A stretch of DNA of 64,000 nt from Setaria digitata (taxonomy: Eukaryota > Nematoda > Chromadorea > Rhabditida > Setariidae). The stretch is from NCBI GenBank assembly GCA_003640385.1, contig RCAB01000001.1, forward strand, positions 1,116,001-1,180,000, in the 5' to 3' direction. Positions 1 to 64,000 of the stretch are shown here, piece by piece (within the stretch, counting starts at the first letter, position 1; every line of letters starts with the position of its first letter). The notes below the pieces were generated by a model. That model was not told the origin of the DNA, did no database searches, and worked only from the letters and a program-made list of their open reading frames with translations. A program made the translations under genes and the position numbers.

Positions 1-2328
1 CTAACTGATTATGATGAAATCCGGACATGTTGCTCGTATGTTTTTCAGTATATCTTATAACGCAACACATTTTCTTAAAATTTTCTTAAATGATGTTACG
101 AAGAGCTAAAAGTAATGCAGCTGGTATTAAGAAGTTTTTGTTTTCTTCAGCATTTATAAAGATAAAATTTGGCGAAAAAAATTGCCACTAAGGAGGGGAA
201 TTCGGCTTCTGTAGATTACAAAAATTAAATTTTAATACATTATTGGAGTTGTTGCATTTTATATTGTATTTTAGAGAAGCGAAAGTATGTAGAAAATGCT
301 GGAGATGGATATCTATTGCCGTAGGCATCATAAACCATCTATTGAGAAGTGAGTATTCATTTTGCAATGCGAAAAATTCTTTCACTTATCTTGCTTTACT
401 TCAAATGGCTTGTTTTGGACCTCGAAAAATTTTATCTTGATAAAACAGGCTTTTAAGTAGTTTGATTTGACGTTATACGTGTCGTTCGTATTAAAGGACA
501 CTTCGGTTTCAAGCATTGTTTATGGGTATTCTCTGGTCGTCGCGGTATCCACTGCTGGGTTGCGGATGCTGCTGCACGGAAGCTTCAAAATGCTGGTCGG
601 ATGGCAGTTGTTGAATATCTGTCTCTAGTTATCGTAAGTGAAGGTTTAAGGAAGCTAAACTTCAGGAAAGCGGATAAATAGGTTTTTCTAGAAAGAAATT
701 TTCGTACGTTTGATTTATGGTCTTATTTCTTAATTGTTCCCACATTACCGGAAACGAGTGGATTCTCACTTTTTTGTTAGTTTAGTTGCTATTAGAAATT
801 GTAGGGTGGGCAGAAAATTTCGAAAGCAGCAACAAAGCGTACGTTTGTGCATCCCATGTTAGAGGACGTATATAGCTACTTGGTGCAAAGGTTATCTTTA
901 ATGACTTCTTGTAATTGGCGGAATTTTTTCCAATTTTCTAAAACGGATTGAAATTGGGATTCTATATTTTAGCTCAGACGTAAGTGAACTGATGGTGGAA
1001 CAAGGCTGGATGAGCAATGATGGCTTACTTTCTTTACTGGATGGTTGTTTGAATGAAGAAGTTGAAAAAGAAATCAGAGAAATTATAGATGAAGTCAAAA
1101 CGTGAATTTTTTTTTCGTAAAATTGGGACAGAATTACGTTACGCTATAACTCATAAAAAATATATTGTTTATTCAGCTTTAGGATAGGAAGTGTACATAT
1201 GTCCAAATGTAAAATTTATTTCAGTATTGACTGTTTAAAGAAAAGGTGGAATGCTTTAAGGATCAAATTTGATAAGTACAAACGTGCTGAACTTGGAAGG
1301 AATGGAATTGAATTGTGTGAGGTGATTGAATTCAAAAAATTTTTTATTCAGAAGCATTTAAATCTTCCTCCATAACAAATTTAACAGTGAAACAAAATCG
1401 TTTACCTTGCTTTAAAAGTCTATTACAAAAATTTGCGGGATAAGAAAGCATGAGAAATTCATGATCCATCATTTTCCATCAGTGTTAATGGATAAAGTTA
1501 ATTGACGAAAGTTAATTCAGATCTTTTCCAATAAGATAGATTTATAATCAAAGCAAGACAAAATTCATATTAGGCCAAAAGAATTGATTACAGGTAGCCA
1601 GTCCTCAATCATCATTCCATTTCCGCAGTTACGTGCTGCAACGGACATATCCTCGTCTTGATGTTAATGTTTCCAAAGGAACAAATCATCTGCTCAAAAG
1701 TCCATTTTGCGTACATCCTAAAACAGGCCTTATTGCTGTGCCTATTAATCCGAGTCAAGTATCTGATATAAATCTTATGACATTACCTCGAATAGAGTAA
1801 GCAATTGTTTTCTCAGTCGTGAATGTTTGTTTTCAGAACTATACTCTCTATTTATAGGTTTATGAATTATTAAAGCTCGGAAATATTTCAGCATTTTATT
1901 GTATGAAGTTTCCAAATTAAACTACAACGAAGAAACAAAGGATGATAGGAGGAATTTCGGTACATGTTTCAGTTTGCAGTTACAAAAGTTGATTTATTAC
2001 CAAATTACTTTGTCCCATCTGTTATAAACTAATGAATAATAAGTATTTCTAAGATGCTGAGCCTAATATCATCTTAGTTTTATGTAATCATATAAGTGAA
2101 AACGATTTCGTTATTCCAGATAGGACCGTATACTATGACGATAATGTTTATAAAAAAGTGAATATTTACAAATTGCCGTCCTAAGTGTGAAATACATTAT
2201 CTTCGCTTACTAATTGTTCGCCGTAAAAATCTTTTTCAGAAATCAAGCACTGCTCGCTGGGACCATATGTTGAGACGTTCGAAGAATTTGTTGACAGCTT
2301 GATTCGTAGTGAACAGCAGCACTCATAG
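1..2328 (+). CDS. DNA primase small (catalytic) subunit, 5' partial
   Basis: Catalytic subunit of DNA polymerase alpha-primase, which makes the RNA primers for nuclear DNA replication. Nine exons read in phase: 1-35, 275-348, 497-633, 814-890, 973-1101, 1225-1321, 1594-1796, 1892-1959 and 2240-2328, giving 302 residues with the N-terminus beyond the left edge. The first exon reads [12 protein letters not shown], the conserved block that carries catalytic acidic residues in the family, and runs into zinc-site cysteines (CC then CRKCW). Exon 3 holds the nucleotide-binding block [10 protein letters not shown]. Exon 7 holds [11 protein letters not shown] followed by NHLLKSPF and VHPKTG, including the third catalytic Asp of the family. 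The C-terminus ([11 protein letters not shown]) also matches the family. All nine exons join without a frame break. The human protein is about 420 residues, so roughly the first quarter is missing. Identification is by recalled family motifs, without an alignment. Confidence 0.95.
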
Positions 2329-2404
2329 TCAGTAAATTGTTCATTTACTTTCGTTTATTATAACCATTATATCACTTTCTTCAAGAACTGTATGACTATT
2401 CATA

Positions 2405-2410
2405 AATAAA
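2405..2410 (+). terminator. Poly(A) signal AATAAA after the primase gene
   Basis: A canonical AATAAA lies 77 bp beyond the primase stop codon, a normal distance for a short nematode 3' UTR. It is assigned by position only. Confidence 0.5.
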
Positions 2411-5400
2411 ACTCTTCACTCTCTTAAGAGGTTAAAACAAGGAACTAGTTCAAAATTTATTACTTTGGAACTGTGGAGTACTTGAATATTACTGTGGAAT
2501 CAGGTAGTTAGGTGACATTATTTTCGAGTGTTATCTTGCATTTTGCTCTGTCGGATTTTCCTTTGAAAGTCCTTTTTTGATTGCATATCTTGTATATTTA
2601 TATGAGGATTCCTTAGTTTATTCCTCTTATATATGACGTTTTCATAAATAGCAATGCTTCGCTTTATGTCGAACATGCAAAGTGCTGTTAAAGCTTGTAT
2701 ATCAAATGAACTGGAATATATGAGTTTGTGGTAAGCTTTCTGAGATTCCATTTTTCTCTAATTGTGAAGAACAATTTTGTATCACATCCTCTCTTAATAC
2801 ATGATAAATGGAATCTTATTAGAGGGAACGCCAGGCAGTATATTTTTGTTTTTGTTGTAGTACCCAATGTTAGAAATCTTGAGATAGCATTCTGGATGTT
2901 CCAAAAACAAATTTCGCGTTTTTTTTCTTTTTTTTTTTTGCAACAGATAGATTTATGGTGTGACATTTAAATTAAGTAGCTTTTAGCTCTTATGTGTAAG
3001 TAGTACTGAGAGCCTGTTTACTCACCAAATTCCTTTAAACAGATTTTTTTTTTGTTCCAACAATTATTTCTTTTGTCATCAATGAAAGTGATAAAAAAAT
3101 GAATTTGATGTTCATGAGAAAGTTCGCTCGTCTTTTCGTCCAGTCTTATTAGTAAGAAATGATTACGAACTAAGACAAATCAGATAATATTCGTAGAGCG
3201 ATGATTTCCATGGAAAATAGCGTTTTGGGAAAATTAGAAATTATTTTTTGTGGGAATAAATAATTCATACTAAATTTTAGTTTGATGCTTTGCGAACTGT
3301 GCATGTATTAAAATAAAATGACGGAAATTTTATCAGCCGTGGAAAAAAGCTGTTGCGCATTGAAAGTTAAAAAGTTGAAATAAGTACCAGTATCTATGTA
3401 TTTTAAACTAATATTTTAACTTCAAAGACTTTCACTCTAAAATCTTGTTCGCTGGAAAAGTATCCAAAGTGGAGAGTTGAAAAATAGGAAGTTTTGGTGG
3501 TTGTTGGAAGCTGCTAAAGTGATAAAGAGAATAAGATGATGTCTAAAGAATTTTGCTAGGGTTTATGGTACCGTAGAAAAATATTTTTTTTCCCTTGAAT
3601 TTCACAAGACTAATTTCAAAGTTCTGAAGGTTTTTCTAAGGATTATTTTAGACTTGTGGGAGGAGATTGCACTTCCATCTTTCAATGTGAAAATAGTAAC
3701 ATATCTTCGCTTGTGTCAACTTCTTGCTATTTTAATAAAATTCTTCAGACTGCATGAAATAAAAGCATTAGATATTGGTTTAAGAGAATTTTCTTCGTAG
3801 TCAACAACTGCTTCAACCTTGGATCTAGATGAACTTGCTTTAATTTTACACTGTAGGCCAAAATTAGGACTTTATTATGTAGTGGTCATACACCACCACC
3901 ACATAAACTGTTCCTCTCTGAGCGACTTTGGTTCTTCTTTGCATCAATTCTCATTTCTGTCCGAAAAAGTGAAGAAAAGAATGTGTCCCAATAACGAACC
4001 AAGAAGAAAGGCAGTGAAAGGGCTTATTCGGTTGTGCGTCGTGATGAATGGCGAGCAGAGAAAGCGGAAGTTTGGTTTCTATTGATCTGTGCAGATTTCG
4101 TTCGCCAAATAGCATGTGTTTAGAGTTAAAGTTGAAGAATTGTTAATTCCTACATTCACTGTGTTTAGATCTTTCAAGCAAACTAATGTTGTTTCATAAT
4201 TTTATACGATACTGGAGAAGTAATCACTGAACAAACAGGCAGCGGAAAAAGAGAACAGGAAGGAGGACAATTTCAGTGATATAAAAAAGCACAGAACAGT
4301 TCTCGAAGCAACGAAAGGGAAAGAATTTGTCAGTTAAATGTGCCTTATTCAGAAGTGTTGGGCTATTTTAATTAGGTTAACTACGGTTACTAGTCTAGTC
4401 ACAATCAGTCATTTTAGTTTTGGCTGAAATATTATCCTAATTGTTATGTAAGCATTTCACAGTTCACCACACATTCACTGTTTCTGTTAAGGATAACTAG
4501 ATAAATAGACGTTTCGACTAAAGCAATTATAGTTGGCTCAGAATAAGTATTGAAAATAGCAAATAGGCTTGAAAAATATGAATGGAATTTTCCTCATATC
4601 CTGGTACTTAGATCTTTTCATAGTGCCTAATTAAATGTCGCCTACGTTGTAGATATTGCTACATTTTTTCCAAACGATTGTTACAAAAGTAATATCAGAA
4701 AAAGAAATCCTCGTGATCGATAACGTCGTGAAAAATAGTGCTGAAGAGAGGAGGAAAAATGATTCAAATAATGCAAGGGTAACATTTTAACGAATGAGAA
4801 AAAATTGAGCACTTTACATAATGAAAAATAAATCCCGTGCCTAAGGCTTTAAGCTTTATCACTCGAAAATAAGTGTCAGTATGACTTTATCGAAGTATAC
4901 TTCTTTCGAGAAAAAGTAGACAAATTCATCATGCTATTCGATATAATTCTTTTCAAAACGCTACCCTACTCCACTGATAACATTTCACTACAGTTTATAC
5001 ACCCTTATTCTCTTTAAATTAAATGTTGAAAGCATTATCTTAGCTATCACGCCTAAAAACATGTGAAAATTTGGATTATAATCGAACTGAAATCCAACTG
5101 CCTCACAGAAATCACATAAATAACAAATAAAAAATCCCTGAAGAGAGTGATGATCCAAGTTATATCCAGAAGCTGTTCCAGATATTAGCATTATTTCAGC
5201 TTATGAGTCTGTTATCATATATACATACATTCAGCTAACTGTTTTTTGGTACTCACAACAACAGTCATTTAAACATATCCAGCTATTATTAATGAAGTGT
5301 TCTGGAATATCATTAGTTTCTAAATGAAGTTCACAATGTGCGATTCTTCTTTAAACTTTACAAAATGTCCCTCAACTTCATATTACCTGGAACAACAAAA

Positions 5401-5492
5401 TATGCAGAAGTAATCTAATGAAAATACATATTTGGTCATAAAAAATGCGAGAAATAATAAAAATGAGACTAGGAAGAAGGAAATAGGTGAGA
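2411..5492. other. Intergenic region between primase and the K2P channel
   Basis: About 3 kb between two genes whose 3' ends converge. I see only short open frames without exon-like boundaries, homopolymer T runs (near 2930) and AT-rich sequence. No RNA gene or repeat family was recognised. Confidence 0.5.
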
Positions 5493-8400
5493 TCATGGAT
5501 GGTAACGCGATATGCTGAATCGAGAATGGCAGAAACGACAGGAATGCAAATCGAGAGTTAAAGTCGACGATGATAATGATTCTGCATTCTGGTCTATATA
5601 CCTGCAATACTTACCAGCTTGAATTTAACCATGCTTTATATTTTACCAAACTTGTGGAGATAAACAACTGTACTCTAATAAATCCAAAGAAAAAAAACCA
5701 TTCCTTAAACCAATTATTTACCATTCTCCAATGATTCCACCTGTTGTTCTACGTTCTAGCACGAAAATCTTGAATCAAATGAGATCTTACCGAATCCATC
5801 GAATATCAGCAGGGATAAATGGAATTACATGTTTCGATATATGGAAATTATCGATGATAAAGGCATCACGATCGAAATTTTTTGCTTTCCTTTGCATCAA
5901 ATTTGCATATAATTCAGATACAAGTACAACCTAAATTAATATATTTGAATGGTATGTTATCACTAAATTAATAGATGGAAGATGTTGTGAAACTTCTCTT
6001 GGAATGACTACGATTATAAATATTCTATACTTCCCAAAATCAAAAGATGCAATTTCGGATATCGGAAAGTTAACCTTTCCTCCAACGACCGCCAACGCAG
6101 AGCGAGCATCCTGTATTTTCCTGCCGAAGTAATGAATTTTACGAATATATTGTACACCGACCAAATCAATACACATTGTTGTGATCGCCAAGCCTAGGAA
6201 ATGTTATCTCACGATATTTTTACACAACTTGATTTTTAGATGAAATGCTAAATAGAGGATTTCCTTAATTCATCTCCGAAATTTTGAATTGAAATTTTTA
6301 GTTTCAATTTTTATTTTCACAAATTCTAGATGACGTTTTTATATTTTATAGAAAGAAGCAGAAAGAAAATCAAAAGCAACGCGAAAAAGAATGCAGCAGT
6401 ACCATCATAACGTTTTATATATTTTAATTATACTTGTTAATCAACAGATTTTGTGTTTGTATATGCTTTAACGAACCTAAAATAATGTAAAGTAAAATGA
6501 GGTACATATAACCATCCCGTCGAGGCATCAAGTCGCCGAACCCAACCTGAAAGAGTAAGTTTATAATCTCTTTAAAATTTTTCTTTATATAAAATACTGA
6601 AAGGTTTCAACTTTTATTTTCAAAAATTCAGTGTCTGTGACAATACTAATAATGGATAAGAAAGGTAATGAAGATAATGGTAAAAGTGATAAATTAGGAA
6701 GAGAGAGAAAAAGAACTTACGGTGGTCATTGTAATAAATGACCAGTAAAATGCAGTAAAAAAGCTCCAAGGTTCTAAGTTGGACATGAGCACACCTCCCA
6801 GAGATGTGTATGCAACAAGTATTACCAGCACCAACATTGCCGGTATCCTGCAACTAATCCAGCCTGACAGTGGTACGAAAATTAATTATGCCATGGCACT
6901 GCAATTGAAGTCAACAGTACTTACCTTTGTTCTTCAATAAAATGCATGTTGGCACTAAGGCCCTGTCTTTGGCACTGTTGGCATACTCTTTCCCTGTGGT
7001 CTTTGCGCAAGTGGCGCCTTTCCCACAAGAAATGCTTCAGTTTGAGGTAGTTACCATACATCCACACCAGGTGCTCACTTAGAAATTTACCAATATCTGC
7101 TATAGTCACCAGTGTCAAAGGTATTCCAAACAGTGAAAATATAATGCACATCATGCGGCCTAGCTGAGTTACCGGCACCGGATTACCGTATCCTGAAAGG
7201 AGATGTTGTAGAAAGTTTGTTTGTGAATTAATATAATAATGAGTTTAATGAGTGTGTGGTGGTGGGAAGTAATTAAAGTTCTAACAAAATAAAATCCGAA
7301 AGTCTTACCAATAGTGGTGACAACAGTGACGGCGAAAAAGATAGCAGTTGAGAAAGACCATATTTCAATAGTGTCATTAGCACGAACTTCGGCAGCTGTT
7401 AGGAAGAATTTTTCAAAGGCGTTGAAAAGATGATCGCTCATATTATGCATATGTTGCTTGGTTACTTGAGACCATACCTCACGTCGAGTCTCATTGAGCA
7501 TTGCCAAGGTAAACAATGAATTCACGAACTCCTCCTGTCGCTCGTAGATCATATCCAACTAAATATTACCTTCAGAGTCACGATTCGCAACACAGTTATC
7601 TTTTTCTACAGTGCTCCGGTACCTCCCAACAGCGCTGTAATTAAGGTCAGTCCCACCTGCTTGGAATTAATTACCTGTCGCCTTTTGCTTGCCAGCTCGT
7701 GCGGTTGCTCAACACTGTAAAATATCGAAGCGCCAACTACAGTATAGGCACAGGTTAACAACACCAGGCCAACATGCGGTAAAATGAGTTTCGCATACTG
7801 AAATGGAATAACAGTCTTTCCAAGTAAGATTGATTTGCACCTAATATGTCCTTCCCTTCAGCTCAATTGTGGCATAGTTGGGACTAGCTCAGTTCTAGGA
7901 TCGATTTGTACACACGACTTTAAAATCAATCAATCTGATTCTTTTTTTTTTGACTCATAAAGAAACCTTCAGTTGAATCGAATGCTGTGTGCAATAAAAC
8001 ATATTTTTCCTAAAATAGCAAACGAGTGTAAAAAAGTTTGTGTTGAAAAATTCATACAGCTATCAACTTCAGAAACTTCGCTATTGTGACCATTCCTGCT
8101 CTTTCCATATTTTTTTTTTCTTTTTTTTGGCATTCTTCGACAACTCATTCAGAATCTTTTGCAAGAAGAAACAAACGGTAGCATTAGGCACACAACTCAA
8201 CTAAACGACTGCTTGTCAGGTTATTAAGAAGAATCTGATTGACATCAGCTTACTCCGACAACTCAATCTTAGAGCAAAAGTGCAAGCAAGCAAATAGCAA
8301 ATTCTTTCATCTCATCTCTTCCTATGCTCAAATGCTGCTGGTGATAATGATGGTGCTTTGGCTTAGAATCATAATTATAAATGACAATGGTAGTTCGGTA

Positions 8401-11400
8401 GCACAAATCACAACAATCAGTTTGGAGACATAAATTAGAAGTGATACGTGATCAGGTAATGTAACTATGAAATCAACACAAACCTTTTTGATACCGCTTT
8501 GATGATCATATTCTTCATCCTCGGTGGTATCTCTTGTTCGTTCTTCACTCGTGGATGAAGCATCGATGCAAACCTAAAATCACATCAACTTCTTTGTAGC
8601 AAGTGTACTATCACATATTAACTGATGCAGATTGGTTCTACTTTCCTACATTTCCCACAACAAATAACATTTCCTTTATATAGCACTTCATTTCCGTTCA
8701 CGTATGTTCGTTCTTGCATAGGTAGTGAAGCAAACAACTAAAAGCTAGATAAGCAATTCTACTGTTAGCATGAAAGGCACCGTTTTATCAGGCACGTCGA
8801 GCATTTCTCGCCTGCTCCAGTCCCGATGGTCCATGGCTGTAGCACTACACGGGGGCGTTTTACCTCGATATAGTCCTTCCTACAATTGCATTTTTAAATT
8901 TGAAATTAAAAAAATTCCAATGTTGGGATCCTAAGTTGTATTAATCCCATAGACTTCACTACTTCCACAGCAGACATAGCAACGGCTGAAGGCAGATATC
9001 TGCTTAAGCAATATTTAAAATTCTCGAAAAAGTAGGAAAAAGAACATTTCAATGAAGGAAAAGTTATTCTATCTGTCGCACAAACCAACTGCAAATATTT
9101 GAAACCAATGTGCTGTTCCAGAAATTTGAAACCTCATGATGTTCTAAAGTTATGAAACTACTTTGTTGTTCCAAAAATTTGAAACCACTTAAAATTTGAA
9201 GCTTTGTTTACGCAGCATTTGAAAAACGAAAGAATTCGAAAAATAGATGGATAAAGAAGAGTTAATTTTCTTCTCTCAAATAAACCGGACAGAAAATTCG
9301 CCTGGTAACGAGCTTCGAAACCGGGAGTTAAAGTCGATTATTAAAAATTAAAATGAATGCCGTGCATAAGGTGTATGTTCTCGAGAGAGAATGGACTTTT
9401 CCCTGATATAACATTTCCAAAAATTTTTCTTTCAATCATGCAAAGAAATTTCATTCAAAAATTGTTGAAAAATGGATATTTTGAAGAAACTCTCGAGGAA
9501 AAATCAAAATTGTCCGACGAAAAAGGTACTAATGCTTTCCGTAGGTGTCAGATTACATCTTCAAGTGCAACTATATTGCTTCACTCTAAAATGAAATTTT
9601 CGGAAGTAGAAAAAGAATGGAAAATAGTCAAGGACTGCTTATAAAGAGGAACGAAGGCGAGGGGAAAGTACATTCATGAGAAGTAAGATGATGACTATTT
9701 TACGGTGGACTGATCCCACTATCATAACAATTAACAATTTCTATTCATATCTTTTTCTGATAACTACTTTGTAATGCCAACATCAAACGATATGATGAGA
9801 TTGGGAATTAAACTGATTAATGCAAATTATCCTGTGATGTCACTCAGTTTACACATTGCAAGGAGTGTCATCTGGCAAAAGTGCGGTATAAGCTAAACAA
9901 ACTACCTAAGATTAGTGTATCACTTCTGATAATTCCAGGTATTTATTTCGAGTTACCTGGGATGTTATCGAAAGTTACCTACAGAAATGTCGTCTCGATT
10001 AAGCAAGTTATCATCTCGAGTTAATTGCGTTACCACCTGAATTATTCGAGTTAACATAAAATATTTCAAGAAATTCCTAATTTTTAATCGTCTGATGTAA
10101 ACAAGAATAGATACTTTAGTTGTTGTAAACACAGAAATAGTTGTCTGTTTGAAAGAGTGTAGTGTTAGCCTGGTGTGCTTTTTACTTAGAATTGTTTTTT
10201 TCTACATCTTATAATTTGAGCAGGAGGATCAGGAAAAAAAATATAGAAAATATTAAAATGTTTGAACACTGCCAAAGAAATGAAAGGAAGGTAAAGGAGA
10301 GTGGAGGTGGCTTCCGGGGATCTGAAGGCTGCCTGTGGCTTCACTAATGTTTAGAAAAAAAAATTTATAAAATGATAAGTTAGGCAAATTATCAGATTTG
10401 AGAAGCGAATCACTTTCCAACTCAGAAGTGAAACGAAGCGATTAATAGCAATCTGAATTCATATGTGTAATAGACACTTTTCTTTGTTCTTTTCAATGCT
10501 AAATGCGTGATTCTTAAGTAAGAAATTTTTTAATTCAGTGTAGTTAGAGAGCAATAGACTGCCACGGAGAATGATCTGAGAATCTGTAGACAGATCAGTA
10601 AGACCATGAAATGACTTTGAAGGACTAATATGCCGTTGAAAAGCTTCAGCATTATTATTATTACTGCATTAATAGTTAATAGATTTTTACATAGGAATCT
10701 ATCAGGATAAGAACAAAGTGGAATGTTCGACACAATTAATTAATTCCTGCTTATAAACCATCCTTTACATAGGCTGCAAAAAGGTTATGATATATAAAAC
10801 AGGGCTTTGGTTGGAAACCAAAGTAATCGCTACATAATTCAATGACGTCTTCAAAACATGCTTCTCATATAAATGATCATAATAATGAAAGAAGAAAATC
10901 TGTGATAGTAATTCTTTGCAATGGCAGAGCCAGAATGTTCTAATAAACTAACTTTTCGAGAATGACGAATAAATGCTTGCGACATCTCCCCAACATGATC
11001 ATCCAGTTCATATTGTTCGGGATCATCAGGCAAGTTTGGATTATATGAACCAAGTTCACCATCACCTGAGTAATTGTATTGTGCTGCAATGATTACTTCT
11101 TTACAAGCTGGTGTGGAAGCACGTCATAGCATGAAACCAAGCGTTAGGTAAAGACTTGGTCTTTTATGATTTTTTTTTCTAACTCTAGGCATTTTGGCCT
11201 TGGCACTCTTCTGTGGAAAAGGAATTAAGAAAGCCAAGGTGTGGAAGATATCAGTGACTGCGTGAACAATCACGAGAAGCCGATCCCGAGAGTTCCAGTC
11301 TTATTCTCTTCAAATTTAACCATACAGCAACGTACAGTATTTATTGCTGGCAGGTTCGGAGGATAACGTTGGATCGGAGTCGACCCGCAGATAACCGTAA

Positions 11401-11424
11401 TGGTTCATCTTCACTGTTGTCCAT
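5493..11424 (-). CDS. TWK-type two-pore-domain (K2P) potassium channel
   Basis: Leak K+ channel of the plasma membrane in excitable cells. Eleven exons in phase: 11424-11385, 11083-10953, 8573-8484, 7797-7675, 7558-7309, 7192-6925, 6847-6721, 6546-6477, 6193-6075, 5930-5791 and 5601-5493, for 488 residues. The acidic cytoplasmic N-terminus is followed by M1 (about residues 91-113). The extracellular loop carries N-glycosylation sequons (NET, NMS, NDT). Pore 1 is TTIGYGN (209-215), then M2. M3 starts near 301 and pore 2 reads TVGFGDL (343-349), followed by M4 (YMYLILLYIILGLAIT). After M4 come IHYFGRKIQDARSAL, the nematode TWK motif ISKHVIPFIPADIRWIRYID, and a C-terminal tail with CRFCHSR. Both selectivity filters are intact. 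The start MDNSEDEPLRL and the first intron are the least certain part, chosen because the exon has an ATG, a GT donor and matching phase. I cannot tell which TWK paralogue it is. Confidence 0.93.
9085..9200. repeat. Short imperfect direct repeats in a K2P-channel intron
   Basis: Within the 2.4-kb second intron of the channel gene the phrase TGTTCCAGAAATTTGAAACC recurs imperfectly about three times at roughly 40-bp spacing. It is a diverged minisatellite or chance low-complexity sequence. Confidence 0.4.
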
Positions 11425-13440
11425 CACCACTGTGGTCGTCTACATTGTCTCGGTACAAGTCGACACTGCTTCCGTAAATGCATCCTGTCTCCGAAGAATT
11501 AATTGACCAACCTGTCTCTTCTACTTCACACCTTGATCCTGATTAAATAACCATAGATGATGTAAAGCTATAGCTTACAATTGAGAAGCGTAGTTGAAAC
11601 ATACGTAGTGAATCTATTAGCAGCGGAGGAAAATAAAGAAAATAATTGTGGCAAATTTGGTGGAGTGCTGAACGAAGACGTTAAGATCATTCGGATTAAA
11701 GCGATAAAATGTTATTGACTGCAAAGAGATGAGATGAGATGTATATATGTGGTTGATAAATGACTATCAGACATAAATCTGCCTAAATTGTCTGGAAATC
11801 AACGATGCATAAAGATTCAACAAGATAACTGACGCTTTCAATGACCAAAACTTTCTGTTCCGCTCAAAAAAACTCAAAATGTGGAAGAAGATAGTTTGAT
11901 GTCGGAGACGTTCGTATAACTTCTCTTTTCAAGTCCATCTGTCAAGAAAACTTTCTTATCTGCTCATTTTATCACTTCCTGTTGCACTCATTCTGTTTTG
12001 TTATCAAGTAACCTCGATGACGCTGAAAAATGACTCGTTATCAATCTTCGGAATTAATAATTAATCAACTGACATTTGAATAAATTTCCTGGAAACAATG
12101 ACTTTGCATTTTACTTTTCCACAGATTAGCTTTGTCATTAAGAATATGATTCGAAGGAAATATTTCTGGATTATGTCGATTTCCTTGTTTCTTTCACTGC
12201 AGCATTGCTGGCTATCAGAAGACCCATCAAACATCAAAACTGACATCGAAGGACTTGATGGTGCATTTTGCTCCAACTGAATGACATGCAATTTTTGACT
12301 AAAAAAGACTCAGTTGCAACAAAAAGCACCAGTGAATTGTGCAGTTCTGTAATAACAGTAATATGCGGCACTTCTCGGGAAACTCTGAGAGAGTATTAGA
12401 AGTTCATGCCCTGATTAATTCAAATTCCAGAATGTGATGGAACTAGTAACTTAGGAATCCCCTTGTTTTGAATTACATGACAATGTGATCTATTGCGTCT
12501 GATAAATTTTTTAGAGCTCTCCGAACCGTATCAGCAAATTATGTTTGTTTTCTTCCTCGACACATATAGTTAGGATAAGCCATCCGTTGCCACCCAACTG
12601 GTCTCACGTAAGTTTCCCACTCTACTTTCCAAGTACTTCGCCACTGATAACACGCCGAGTTCCCACAGGTGACTGATACAAGCGGTGGTCTCATGCAGGT
12701 CAAGTCATCTGTTGTCAGACGGTTTTATTGCACTCGATCAGTAATTACACATACCTGGCTTGCTGGAAAGGCGGAAGTCACTACTGTACCCGAAATGTGT
12801 TGACATTGAAAGGAACCAAATCAGCAAAAGAAATAGAACTGGGATGTTGTGGCTGCTTGAGGAGTGACGTCATGGGAAGTGAGCAGTGAAGACTCGGCTG
12901 GTACCAGAAGTTATGGGAAGTGAGCAGATATCGTAATTCCTTCGGGACTGAAAGGATGAAACGTAGCAGTGAAAGGCGGACGATACAGAATGAACAAGGA
13001 TTGCCAACGAGTTTCGACTATCTGGCCTGAAGGAAGGATGGAACGAACAACAACAATAACAACAAAGGCTTACTCTACAGCTAGGCTGGAGGATTATTTA
13101 TGCCTCAGGCATTTATTCATTTTTGTGGTGAAAGTGGAAGGCGAAGGAAGGCAGATGATACATCACAAATCTCTTCTCTTCAACAATACCCATCAATAAT
13201 ACTTGAAGCCTAGCATATTAAGTTCAGGCCACTAAGCAGCACAAGGCGAGAATTCTTCATAACACTGAAAATTTTCTTTTCCCAATGCTAACTTCCAAAT
13301 TTACTGTGCTCAGATTCTTTGAAGAAGTGATGCATACCAGTTAGATTCGTTAAATGGCTGTATTAGCAAATTCCTGGCTTTCTTCTTATCATTTCGATGG
13401 TGAAATTTTATTTGCTAAGATGATATATTTAGTAAATAAG
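11425..13440. other. Upstream region of the K2P channel gene
   Basis: No coding exon is supported here. It presumably holds the channel promoter. A perfect CRE-type octamer TGACGTCA lies at 12865-12872, and the 14-mer TGGGAAGTGAGCAG occurs twice, from 12873 and from about 12914. Short open frames near 12.1 and 13.0 kb lack splice-site support. Confidence 0.45.
12865..12872. promoter_or_regulatory. CRE-like palindrome TGACGTCA
   Basis: Perfect match to the cAMP-response element consensus bound by CREB/ATF bZIP factors, immediately followed by one of two copies of TGGGAAGTGAGCAG. It lies about 1.4 kb upstream of the K2P channel start codon. A single octamer is weak evidence of function. Confidence 0.3.
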
Positions 13441-13637
13441 AATTTAAAGAGGTCTAAAATGTCTCCATTGATTTGATATGGATTTAAGAAAGCTTTGAAT
13501 GTTCCAATTCATTTGATATGAATTTAAAATGCTTGAAATGTATCCATTCATTTGGCATGAATTCAAAAAGACTTGAAACGTTCCGATTCATTTGGTACGA
13601 ATTTAAAAAGCACAAAATTTCTCGACTCATTTGCCAT
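13441..13637. repeat. Minisatellite of about 40-bp units, five copies
   Basis: Five imperfect tandem units of about 40 bp, each with the pattern GAATTTAAAA, a variable TTGAAATGT-like core and TTCATTTGRTAYG. The copies drift progressively, and the last (ending near 13637) is the most diverged. No open frame runs through it. Confidence 0.7.
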
Positions 13638-13953
13638 TTCTTACGGTGACATCCTTCTTTCTCACTTAGCAGTTTCGGGTAATTTTCGTAGAAATTTACA
13701 TAATTAGGCGTTTTGAATATGTTCCATTCTCTCTCATCAGCAATATTAACTATTTTAATGATATAAACAACTGCTACACTCTCATTACTGTAACTTCAGA
13801 CAATGAAATTGGTGTGGTTCTATTCCTTAAATTGGATAAAATTTTAAGCTCAGTCACGGAATAAAAAATAAGCGCTAACATAATAACATGACAATTTGCC
13901 GCACCTTATTTTGCAGTTTTTTCATTATTTCTTTAACTTCCTTAATGTTACCG

Positions 13954-14162
13954 TAAATAAACTTAACTAATTNCAATTCATGCCATCAAGTTAAAGTGAA
14001 TTTAGAAATTAAATAAACTTAACTAATTAACGAGTACAATTTTCCTTTCACTTCCTTCTGACTCATATCAGTTCAAATGCTATTCGNAAATAAACTTAAC
14101 TAATTAACAGTACAATTTTCCTTTCACTTCCTTCTGACTCATATCAGTTCAAATGCTATTCG
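13954..14162. repeat. Near-identical tandem duplication next to single N bases
   Basis: A 76-bp block (14011-14086) is repeated at 14088-14162 with a one-base difference. The copies are separated by a single N at 14087. The first 18-19 bases of the block also occur at 13954-13972, ending at another single N (13973). The geometry looks like an assembly or polishing join that left overlapping sequence duplicated. A genuine recent tandem duplication is the alternative. Confidence 0.8.
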
Positions 14163-14464
14163 CTGTTTTTAAGCTGACTTGATACTTCCTTCTTTTTCTG
14201 TTCGCCGAGTGTACCTTAGAAAATTCACTTGGGCTTAAAATAGAATCAACTTCGTCATTCAATAACAATCATAGAAGTTCTCCTTCAGAACAAATTTAAA
14301 CTGATTAGCTTAATTCATTTAAGCTTATTAATTTATGGTACAAAAACATCAGCGAAATACAAATGGCCGGCAGTAAGTACAACCTATTTACTGCACTGGA
14401 TGCTTGCTAGCATTACTTAATTAAAGCACAATCTAGAAACGAATTAGATCAAATGTTTACCATT

Positions 14465-14537
14465 AGGAAAGAGGGAGAGAGAGGGAGAGGAAAAGAGGAA
14501 GGAGAGGGGAGAAGGGGTGAAACGGAGGAAAGACACT
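14465..14537. repeat. Polypurine (GA-rich) tract
   Basis: About 70 bases made almost only of G and A on the plus strand, with GAGAGAGGGAGAGG-type runs. It is low-complexity sequence and could form triplex DNA. No gene overlaps it. Confidence 0.6.
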
Positions 14538-17500
14538 TTTGCAAAAGGTGTCTATCTATAAGTGAGAGGAAGAGGAGTTATTCCTTGTTTTTGGCTCCAA
14601 GTGGGCGACATTAGTAACAGGTGTTGAAGAAGATAAGCACAGAATGGAGCAGTGATTCCAATCTTTCAAACAGACACCACCAAGTTTGGAAATTTTCTTG
14701 CTCCTTCTTTCTGCTGACATGAAAATTGTCGAAAACTTGATTTTTGCAGCAGCCGGGTCGAGGATGGATGGAAATCAAAAGAAATAAACTTCGTCTAGCC
14801 AAAAGAAACCCCTCTCCAATTTCCGACTGTGTAAAAAGCATCCATTGAAGGATGCGAGAAGACCGAAGTAGAAAGCAAATGAGAACTGCCATTCATCCGT
14901 TGAAGCCAGCCGATCTTGCTGCCACAGCACCTCTCATTTTTGGTCTGCACTTCCCATTAATTATGGCCATCCCGTAGCCTGAATGAGCCAACGCTTAGTT
15001 ATCACTGCAAATATCGACCAGATCACTTTCCGCTCTTATTTACCAGAGATATCAGACTTTTTGCGATGATTGAAAGATGTCAAACAGTCTCTCGAGGACA
15101 GCATTGGACCACCCCATCTCTCTTTGCCGAAAAGTAGTACTGCATTGTGCAAGTTCCCAGCTTCTTATCGAAAACTGCTAAAGCGATCCCCTCCTCTTCC
15201 CAAGCTGAAGATTTAGACGAATCAGTCATTTAACTGAAGCCAGAAGAACCAGTACAAGAGATGCTTCACAATTCACAACCTGTCTATGGGATACAGGTAC
15301 AGTGACAGCACTCGATCACTAAAACGCTACTCTTCTAAGTAACTGCTTTCAGATGATACGACAGGAGCAAGGAGGTTGTGATACAATCATTTCGAGTAAG
15401 TCCACATTCAAGTACTGGAAAGACCAAGATAAGATAAGCATTATCTTCCCTTCACTCATTATCCTTGCCGGATTTTATCCCATCGCAGGCAATCGGAATT
15501 CTAATTCCTTTAGTTTCTTCAATTCCCGAAGAGAGAATTTCTGGAATATGGAAAGCTTAATATGAAGATATTATGAAACTGTCAGATCCAATTCAATATT
15601 TGTTTTTTGTCACTTATTTGTTAACTAAAGTCCTAAATTTAATCAATTTACCTTTTCCATTAAAAGTAGTAAGAAGTTTTACTGACTTCCCTTGAAAGGG
15701 TTGATCAAATCTATCTTCATAGATGACGTTAGTTCATGATAATGCTCATTTCACGCTAACAGTTGATTGCTCTTGTTTGAATGTACTTCTGAATTATGCA
15801 ATGAAGAATTGCAAAGTGACTTCGCTTCTTCCATCCTTCGATCTCCAGCGTAAAAGCTCTCAGCCTGTTCTCAGTGGCAAAAGCGATACTTTTAACATTG
15901 ATAATAATTTAATTTCTCGGCAATTTCCTATGCTGGTCTAACTTATCACTTTTGATTTTTTTTTCAAAAAGATATTTATACGAAATACTTCGCAACTGGC
16001 ACCAATGATGGAAAAGATCGTTAAAGGCTCGTTTAAGAAATCATCTTAGTATAATTAAGTCTGTAAATAAGCAGCTGTTTCGCAGTAGACCAAAAATCAG
16101 AAATGACGAAGTTTAGAGTGTTAGTCAAAGGAGAGGTAAATTACGAAAACGCGGCCACTATGTCTCAAACTTTTCGACTAACTCAACTTTTCAACTTTAC
16201 AAACAAATGTTGTTAGCTAGACCTTTGGTCTTCTAAACAAATGAAACTTCAGTTCAACCTTCCTTTCCTCTGGATATTTGATTCAGTATTCAACTTCCTC
16301 GTCATTCGTTAATCAAAAATAATTGCAGGAAGGTTGTTGTAATAGAGGAAATTATTAACTGCACCGTGCAAAAAAATTTCAGTCTTACTTTAAACAATGT
16401 TGATGCATATATGCTTCAACTCGTCGCCTTACAAGAGCAGATAAAAAGATGTTAGATGAATTAAACGAAACGAGTTGATTAGACGACTATCAGTCAGATA
16501 CCAAGCAAAATGAGCAGATGCTTCCAGACCCCACCTGGACAAGAAGAAGTGGTATCATCCATCACAAACTGCTTCCTTGTGTTTTTGTAAAATCTCTTCA
16601 GTTATGCAACTAATTTTTTGTGAAATTCAAATGCTTCAACTAGAGCAAATCGAGTCAGATATAAACCAGAAGAATGCTCAGAAAGGCTTTTTTTAAGAGT
16701 CAAGAGAGAATCCAAAATAAAAGAAAAAGATTTTCGCAAAACTGGATGGGATTAGAGGTATGATATTTTTGGGAATGAGTCATGCCGCAAAATTCATTTC
16801 AACCTGTGAGTCGTAAAGTCTTCATCGACTGATTTCTTGACACTGAAAATTATTTTTCCTGAATAATATTTTTTCAAAGTATTGAAACTTTTATTTTTAA
16901 TTCTTTTTAAACTGCTGCATCATGAATAACCATAGTACAGTCTACTGATTAAAGCATAGTGATAAGATAACAACATACTTTTGAAAGTTCTTTAGATTAC
17001 CTTGGACCATAACAAGCGTCCTTTTATGAAAAACTGTGCTTTAAGAGACAGGGAAACAATGATGCTTTAAACTCATTTGGTAAATATACTTAGTGGCAAT
17101 GACTAGCACCGAGTACTATATAAGGTATCATATCTGTATCTATACAGCAGTGCGTTTTTAAATTTGTTGTGAACAAAAGCTTTATACTTTCTAGCAGTTC
17201 AAAATAGTGACATAATGAATGCAATTTTGTTGATAGAAGAATGAAGGAAATAGCGAACCTCACTTCAGTGTATCAGTGGGAATGAAATTTGAATACTTTT
17301 CACTTACCACATATTATCTTCACAGAGTCTTTAAATAAAGGCTCGCATTTGATCATTTTTCCTACAAACAACTTGCAAAACATTTCATCTTGGTTACTCT
17401 CTTACCGCTTTTAATTTGAACTTACAGTAAAGGTTTGAAAATGAAAGCAAAAGGATTCTGGATGACAGAGGACCGGAAAGAAAAGATAAGTTTGAATGTG

Positions 17501-19401
17501 TCAGTGATGAAGAGAAGGATGAGGGGAAAGTTGTAATGGAAGGATTGAACGATTTGGAATAGAAAATGTGATAAATGACGGCGTAATGTGAAGCTTTATG
17601 ACAAAAGAGTAGAAGAGGGGGAAGAGTGGAGCTGTTTAATGTGTCCGGTGAAGGGCGCTCTCGAAGTTGTTGTGAGACGTCAATAAGACGCTGTAAATTG
17701 AGGAAGATCCGGTTCCGGCCTTTGAAAAAAGGCATTTGGACTCCTAAGGCTTTTGTTCGATTGTTTTATTGTTCTGCTCTAGCGATGAAGTCCTTCAGAA
17801 GGAACCACTGCTGGACCAGATCATCAGGAAGCCGAACAGTACGAGACATTGCCTCGCTGGCTCCACAGTAAAGGATTTTGTACTGAGGAAGGAGAGCACG
17901 AAGCATGAAGCATTTCTGAAATGAAATGAAATGCTGAAAATGAACATCGGAAGAGACGACGCCATCACTCATTTGTTTATTTGCTTCTGGCACTACTGTG
18001 TAAGAGCGATGCATCTTACATAAAGTTAATAACTGGAAAATAGAAGGTACCAAGGGAGTCTAATCACTCATCGATGCGTCCTGGACTTCTTTGCAACAAC
18101 TGCTGAATTCCGACTTCTAATTCTTGCTGGCTATGTTAAACGACATAGTTCTAAGCTCCTAAAACTTAATTTAAATAACTCAATTTGATCGGTTCTCACA
18201 TCAAGGGATGAAGCATTTTTTCCAGCACTAAAACATACTCCTTTCTAAAGCAATCAACCGCTCATGACTAATGACTCTTTCCGTCAGACCACTTCACAAG
18301 CAAGGCTCCTCGAAGATTCCAAAAGTAGGAAGTCAGTTGTGGACTTAACAGGAAAATGACTACTTGGAATAGACACTGTTTGCAGATGAAATATAAATTC
18401 GTCCTCTCCTACATTCCAATTTTCAAGAAGTTAATTTTAAATTTTCAGGAATAAAAGAAATGCTTTTTTGATTTGGAAGAAATTTTCGCATGGTTTATTG
18501 CATAGGAAGACGTAAAGCCGAGAGGAGAAAGAGTTAATTCTGGTTTCCCAGCCAAGAAATGTGCTAGGCCTGCTAATGAAGTGGCCTCATTATGCACGCT
18601 ATCACCTTCAGAAAATTCATTATTGTGGAGAAGAAGCAACGGTAAAAGAGCAGATTAAATGTAGAGAGGGGAAGGGAGAGAAGGTAAGCATAGATTGCCA
18701 GGAAGAAAAGTAATGGGTTCATCGATGTGAGATTCGTCCCCAGAGGTTACTTTCTTCCTTGAAGGCTTTTGTTCAAGGTCTATGTTTGCTTTTTAAACAA
18801 GCCTCCCCAAATCATTGCAAAGAGCCCCTTCATCAGCACCGATTCCACCACTACCATGCATGCGCAACTCTGTACAGAATCGCAATTTCAAGGAGCATGC
18901 ATCCAAATCCTTGGCAAAATATACTTAGCACTTCCATTTTGTTTTCCGTCGGGATCCGGAAGCACTTCATTCTTGAAAAACAATGCACAAAGTGGGTACT
19001 GCTGTACTACACTTCATTGACGTATTATTTATGAAATGAGAGCACCGACAAAACGAGACCCGGATTGCACTAATTTACAAGATATAATAAATTCGTTAAT
19101 AAGTCTAGCAGTTAATACTAGGTATGACCTGAATGTTTCTACCTAGTAGATTGAGATATATGATGCAAAATAATTGAAGGAATAAGGAGAACGAGAATAC
19201 GAACGAAGATGAAAGGTGAAATGTGCTAAATAGTCGTTAATCTCCAAGCAGACATTGTCGATTTCTTCCGTACTTCTTTTCGTGGAGATGATAAGAGACG
19301 TGTACTTTCTGTCTTCACTTTTCACTTTATTTAATGTTTCGGCAACTTTTGATGGCGTACAGCTTCCTTTGTCTTGAAAGACGAAGCCCCAGCATCGAAG
19401 A
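14538..19401. other. Gene-poor region
   Basis: Nearly 5 kb without a supported gene. Open frames at 14.6-14.9, 15.4-15.9 and 17.4-18.0 kb are short and lack convincing exon boundaries. The best of them, on the minus strand near 17766-17914, follows a possible acceptor but I could not connect it to anything. Confidence 0.4.
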
Positions 19402-19613
19402 GCTAGAAATGGCCTGGCCATAGGAGATAACTTTTCACAAGGTTCTGAATCAAGATGCGATCAACGAGCATGGAATGAAGGTACTGTTTGGGTTACGCGA
19501 CTACGCCTGTCGGGGTGTCCTTCTCCTCCTGCTTCATTCCTTAATGAAGTGACATCTTTATGTAAACTAATTACAACTATTAAGAAAAGCAATGAGAGTG
19601 GCAGTTGCAACAT
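19402..19613 (-). CDS. Candidate secreted peptide precursor (5' part)
   Basis: The minus-strand ATG at 19613-19611 begins MLQLPLSLLFLIVVISL, a good signal peptide followed by HKDVTS. The mature region carries the basic stretch DRRSR. A GT donor after 19466 and a CTAG acceptor before 19402 define a 63-bp intron that keeps phase and removes a TGA. The next exon, read on to about 19260, begins LRCWGFVFQDKGSC and contains STKRS, another basic site. The 3' end of that exon is not fixed, so only its start is included in the coordinates. A signal peptide, basic processing sites and two cysteines framing 10 residues would suit a neuropeptide or other small secreted peptide. I recognise no family, and chance remains possible. 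Confidence 0.35.
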
Positions 19614-20494
19614 ATCCACTCCATCATTTTCGTGCTTATTTGCTGTGGTACTTTTCCTTATCGTCACCGTATGAGAGCAAAACGAGAGTGACATCCTATC
19701 TGTCATATTATGGTCATTACTTTTACTACTCGGTTTATCCAGGTTGTTCCTCGCTGCACGGAACAAGTAAGTTGCAGGTGCGCACTTGAAGTGAAATTCC
19801 AGGGATCTCTGTGCAAAAAGTGGATATCGGTAGCAATGTGAGTTACGCTTGTTTTTTTTGCTAGCACGATTTAGGGATCTTATGAACATTTTATTGCTTT
19901 AACATGGATTTTTCTTTTAATTAAGAATGATGTGCAGGTTTCAGGAAGAAACACTTGAAATAACACTTTCATGGGAAAGTGCAGCCACGGAGGCATATTG
20001 CTTTTTTTTTCATTCCATTCTTACAACTGTCGGAGTATACTGTATGTAAGAAATATACAATGAGTGATTATGCTTAAGGAAATTATTGTTTTTCATGAAT
20101 TAAGTATTTTGGAAAATTAAAAGAAAAAAAATGAAACAGTTATGGTTGGAGCTGCTTGCGATGTGGACTTGAAATGAACTCATCGAAAATTTCCTGCGTA
20201 GGATAAGGAAAATTGGTTGAAATGGTCACTGGACCAACAAAATCAGCAATGTCAGTGGTCGTCTATACAACGTGGATGATTAACTAGTGAATTGATTCTT
20301 ATAAAAAAAGAATGCTTGAGTGAGTTAGGGGTAGGTTTCTCGATTCCAAGATTTACGGATGTATTTCATAAACAGTTAAATAACAAGATCAGTAGACCAG
20401 GAGCTTCTAGTGGATAATTGCTTGCATTGCTTGCTGATTGTATGAGGTGCTTAAAACAATTAAGGAACAACTGGAAAACTTTAATCTGATTTTA

Positions 20495-21337
20495 GGAATA
20501 TGAATCTTCATTTCTGCAAACAATATTGCTTATGGAAAGTTTTCCATGTCTACGACTATTGCAATTACTTCCGCAGATATACCACTCAGAAACGTAATAC
20601 GTAATAAAATTCGAATAATTCTACTTTGAAGAGCATCTTTATTGTAGAAAGTTTTTTTTAGGTTATTGTGGAAAGGCTTCGTGTTACAGATGGTGAGGCT
20701 GGACTCTTGGTTAGAGTACAGATCGCTCTTGATTCTAATCGTAACTATTTCAATGCTGAAATCAAATCAAATATAAAACGTAAAATTATTCACAAATGTC
20801 TGCTTATTTTGAGAATGGATTTGTAGTAATCTTCTTAAAACTAACAAAACTTAGCAGTTAGTTCAGCGAGCTAAAAATGTGTAGCGTTGTATTTGGATCC
20901 ACTTTATTGCATACAAATTATCCACTCATTTTGGAAGTAAGAATAAGGTGATGTTGTCTTCTGACAGATGAACAAAAGGAATACGGCAGTTGTAGGTGGA
21001 CTTCAAATTGTATATTGTGAAACCGAGTGTCTTTAAGAGTTTTGTAATGTATTGGAACGGAGGACAGTATCGTGAAAAGACTTTTTTCATCAAAACTTCT
21101 GAAATATTTTATAGAAATGGACGTCATTCAGTATGCTGATTTCCTTTCAATTGTTTCTGAAGAGCAGTTAAAGAAGAAGAGATTGACAAATGTACAGAAG
21201 AAAGAGTGTGGGATGATATGCGTTCTGATGTTGTGGATATGGGAAGTTCGCGGAAACTAAAAGTTGTATCAGAGCAAGAGTTTTGCCCCATAAATGATAG
21301 TATATTCAGTGAGATACTTTGTGTCTTTCCTACTTAA
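20495..21337 (+). other. Unidentified plus-strand coding-like exons, possibly decayed
   Basis: Three stretches look like exons. Region 20495-20587 follows a TTTTAG acceptor and reads EYESSFLQTILLMESFPCL onward to a GT donor. Region 20662-20740 follows a strong TTTTTTTTAG acceptor and is open in two frames; the phase-compatible one begins LLWKGFVLQMVRL. A third from about 21164 reads EEEIDKCTEERVWDDMRSD and stops at TAA 21335-21337. Just upstream of the third, the sequence reads well in a different frame (MDVIQYADFLSIVSEEQ), as if one base were gained or lost near 21160. It could be a real gene with unresolved splicing, a pseudogene, or a sequencing indel. I recognise no family. Confidence 0.3.
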
Positions 21338-22631
21338 ATAATAATGGGAAAAAGGGCTCGCTAATATTTGTTGGATTTATATGATGTATTTGGAACAGTG
21401 ATGTACGCGACATTTTTCTGAGGTCGACTGTTACAGGCATTTGCATTTCTGATAATGGTCAATTTACAAATGCATCATTTTTATAACTAGTCTTTTAGCA
21501 AGAGAGTTACGTTGTCTACAAGGAAAAGTATAGCGTGGACATTTTCCATGAAACTCTAGCTGACATTTTTATGATAGCCGGATTTTAAACGTGATAAATG
21601 GGGAAGTTGGTTGGGCAACTTCTGTCGGCATTAAGCTTTCGTACTTAACAGTTTACCAAGATATTTTTTCAAATCATCCAACATAATTTCGGAAAGAATA
21701 TGAAGGAAATATTTGCAAAGTGATTGTGACGTAGTATCTTTTCTTCTCGTATGTTGATTTCGTGGTTGTGCTGATGGTTTTCTTTTATTTGTTAAGTTCA
21801 TAGTGGTGTAGAACGGGATAGATTTTAAATATATCGCGTATTTTATGTAACATTTCCTTTTGTTTCTCCTATTTTCCGGTGTTTTTTTTCCTACTCAACT
21901 GTTATTTGGATCCAATAATTTGTGGTTTGAAGGTTATGTGTAAATTTGACTTGTCTAAAAGATTATTGTTGATACACGTTAAATCCAAGTAGCTTTACTT
22001 GAGCCTTTATTCGTGTCGTTTGATGTTTCAGGTTTGGTTTTTTTTTTAGATTCTTTTTTTACTGTACTGCACTATAATGTGCTAAAATAAACATGCCGCG
22101 ACAGCTTTTTTTTTTTTTTTTTTTTTTTGTATGTGTGCTTTACTTGTTACAACCAAAAAGAATTACATTTATTGTGGTTATGGTACAGGAATTAGATTAT
22201 TCTGAATAAGTAAGTAAGAATTAATACTCGAGAAGTGTGTTGCAAGTTTTTATACTGTTTGCACAGTATATTCCAACCTTATAATTTCTCCATTAAGCAT
22301 TTGTTAACTATTATGATGGCGTGGTTTCTGTGTCATAGTGCGGAGCTTCTTTTTTAGTTTCGGGTCTTTTTCTTTTCTTGTGAACGCTCGGGGTTTTCTT
22401 TAATGTCAATCTTCTGAATGATATGGATGAACGTCGATAAGAGTTTTAGACAGGTCGATTTAATGGTTCTAACATCTGTTATAAATATTGGGTAGTTGTG
22501 TTATGACTTTACCACTTAAAACTGACAGTAAGTGCTGCTGGGTGTGGTATCAGTTTGTGTCATTCAAGTTTTATTAGCAGTTTCTCACCGTCGTCTTCCA
22601 CTTTTAGGTTTGGAATCTTTGTAAAGGGACA

Positions 22632-25600
22632 ATGGACGATGGTAAAATAATTTTGATCGGTAATGAAGGTGATATTTTACATTGTGGATATAGTCACACC
22701 CTAAGCGATGGTGGTAAAAGGTGAATATTTGAAGTTTATAATGCTGGCTTTTTCAAACAGAAGTTGGTGTGCATTAGTGCTTTTAAATTACAGATATCCG
22801 TCAGCTGATCACTATGCTCATGCAATGATTCTCACACAACTCGGTTTGGATGAAGCACTAATTCTGGAGTTATTGTGCACTTCAAGTGCTGATGTCCCAA
22901 TCAAGGTGCACTTTCGCTTTTTTTTTTTATGTTTTTTGGTTCACTTGAATCCTTGTAATCTTCTTCAGTACGCTTCTTGAAGGCCCGTCAGTTATTACAA
23001 GAAAATATGCCAGCTGGACATGATATGAATTCTCTAGCTAGTTACCTACAGACAAGTCGTCAATCGTATACAATGCAAGGATTGAGGATACGCGTGGAGC
23101 AAGATGCAGGTAAATGGGATGAGTAAAATTTAGAGATTAAATAATCCATATTTCAAGAATGACTAATTCATTGTATTATTTATTACAACGACTTTCAAGC
23201 TTTTGAAAAAGCTTTGATGGATACGAAGGATGCATTGTTGATTGTTTGCGATGCACGCGACAGCGAGCTTGGCATTGGCATGGATGAAGATACTTTTGTG
23301 GATTGGATGGCAAAAGAGAAGGTTGATGCTACAATGTTGGGACATTGGATGCGCAATGAAAGAGGTCGACCACCACAACTGGGGCATAATCAGCTGGGAT
23401 ATTTTCTTATGTGGCTAAGGTAAGTTGTATTATTTCACAGTTCATTATGAGATATATTTTTCTTTTATTTTTCGGAATGCGAAAACAGATTTGAGCTTTG
23501 AATTTTTATATATTATTTTATAATTACTGTGGAGAAAAAATTACTTTTGTGCACTGTAGACACAAATCTGAAAAAAAGCAGTTTTGTGGAAATTGTGCTT
23601 TCTTCTGTGTTTATCACTTTTCTCTTCAATAGATATGAGGTTTCGGAAAAAAAACGAGCTGCATTACTTAGCACGCAGTCTATTGAAGTGGATGGTATTT
23701 CAACTGACCAGAATGGTGACACAGTGAAGACAACCACTTCTGATTTGGTCCTTTCACTTCAAGTAAATTCGTTGGCGTTCTTTCCGTACTAATGGTTTTG
23801 GTTGAAGATAAACTGGATTCTTTCTCTACTTTTTCTTCAGGGCATCTTTCGACCTCTAAGTAACTATTTCGCATTACCTTTTGATATGAAAGGAGAGAAG
23901 TACAGATCAGTGGAACATTACGCCTATCAAAGGCTTTTTGATGCCCTTCGCCTCGACGATAAATGCATTGGTGAGTTAACGACGGTCTAAGCCGTTTTAT
24001 TGGGATTATTTTAATATTATCTTGTAGGTATTTCATAATTCTTTGCTTAAGTAGTTTCATACCATTATTAATTGCAGAAAAAATTCGAACCACTGTAGAT
24101 CCAGTAGATGTCACACTTGTTGCCAGAAGAGTTTTTAAACAGCAAAAGGTATTTCTGTGATATCAAAAAGCAATTACTTGGAAAATTGGGGTGTTCTGTT
24201 TATTTCATTCTAGCTTGTTTGTTATATGCATATATCACTTTGTGCATTCTTAATTCCGATTTTTTCCTTCTTTTCCTTTCTTTTTTTTTTTTTTTTTTTA
24301 ACGGTTTATGTGGGTGGTGTGACTTGACGTTGGTTGGATTAGCTGTTTCGAAAAACCTATGTGAGGTCTTAGTACATTACTACAAAAAGATTTTTGAATG
24401 AATGGAGTTTTGACAATAGTGATAATTTTGCATCTTGTATAATATGATTTAATACCAAATAAATCTATTAATGAATTTTTAAATATCCTCATTCTGCAGC
24501 TCAGTGATGGAGCAGTGGAGTCAAAAATGGGTCGTCTAGATCGATGGCGTCAGTCTGCTATGAAACACAAGGTCTCATTTCTTTACACCTTAAAAGCTAT
24601 CCGCATTTTATTTTGTTTTTATTCCCATTATTTTTATTTTCACAGATGACGAAGAATGAAGCTTTGCAACAGTTACTTCTTTCTACTGGTCATGCACTGT
24701 TGATCGATACTACAGAAAGTGATAAAGCATGGGCATCTACAGCAGACGAATTCGAACTACAGCATTTGTTGACGAAACGGTACATTCTTCCAGGCACAAT
24801 CATCGACTGGATGACAGAACGAACAAAGCCTCCATCAGCTCTTTCTCATATCAGAGTTTGTTTCATTATCAGAAATACCATCCAGAATTTCTTATTTATA
24901 TTAGTATAAATTGTTGGTTGAAGGTAATTAACATCAACTTGTGAGAAAATCAATGTTAGTTACTATATAAAGAACACATTCAAATCCCAGTGTTGTGCAG
25001 CTTGGTCTCTTTTACTGTTGCTGCAATACCGGTGACAAAGAAGAAGTAAATGAAATGTCGGATTGAAGGAATTTGTGGTTTTATTTCCAGGGAAATAAGA
25101 CAGGACTGTTACTGATGGAGCTGCGTTCTAAATTTGCTGCGTTGTCGCCAACACAAAATCGTATTCCATTAGTATCACCACTTACAACAGCAATGGAATT
25201 AAGAACTTTATTGTCAGCCCATATGATATGTTTCACTGCGGAAAGCGTTTTTCATTTTTTATATCCAGCACAAATTCGTTTGCCAAATTCAGCAGAAACG
25301 TTGCCTTCACCAACCCATTACATAGCCAAGCAGGCTATAAGGTATGAAAGCTGATATTGCAATTTTCATTTCGTGGTAAATTTTTTTGTTCTTCCAATTT
25401 TTTCTACTCTGTTACCAACTATTATAATAGTTCAAGTGATAAGATCTCCAATACTATTTGGTATAATATTCCATTTTATGTCTTTAATAGTCTGTAATAA
25501 TTTTTTTTTTTTATTGGAACGTAATTTGAGGTAACTCTGAGGAAGTTATTTAAATCAAATTAAATATATAAAGTAAACAAGAAGAGTCATTCCATTCATA

Positions 25601-28011
25601 TTTAAGCAATTTACAAAAGTTTTAGTATAGTACATCGTAAGGCAGCTTGAAAAACAGTTTGTTTTAGGTATTTCAATGTTTGTGCTGAAGAGGCTGCGTA
25701 TATAAATGAGAGTGTCCACAGTACGGAATGTTGGTATAGGATGAATACTGCAGTTGAATTAAGTAATCCAACGCTTGATAAAGTTCAGGTTAGTATCTTC
25801 CAGACATATTTCGAAGGGATTTTCCATAATTTAGTATTTTTCGACTGAGAATGACAAAAATTTTTCATTTCGTATTGCTTATAAGTAATTCATAGAAGAT
25901 TGTAGGCATGAACTACTTTAATTTTATTGAGGATATTACTATTTTAACTTTAAAATTTCGTCTCACTTCTAAATTTTGCTGTATATTCTGCAGAAGCATG
26001 CTTATCAGAAGATGGTGTTTGATTCCGTGCGGTTTTCTAGGGTTGGTACATGGATGAGCGTCAGCGTGCGATCAAAGTTGCATTAACGATGATGTTTGAA
26101 CAGCATCCTCCACTCATGAGGGCTTTACTAGATACGGGAGATGCATTGCTGGTTTACTGCTCGAGGTATTCGTCACTAGAAGCTGAACTCACTATTGGCA
26201 TGAGAGAACGAGATTTACGTGCTTGGCTGGCACAAATTGACATCGATACAAGACAGGTTGTAGCATGCACAGCGTTCTCTACAAGTATTAAATATTAAAA
26301 TTTTAAGCTGAAAGACAGAAATATATCAAATATGAACTGTTGGTTGAAATTTTTAAAATATCAGATTTTGGAAATTGCTTGTATCATAATGCGCAAATTG
26401 ATGCGCCATACATTCATTAAAATTCAACATGACTATTATATTATATTGAGAATTGAAATGAAAATATTATGAGAATGAAGAGATTAACACCATGTTGAAT
26501 TTTTAAAATGAACTTACACTAATGTTCATTTTATTACAGCTTTTTGACTCGACAGTTCGTCCGCTGGCGTTTCGGCCTCCATATCTCGGTGGAAATCGAT
26601 TAGGATTAATCTTGATGGAAATAAGACGAGAATTTATGTTGCGTGGAGTTTTTCCGCAGCAACTTCCTGAACTCCAGATTGGTGTTGAGGCGGTTTGTTT
26701 TTGCAGGATGTAAAATTTATACAGTCATGCGGAATTAATATTTTTAATTCTTTTGCTCGTAACTTTCAGGTCCTTGGTTCTGAATCACCGGCTGAAAATT
26801 ACGTATCAGTTTATCCATTTGATGTATTAGATCCTGACAATTTCTCAGCGCTTTGGACAAGTAAAGATTGTCTTGTGCTTAATTCCCTGATGAACTCTTT
26901 TTTTTCATAGTTTGATTCTGACAGTTCACTTTTATAATTCAGCTAATCAGTGACATCAATTTCAGTAGCTGAGTTGCAAGGATCCATTCTAGATCTTATT
27001 ACTTAATTTATTTTGTAGTTCATTCTACGTTGTCCACATGGTAAATTTTTTCCCTAAGTGTCAAACAGTACCACTGGAAAAGCAACCCTTTTCAGTCGAA
27101 GTGAAGGTAATCATCAATTACAGATCCATTTTTGTTGCTCGCGAAGCAAAACAAAGATAGTGAACTTTGGACGCAAGCAAATTCGATTAAGCTGGCACCA
27201 AAGTTAATATCGATCAATGAAACAACACTTTCTGCTATAGTTGAGGGTAGGCACATAATTTGATCGGGTGATACTGCTTTATTTCAGAAATCGGAATGTT
27301 TTCCATACATTTCTTGGTAAGCGGTAACAAGATATATTATTCTCTTTTATTTATAATATTAAGCTTTCAGATGTTTTCTAACTTGAATTTTTTAGAGTTG
27401 GATATTATGGAAAAAGTTACAGAGGAGGATCTGGAAAACTATTCAGTTGAAGATCTTCGTGCTGTTTTCGTCCGCTTAGCCCTTCGAATGCGAAATCGTT
27501 TGGCTGAAACTGAGGCACAACAAAGCGAAATGAATCTTCTAGCCAGAGAAATTACTGCAATGCAAAATATGAGGCGGTAAATAACTTATATGGAATAGAC
27601 TAAAGGAATGAGATATCACAATTTACTATTAAGACCGTAACTCAATCTAGTCAGAACTTCAATTTCAGAGCATTAGAAGAAAGAAAAGCACAGTTGGAAG
27701 GTCCCACGCCGGAACGAAGGGAAAAGAGAGAACCTCCAGCACCATTAGCACGAACAGAACTACCAGTACCTCTAATGCGTGGTTATTCTCCGCCTCGGAA
27801 GTGGGATGAGAAACGTAAGCCAACGCAGCGACGATACTCACCTCCTGATGAAAAGGTGTCTCGGCGGCGTAGCCCTGCTCGTCCAAAATCGCCCACTCAC
27901 GCATCTCGGAAATCATCACCTTCTTCAAAATCACCATCGAAACAACAGAAGGCAACGAAACCTCCTATTGACGAAAGTGAACTGTCTGATGGGGAAATCC
28001 TAAGCGACTGA
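22632..28011 (+). CDS. Triple-NADAR protein with coiled-coil and SR-like tail
   Basis: Eighteen exons in phase, 897 residues: 22632-22720, 22794-22905, 22983-23109, 23200-23419, 23633-23762, 23841-23970, 24078-24148, 24500-24571, 24646-24855, 25091-25341, 25668-25788, 26041-26256, 26540-26692, 26770-26860, 27124-27246, 27288-27316, 27371-27576 and 27669-28011. NADAR domains (YbiA-like, formerly DUF1768) are known for hydrolysing N-glycosidic bonds; some remove ADP-ribose from guanine in nucleic acid. Unit 1 (about residues 1-182) has RYPSADHY, then LMDTKDALLIV and a final GHNQLGYFLMWLR. Unit 2 (227-400) is the most canonical: RPLSNYF, YRSVEHY (247-253), LLLSTGHALLI, DKAW, and GNKTGLLLMELR. 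Unit 3 (about 430-613) has SPTHY, LLDTGDALLV and GGNRLGLILMEIRR. Residues about 725-790 are charged and coiled-coil-like (begins EKVTEEDLENYSVEDL). The last 100 residues are rich in R, S, P and K (RRYSPP, SRRRSPARPKSP) and end ELSDGEILSD. The join between the NADAR part and the tail (exons 15-16) is less certain; the tail could be a second gene. Confidence 0.85.
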
Positions 28012-28056
28012 TTTGATTTTTTTTTATGTAATACTATCTTATGCTGACCTAATGAG

Positions 28057-28062
28057 AATAAA
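28057..28062 (+). terminator. Poly(A) signal AATAAA after the NADAR gene
   Basis: AATAAA lies 46 bp beyond the stop codon at 28009-28011. No similar hexamer was seen between the NADAR part and the SR-like tail, which mildly favours a single transcript. Confidence 0.5.
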
Positions 28063-28596
28063 AATGACTCTACATCCTTCCCTCCCTTCCGATACGATGG
28101 TTGCAGTAACAGATCTGGTTCTTCTCCTCTCTTCCCAGTATTTATAAAGTTTTCATAGAATGGAATTGTTTGAAAATGTCAGGATTTTCCGATCTCCTAT
28201 AAATTTCATTTTTGTACATATATGTTGTTGAACTTGTTGTTTCATGTTTTGTTGTTGCGAATTTAGCTCTGAATTTTATGAAGAATGAGTATCACAGTGG
28301 GAAACACATAACCAAATTAGAACTTCGGGGCATTGAGAAGCTGATCCAGTCCTCTCAGTTATCATTTGGTGAGAAGGAATCACATGAAACAATAGAACAT
28401 GTCGTACAGGAGTTTCAGGCTTCTCAATCTAATTTGGTTTTCGTTAATGTTGAAGTTCAGTTCACTTCTTAACAGCAATCATCTTAGGCAGGAATGTTTT
28501 GATCCATTTATGATGAAGTATTCGTAACCTCCAGCGATTTGATTTCAACAGTACATAGGGGAAGTACCGTAGAAAGACACATCAAGCTTGAAGAGA
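28063..28596. other. Convergent intergenic region
   Basis: Short space between the 3' ends of the plus-strand NADAR gene and the minus-strand zinc-finger gene. An 86-codon open frame near 28.2-28.5 kb has no supported exon boundaries and is probably UTR. Confidence 0.4.
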
Positions 28597-29898
28597 TCAA
28601 ATCCCTTTATTCCTCCATCCAGTAAGATCGACGTCAGAATCATCATCATCGCTTAACTGTTCTGCCACTAGAGGTTCCCTGTCTTTTTTGCTTTTAACTG
28701 CCACAGTGCTAAACAGTTGGTCTCGCCGCAGTTCTAAACGATTTACCCGTTTCCACTGGTCAATCTGCAAAACAAGCGCAACACACTTAGCGACCTGAGT
28801 AAGACTTTAACAAGGTTGAGAAGTGTGGTCGACAAAGCCAAATTTGAGAGCAAGAGTGTAAGCTATTAAGCAGGGAAAGTACCTGCTCATCAATAAGTTC
28901 AATATCATGTTCGATGGCTACCACATGTTCTTCATTTTCTTCACGATGTTCCTCCTCCTGTTTTGCTTCGTCCAACTCTCTCATGAAATCTATATATTCT
29001 TGTTCTATATTTGCTTGCTTCTCTATGGTTTCAACAACCTGAAATATACTGCAGCTCAGTGCGATCTTACCAGGTAACTGTTATGAAACAAGAAACAAAC
29101 TTGCCGTCAAAACACTGAAGTCAGGTACAGATCAAAGGTTCGTGAAAACCAAAAAGCACTAAGGCAATAGCAATAACAGAGTCTAGATTTTAATCTAGTC
29201 TACTTGGAACTAACTGGTTCAGCTTTGAATACCCTAAGGGTACTCACTGGTTTCCCTTTAACACACATGGTAAAATTCCCAGTTTCTAAACATCTAAGTA
29301 ATTTAGCTTACTCTGCTGTTCAGCTTTTCGTCCTCGAAAAAACCTTCCGGTACTCCCTTGATTACAGTTCCTTTACGAGCATGTTTCGTATTGCTTTCCA
29401 TCGTTCTTGACATTGAACTTTTCTCCCACGGGACACTTCCATTAAGATCTTTCGAAATTGACTCCTTTACATCCTCTTAAAAAAATGAAAATGGCTAAGG
29501 CATAGAAGTTTCTAATGAAAGTAAACCAATTAAAGCATGTTAACCTTTCAGTTTCTTAGATGGCGTCGTCGAAAGAGATGTCGTTGGCTCTTCTGCATTT
29601 CGTTTTGCTGTGTGACTGTTCTTGAAGTAGGCAACATTTCCTCGATGTTTCCGACCATTTGAATGAGCTATCCATAGTTTGCTTTTCACCTTAGATTTGG
29701 ATAATTAACTCGCCTTCTGCTCATATATGAAAGTAGGAACTCACATGCCCATATAACTAGTATAACTAGGCCAAAGTTGTTTCTGTCATGCGGAAAGTGG
29801 CTAACCTGTGTGTTGCAAATGATACAGAGGAGACAACCGTTATCGAGAGTTCTCGCAATCGCAGGATGAATCTTCGCTGTGTCCGACCCCGCATTCAT
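28597..29898 (-). CDS. ZNF830-like zinc-finger protein
   Basis: Nuclear C2H2-type protein related to vertebrate ZNF830 (a spliceosome-associated factor linked to pre-mRNA processing and genome stability). Five exons in phase: 29898-29806, 29689-29545, 29475-29312, 29038-28883 and 28764-28597, 241 residues. The start is the first ATG (MNAGSDTAKIHPAIAR). The single zinc finger is split by intron 1: CIICNTQ joins VKSKLWIAHSNGRKHRGNV, giving C-x2-C and H-x5-H. The middle has the family phrase KGVPEGFFEDEKLNSR. A long acidic coiled coil follows (IEQEYIDFMRELDEAKQEEE), then IDQWKRVNRLELRRDQL and an acidic C-terminus ending LTGWRNKGI, which resembles the ZNF830 end. It is shorter than the roughly 370-residue human protein. 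It is divergent from TAF7. Confidence 0.85.
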
Positions 29899-30136
29899 CC
29901 CCCACGTCTAATACAAATTCGCCGACGGATTCGTAGCTGTTCGGCCAACCGCTATTTACAGCAAGGTATTGGGGTAAGTTGAAAAGGTGGCGAATATGGA
30001 GGGAAGGATGGGTGAGGGCATGTCACTTGAATTCTCGTACTCTTTCGAAGGCAGGAAGAATGGCAGACTCATTGTCATTATGTTCTCTCTTCTGGATTAT
30101 GTTTATTTTGTTTAGCATATTTCCCATCACTCCGCA
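29899..30136. promoter_or_regulatory. Bidirectional promoter region, ZNF830-like / TAF7
   Basis: Only 238 bp separate the start codons of two head-to-head housekeeping-type genes, so both 5' UTRs and core promoters must lie here or overlap. The segment is less AT-rich than the surrounding introns. No TATA box or known operator was identified. Confidence 0.55.
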
Positions 30137-31546
30137 ATGTCAGCGGGTTCATCCAGAATATTGGCTAAAAAGGTGCCTCAGCGTGTTGTCGATGTAGCGG
30201 AGGAAGTACAGGACTGGGAGAATCATATTATTCTAAGGTTTCCCGACAATGTTGCTTCAAGAGTTGGTAAGGCATACTATCTACTCGACATATTCTTTTT
30301 CTGAAAATCAAGGGAGAGGGTTTCAACTACAGGAAAAATGATTGATGAGTGTGGCGACAACGATCTTGCCATTGCTTTCCAGCCAGACATGAGAAACGCC
30401 ACTGTACAATTTCAGCAACAAATAATGTCTGCAAAATTATTTGATCTCCCCTGCGTGGTTGAGGTTAGTTAGTTCAGTAATTTAAGGAATATCAGATGAA
30501 CTGGTGTAACGTTTGGAAAAATGAAATGCGAACTGATTGAACTATAATCGCACTTCACTTATTTCTCTTGTAACGAATGGTGTTAGTAATAATCATTGTG
30601 ATATTGTTTCTTTTACTTGTTAAATGTGAATTTAAGAGCTATTGGATGCACGACATTTCTGTGAATGTTGTAGGCATAACTTGCTGGTCACTTACTAGCA
30701 AGTTTCTCTTCAAGTACGAGAAAATTATAGCATAGTCTGTTGAAATTAAAATACCGTCAGTCATTATGGGACAGTAACCAATAATAATTGTGATATTGTT
30801 TCTTTTAATTGTTAAATGTGAATTCCTTTTGATCATCCGTGTTTATGGACGTCTCGCTTTAAATTGTTTGACTGAATTCATATTAAAGGTAATGAAGACT
30901 ATCGATAAAAAGAATGTCTATAAGGTTGCGGACGCACCTCAGATTATGATCTGTTCGCATGATTTGCAACCCATCACTGAAACATCGCCTCAAGGTGATA
31001 CATCCAAGTCAAAACGTGAGAGAATGTGGCAGTGGCCGCATGGACGTATGTTTTTTTTTTTTTGTTTCATTTAAGGGTATTTTGAGTAAAATAAAGCACA
31101 AAATTTATCTTTAAATAAAATATAAATTCTACTGTTTATTTGATTTATTTCAGTTACTCCGCCAATGAAGAGTGTAAGAAAACGGCGTTTCCGTAAAACA
31201 AAAAAAAAAAAGTATATGGATGCACCTGAGGTTGAACGTGAACTCAAACGTCTTCTGAGGGCTGATATTGAAGCCACGTCAAGTAGATGGGAAGTAGGTA
31301 TAGTGTGTTGTAGCTTATTTTTATTTTAATTAGGTAGAATTTGTTTTTCTACTCTTCAAATTCAATTTATTTCTTATTTAGATTGTCACTCCTGAAGAAG
31401 ATACTAAAAAGCTGGAAACACCTCCAGTTCCTGTGGAAGCTCTTGTTCTTGGAGAAATTAGCAATTCGGACGATGAAGAGGTCCCAGTAAAGGAAGTTGC
31501 ACCTTCTTCTGCCATTCTGGAACATATTTCTAGAGATAGTTGTTAA
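30137..31546 (+). CDS. TFIID subunit TAF7
   Basis: TBP-associated factor 7 of the TFIID general transcription complex, which binds TAF1 and restrains its acetyltransferase activity. Five exons in phase: 30137-30266, 30333-30463, 30889-31045, 31154-31293 and 31382-31546, 240 residues. The conserved TAFII55 domain occupies most of it: [85 protein letters not shown] and SSRWE. The acidic C-terminal tail is short (about 53 residues). The start is the first in-frame ATG ([12 protein letters not shown]). The human protein is about 350 residues, mainly because of a longer tail. Confidence 0.95.
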
Positions 31547-33836
31547 ATTCACGGAATTCTATGACATTCTGCTGTTGTATTAATATTTATTCAATTCCAG
31601 GTGCAGTTTATCTATTGTTTCATATTTAACTTATATAAATTTGTTGCTTAAATTGCAAACTTCTCTGCTACCTAAAGGATTACCTTTTAAAATGAATGTA
31701 CAACTTTTGTCTGTTAATATTCAGTACTTAAACAAAATTTGAAGACAAATCGCTCATCGCTCATTTCTTTGAATGGGATTTAGCGTACAATTTATCCCAA
31801 CCTTGTTAACCTTTACCATCAGTTGCAGAGGAAACACTGATTCAAACGTTTCGATTCCTTTTTTTCTTGTGTTTTGATATTGCAGCTGAAAACCCTCTTT
31901 ATCTGGCCTTTTTTTTTTATAATGTCTACACTTTTTAATGATTGGCGTAATAAAGTTCTGAGTTTTATTTTGATTGATGAATTGTTTGTGTGAGAGGAGC
32001 AACATCATCAATTGTTGGTTTCTTAAGGTGACATTTGTTTGTTTTATAATATAGGATGTTCGTTTTCATATTGATGAGTGAGTAGATAGTTATTCTTATT
32101 ATTTTGCATTAAGCATCCTCTTACATGCAAATGACAAGCCAAATCATCTGTCCATTTCGTTTGTTCAGGTAAAATTTGGAATATATTGAATTTAATTTCT
32201 CTTGTCATTTTTTCGGATTAGGTTCTTTTTCAAGCGGGAAATATTAATGAATTATTCGATTTGTATCATTTTTACCCGCTTTTGGCATATATTTAAAAAT
32301 TGAAAACTTAGGATGTGGAGTTTCCATTGTTGGTTTTGCGGGTTGAAGGATGACGGGATTCATTGAATTTTATGTGATAAGAAACAATGAAGTAGACTGC
32401 TGTGTCGTGTGAAGATGACAGAAACGACAGGAATATAAGAAACAAAGGAGATGCAACTTATTTTGTAGGGACCAAGTGTGATTGCCGAATTGTTTTTTTC
32501 TTCAGATAGCTCTCTGTCGTACTCTGTTCTCGTTCTGTTCTTATTATGTTTGATAAGAAGGAAAAATTCAAATATATTTTATACTATTACTATTGGCACC
32601 ACAGGACCTGCGAATAACACTGGAGTAATGTACAACAGTTTTGTCTTGAAATCCATAAAGAGTAAAAGTAGTGTGATGCAAACTTTATCGTTTTATAAAT
32701 CTCTAATGTAGCGTTTTATCTTTCGCATTTAAAACCGTATCGAATATTTTTAATACTATTTTGCATGCAAGTATATTTCATGTTTGTAGATTTTGTCATT
32801 TGTTAACTTGCACCTGTCGTTTTACTTGACCCTTATTCTTGTAACAACACCGTTCAATATTCAGGATATAATTTAGATGCGTAATATTTGTTCCTAGTGG
32901 ACCATTAAGCGTCAGCAATAGGTAGCTAAGGAAAGAAATTATAATTTGTTTAGACACAATTTTTAATTTTCTAGAGACTGATTTAATGCTGTTAGATTTT
33001 TAGTTTTTTGCTTGTGTACTGTCGTTCTTTTGACTAGTTTAATTTACAGTTGCAAATTCAAAATTTCTCGCCTTTTACAGTTTTGAAGGTATCAACCTTA
33101 GCTTCTGAATGTGGAGACTGTTGTCATCAGACTGATTTATTATTACACTGCGGAAGTTTTCATGGATGTCGTACAAAATTTTCGTAGGAAATAGAATGGT
33201 ACCGTATTAATTTGAAAATTTTGTCATGTAGCTAAAGAGACGAAATTAATATCTCGTCACATGTGGGGATGCAAGATAAAAATGAGATTCAGAAGATTTT
33301 TGCAAGATAAATTTGATTTTCATCTGATATCAGCGTTTATAAGTTGATAGCTGACTCGTACCAACATTCTTCGTACGCATATTTATTCATCCATGCTGTA
33401 TTGTAAATGTGTAAACGCTACATTCGGCTAACTTGAGAGTTACTTTAAACTAGGTACTGTGCTCTTAACTTCCTTAAATGATCGACGTAAGAAAGGGACC
33501 AATACACTTATCCTCTGGAACATGAGATTATGCATTTTGAACTATGGAATATGTTCATTTCTGAAAGGTAGAATAAAGAGGTGAAATGAATTTAGAGAGC
33601 TTGTTCATAACATTGTTTATAATATCTGCTAGTGTTAGTTATACCAGTTATATCACAGAACTCCCAGAATAGATGAGTTGCGGCTGTGGTGTCTGCTCTC
33701 TCTATTAATAAGTCAACATTTTAAATAGAAAATAAAGGTTTTTTTCTTATTTATTGTAGTAGTACGCATTTGCATAATTTTGCGAAAAAAAAATTTTTTT
33801 GCATCTGCTAAAAGACATTAAATATTTCCTATCTAG
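31547..33836. other. Intergenic region downstream of TAF7
   Basis: AT-rich sequence with short open frames only. A coding-looking stretch near 33.1 kb (open for about 27 codons, with IRLIYYYTAEVFMD) might be an exon of the unidentified segment that follows, but no splice pair was fixed. Confidence 0.35.
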
Positions 33837-34234
33837 AAGATTCGAGATTGGACTAGCTTGTGCAGTGCCCACTGTTGAGACTGGACTTCCTAAAAAGGTT
33901 AGATCGGTGGTTCATTCTGCTCGTTGAGCTCTATATGTCGTTTGTTGAGCGGTCACTCTGCGGTTGAGAATTTCTGAGAGCTGTGTCATTAGCTTGGTGT
34001 GGCAGATAAGCCAGTCCGGCTCGTTAAGCCTCATTTCAATTTCAAACCTTTCGCTGATGAAGCTTTCTACCCAGAAGAACAGCAGGGTACCAAGAATCTT
34101 CCCGCTACTGTTTCTGTTCAGCTGTCTCAAATTGTTATACCATTCCATGCCTTTGCTTCTTGCTCAAATTTGCATTTCAGTGGTGCTGCTCGATCTTTTC
34201 CGATCAGATTTCTTGTAATTCTTTTAGGACAGAA
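33837..34234 (+). CDS. Two unidentified phase-compatible exons
   Basis: Exon 33837-33897 follows a TTTCCTATCTAG acceptor and reads RFEIGLACAVPTVETGLPKK to a GT donor in phase 0. Exon 33993-34234 follows CATTAG and opens in phase 0: LGVADKPVRLVKPHFNFKPF, then ADEAFYPEEQQGTKNLPATV, ending LVILLGQ before a consensus donor AA|GTAAGT. Base composition is visibly less AT-rich than the flanks, and codon choice is unremarkable for a gene. Neither the start nor the 3' continuation was found, and I recognise no family. The minus strand is also open across much of it, so strand assignment rests on the matched splice sites. Confidence 0.4.
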
Positions 34235-34583
34235 GTAAGTTGACTTCCATTTGAAGTGACTTGAAGTTCTGGACAGCGTGCTGGTTTTTATAAGGAACCA
34301 TGAATACGGGGGAATCTTCTGTATTACTTATGAGTAAGAGTTTTAACTAGAAGTAATTAGTGCACATCTGTTAATGAAATGAGAATGAAATAGGACTGAT
34401 GCAGTCAACATCAACATTGGCTTTGCTCATCTCGAAACTGTCAGCAACCAATAGTAATTAGTTCAATTGTTTAGAAGAGAAGGAATGAAACGTTCGATCG
34501 TCATCAACAGTTGCCGTAGTTGTTATCTGAATACCGGCTCTACCGTTCTCTGTCGTTCTTGTTACTCTCGTCGTCTTTCGCAG

Positions 34584-34609
34584 ATTATTCGTCACCTGTG
34601 ACGAATAAT
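34584..34609. repeat. Perfect 12-bp inverted repeat with 2-nt spacer
   Basis: ATTATTCGTCAC, two bases (CT), then GTGACGAATAAT: the arms are exact reverse complements. It could extrude as a hairpin or be a dimeric protein-binding site. It lies in a region with no supported gene. Confidence 0.75.
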
Positions 34610-37434
34610 ACCTGTGCTGGTTATTATCCTGCTTTGCAGTATGAGTGTTATTTGTTGTTTCTGCAGTCGATCGCATGAGCATGACACTTTCCTTCTCTTA
34701 GACGATCGCAGCGCTGTAGACGAATTTCTCTCCTTTCATCTTCCATTTCCAGTCTCTGATAAACAGCCACAATTTTAATTCATCTGGCTCTGTACATCGA
34801 GATGACTTTCCTCTCTGTCTTTTTAAGATGAAATTTCCCATGTCATTTAGGAATAGAAACAGTAGTTAAAGAGGGAGCCATCAATATCTACTTGCCTGAA
34901 CTGTGTTACTCTTGTCTGGTTCCGGTCCGTTCTTTAATGTAAAAATATTTCATTCAGGTGGTTTTTATTCTCTTCATTTACTTTTTTCAAATCACCTCGT
35001 TTTCCACATACTTCCCTCCCTGTCTGGTCTTCTTTCATCTATGGAAATATTGAATTCTTTTGCTTGTTTATTAAAAAAAAAACCTACTGATTAATACTTT
35101 GGATTGTTAGCATTTTAGAATATTAGCAGCGAAATCCTAACATAAAAGTTTCAAAAGTGCACTTTCGTGTGGGCTGTTCACTGAAACTATTAACGATTAA
35201 TTAAACTTCATTGTTTTCATTTTTTTTTCTTTTGTTCCTCTACTTCTGCTTTTAAATTACTAGCCATTCAGATTATCATTCAACGCTTCATCGGAATTAT
35301 CCCTGTCTTGAGGTAGGAGAATTGATATTGTTTTAGGACAAGTCTCATTTCATGTTTTAGTGTTGTTCTGAAAATTTGATAATTATACAAAATCAAGTAA
35401 GTACTCAGTCGGAGAGTTATCCTTGGAAGTTGGAATCAATTCTTAATCTTTGAAGCATCATGTTTGAGCTAGTTTTAGATTGATTAACTTAACGCGCCGT
35501 CTGTAAATTTTCAGTATTCTCGTGATTGATCCGATATAATAAGCCAAGTATCCCATTCCGGGTGGCTGCATCCACTTCTTTACAGTATGGTTTCAGGCAT
35601 TTCGGGCTGATTTGTACTGATTGTGGCTGAGTCAATCAATCGATCATTCTGGACTAGTATGCATTTATAATGTTTTCTCTGCAGGTATAAAAATATACGG
35701 TAAACATCATCGCAGTGAATTGATTTGTTTTAGCAGTCCGTGGTATTTCTCGCGTATCTATCTATATGTTGCGACAGTGTCAATGGCCTAATGTTGAAAG
35801 TAAATTCTTCGAGTATCAGGTGCTAATTGTAGGTGGGTTCGACCATGGAGGTACCATGCAGCAGTGCAACAGTGAGGAATTATTAGAGCACGGCTGGCGC
35901 ATTTCTGGAACATTACTATTTTTTGAGGGTCCGATAATGTGAATGGTATTTGTTTGTTAAAATCAGTCAGCTTGATTCGTCAATTCCCTACCTGGAACAA
36001 GTCACGGTTATAGCAGACAAGCACATCTCTACTGCATGTCTGCTATGAATTTTGAATTTGAAATCTTAATTCAGTTTTATGTTTTCCAAAATAAAGGAGA
36101 GAAAAAATGAATATGAATGGGTTGTTTAATTAAAATTGATGACTGCTATTTAACTTGTTTCCAAGCTGTTGATTTCAAGAACTTAATTTCATCGTTTTCT
36201 AGTCTTCATTTCAAATCGCCGTTTTTCTTCCGCATTCCAAAAGCTATAAATTAGTAAGCTACTGTTGTTTTTTTTTTGTATATATGTTATTTTTTATTAT
36301 TTTGCCTAGTTTTTAAAAGATTTTTTTCCTCAAAAATTTTCAAGAGAGTTTTACTTGTTGCTGAGAATGTGAAAAAAATAGATTAAGGTGAAATAAGGTT
36401 AATTTTTCTTTACAGTTTTATTGTATGGGTCACAGCTAAGGAATCCATCAGGCTTATTATAATTTTTATGGTAGAAATATTTCATTTTTTCTTTAGAAAT
36501 CGGCTACTTCAGAAACTTAAAGAGACTTTATCAACGTGACCGAAAATTCAGCTAGAGGAGAATCTTGCTAATTTGCTGTTTAAGGTTGCTGTGTAGATAG
36601 TTTTCCTTTTTCTTAAAACTATTTTTCTATTTAGAAGGTGCTTAACAATAAGTTTGAAACTTATTGGATCCGGAAAGTAGAATTCTCTTTCTTCTGTTTT
36701 GCTTTTTAGAGCTGTTTAACATATTTTGCTAGAAAATGAAGTTCTGAAACAAAAAACTCATAAATTGTCTACTATTCATAAGTGTAATCTGTTCTCAATG
36801 GGTGGGTAGTTGCTAAAGTAATCGAAGAGGCATCGCATTGGAAAGGGAGAAACGCTTCGATAAAAAGATAATTATTAAAAACTTTTCGAAAATTCATTAC
36901 ATTCAATCAATATAATTTAAAATTTCTCCAATTAGTGCTCAGCGAGGTCTATAACATAGTATGAAAGAATTTTATTTATTTGTTTAGCTTAGGATAAAAT
37001 TTAGTATTTCTTATAATGAAATGAGGAAAACTTTTCAGTCCTGTTCTACTATTGCAAATCCTGTGGAAGGTGGTATTCTGGATGTACTAAAACATAAGGC
37101 AAAATGTTTTGGATCATTTATGTAAAAATGTGTCATTGGTAAAATTCCCCTGTCCGAATCATACTTTCTTGATAGTGCGGATTATTGTACTTTATAAACC
37201 TATTTATCTCTCCGCGTATAGCTTCGGTAATTGTGGAATTTTCCTTCCATGGAAAACATGCTTGCTGATGAGGAGTATTTTTAGCATCAAGTTTTTATCA
37301 TGCAGTTGAAATCTACAAACAAATTAGGTCTAATGTTCATCTTGCTAACATCTATCTATATGTGAACAGCACGAGCACGCATCTGTGTTTCAGGCTTGCA
37401 ATGGAGACGTATTTTATGCCATAGGCTGTCAGCA
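34610..37434. other. Upstream region of the sulfotransferase gene
   Basis: About 2.8 kb with no supported coding exon. A TGTTTCAG acceptor just before 37394 suggests either trans-splicing or an upstream non-coding exon for the sulfotransferase. Confidence 0.4.
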
Positions 37435-40116
37435 ATGTTGATGAGAGGACGGGCTCGGACGATACTTCTGATTATTATAATTATGGGTGGTGCCCTATAT
37501 ATACTGATCTCGGCTTCTGCAATATCTCCCATTTTCGACATGGTTAAAAGTAATATTGTCATATTGCCTGGACGAAAAATAAATAACTTGTCGCAGTACT
37601 CACCACTTATTTTCATTGGTTAGTCTTTTTCTGACTTAGTATGATTTAGTCATAAGGCTTCATTTATTTATTTATTTATTTATTTTTTTTGCCAATGCTC
37701 AACCAACCAACCTAATGCGGAAACATTTCTGAATTGCTGTAATGATCTTATCAGTATATGTACCATTAGAAAATTTCTCCGTGTTTGTAAAGTGAAATTA
37801 TTCCTACTTCTTTATTGTGTTCTACCGATTCGCTTTAGTTCCCGTGGAATTTAGCTATCGATCTGCCAGATATCTTTATCTCAGAGGCTGATATCATTGT
37901 CTTCTGGAACCTTCTTTGATATATTTTTTAGGTGGTGTTCCGCGATCTGGAACAACACTGATTCGTGCTATGTTGGATGCACATCCTGCTGTGCGATGGT
38001 TTGTCCAATGCATATATTGTTTAAACGAAGAAAAATCTTAACTGATGATATCCTTCCTTTTTTCTGTTGGTGAGCACAAAGGATGCTATGTAAGGTATTA
38101 TTTTTATTATAGTGGTGAAGAGACACGCATAATACCGCGCATTCTGGGACTTAGGACACAGTGGAAAAAGAGCCAGAAAGAATGGAATCGATTGAAAGAA
38201 GCTGGTGTCACTGATGAAGTAATCAACGATGCCATCTCATCATTCATATTACAGGTATGTTACCAACAGTTTGGAAATGTAGTGAAAGCTGCAACTGTGA
38301 TATTATGATTTTGCAGGTAATAGCTGGTCATGGTGAACCTGCTGAAAGACTGTGCAATAAGGACCCTTTCACAATGAAGTCAGCGGAATATCTTGCTCAG
38401 CTGTTCCCAAATAGCAAATTTTTACTGATGATTCGAGATGGCCGAGCGACGGTTCATTCAATCATATCGCGTCAGGTAACGATAACGGGTTTCGATCTCA
38501 ACGATCCAAGACAGTGTTTGGATAAGTGGAACCGTGCTATTAAAATAATGTACGAGGTACTAGTTTAATACATTTTTTCTTTGTCAATTATTTTGTAAAA
38601 AGTGATATAAGAATGGGGATTTCTTAGTTATGAGCTATTTCGCATCATTACACGAAAAGCACTTAGGCCTATTTCGATCTCTGAAATCCACGTAACATAT
38701 TTAGCAATCTGTGGGAATGTAACTAATAGTTTACTTTTTTAATTATTTCCAAATCGCTGCTTACTTTTTTCTGAGACTGATTTTGAAATCAAGAAAAAAA
38801 TTATTAGTTACTTAAAGTCTAATATGTGGGTTTAATTAAGATAGAGAATATGTCTTGGTTACGCTTGTTAGCATTCAGACTTTTAATTAATTCATGCTAT
38901 AAACCAATTTTCAGCAATGCAAAGCAGTAGGTCGAAAGCGATGTTTAATGGTTTATTATGAGCAGCTGGTACTGCACCCAGAGCAGCAGTTGCGTCGTAT
39001 TCTTAGTTTTCTGGATGTTCCATGGAATGATCGGGTCCTTCATCATGACAAACTCATTGGCAAGGATATTTCGCTCTCTAAGTATGCTGTCTGTCTACTG
39101 CTTTTTTGCTCTTTATAAAGGGTCATTGTTTTATTTTTATTTTTTAAGTATGACCAGTTCCATTCTATAAAAATGAAATTGTTCTGTGCAACAAAATGTT
39201 TGACAACTAACAGAATCGTTTTGTCATTTTTTACAGTGCTCTACTGATGATGGTTAATTGCGGTTTTTGTCTTCTTGTATATTTCATTCTCCTAAAAGGA
39301 AAGATTGGTCATATCATTCCAGATCTTTCTGCTAACTAAGGATCCTTATTTTGAACTTTATAATCATTTCTCTTGTAGTAATGTTTCATCCATAAATATA
39401 AAGAAGTGATTAACAGCGTATGAACGAAGGAAAGCTCAGGAGAAAAAATTTAGCTAATATTTGTACAAAAATATGTATTAGTTACAGAACATGGTTTTTT
39501 TATATATTAAGAGAACGTACAGTTTTTCAGAGTTGAAAGATCAACTGACCAGGTAATCAAACCCGTAAACTTGGATGCATTAACCAAGTGGGTTGGTACG
39601 TTTAGTGAGGATATTATCCAGGAAATGGCTTCTCTAGCACCGATGTTAGCCGAACTCGGGTTCGTTATTCGTAACAGCCTTTGATGATTATAATGCCACC
39701 AATTTTGACTAATTTATGTGGTATGATATTTGTAGGGGTTGGAAGCATTACTTGTTTTTTGTTTTGTTCTTCTCTCTTTGTTTTTTCTTCTGTTTTTTGA
39801 GTAGTAAACTTATCTCATTTATTGTTTCATTCAGGTAGCCGTTTTGAGCCTGGAAAATTTTCCAATAAATTCGATGTAAACGGAATTCTTGACAAAAAAG
39901 AAAGTCTTTCCGGAGCGGGATGAGCTATTCTGATAGGTAATATCTCCTTTCAGATATGATCCAAATGCTAATCCACCCAAATATGGTGAACCTGATCCGA
40001 TTGTTCTAAAGAATACTGATGAGTTGCACATGAATATGAAAGAATGGGAGCGTCGAGCGAAAGAAGTGGTTGCTCCAGCAGTGATAGCTGTTCCGGCTCC
40101 TCCACTTGCACGATGA
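37435..40116 (+). CDS. Protein-tyrosine sulfotransferase (TPST)
   Basis: Type II Golgi membrane enzyme that transfers sulfate from PAPS to tyrosines of secreted and membrane proteins. Seven exons in phase: 37435-37618, 37932-37998, 38113-38254, 38317-38556, 38915-39081, 39531-39659 and 39954-40116, 363 residues (human TPST1 is 370). A short basic N-tail (MLMRGRAR) precedes one membrane segment (about residues 9-28). The PAPS 5'-phosphosulfate loop is [20 protein letters not shown], followed by [17 protein letters not shown] with the catalytic Glu. The 3'-phosphate site is [18 protein letters not shown]. Other family blocks are [47 protein letters not shown] and [15 protein letters not shown]. 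Intron 6 begins with GTTCGT, a weak donor; reading through it would replace the last 54 residues with a short tail and stop. The first in-frame ATG after a TTTCAG acceptor was taken as start. Confidence 0.96.
37661..37690. repeat. (TTTA)n microsatellite in TPST intron 1
   Basis: About six TTTA units followed by a T run, inside the first TPST intron. Confidence 0.7.
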
Positions 40117-41566
40117 AGATTCCGATGTATACTTACAAGTACCACACATTTATCTCATATAATTATATACATGTATTTAATCATCGTTGTAATTGTTTTT
40201 TTCCACTTTTTTTTTCTGCTTATTTCTACATTTATATCGGAACAGATTTTGATTTCAGGAGAATTTTTATAAAATGTTTCAAAGTCTTCATTTCCAGCTT
40301 TTTTCTCTCAGTCAGTCAGTTAATGATTCATTCGTTTGTTTAAATATCAATGCTGCGTTCTGTTTTAATGGAGCTTTCGTTTAGAAATAGCAACTCTTGT
40401 CGACTAATTCACGTCCTATCAAGTAACTAAAGATAGTTCACTCAAATTGGATGTTTCTGTTTGATAAGAATCAGAAGGTATCAGTAGCATCGCAAAGAAG
40501 ACTTAAACAATTCTAGCAAGTTCTTTACTTCATGGTTGATATTTGTTTTGGTGATAGCTAAAAATGTTTTCTCCGTGCTTGGGTTCGTTTTAGAAATCCT
40601 TTCCCGTCAACAAATAATGCTCATTAATGATAGCCTCATGTAAATTTGATAATTTCGTCGCCCTTCAAATACTTCTCGCTATAATTTTTTGACCTAAACC
40701 CTTCTTGTTTCTATTAATCGTTATGATAAATGCCTTAATGAGGCCGTCGGTTCCTAAACCACTGTGTCATCAGCGGACATACATACAATGATCAAGCGCG
40801 CGAGTAGTTTTTGAGTTCGCTTACTTATTTTCTTGATTTCATAGATCTAAACTTTCCTCTGCGAGAAAACTATGGATTTTATTTATTTTGTTTTTATGTA
40901 AAGCCTGGCAGTGTAGTCTAGGCTATCGTTTCTTATACGGGTTTTGAAATTACTTTATCTTACTTCTTTTCATTAATCCATGTAGTCACGAGAGTGGCAC
41001 GTTCTGAGAGCTCCTTGCTCCCTCTAAAAACTTTTAAACCGAAGTTCTTCCAGTTTATCTTTTCAGACCCCCCATTTTCGATAATTCAACGCCAGTGAAA
41101 TGGTTATAAACACAACTGTCTCAATCTCGCATTTCTGTATATATTACGTGACTAGCACCCCATAGTTAAATTTAATAATTTTTTTGTCATTTTGATTAAA
41201 TCCATTTGATTACATCGTATTTTATACAATTGAGTGGTTTCGAACCATGATGGCCTTCCGGAAATCTGAAGCTAACTTCACAGTGCTCGATGGAAATCTT
41301 GCAATGCGGTGGGGAATCTGGTGACGATGATTAAACTTATATGCGTAGTAACGGTAATGATCTATTGTCATTATATAAATTTTAAATTTATAGTACTGCA
41401 GTGTAAAAAGAGGAAGAGAGTTACTTCAAAACGATTAGTTTATAGATACATGATATATCAAACAATTAATTCGATATATGGTCAAATCTGTCGTTCACAT
41501 ATTTAAAAAAAAAAAACACATCAAAAAGTATATCATTTCAAAGTCTTAAAATATGTGGAAATGTGT
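40117..41566. other. Convergent intergenic region TPST / DMC1
   Basis: About 1.45 kb between two genes whose 3' ends face each other. It holds T-rich 3' UTR-like sequence after TPST. No further exon, RNA gene or repeat was recognised. Confidence 0.5.
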
Positions 41567-44396
<2,830 letters not shown>

Positions 44397-44879
44397 GTCT
44401 TCTGTCTCGTATCGACAGCTAAAATACGTTTCAGGGCAACTTCAATCAGTAAAATGAAATTTGGAACAGTGAAGTACCATAATCCATTTCGAATTAAACT
44501 TCCCCAAACAAAGTTGCTATCCATCATTGCATGTTCTTACCCTGAGTTTCAGAAAAATTAGGAGTGTGATATGATTAAGGATAGTGACGTATTTCTGGCA
44601 CCTGAGAACCTTAAAATATGGAAATCCATAGTCAGCAACGATTTCTCAAACAGAAAACTAGACAGGAGGAGCACATGCATCACCTGTTCAATTTTCCTGA
44701 TCAATATGAAAACCTGATGCCTCCCGCGACTCCCCGGACTGCGTACAACTAGCTACATCTCAGTCCAGCGAACTCTGACAACATAAAGTAGAACAGTAAT
44801 AATAATACCACTTTCTAGAAGATTCCACCCTTCAGTTCCGATTCTGCACGTAAATGTTGATTTGACGATTTGCTAACTG

Positions 44880-44984
44880 TATCGCTCGTGTACGTACATA
44901 CATTCATCACTATCTCATGTCGCTCGTAAATACCGTCTCTATCGCTCGTGTGCACCTACCATCAATTATCTCATGTGGCTTGTG
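44880..44984. repeat. Imperfect direct repeat, 60-bp period, two copies
   Basis: ATCGCTCGTG, a variable CTACC/ATACATT part and ATCTCATGT(C/G)GCT appear from 44880 and again from 44940. The second copy is slightly shorter. It lies upstream of the DMC1 start. Confidence 0.6.
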
Positions 44985-46839
44985 CATCAGAGGAGTGAAG
45001 CGCAAGTGACCGACCTTAAGGGCCAATTTGTGTAATATTCCGTTGGAATTGTCTTTCACAAACTTCAGCGCCGCAGGGTAACATTCTGAAGACAACTGCA
45101 TTTCCATCCACACTCTCCATGCGGAAGAAGGGAGCGGAGCAGGACATCGTCACTTCCTCTCTGGTTGCCAATCTACAAATAAACATTTCCGAAAGTCCAG
45201 ATACGATCTCGGCAGGGTTTTGCATTCCGGAAGATTGCAGTTGGCTAATATGAACCTTCAGTCCCTAGTCCCAGTTACTTCCCGACGTTTCCAAAACTTT
45301 GCAGCTCAGTGGCTCCATATCGGTCACACGAGCACTGACTCGTACCAGTGCAGTACTAATGTTTCACTGCGTCGGTCACGCGCACGTTTTCCACGCACAG
45401 TCTCACGTATCACTTCCTGACTTTCTGGTCGATTTGTCATTTCAGCAGGTGTACATCTTCTCTCGCCTCACACCCCTTCTGTCTTCTACTACCCTCTTTC
45501 TCTGTTTATTTCTCAGGACTGAACTGTTTTCGTGTATGCAGTATAGAGAGAGAAAGAGAGGGAGGGTGTGCGGAGCGTCGCGTTGCGTCTATTGCTGTTC
45601 ACAGTTGTAAACATGTTTATCGTCGCCGGTAGATTCCTGTGAGGGATGGCGTGTTGCGTGACGTGGTGCTTTCACGGGACTTCTTGCAAGCGTTTGTGCA
45701 TTCGCTTCCAAGTAAGCGTCTCCGCAGAAGAGCTATTTGAAAAGGAAGGAGATGAGTGATTTGTTACTGACTCATTGATTATTTTCCTTCTTGACATCGT
45801 TAAGGAAGCCTTGCCAAATGTTCTTCGAAACTGTTGATGAATCTTTATTTACAGATTCTGGATTAAACGTGCGTTTCGATGATCTCATGTATCCTAGAGT
45901 AATGTGACCTTTGCTGTGTGTATCTTCCGAAACGAGAGGAAGAAGGTGCAGAAGGTTGTTGGAAACGTTACGGAAGCAATCGGTGGCGCAGGTAAAATGC
46001 CTCTGGTGCACCACACTGTTTGGTTCCATTGAGTTTACATGTTTTGCAAGGGGGGGGGGTGTACTTTCTGTGTACTGAAGTGCACATCGTCGATGAATAG
46101 AATTAGAAGTCAAAAAAAAAATTCTACTTTTTTTACAACTCAGTACACAAGTGATTTAAATGAATTCTTTTATCACTGAGTTTGAAAGTTGTTCTGTTTC
46201 TGTTCGGTATTGAATTTTCCAACCTTTACGGTTAGTGACTCCTCTCTTTCTCGTTTGCCATGGATGCAGGTTGCGACATTCCAAAACAGCGGGATATTTA
46301 TCCAGGGTATTGAATAAGATATTAAGTGATAGCCAATTAAATCATTGGGAGTTAAACTAGTGCTATCGAATCGTAATGACTTCCGTGTACATTTTACTGT
46401 CATGCTAGCATGTTTTCTGTGATGAAAGCAATGATTATGATAATATTTAATATCTACCATTAATCAGAAGTCTTGACGCAGTACACTTATCATTTCCTAT
46501 TTATCAGTGATGAGACACATAGTATTTTCAGGTGGTATGCCGTGGAAGAAATGGGTGAAACTAGCAAATCAATTCGAGACCTGGAGACTGTTCGGAGATG
46601 TGCAGTGTCGGCCAGCACGATGTCACTTTTGACAATAAAATCGTTAAAATGCCCAGTATTGATGTTTTTCTTTTCCAATCACAAATACGAATGAATGTCC
46701 TGGACAACTGCAGCGATAATTTATAAGTGACTTATAAATACACTCTACACCTTAAATTTCCCTGCACTAAAGCTTTTTCATTCATAAATTGGTTGACGGC
46801 TATTGACCCGAAAGATTCAGTCGACCAATGTATTTCCTG

Positions 46840-46868
<29 letters not shown>
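46840..46868 (+). repeat. Poly(T) run of about 29 bases
   Basis: Homopolymer T run. On the minus strand it is a poly(A) run, but no retroposed gene was found beside it. Confidence 0.8.
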
Positions 46869-46870
<2 letters not shown>

Positions 46871-47829
46871 TACCTTAACTGAAAAGCAACTGACAAATTT
46901 AATGAGACATAGCTTTGGTCGGCTCGAATATATTGGTTTTAACGTTTGCAACTCACTGATTTTGTAAAATTCTCACTGCTTTCAAGATGGTTATTTAAAC
47001 TTTTTCTTTTACTTTTGTTCATCATGTGATTGCTTTCATAACAATATACCTCGATTATTTGTATTTTAAGATATTATACCTCCCGCATGCTTTGGTGATT
47101 CAGCCAATATCTACCTCAATTTCTGGTATCGCCTTGGCATCCAGAATGTATAGAAATGTACCTCTTTTATCTTTTCTTGATGCTTGATTTTTTTACTTCC
47201 GTGTTTGTCAAGTTTTGAGTTTTAATTCTTCTAACTGGAGTTTTAAAATTTTTTGTAAACTACCGAATCCTGATGTGTTAGTAGTTAATCAGAGAGAAAA
47301 TGTTTTGGTAAAAGGTGATATGTCATTGTATATACTGGAAACAAAAACAGGGAGTTGGAAGATTAATCACTTATGGGCAGCCTATGCACATTTTATCATC
47401 CTCTTATGATAATCTGTTCTTGGTGGAGAGTGAGAGCTAACTGACACAAGTATTTTGAATCCTAACTGCTTTCGACATCCAGCACTAGTGAAGGGATCAC
47501 TGTTATAGGGTGAAACCTCTTTTCAACAAATCGAAAGAATCAATCGTATTTCGTAAATTGAGGTCTGTATTTTGTACTTACATTGATATCATTAGTAGTT
47601 ATACTGAATAAAAGAGCTTTTCTACAAAGTGAAGGCAGAATTACTAAGGGATACCTCCGTTTTTACTTCAGAGTTTTTGTGGTGCACCAGAAACAGGTAT
47701 AATGGAGAGGCATATTAAACTGAAGGAGTGGTTCATAGGCGAGTACAGAAAATGGAAAGTTGGCACAGAATTCATCATAACTAATCCTAGTTAGTTTTAT
47801 CGTTGACTGAACAATTTCCGTCGTTTCTG

Positions 47830-49651
47830 TTAAAGAGTGCCAGCAGCTTTCATTGCCATTCTAACAGCCTTGCTAGCAGGTCGAAATACCTGAAATGTCG
47901 GTAGATTCGAAGACTGATTCGCAAAGGGAAGGGAACCACATTTCCTGTTCTATTCATCTATTACCTGTTCAGGAGAATTCGTGTACCTGGAAAGAACAAT
48001 TCATGTCTTCAGAAATGGTCATTGTCCCACCAGCATTATCAAACTGTCCGCAGTAGTGTGGTGCTGAGAAGATCGTAACGAGGCGTCGATTCGCAAAGAA
48101 CTCATATCCATCCTGTACCACCTGATGAGCTCGTGCAATCAGATCTAAGTCCAACTTCTGGCAAATATCTACAACAACATCCTGTCCGAATGTGTATGAC
48201 GCACCACGAGTATTCGCCTGCCAACCTTTTACCCACTGGTCTGGATCGGACCTGTAAGTAACTAAGATGCCCTTCAAATTCTACCCAAAATGCGATAAAA
48301 TAGAAGTGTGTGGTAACCACCAAAGCAGATCGATTTCCATAGATGGATTGGGTGGATCAATTGGTCGGGGTAGGTTACGAAGCTGGTCCAAGTTATTCAG
48401 ATGAGGTGACAAGCCACCATGCATACACAGAATTCGTCCACCAATATAACCACAAAGAGGCATCCAGTTGAATGTGTCCTGAAAGAGAACAGAAAAAGTC
48501 ATACCGACATTTTGTTTCATTGGGAAGCCAAGCGAAATACTTGAAAAGCGTTCCACAGGCGAGTCGAATGATATCTGCGATTACATTCTTCGAAAAAACC
48601 GTATACGCGATTGATAGCCGATGTCTCGTGATTTCCTGCAATTTTCCTAATTGCTCTAGACATATCATCCACAAACCATGAATTGCTTCAGCAGTGATTA
48701 TAGATATTCAAGTTAATATTTTGGAATCTAAAAGGTAAATCTATTTGGCCGTAGTGAAAGGGTTAATTTTAATTTAGTTAGCAGACCTCTGAGCATGAAG
48801 AAATTTTCGGGATATTTGATTTTATAACAAAATTGCAGACATATGGTTTCGATGTTCTGCTTTCCACGATCAACGAAATCGCCCAAGAAAAGATAATTAG
48901 ATTCCGGCGGGAAACCATTTCTATCATAAATACGGAGCAGGTCCGAATACTGTAATGCTTTCCTAATCGAAAATTTGCTTGCAATCTGGCTTTGCTGAAG
49001 TCTTCAAAAGAAAACTTCTTTGAAAAGAAGACATATCGAGACTGATCTGTACAAGAGTTATTCATTTCCAAAGTATTGCTACATTTTTGTAGCGTCTGGA
49101 TACTTGAAAGAAATACGAATACAAGGAATACTTGGCCGTGGATATCTCCGCAAACGACGAGAGGTGGATCTACTTCAATGAGGCTGCTTTGGCTTATGAA
49201 TACTTCTTTTGCTTTTTGGCATACTCGGTGAAGCTCCTCTTCAGCAACCTGTAGTCGCAGTTTCACTAACTTCCACAATCATTCAGTTCACTTCTGGTCT
49301 CACAATTACTGAGGTAGTTGGACGCAGCACCTCAAGTGATACTGATATGATGATATGGTGTTAGAGACGCAACGTCTAAACTTTATACGAGACTCCCAGC
49401 TGCTTTTCTACATTAACAACAAAAAAACAAACTGCAAACGGTTGCTAGTACCCGCTAACTGCGTAAAATATCAAGGATTTACTTCTCATCAGTAATGAAT
49501 CATGCACGCCGGCTTAGAGAACACCGCGATTGCGACAAATGCTCACACCGGGACTTAAAAGGTCGAACTGTACCTGAGTTGTAAGACGCCCACCAGCCAT
49601 ACCCACATTCAGCAGGCGGCTAATCATATTATCAACATCAAATCCTGCCAT
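47830..49651 (-). CDS. Divergent PP1-type serine/threonine protein phosphatase
   Basis: Metal-dependent protein phosphatase of the PPP family, PP1-like. Seven exons in phase: 49651-49574, 49248-49132, 48949-48787, 48635-48541, 48478-48318, 48251-47987 and 47889-47830, 312 residues. Metal-site motifs are intact: GDIHGQ (60-65), GDFVDRG (88-94), GNHET (120-124), [24 protein letters not shown] and [13 protein letters not shown]. Compared with canonical PP1 (recalled), it has GNHET for [19 protein letters not shown] for [22 protein letters not shown] for FTFGAEVV and PHYCG for PNYCG. The C-terminus after CSFQ is short ([11 protein letters not shown] to stop). A Trp doublet at the exon 5/6 junction (LLWWSDPD) adds a residue unless another splice site is used. 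Nematodes carry expanded, often male-germline, PP1-like families, and this is probably one of them rather than the housekeeping PP1. Confidence 0.92.
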
Positions 49652-50367
49652 TTCCGCCAGTCAACTATTTGCAGTTGGCTCCGCTGAAACAGAATGGATT
49701 TAACGGATAAGCAACTAGCATTACCATTGGCATGGTGTCAAAAGCTGAGCATATGGGGTAGAGTTCATATCCTGGATGGATCATATCCCTTGGGTTACAA
49801 TGATCTCAACCATCTTCATTTCATTTTCAAAATACATACAATTCCAGTTTATGTTTAAAACTAGCGCGATTCTAGTCATAATTCACTCTTAACTATTGCA
49901 GCAAAAAGTCATTTGAAAACTTGACAGGTCCAAATCCGAATTCCATCAAATTGCTATCTTGCACGAAACATAAATCTACATAAATACGGTCCATCATCGC
50001 TAACTTCTACTGAACAAACTAACTCGTCGTGGAAAAGACCAATTAAGCGATAAGGCAATCGCCTACAGCTACCGTAAGCGATTATTCTCTGAGCTGAGCT
50101 GATCAAACAATGAAGGCTAAGATCATATCCTATTTTTTATATGATTTTTTTTTGATCAGAGGAAACCTGCCTGATTTGCATAACATGCAGTTCTCTTCAG
50201 AAGAGTTCCTTCTCTGAGAGGATATTTCTACAGATATCTAATTCAGTCTTTTAAATCATCTCGACAATTCTTCGTTTTATTTCTCTTCAGTGTCTGGGAA
50301 TGCTAAAATTGCTTAGTCAAAACGATATTTGTTCTACAGATTTATTACAGAAAAGGACACAACTGCA
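49652..50367. other. Intergenic, upstream of the PP1-like gene
   Basis: About 0.7 kb between the phosphatase start and the 3' end of the SLC26 gene, both on the minus strand. No exon, RNA gene or repeat was recognised. Confidence 0.5.
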
Positions 50368-53300
50368 TTAACAAATACTGTAATTTTTCTTCTCAGCTGT
50401 ATCAACATCAGCATTAGCCATTCGGATAGCTTCTTCCAGAGATGGAAAGAAGGAAGTCTTAGGTACCGAAGAATAAAAATTGATTCGTTCAAATGTGTCC
50501 AGTATCGTTTCTGAATTAAAATGACCTTCGAATAATCCCCATGATTCATATTTTGTTCAAGTAGCTTTTTAACACAAAAACTGGATCGAATTATTTGAAA
50601 TTTTCCCTAACATAAGCAAATCTCGCCAAAATAAAAAGATATGTCAAAATTCGAAGAGCTGCTAGAATCTTAGCATCTGCCAAGAAGAGGTAGTACTATG
50701 TCATCTACCCTTATATGGTTGGATAATTTCCAAGTCCTTAACGTGACTCCTCCGTGAGGTCAGTTCGACATGCGCAACCATCAAGAATCGTTTTCTACTA
50801 CAGAAACCTATTTACTTGAGGGACTTGTTGAGCCCTAACTGCATAGATTTTTCTTTTACTTTTTTTTTCCTTTTAATATAAAATATGAACCTGACACACT
50901 TGCGAATAAAATTGTCTTTTTCATTTCCTTTCCTTGTAAATAGGCCTAAAAAATGGACTTCTGTCACTTAAAGGATTAAGAACTTTTCTGTTACTTAAAG
51001 GAATAAGAACTTGCTCTATCACCAGCATAGAACTATGCTATTTAGATTCTTTGAAATCTCCTTAAGTCCTTGACTCTAACGGTCACTGTGTGTTTAACAA
51101 TAAACAATATGAAATCTAAGCAAATTTTGAATTAAAAAAGCTTTCGTGAACCTCTCTGACGGCTTCGACACCCATTGTATCGATATTCGATATAGCTCCA
51201 CAATCGACGATAACAACTCCTGAAGGAGCCATTTCACCCCAACTACACGTCTTACAATTATTAGTCATTACCATTTCTTTTTGTGATAGCTCTTCATAAT
51301 TCGATTGTGCGATTGCTCTAGAAACTGCCATTTCATTCTGAAATCTGTGCTTTTCTCCATGAAATCCTACTCAGTTAGTGTGCTGCATTTGAAATTGGTG
51401 TGACAGGGGTATTGAAAAAATAAATAAATAAATAAAGTGAAAAGATTCAAAAAGAAGAACCGTTAGTTGCGCTTCACATTTTGGTCTCAAAGACTTCAAA
51501 CCTTAACTATCGCACAGGAGAATATATCTAAAAAAAAAAAAAAAAAAATTTAAAAAAGTGTGGTCAGGTTGAAATATTTGAAATTCACCAGTTCCAAATT
51601 ACTGGCCATGAAAAAGAATCAAAAAAATTCGTTAAATCCAGGTGACTTTTCATAGTCTTCTTCAGGAGACAAACATAAGGGTTTTTTTTTTTGGTTAAGC
51701 GGACAGGAACTTTGCTCATTACTTAAGAAAACATGCGCTTTCACTGAAATGTCCAGGTTAATGTTGGATGCATTAACACATTACAACTGTAGGCATATGC
51801 AGTGCATGTATAATGTACCAACATTACCCTTCGCAAAGAGTTCCAGAGACTAACATTTTTTATGTCTTGCAATTCATAATTTTGATTTGCATCATTTCTT
51901 ATTACATCGTTCATTTTATCACGAAAAGTCGCCACATTCACAAAACTAAGTGCCGCTTCAAAACGAATAATATCAATATTTTCATTCACCGGTTTTAAAC
52001 CATCATAATAAGGCAGAGGTCTATAAATATCGCCATTTGCCGTCTTACCCATTATAAATATTTTGGGCCTGAAAAAAAAATAATTTGCCTATTCACCTTA
52101 GCTGTATAAAGTTTACTGATTTTCAGCATAAAATTAAAGTACAAACCACTGTTCTCTAAAAGCCACAGAGATGAGCGTAAAAAGAACTGATATTGTAAGG
52201 CCGGTCATTACATCAAAAGAAGTCGTTGCTGCACAGCTCACCAACCATACTGCCTAGATTTGAGCGACAGCTAATTCAATAATAGTGAAAGAAGTATTTG
52301 GAAAGTAGAATGTTTAAGAAATAAGCTATATATTCCAACATATGCTATATTGAAGTAAAATGTTCGGAAAACATGAGAAGTGCTAACGAAATCAAATTTG
52401 CAGGTTTGCCACAGCTTCGATAATTCACGGAACTGCATGAACAAACTTCTCAAATTTACAATCACGATACAAGCCAGTACGCACTGTAATTCAAATGTAT
52501 TAGTTGATGAATACGATTATCTCTTAGAGGGCTTCGATTTTTTGAATACGAAGAGCGAATGCCTAATTTTTTGAAACCAACTAGCGTTCATTTCACAGCA
52601 GTAACTGCTACTGAAGGAAGAACTGGTTCGCATAACTGGATAACATAACACATAAAAGAATTAATGCAAAAGTATATTGGACTGACAACTATCACACGTA
52701 ATAAAGAAGAAACGGCAGAAAATGAACCAGACACAAGACACTTTAGAAAACTAAATGATAACTAACCATTGGAAGAGGCTCAAGTAGAGATCCAATAAAA
52801 GCAATAACTATCAATAATAATGCACTTGAGAACAAGATGTGAAGCTGAAACAATTCATAATGTAATATGAATGGTAGTAAAGAATGCATTTAAAAAAATT
52901 GAAAATGACCTGACTGTTAGCGCCAGATTGTTCACATACAGCTGACCGAGAAAGTGAACCACCAACTGGAAAGACCGGAAAGAAAGATGATAATGTATGT
53001 ATTAAGCCAATAGCGTATAATTCCTGAAAATAAATCCGGAATTTGTGATATGGTGTTTAAAAGAGTGGGAAAATTCAACAGCTATAATGCTTGCATTGAT
53101 TTGTGTTTCATTTTAGATTCTTCATGCTTTCTTGAATTTTGCAACATAGAATGAATCAGTTTTTCTGTGCTGAAAAAAAAAAACAGACAAAATAATCATA
53201 GAGAGGATCTTATTCCTAGTATGTCGGCAAACCTTTGAACTACATTACCTGCGTTGGATCAATTTTGTAGCACTTTTTTTTGGCGAATAATTTAGCCATC

Positions 53301-56212
53301 GACATAATAAACATATATGAAATAATTGCAATTACAAAGGCATCATTCAAAAGATATGGTATTAGATCAAAGTTTGGTAATGATGGTGTAGGGACACTAT
53401 AAAAAAATAGTCAAATTATTTTTCGAGAAAATATTGCTTAATTGGGTTATACTTCGGAGAGTCAAATATACGTCGAACGACACGATGATCTTCTAGTCTC
53501 TCCAAAACTGAAAACGGCGGCTTTTCCTTTACCAGCAGAAGGTAGAATGCATACCCTTGAGGAATATAATCGACAATTTTAACGGCATAATTTTCTTTGA
53601 GATCCATAAATACTGAAAGTACTGTTGTTAAAATAACCTGAAAACAAAAAAAAGTAAAAAACTTTCAATTCTACTGACGCAAATCAGAAAATATGCTGAA
53701 GTGTCAAGTGTTCGCACTTCTCTCTCTATCTCCATTCAAGTTTCAAATATATTATCTCACTACACAATTAAGACAAGATCGAATTTTCGACAGTCAGAAA
53801 TCCTTCAGTTACAGTAAAGATTTTAATAAGCTTACCAAAATAAGTTCAATGGGCAAATGTACATATGATTTTCTTTTGAACCACGGATTTACGAATTCAG
53901 AGCCGACAAATAAAAATATGATAGACGATAATGATATACCCAAAGTCCAGTAATTCGTCTGCGGTAGAGCCAACATTAGATCACGCACCATCTATAATTT
54001 TCTTAAAATGAATTTCTATATTTGACAGGTGAAAACAACAAGCTGAAAAAGGATAACAAAGACAGCTTATCGTCAATAAGTGCATAATTTTCAAAAAATA
54101 TTACTTACTTATGAGAAGGATACTAAAGAAAAGAGATAATAAATGTATAATCTCTATATAGTCAGGTTACTCACATCACTAATTCAACAAGTAATGCAGG
54201 TTAACAGTTTTGGCCTTCAAGTAAAAAATAGGCATACTAATTTAAAATTTACAAAGAATAGCATTCCGAAGCCGGAATAACGTGGTAACTTTACACCGAT
54301 GATTTTGTTAAGCTGTGCTGTGAATACATGGAATGCTGATCCAGTAGTGAAACCAGAAATAAGCGCATCCGACATGTAAGTAGTGAGGAATGCCAAACGC
54401 ATTACTGCCATTCCTAGCTGAAAGTCATGGCGCTATTTATTAGTTTTTTTTTTTGCAGTGGTGCATGTGCGACATTTTAGTATCGTTTTGCTTTGGTACC
54501 CAATTAGCTTATGCTACAAACATGCCAGTATTATTAGATATTTTTTGACTATCATTCCTTTAATGCCGGGAGAAAACATTTTCTATAACTCAACCCTTTT
54601 TTCAAAATTCTCTTCCTTGATAAAGCTATAGGTTTCTTATTTAGAACATTTCTAGCCTTTTCATAAAACAGCAAAAATTTCAAAATTTCACAATTTTAGA
54701 AATTTATTAATTCATCTATAAACGATATATATATAGCAGCTTAATAAATGACATTTATTAAAGTCGTATATTTTAAAGCATTAAAAATTTAACTTATTAA
54801 TGTTTGAAAGGATGGTATGAGCTTGATGATTATGAAGTTTAGTTAATATATTACAATGAAAGATTTAAAGAAATAATAATTACTGAAAAACGGTTCGATG
54901 GAATTACCAATACCGTTAATTACAAATTGAGGATTTTAAGGATTTACAAACTGCCTACTTGAAATAGTCCAACAGTCATAGCGAGCGTGCTTGTAAGCAT
55001 AATAGGAGACACCTCATACGAAAAATTGATCGAGCCTACCACCGGTTTTAAGATTTCCATTCTAGTACCATTTAATACTTCCACGACTATGTCTGGATCC
55101 GGCATAAAACGTAATCGCATTGCTCCTACCATTAAACTCGCTACGGCAAAAACACCTGTAATAACTTTTTCAATGAAAAAAAAAAGTTGTACCGAAAAGA
55201 GCTTCATACTGAAACAACCACCAGAGAAATGAAGCTTACTAATAAAATATATTATACCAGCCAAGAATTGAGCAAAAATTTGCTTCAGTTGTCTTTTGAA
55301 CAAGTTTGATATATTCCTCACATATTATTTCTCTATGTTGTCCTAATCTTCTCCTACTTTCCAACCCAATTTAAAATAAATTTGAAACTAAACTGAACTT
55401 CTCTCAATCTGTTGAGGGATAGGTTAGATACCAGTGAACAAATGATGTCGATTAATGACAAGTACTCATTGTATGATAGTAAAAATATTTTTTAATGTAC
55501 TTATCTTCAAAAGAAACATCAAACAATCTATGCTTCTTTTGATTTCACCAGAAATGAAGCACTTGCATTACAGTGATGCTAAAACGCTTAATCGCCCACC
55601 GCTATTGCAGAGAGAAAAGGACTTGAAATAACTACAGGAATATATCGCCACCTTCTTTACCTCAAACAACGATTGTGTTCCACTTTCTCATAGCCTCGGG
55701 AATATATCTTCTAACTGATTATATTCACTACATGGAAAAGTAAAGATTCGATGAATCAATTAGTAAGGAATAAATAGTAATAGTACCACATACCAATAGA
55801 AATATGTCTCGATGTTCCAAAGAACATATATAAAGTTGAAGTAAAAAATGACGCATAGATCCCATAAACTGGTGGAAGACCAGCCAAATTTGCGTATGCC
55901 ATCCCTAAACACTCTTGAATTTGTCAAATAAAACAACTTACAAAGAGACGAGACAAAATAATTGTTTTGCACTAAATGAAACTTATAGGTCTAACCTTGA
56001 GGGACATGTATGATACCAACAGTTAAGCCTCCGATGATATCTCCGTTCAAGTCCTTTTTCCAATTGTACCTTGGAAACCAATGGAGTATAGGAAAAAATG
56101 ATAACACTGACTGCAGAATATTCCTTGGCGATAATCGCAACTTCAATTTTTTGATGCTGCATATCTTTTCCGTTTGTGGATCCTTACGTGAATATTCCAA
56201 GTCAAATGTTTC
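50368..56212 (-). CDS. SLC26/SulP-family anion transporter with STAS domain, 5' incomplete
   Basis: Membrane anion exchanger or sulfate transporter. Exons in phase: 56212-55996, 55904-55794, 55155-54959, 54417-54253, 53991-53836, 53637-53555, 53396-53249, 53023-52910, 52844-52767, 52483-52388, 52253-52147, 52068-51828 and 51337 down to about 51116, at least 640 residues. The SulP signature is clear: [66 protein letters not shown]. Later helices include [12 protein letters not shown] and [13 protein letters not shown]. The STAS domain includes [17 protein letters not shown] and [20 protein letters not shown]. Exon 51337-51116 runs to a TAG with no good donor, yet a family-like last exon (50510-50368, [21 protein letters not shown]) follows, so one junction is unresolved. 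The first exon starts at a splice acceptor without a Met; the start lies further upstream and was not found. Confidence 0.92.
51418..51436. repeat. (TAAA)n microsatellite
   Basis: About five AAAT/TAAA units within the intron between the two STAS-domain exons of the SLC26 gene. A separate poly(A) run lies about 100 bp further on. Confidence 0.6.
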
Positions 56213-59200
56213 CTAAATTATCATAAGTTAATGATGTCCACTTGCGCGTATTCTGTCGTTACAAGAGAAAACAGACAACACAACTATTAAATTGGGGAAT
56301 TAGGATGGCTATGTGCAATGCTGTTTATTTCAGTGTTACTTAAAAAAATTATAGTGAACTCAAAGACTGCCAAAACCTGATTATATCATTTAAACTAAAT
56401 AAAGCCTCTTGATCCTAAATTCCAAAGAAAGAGGAAATTTGAGGCTGATTTAAGTGGATGGTGCACTAAGTAGCATAAGTAGAAGGTAAGCGAAGCTTGA
56501 TGTAGTACTGTGGTTCTATAATTTTTATTTGTAGAATAATCCGATTAGTTTAAGTACAGGGGGACGGGAGTAATGTGAAAGAAGCAAAACATCATTAGTT
56601 AACGAATTCATTTTAGGTAAGCACACAAGTGGCGCGACTGTAGGAACACAGACTGAATTACATGAAAGGAAGAAGTATAAGCACAGTTAAAGTACTGTCT
56701 AGAAGTTTCTTCACAAGAGTCTCCATTTTACATTTTTGTTTACAAAAAGCAAACCGAAGTGAAAGCGAGCCTGTTTTAGGTGTGTGACAGCAGAAAGAAA
56801 CATACAACTGAAACACCCGACTAACTTATTGGTCAGTAGCTAGGCCAAGCATCACCATCGAGCCGGTGGCATGTACACGAAACCACTGTTCGGTTTCTGA
56901 ACAAGAAAGAGAAACCGGTAAGGAGGAAAACCTGCTTTTGTGTGGCAAAGGAAGCAACAGCAGTATCAAGGCAAGGAATCAACCGACTCCACATTCACCG
57001 GAAATAGAAGGAAAGGGTAACAGGCGAACTGCCATGTAGGCCAGAACGTATAAGAATATTCCGGCATGGGTTGCCACGGAATTCCGATGACGACAGAGGT
57101 CAGCAGTAACCGGTTATACTGACCGCAGAAGAACCCATTCTCTACACTGTCTGCTGCAGTGTCGCTAACTGCCGTAACTTGTCGCAAACTGCACAGCTTC
57201 TCATCCATAAGCCATTTGCAGTCATCTCATACTCTCTTCACCTCTATTTCTCTCTCCCTCTCTCTGTCTCTCTTCTGAGAGAAATGAGTACAGAGAGAGA
57301 GCAGAAGTTTTTGTCCTTCTTGGAGAATGAATGACTTGAAGAGCGAAATGCGGAAGGTAATGATTACTGACAGCCTCACGATACAAAGATCGACTGGAAC
57401 CGATCGGTCAGTAAGATGTAAAGTGAAGGTGATCCTCCTGGAGCAAATCAAAAGCCAACAAACCTGATTCATTTCCGGCCCGATTGCTTCTTGTTTTGGA
57501 CCGCTACAGCACCGAATTGTCAATCTTTATTCTAGCCTTGCCAATAGCTCTGCCTGAAATATGAATTTTAGTACAATGGCCAAAACATTCCACAAATATC
57601 CAATCATCAGGACATGACGAGCTGATGAAGTTCAGAGGTGACACTGTGCTGTCGAAATGGAAAAAGGAAAGGAGTGCGGAGGAAATGGCACCATCTCGAC
57701 ACACTCCACTGCTCTTTCATCGTTTCCCTGTCCGCAAAACTGCTACCGCTTTAGCAGTCATTTGCTACTGTATTCATCACTTCTTCAGTCCACATGTTTG
57801 GTCTATCTTGTTAACAACTGTAGAATCGAACTTTGACCCTACCTTAAGACAGATTGCCGAACTAAACCAAAGGTGAATTTGTGAACTTGAATCTTAAGAA
57901 GCATTCTTCACGCTCTTTCTCCTTCTCCAATGCTGCTTCTCGTCCAATCAATTTAGCAGACATGCAACATAAGGAAGAATTTCCATCTCAAGCTCTAACG
58001 AATTGCAACAGAAGTACTGGCAGTCGCTTCATCCGTATCACAATAGATTGCTCGAGAAAAACTAGTTCCTCTAAACTTTCCTCTAAACTTCCTCTAAACT
58101 TCGCCAACTTTTTATAATGGAAGGAAAGAAAGTTCGCTCATTTGTGTTTACGCCTATTTGCCCCTATGTTGTGTTGTAGTTTTTAATCATCGTTATGCTG
58201 AAGGTTGGCATTAAATCATTAGAAATTTAGACCTTAGTACAGTGGAAAGAACTAGACTTCATTATTCATGTTGAAGACACAATACTAGACTGAAGTAATT
58301 CAGTGAGCTCATTCTATATAGACTCTTTTCATTCACTTCAAAATGATACCTAATAATTTTCATCGATCCCATAAGGTCATGACCCTAGAGAAAAAGCAAG
58401 ATATATATGGTAGCAAACATCAAAGATGTAGGCAAGAAATGAATAAGAAGTGCCGATCATGCCAAATTGACTGGATCCCTTTCGCAACCTCAGGTTTTAT
58501 CGATTTTTGGAAATTTTTTGCAATTAAGGTCGTTGAGAGACAGAAAGTCTGTTTATAATTTACACCTTTTTTTACGGAAATGCGCTACATCCAGAAGTGA
58601 GATGATTCTGGAATTTAATAGGTGAAGTGTTGAAATAATTTGCTCCCAAAACACAGATTTCTATGAAAAAATGACAGATTTTTCTTTTGGTCTGTTGAGA
58701 GAAATACAAAACAGGTTTGAACTTGAATTTAAAGATGTGCCCCCTAGAAGGTTTGGTATAACTTTCGTGTCACTGTCTTGCTAGCAATCAGCATAAACCA
58801 TCGAAAGAGAACTGTGTACTTGTTCAAAAAGGCAAAAAGAATAATTTCCTAAATTATAGTCTGAGAGAATCCTTTCGAAGTGCGAAAATCGCTGAAGTGA
58901 CTGAAGTGGTAATCTTGTCTGCAATAAGATCTCACGTGTATTCTTGCACATCATAACAAGAGATGAACGAAAAAGATAGTCATTTTTCCGAAGGTTGTTC
59001 CAGTCACATAGAGTTGCTTCTTGATCCATGGAGAAGATGAGGTGTGAATCTGAAGGCTACTGCTACTGTTTCGGCAGACGGAAATCGTTGAGAAACAGAA
59101 GGGGAAGAGAGTGAAGTGTGACAGCAAAGGCTGTTCTGCTCAGATACAAGTGATGAGGGGTTGTATTCATTGTCGAATTGCAGCTTTGTTGATAGGAGAC

Positions 59201-60024
59201 CATTTCAGTGTGATGTAAAATTCAATTTCCTTGTTCTGAATGATTGGCTGCAAAAACATCCTGTCCTGGCACTCACTGCTCTCGCCTCTTCCCACTACTT
59301 CCAGGATTACAGAGTGGTCGATGGGTAATCGTCGTCGCATGTGATAAAGTAATGTATGTCATCTGAATGTTCACCAGCTGTGTCATACAAATGTGAATTA
59401 ACGTACTCATGAATCGCTTTACCTTGACACTAGCATTGTAGTCAATGAGATACAAAATGAAACATGAATTCATACGCCAGAAGGGAGAGAGCAGTGTTGG
59501 AGGAGCAGTAAAGCCTGGAAGAGAGAGTTTGGGAAGATTAACAATGAAATCAAACGGGAAAGTGAGCTTCAGGACGAACTCGACTGTCCACCACATTCAT
59601 AAGAGTAATGATGGCAGTAAAGAAATGCGTTGTATCCTTCCAGAAATCGAACTCCATATGTTTTCAGCAAACTACCATCACTCAGTTGTGTGTGCCGCTC
59701 CTTCTTCCTAACAGTATCACTGTGTGGAATTTCTGAACAACATTTAGAAAAGTTAATTTTAATTGCGAAAGGAATTATTAAGCTGTCTACTGATCGAGAC
59801 ATGGTAGTGCACTAGGATTAGAAAAGGTATTACAGCAAAGCATTATCATTAACATTCCCTATGGCAGATACAAGTTATCATTCAAAATTGGCTTTGCGAC
59901 TTACAGCGATAATTTATCGGCAGCCTAACTAGAGACACTGCAGAGTTTTTGCTTATTCCCAATGGCATGAAAATTAACAGAGTTCGAATGTACGCAAGCT
60001 TTATATTTCTTTGGAATTATACAG
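56213..60024. other. Region between the SLC26 gene and the cysteine-domain genes
   Basis: Expected to contain the missing 5' exon(s) of the SLC26 gene, none of which could be identified. A possible plus-strand exon near 57792-57872 (reads ILLTTVESNFDPTLRQIAE, donor AG|GTGAAT) is isolated. A 12-bp unit TCCTCTAAACTT is repeated three times at about 58064-58100. Confidence 0.35.
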
Positions 60025-60249
60025 ATATCGGATCTTCGAGCTGAAGCTTTCGTTATTAACGATGAAGTTGGCCGCATTTGTATGAAGCCATCGAATTGGC
60101 GCTTTCTTCAAACGATTGTCGATCAATTGAGGTAGATTTTGATTTTGGCCCTTGTTGGAAGGATGCTTCAGAGGTACATCTCTTCGGACCTAAAAGTGAG
60201 CTGCAAAAATAACTGTAAAAGAAGAGCAACTTTTTTTGCAGATGTAAAT
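60025..60249 (+). other. Possible terminal exons of an unidentified plus-strand gene
   Basis: Exon-like segment 60025-60131 follows an ATTATACAG acceptor, reads ISDLRAEAFVINDEVGRI then CMKPSNWRFLQTIVDQL, and ends at a GT donor. The next acceptor (TTTTTTTGCAG, exon from 60242) would add two residues and stop at TAA 60247-60249. This would make it convergent with the minus-strand gene ending at 60333. No upstream exons were linked and no family is recognised. The minus strand of this segment is also open, so it may be chance. Confidence 0.3.
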
Positions 60250-60332
60250 AACGGTAGAGAAAGGCACACGGAATATGAGGCAGGATACCTTGGTAAGAAT
60301 CTAACCCACGTATTCTTGGGAGGAACACCTGG

Positions 60333-61332
60333 TTATAGACGTCTTTGTGAGGTTATGCAAACACGTGCTCCATCGCCGAGGATCTGAGGGTCAAAACTAA
60401 TTAAGAAAAGCCGGTAGCTACAAGTGTTAGCTGGTAATTAGTAAGGAAATTACCTCAGCATAGTACTGCACCCTCCCTGGATAGTCATCGTACCGGTCAC
60501 ATACGTGTTTCACGACTCCATTGTAGCCAGTTTGGCCAATCTTTAGCAGAATCCAGTGTTTCGTTTCGTTCTGATAGTAACAACCTGAAATGAATAAGAT
60601 AATGTATACAGAAATCACTCCTGCACGCATCATATTTATCTGAGGCCGCACCCGTGATCCATCGACCAGTTTCCAAGCAGAGCCACTGAAAATAGCCCTC
60701 TCGAAATTGTTCACTTACATGATATTCTGTACCATTTACTGCGCAGTGCGGTTCTGAAACATGTTGATCAGCTTCAGGCAAATGATGTCTTGGATGAAAT
60801 CACACTTTCACCTTTTGCTCGAATGCTTGTCTTACCTTCTTCATATTTGAGCCTGAACGTATTGTTACTACAACTAAACCAGAAACCATCGACAGTTTTG
60901 TTGCCACCAGCCTGTATAAGCAGCTTGCCGGATCGATTGCTACCTTGGCAGCCCATAAATTCTGACTGGTGACTGCAAACTACCATTTAAAACTCTTCAG
61001 AAGCTACTAAAAAGCCCGAATTACTGGGTTCAACCAGCTCGCACTTGAACATGTATCTCGAACATCTTTTTAGAAAGAGCATACCCGTCCCTTCCATCAC
61101 AGCTGTAGACCCAAGTGTCATCCTCAAGCCACTTCTCGCCATTTCTCCTGCATCCACCATTCCAGTCACGACAATCGCACTCTCCTGCGACGTTTTCATC
61201 ACATATAATGCATTAACAATAATTTTTTTCCCACTCACTCTTCACAGATTGACCTGTGACTTTGCTCTTACCGAAATTCTGACTCTCAGAATTTGCAAGG
61301 TTTACTTGGTAATGATTCAACTCCAGTAGCAT
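60333..61332 (-). CDS. Secreted-type cysteine-domain protein (MIG-18-like / fibronectin-I-like)
   Basis: Exons in phase: 61332-61272, 61184-61085, 60972-60836, 60753-60652, 60584-60454 and 60383-60333, about 193 residues. Tandem small domains share the pattern C, glycine-rich stretch, aromatic, C: CRRNGEKWLEDDTWVYSCDG, MGCQGSNRSGKLL ending WFSC, HCAVNGTEYHVSEQFREGYF then WLCLETGRW. The best-conserved block is CYYQNETKHWILLKIGQTGY followed by GVVKHVCDRYDDYPGRVQYY. This resembles the nematode family annotated as 'abnormal cell migration protein 18-like, fibronectin type I', extracellular-matrix proteins in worms. NET is an N-glycosylation sequon. The proposed first exon (MLLELNHY) has no signal peptide, so the true start is probably further upstream. 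The family name is from memory and moderately certain; the exon chain is better supported. Confidence 0.72.
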
Positions 61333-62281
61333 CGACGTTTTGGACGTGGAAGACCATCAGCAACAGCAGTGACCACATTTACCACTTCTGAAGTTCTATC
61401 TAATTTCAGATTTGCATGAAATGGAGTGAGTATTGAATGAAGACAATTTGGCATCAAGGGCTATAGGAGCGATTACTTCTTATATAGGTACATCACTTTC
61501 TATTCAATTATAGTGTGATGGATGGATGATATTTCTCTTAGGTATCACTTTCGAGCAAAACCTTCTTCGACCTCTACTTTCACGAACAAAGAGCACTAGA
61601 TAAATATGGCAATGTCAAATCTAACAGACTAGTTGAACAGTAACAGAGAGAAAGGGTGTCGAAATTTCCTTCTGAATAGCTTCTTTTTACGAACTATCGC
61701 AGCGAGTGCCGAAAATATGGTTTTGCTTCAACAGAGAGGAGCAAGAAAGAAGCACAAAGCTTCATCGGAAAGGAAAGCATAAACGAGATCTGGTGTGATA
61801 AAGTGCTCTTCAGAAAGTATGCCATAGAGTGACTAAAAGTTTAGTGGACAAGAAGTCTCGAGACTGCTTTCGACTAACAGTTCCTCTTCAAGTAGCAGTG
61901 AGGTACGAAATAAACAACGGGTGACGAACAACTGAGAGGGAATGACTTCTGAAGGACCCACTGGTACGTATGCATCCCGTAGTGACCATTCGTTGCCCAC
62001 TCATCGAGTAGTCCATTGTTTTCTCCGATAGATATCATCATCGTCTTTTAACAAATTATCGATATCATCTCTCCGTCATTCAGTTCTTCCGAGCTCTTTT
62101 TCTACTGCTGTTCTTTCTCCTTCCATCCATCTTCTCCATCCAACTGCTTTTGGTTTGAAATTTTTAATAGACTGTACAGAAGTAGGAACACTGATAACAA
62201 AAAGTGATATTTTCTACTGAAAAGTGCAACGCTTACTGTGTTCAGCACTCGAATTAAAATTCACTAGGACAAATTTAAGAT
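61333..62281. other. Gap between cysteine-domain exons
   Basis: Just under 1 kb with no exon recognised. It may hold the true start and signal-peptide exon of the gene ending at 60333, or be an intron if that gene and the exons further upstream are one. Confidence 0.35.
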
Positions 62282-62561
62282 TCATAGGAAACCGAGACGG
62301 CTAACACCACGTGCTTTCATTCCAGTAGCCGGCAACTGCGAGATGTCTGAAATTGTGGAAATTGAAGAGAAAAAAATCATTTGATAATTGACCCGATGAT
62401 GAATCATCTTTACAACGCATAAAATCACTCCAAAATGACAAATAAAAAAGTTGAAGAACCATTCGCTCCAAATAATCACCGCTAGCAGAAACTTACTATT
62501 AGCTTCCTGCTCTTTTTGTTTCCTTTCAAAGCTTTGATTTAATCTGAGAAGGCCATAGATG
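62282..62561 (-). CDS. Last two exons of a minus-strand gene
   Basis: Exon 62561-62497 lies between a CCAG acceptor and a GTAAGT donor and reads IYGLLRLNQSFERKQKEQEA. Exon 62346-62282 follows TTTCAG and reads ISQLPATGMKARGVSRLGFL to a TGA. Their phases match across the intron. They may be the 3' end of the cysteine-domain gene with an exon at 63768-63637, but that exon ends in phase 0 whereas this one needs two bases, so at least one more exon is missing between. No family is recognised from this part alone. Confidence 0.5.
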
Positions 62562-62885
62562 CTGGTTAACGAGGTTTTCTTAACGAGGCTAATTTAGAAT
62601 TTTGTCCCTTACACGACTGCTATCACCACTGTTAAACAGCAGATGAATAGTCTTCATAACTGAATCCTCAGGGACCATTCGAAGTTTATTTTATTGAAAT
62701 ACTATACTGAACAACACTATTTAACATACGAGGTAAATTTTCTTATAATTCAACAGATATAAGAAATTCGGAAAAATCTAAATATAAGCAAATCACCATA
62801 AATACACATTCGTCATTCTAATATATTTAATAAATGGATAGAGAAATTATTTTTATACAATGTAAAAATTACGCAATATTATATA

Positions 62886-62951
62886 TATATTTATACATTC
62901 AAAAAGGGATGCAGTATATATACTGTATCTATTTTTGAATGTATAAATATA
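62886..62951. repeat. 66-nt near-perfect hairpin
   Basis: Arms of 20 bp (62886-62905 and 62932-62951) are exact reverse complements. The 26-nt centre is itself nearly self-complementary around CAGTATATATACTG, so almost the whole element folds on itself with a tiny loop. It is followed directly by AAATAT-type and AT repeats to about 63014. It could be a cruciform-prone palindrome, a miniature element core, or a small-RNA hairpin. Confidence 0.8.
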
Positions 62952-62970
62952 AATATAAATATAAATATAA

Positions 62971-63014
<44 letters not shown>
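62950..63014. repeat. (AAATAT)n / (AT)n microsatellite
   Basis: Repeats of AAATAT grading into pure AT, adjoining the hairpin at 62886-62951. Confidence 0.85.
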
Positions 63015-63017
<3 letters not shown>

Positions 63018-63636
63018 GAAATACAAACTGTATTAGTGAGCACTATCGAGAGAGAAAGATTACAAGGTTCCTCTGGAACGCCAAACATGGTTGGTAACAT
63101 ACATCACTGATATCATATTACAGTTACTAAAGAAGCTGTGGAATCTCTTAGACTTAAAGTGCTTGGTTCTTTTTTGCAACTTCCTAATTTTCTGCGCTAA
63201 GATAAAAAAAAAAAAAGCAAATTGAAAGTAACAGTAACTTTCACTTCATCTACACGGAAATTGATGACTGTAAACTTCAGGAATGATACGAATGAAAATA
63301 ACTGCTTGCTTCCTACTGGTAATTAAGGTGCTTTAAAAATGATTAAAATTACAAGCACTGATTAAAATTACAAATAAGAAGATTAGGATGAGGTATCTTG
63401 TCGTTACTTGCTGTGAATCGTTGCAAGGTGTATCCTGTAATACATTAATCATAGGAATGAGGAAAATTTAACAATTTAACCCTGTTAAACCAGTATGGAT
63501 AAATGAACCTGAAACAAAAAAAAAAAAAAAAAAGAAATTGATGGCTACTACATTTTTCTATGAAAAAGATGTACTGAGTACGACTACTACTTAATTTATT
63601 ACTTTCCAGGTGAAAATTAATGCAATTAGAACTTAC

Positions 63637-63768
63637 TCCGTCCACATTTTCACATTGGTAATACAACAGTTTTATAGCCTTATTTCCTTGCTTGCGTAGG
63701 CCATTTAAGTCTTTATCACCTGTATATGCACATTCCCTGATTGTTTGCACTGGAAGGTCTTCTACGCT
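63637..63768 (-). CDS. Exon of a cysteine-domain protein (partial gene)
   Basis: Exon bounded by TTTCAG and GGA|GTAAGT, 44 codons, phase 0 at both ends. It reads TIRECAYTGDKDLNGLRKQG followed by NKAIKLLYYQCENVDG, matching the C, glycine, GNK, aromatic, C pattern of the domains at 60.8-61.2 kb. It is either an upstream exon of that same gene or part of a tandem paralogue whose 3' end may be at 62282. Upstream exons probably lie beyond the right edge. Confidence 0.6.
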
Positions 63769-64000
63769 CTGAAATTTTTAGTTGGTTCTAAAATAATCAA
63801 AAAATTGCTCTGATCCATTTTTTAATTTTTACATAATTACGTAGTAGCACTGTTGATTTACAGAATGTGAAGTATTCAGTGGAAGAAATCGGAACTTTTG
63901 ACATATGAGAGCGTACAACATTCCCCATATTTCGGACGTTTAAGTTTAAAGAGCAACTTAATTTCAGTTTGACTGATGAATAAGAACCGTTAGATCAGGA

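What the first reader, a model, noticed from the sequence alone, without database searches (positions are those of the whole stretch)
22632..26860. Three consecutive NADAR units in one nematode protein
Seen: three successive segments each carry a (P/S)-x-x-HY block, an L-x-x-T-x-x-ALL block and a terminal GxNxxGxxLM block. Known: NADAR (YbiA/DUF1768) proteins are usually single-domain glycosidases, and some reverse guanine ADP-ribosylation in nucleic acids. A tandem triple array with an SR-like tail suggests a eukaryotic ADP-ribose-reading or -removing nuclear protein. I know of no described system like it, though I cannot search.
Basis: partly seen in the sequence, partly recalled or inferred. 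Interest (0 to 1): 0.85.

Follow-up and report, generated by a model that had tools for sequence, protein, structure and literature searches.

The report
Filarial copy of trans-splicing protein SNA-3
The gene encodes a worm protein with three copies of the NADAR fold, and it is the counterpart of SNA-3, a protein already known to be essential for attaching the spliced leader to nematode messenger RNAs.

Summary
The window carries a 17-exon gene, 22632-28011 (+), encoding 879 residues with three NADAR units and a disordered basic tail. It is the orthologue of C. elegans SNA-3 (C23G10.8): a nuclear, essential protein with three NADAR domains, likely part of the SmY snRNP, proposed to recruit the SL1 snRNP to capped nascent pre-mRNAs (PMC9303266, PMC11229312). 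Across 49 aligned orthologues, units 1 and 3 have lost most catalytic positions. Unit 2 keeps the pocket acids and tryptophan, but Leu replaces the lysine that hydrolysis needs in a characterised NADAR (47 of 48 rows with a residue there). I favour a scaffold or reader over a full hydrolase. One point absent from the main texts of the two SNA-3 papers: an 11-residue stretch at the end of the poorly conserved tail is the best conserved of nine stretches compared, and S[DE]GE[IL] lies in the last 40 residues of 50 of 56 homologues. It is one residue off the published ARS2-recruitment motif and suggests, unproven, how SNA-3 could contact the CBC-ARS2 complex.

The parts
22632..28011 (+). sna-3 orthologue, 17 exons, 879 aa (ATG 22632, TGA 28009-28011)
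   Evidence: Gene model with GT-AG introns; exon borders checked against 13 full-length or near full-length orthologues
22647..23419 (+). NADAR unit 1 (aa 6-182; exons 1-4)
23745..25144 (+). NADAR unit 2 (aa 221-405; exons 5-10), the only unit with the pocket Glu, acids and Trp (E251, D338, D343, W346)
   Evidence: Pfam 3.7e-10, over the cut-off; phmmer to YbiA 2b3w 4.2e-6; conservation
25217..26641 (+). NADAR unit 3 (aa 430-617; exons 10-13)
27396..27576 (+). exon 16: most of a predicted long helix after unit 3
   Evidence: AlphaFold model of the A. viteae orthologue, helix 723-776
27669..28008 (+). exon 17: end of that helix and disordered Ser/Pro/Arg/Lys-rich tail
   Evidence: pLDDT under 50 at 778-881 of the A. 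viteae orthologue; 3 RS/SR dipeptides in the last 115 aa
27985..27999 (+). SDGEI, ARS2-recruitment-like motif (aa 872-876)
   Evidence: S[DE]GE[IL] in the last 40 residues of 50 of 56 homologues
22600..22607 (+). ACTTTTAG, an acceptor-like site 24 bases before the ATG, possibly for the spliced leader
   Evidence: read directly in the sequence; no transcript evidence

Best explanation
The gene is the filarial orthologue of C. elegans sna-3. In C. elegans, SNA-3 works with SUT-1 and SmY RNAs at the 5' ends of capped nascent transcripts, associated with the cap-binding complex and ARS2, and is needed for SL1 trans-splicing; recruitment of the SL1 snRNP is the published model (shown or proposed there, not here). 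From the sequences I infer that three NADAR folds, made by duplication of one already modified NADAR before the sampled nematodes diverged, serve mainly as a scaffold. Units 1 and 3 are catalytically dead. Unit 2 keeps a conserved pocket that probably binds a ligand (an ADP-ribose-like or nucleotide group, or RNA) rather than hydrolysing it. The disordered tail probably reaches ARS2 through its conserved C-terminal S[DE]GEI motif. Likelihood of each step: SNA-3 orthology about 0.98; units 1 and 3 dead about 0.9; unit 2 not a hydrolase about 0.7 (a ligand reader about 0.4, no ligand about 0.3, hydrolase about 0.3; restated so that they add up); tail contacts ARS2 about 0.4.
For: 56 homologues at 39-92% identity, 48 of them with an organism name, all nematodes; two are named 'Protein C23G10.8', the sna-3 locus (PMC9303266). 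C. briggsae residues E251, D343, W346, W514, D559 and W574 fall exactly on the numbers mutated in C. elegans SNA-3. Three NADAR folds. The units are mutually homologous (hhalign E 4.7e-16, 1.4e-17, 4.2e-18, profiles of 7 orthologues each), and each unit forms one group in the tree of 23 orthologues. Catalytic positions: searches set against PMC11543638 (passages). Tail motif: against PMC10720265 and PMC9402713.
Against: No expression, localisation or binding data exist for this species here. In C. elegans, triple mutation of unit 2 (E251, D343, W346) gives near-complete sterility at 25 degrees only, and of unit 3 (W514, D559, W574) gives larval lethality; this fits catalysis as well as binding or folding. 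Unit 2 has an invariant K/R one residue before the lost lysine (48 of 48 rows with a residue), which might replace it. CBC-ARS2 recovery with SNA-3 was RNA-dependent, which speaks against a tight direct ARS2 contact, although SUT-1 pull-downs kept CBC-ARS2 with RNase. The tail motif has Ser where the published motif has Asp or Glu.
Confidence: 0.85

Rival explanations
1. Unit 2 is an active NADAR hydrolase that removes ADP-ribose or another N-glycosidic group from RNA or a small molecule during trans-splicing; the basic residue at E+6 replaces the lysine at E+7.
For: E251 in 48 of 48 rows with a residue there, Asp/Glu at 338 in 49 of 49, W346 in 49 of 49, K/R at 257 in 48 of 48. All four E. 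coli NADAR subtypes tested are active on ADP-ribosyl-guanosine in vitro, and K95R of E. coli C7 NADAR works in vitro. Mutating unit 2 impairs C. elegans SNA-3.
Against: Leu at the lysine position in 47 of 48, Phe in 1; that lysine is essential for efficient hydrolysis in E. coli C7 NADAR, and two other NADAR genes of the same genome keep it (C401, C7; read). Unit-2 mutants also have lower SNA-3 protein levels.
Confidence: 0.3
2. All three NADAR units are pure protein-protein or protein-RNA scaffolds with no ligand, and conservation of the unit 2 pocket is structural.
For: Units 1 and 3 show that the fold persists without the pocket. SNA-3 works with SUT-1 and SmY RNAs in an RNP (PMC11229312).
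Against: Pocket positions E251 and W346 do not vary in unit 2 while the E43 position drifts freely in unit 1 (D, V, N, I, E, T, L at 35).
Confidence: 0.3
3. The three units are neighbouring genes or an annotation fusion.
For: Only that the model here is spliced by eye and no transcripts were available.
Against: Relatives from many nematodes carry all three units in one predicted protein with the same order; C. elegans SNA-3 is a 937-residue protein whose single gene rescues the mutant.
Confidence: 0.02

Closest known systems
C. elegans SNA-3 (C23G10.8, UniProt Q9GYR5)
   Same: Three NADAR units, the positions mutated in C. elegans, distribution so far nematode only, C-terminal S[DE]GEI (seen in C. 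briggsae and other Caenorhabditis rows; the C. elegans sequence itself was not in hand)
   Different: 879 instead of 937 residues; the position of D559 is Glu here (E558); no functional data in this species
P. nicotianae var. parasitica NADAR (PDB 8bau) and E. coli YbiA (2b3w)
   Same: Fold of units 1 and 3 by structure comparison and of unit 2 by sequence; Glu at the E43 position and Trp at the W133 position in unit 2
   Different: No Lys at the K50 position in any unit (one residue earlier K/R in unit 2); 40-43 residues from the W133 position to the Asn of NxxG, against 10 in YbiA; three units instead of one
ARS2-recruitment motif proteins (Red1, ZFC3H1, ZC3H18, FLASH)
   Same: [DE]GE[IL] core in a disordered region, followed in most rows by Ser and acids; CBC-ARS2 as partner in pull-downs of the C. 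elegans protein
   Different: Ser instead of Asp/Glu at the first position; binding never tested

Membership tests
SNA-3 | three NADAR domains in one nematode protein | tested here: met
SNA-3 | sequence orthology to C23G10.8 | tested here: met
   hits named C23G10.8 at 55% (Haemonchus, 95% of the query) and 48% (Aphelenchus, 97%); of the 5 NADAR places found in the genome (best candidates only) only the window's belongs to a triple gene as far as read
SNA-3 | positions mutated in C. elegans (E251, D343, W346, W514, D559, W574) | tested here: met
   E251, D343, W346, W513, E558, W573 here; one conservative change
SNA-3 | nuclear, essential, needed for SL1 trans-splicing | not testable with these tools
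   known for C. elegans only
NADAR (PF08719) | curated score cut-off | tested here: met
   whole protein 88.6 bits and unit 2 alone 40.7 against 35.1; unit 1 alone 32.4 and unit 3 alone 30.8 lie below it
NADAR (PF08719) | NADAR fold in units 1 and 3 | tested here: met
NADAR (PF08719) | NADAR fold in unit 2 by structure comparison | tested here: inconclusive
active NADAR hydrolase | Glu at the E43 position | tested here: met
   unit 2: 48 of 48 rows with a residue; unit 1: 3 of 46; unit 3: 0 of 49
active NADAR hydrolase | Lys at the K50 position | tested here: not met
   unit 1: I/V/T/L; unit 2: L 47, F 1; unit 3: A/T/S/G
active NADAR hydrolase | acid at the E125 position | tested here: met
   unit 2: D 34, E 15; unit 1 is Val and unit 3 Tyr/Cys/Ser/Phe
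SR protein | RS-rich domain with an RRM (definition recalled) | tested here: not met
   3 RS/SR dipeptides in 115 residues; NADAR is the only Pfam family for the whole protein
ARS2-recruitment motif | [DE][DE]G[DE][ILV] | tested here: not met
   4 of 5 positions; first position Ser in 50 of 50 rows with the motif
ARS2-recruitment motif | direct binding to the ARS2 zinc finger | not testable with these tools
   no binding tool; an ARS2 search in the genome did not complete

The most novel reading that the evidence does not exclude
SNA-3 carries a nematode form of the ARS2-recruitment motif at its C-terminus, in which an invariant serine replaces the first acid and phosphorylation (a CK2-type S-x-x-E site) switches docking on. 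This would let the SmY snRNP compete with RNA-decay factors for ARS2 on capped transcripts. The middle NADAR pocket would have turned from an ADP-ribosyl-guanine hydrolase into a reader of a related group, such as the RNA cap.
Probability: 0.3. Interest if true: 0.6.

Novelty: already known. Interest (0 to 1): 0.3.

Why it matters
How nematodes bring the spliced leader RNA to its targets is a long-standing question, and SNA-3 is central to it. The window adds no new system. The comparison across orthologues does sharpen two testable points: which of the three units could be an enzyme (only unit 2, and not with the canonical residues), and a conserved C-terminal peptide that could explain the known link to CBC-ARS2. 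SNA-3 is essential in C. elegans and has so far been found only in nematodes.

Tried and rejected
Apparent frame break in unit 3: I first extended exon 12 upstream to 25994 because HAYQKM looked NADAR-like, which forced a break. I used that 894-aa model, with an X at the join (15 residues longer than the right one and X for one Gly), for the whole protein and for unit 3. The orthologues show that the exon begins at 26041, and the corrected model has no break. Pfam was repeated on the corrected model (88.6 bits whole, 30.8 for unit 3, against 86.9 and 30.1); the homologue search was not repeated.

SR protein: rejected. Setting: of 10 open frames near the gene scanned, one is SNA-3's own last exon and gave nothing, 8 gave no Pfam family, and one is sulfotransferase-like; of 10 frames further off, 5 gave a family and 5 none. 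Nothing there suggests a mobile element or a toxin-antitoxin pair, but most neighbouring genes were not identified. RNA genes in the window: no Rfam match at the gathering scores and no tRNA. A search with unit 2 alone brought 36 short proteins; 8 carry an organism name, all nematodes, 28 do not. Where the C7 single NADAR gene joins the three units is unsettled (long branches). A papers search for NADAR with NAD-capped RNA found 0 papers. A search for S-variants of the motif with ARS2 or Serrate found 56 papers holding two of four terms; the 12 listed hold neither variant. Two further structure hits lists (Foldseek) gave only 8bau and 2b3w at E 0.001 or better.
Full report
What is there. The window lies in a 75.6 Mb, 976-contig assembly without a name. 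The best named relative of the protein is Acanthocheilonema viteae at 92%, then Dirofilaria immitis at 88%, so a filarial nematode is likely. Splicing the plus strand by GT-AG sites and checking against orthologues gives 17 exons, 22632-28011, and 879 residues. The acceptors of exons 3 and 4 are TTGAAG and TTCAAG, less usual than the TTTCAG type, but orthologues keep the same residues across those joins.

Origin of the triple. The units align with each other over 161-168 columns at 22-25% identity (hhalign E 4.7e-16, 1.4e-17, 4.2e-18; profiles of 7 of the orthologues each). In a tree of 23 orthologues, chosen from the 49 aligned, plus two other NADAR genes, each unit is one group (support 94/97, 94/99, 98/99; 100% of 200 bootstrap trees). 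So the triplication predates the sampled nematodes, Plectus included, in agreement with the published statement of domain-specific conservation (PMC9303266, passage). All three units have 40-43 residues between the position of W133 and the Asn of NxxG (133 to 173, 346 to 389, 561 to 602), against 21 in the C401 NADAR of the same genome and 10 in YbiA. They therefore probably descend from one already lengthened NADAR. A single-unit NADAR gene on contig C7 aligns with unit 1 (E 2.8e-7) and unit 2 (E 2.1e-12) and may be a relative of that ancestor; its exons were joined by eye.

It is SNA-3. Of 56 homologues, 48 carry an organism name, all nematodes, and 8 do not; two are named Protein C23G10.8. 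PMC9303266 (abstract, passages, and sections 27 and 28 part 1) names C23G10.8 SNA-3: 937 residues, three NADAR domains, essential, nuclear, conserved throughout nematodes and without detectable homologues outside them. [quoted passage not shown] C. briggsae residues at our aligned columns carry exactly the published numbers 251, 343, 346, 514, 559 and 574. PMC11229312 (abstract, discussion and passages) places SNA-3 and SUT-1 with SmY RNAs at the 5' ends of capped transcripts and proposes recruitment of the SL1 snRNP. PMC13129544 (passages only) reports a 280-fold loss of trans-spliced product in extracts depleted of SNA-3. PMC11125620 (passages and section 5) already lists SNA-3 as a three-NADAR protein. 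The finding is therefore known.

Can the units be enzymes? PMC11543638 (passages) gives the residues around ADP-ribose in P. nicotianae NADAR: E43, K50, W89, E125, D130 and W133 among others. In E. coli C7 NADAR, D171 (the E125 position) and K95 (K50) are needed for efficient hydrolysis; E88 (E43) is needed for toxin rescue in cells, with only a minor effect of E88A, but loss with E88Q, in vitro. Over 49 aligned orthologues (gaps excluded): unit 1 has D 20, V 10, N 5, I 3, E 3, T 3, L 2 at E43; I 42, V 2, T 1, L 1 at K50; V in 46 of 46 at E125; it keeps an acid at D130 in most rows (D 38, N 7, E 1). Unit 3 has A 29, I 7, V 6, M 4, T 2, S 1 at E43; A 41, T 3, S 3, G 2 at K50; Y 33, C 9, S 5, F 2 at E125; it keeps E 33 or D 16 at D130 and W in 45 of 49 at W89. 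Unit 2 has E in 48 of 48, L 47 and F 1 at K50, D 34 and E 15 at E125, D 41, E 6, A 1, R 1 at D130, and W in 49 of 49 at W133. The residue before K50 is K 26 or R 22 in unit 2. Units 1 and 3 were placed on these positions through the unit-unit alignments; for unit 2 the stretch from E43 to K50 is free of gaps against both solved structures. As a comparison within the genome, the C401 and C7 NADAR genes keep Lys at this place. Units 1 and 3 are thus very unlikely to be hydrolases of the known kind; unit 2 could only be one through its shifted basic residue. C. elegans mutants show that units 2 and 3 matter, which does not by itself show catalysis, because unit 3 lacks the catalytic set and its mutant is still lethal.

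The tail. The last 100 or so residues are predicted disordered and poorly conserved (mean column identity 0.43 over residues 779-868 of the A. viteae row), but residues 869-879 of that row (881 long) are the best conserved of the nine stretches I compared (0.80, against 0.68-0.70 for the units; columns with fewer than 20 letters left out). S[DE]GE[IL] occurs within the last 40 residues of 50 of 56 homologues. The six without it (P0020, P0035, P0048, P0052, P0055, P0056) have unrelated or short C-termini and may be incomplete models. In shuffled tails a comparable motif, with Asp, Glu or Ser first, appears in the last 20 residues at a rate of 0.00045. The published ARS2-recruitment motif is [DE][DE]G[DE][ILV] (PMC10720265, passage), with a crystal structure for Red1 (PMC9402713, sections 11 and 14); changing the first Glu of the Red1 motif to Arg abolishes binding. 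The Red1 peptide in PMC8187409 continues with Ser and acids (passage) much as SNA-3 does. SNA-3 has Ser at the first position in 50 of 50, so the strict motif is not met. S-x-x-E is a CK2-type site (recalled), and CK2 subunits KIN-3 and KIN-10 are listed among proteins recovered with SNA-1; a phosphoserine could stand in for the acid, which is inference. I saw no 'EDGEI' or 'DGEI' in the main texts of the two SNA-3 papers; their supplements were not read. Against a direct contact, SNA-3 recovered CBC-ARS2 in an RNA-dependent way; for it, SUT-1 did so with and without RNase.

Verdict. The protein is already known as SNA-3. The enzyme reading is weakened for two units and open for one. The possible ARS2-docking motif is a modest new lead that needs a binding test.

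Noticed in passing
L001/L004 (contig C401), L002 (contig C190), L003 (contig C7) of the same genome: Three further NADAR genes, single-unit as far as read. C401 and C190 keep Glu, Asp and Trp at the E125, D130 and W133 positions; C7 has His, Asp, Phe there; C401 and C7 keep the Glu and Lys of the first motif, which was not resolved in C190. The C190 gene is followed by an Arg/Ser-rich frame.
   Followed up: partly
window 42801-43106, minus strand: RAD51 recombinase fragment (Pfam 1.6e-19), about 650 bases from a 370-base AT microsatellite at 41777-42147.
   Followed up: no
window 47972-49278, minus strand: Serine/threonine phosphatase exons (Pfam STPPase_N and Metallophos).
   Followed up: no
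window 38042-38565, plus strand: Sulfotransferase-like exons (Pfam Sulfotransfer_3, 1.3e-4 and 8.3e-16).
   Followed up: no
window 6924-7244, minus strand: Ion channel fragment (Pfam Ion_trans_2, 3.5e-10), possibly a two-pore potassium channel (my guess).
   Followed up: no
SNA-3 unit 3, residues 553-571 of the orthologue alignment: R553, E560, G564, R566, E567 and R571 do not vary in 49 rows although most catalytic positions are lost: a possible new binding surface.
   Followed up: no
P0044 and P0037: Meloidogyne and Aphelenchoides predictions combine SNA-3 with other domains (PF00076; PF05172 and PF14605); these may be gene-model fusions.
   Followed up: no
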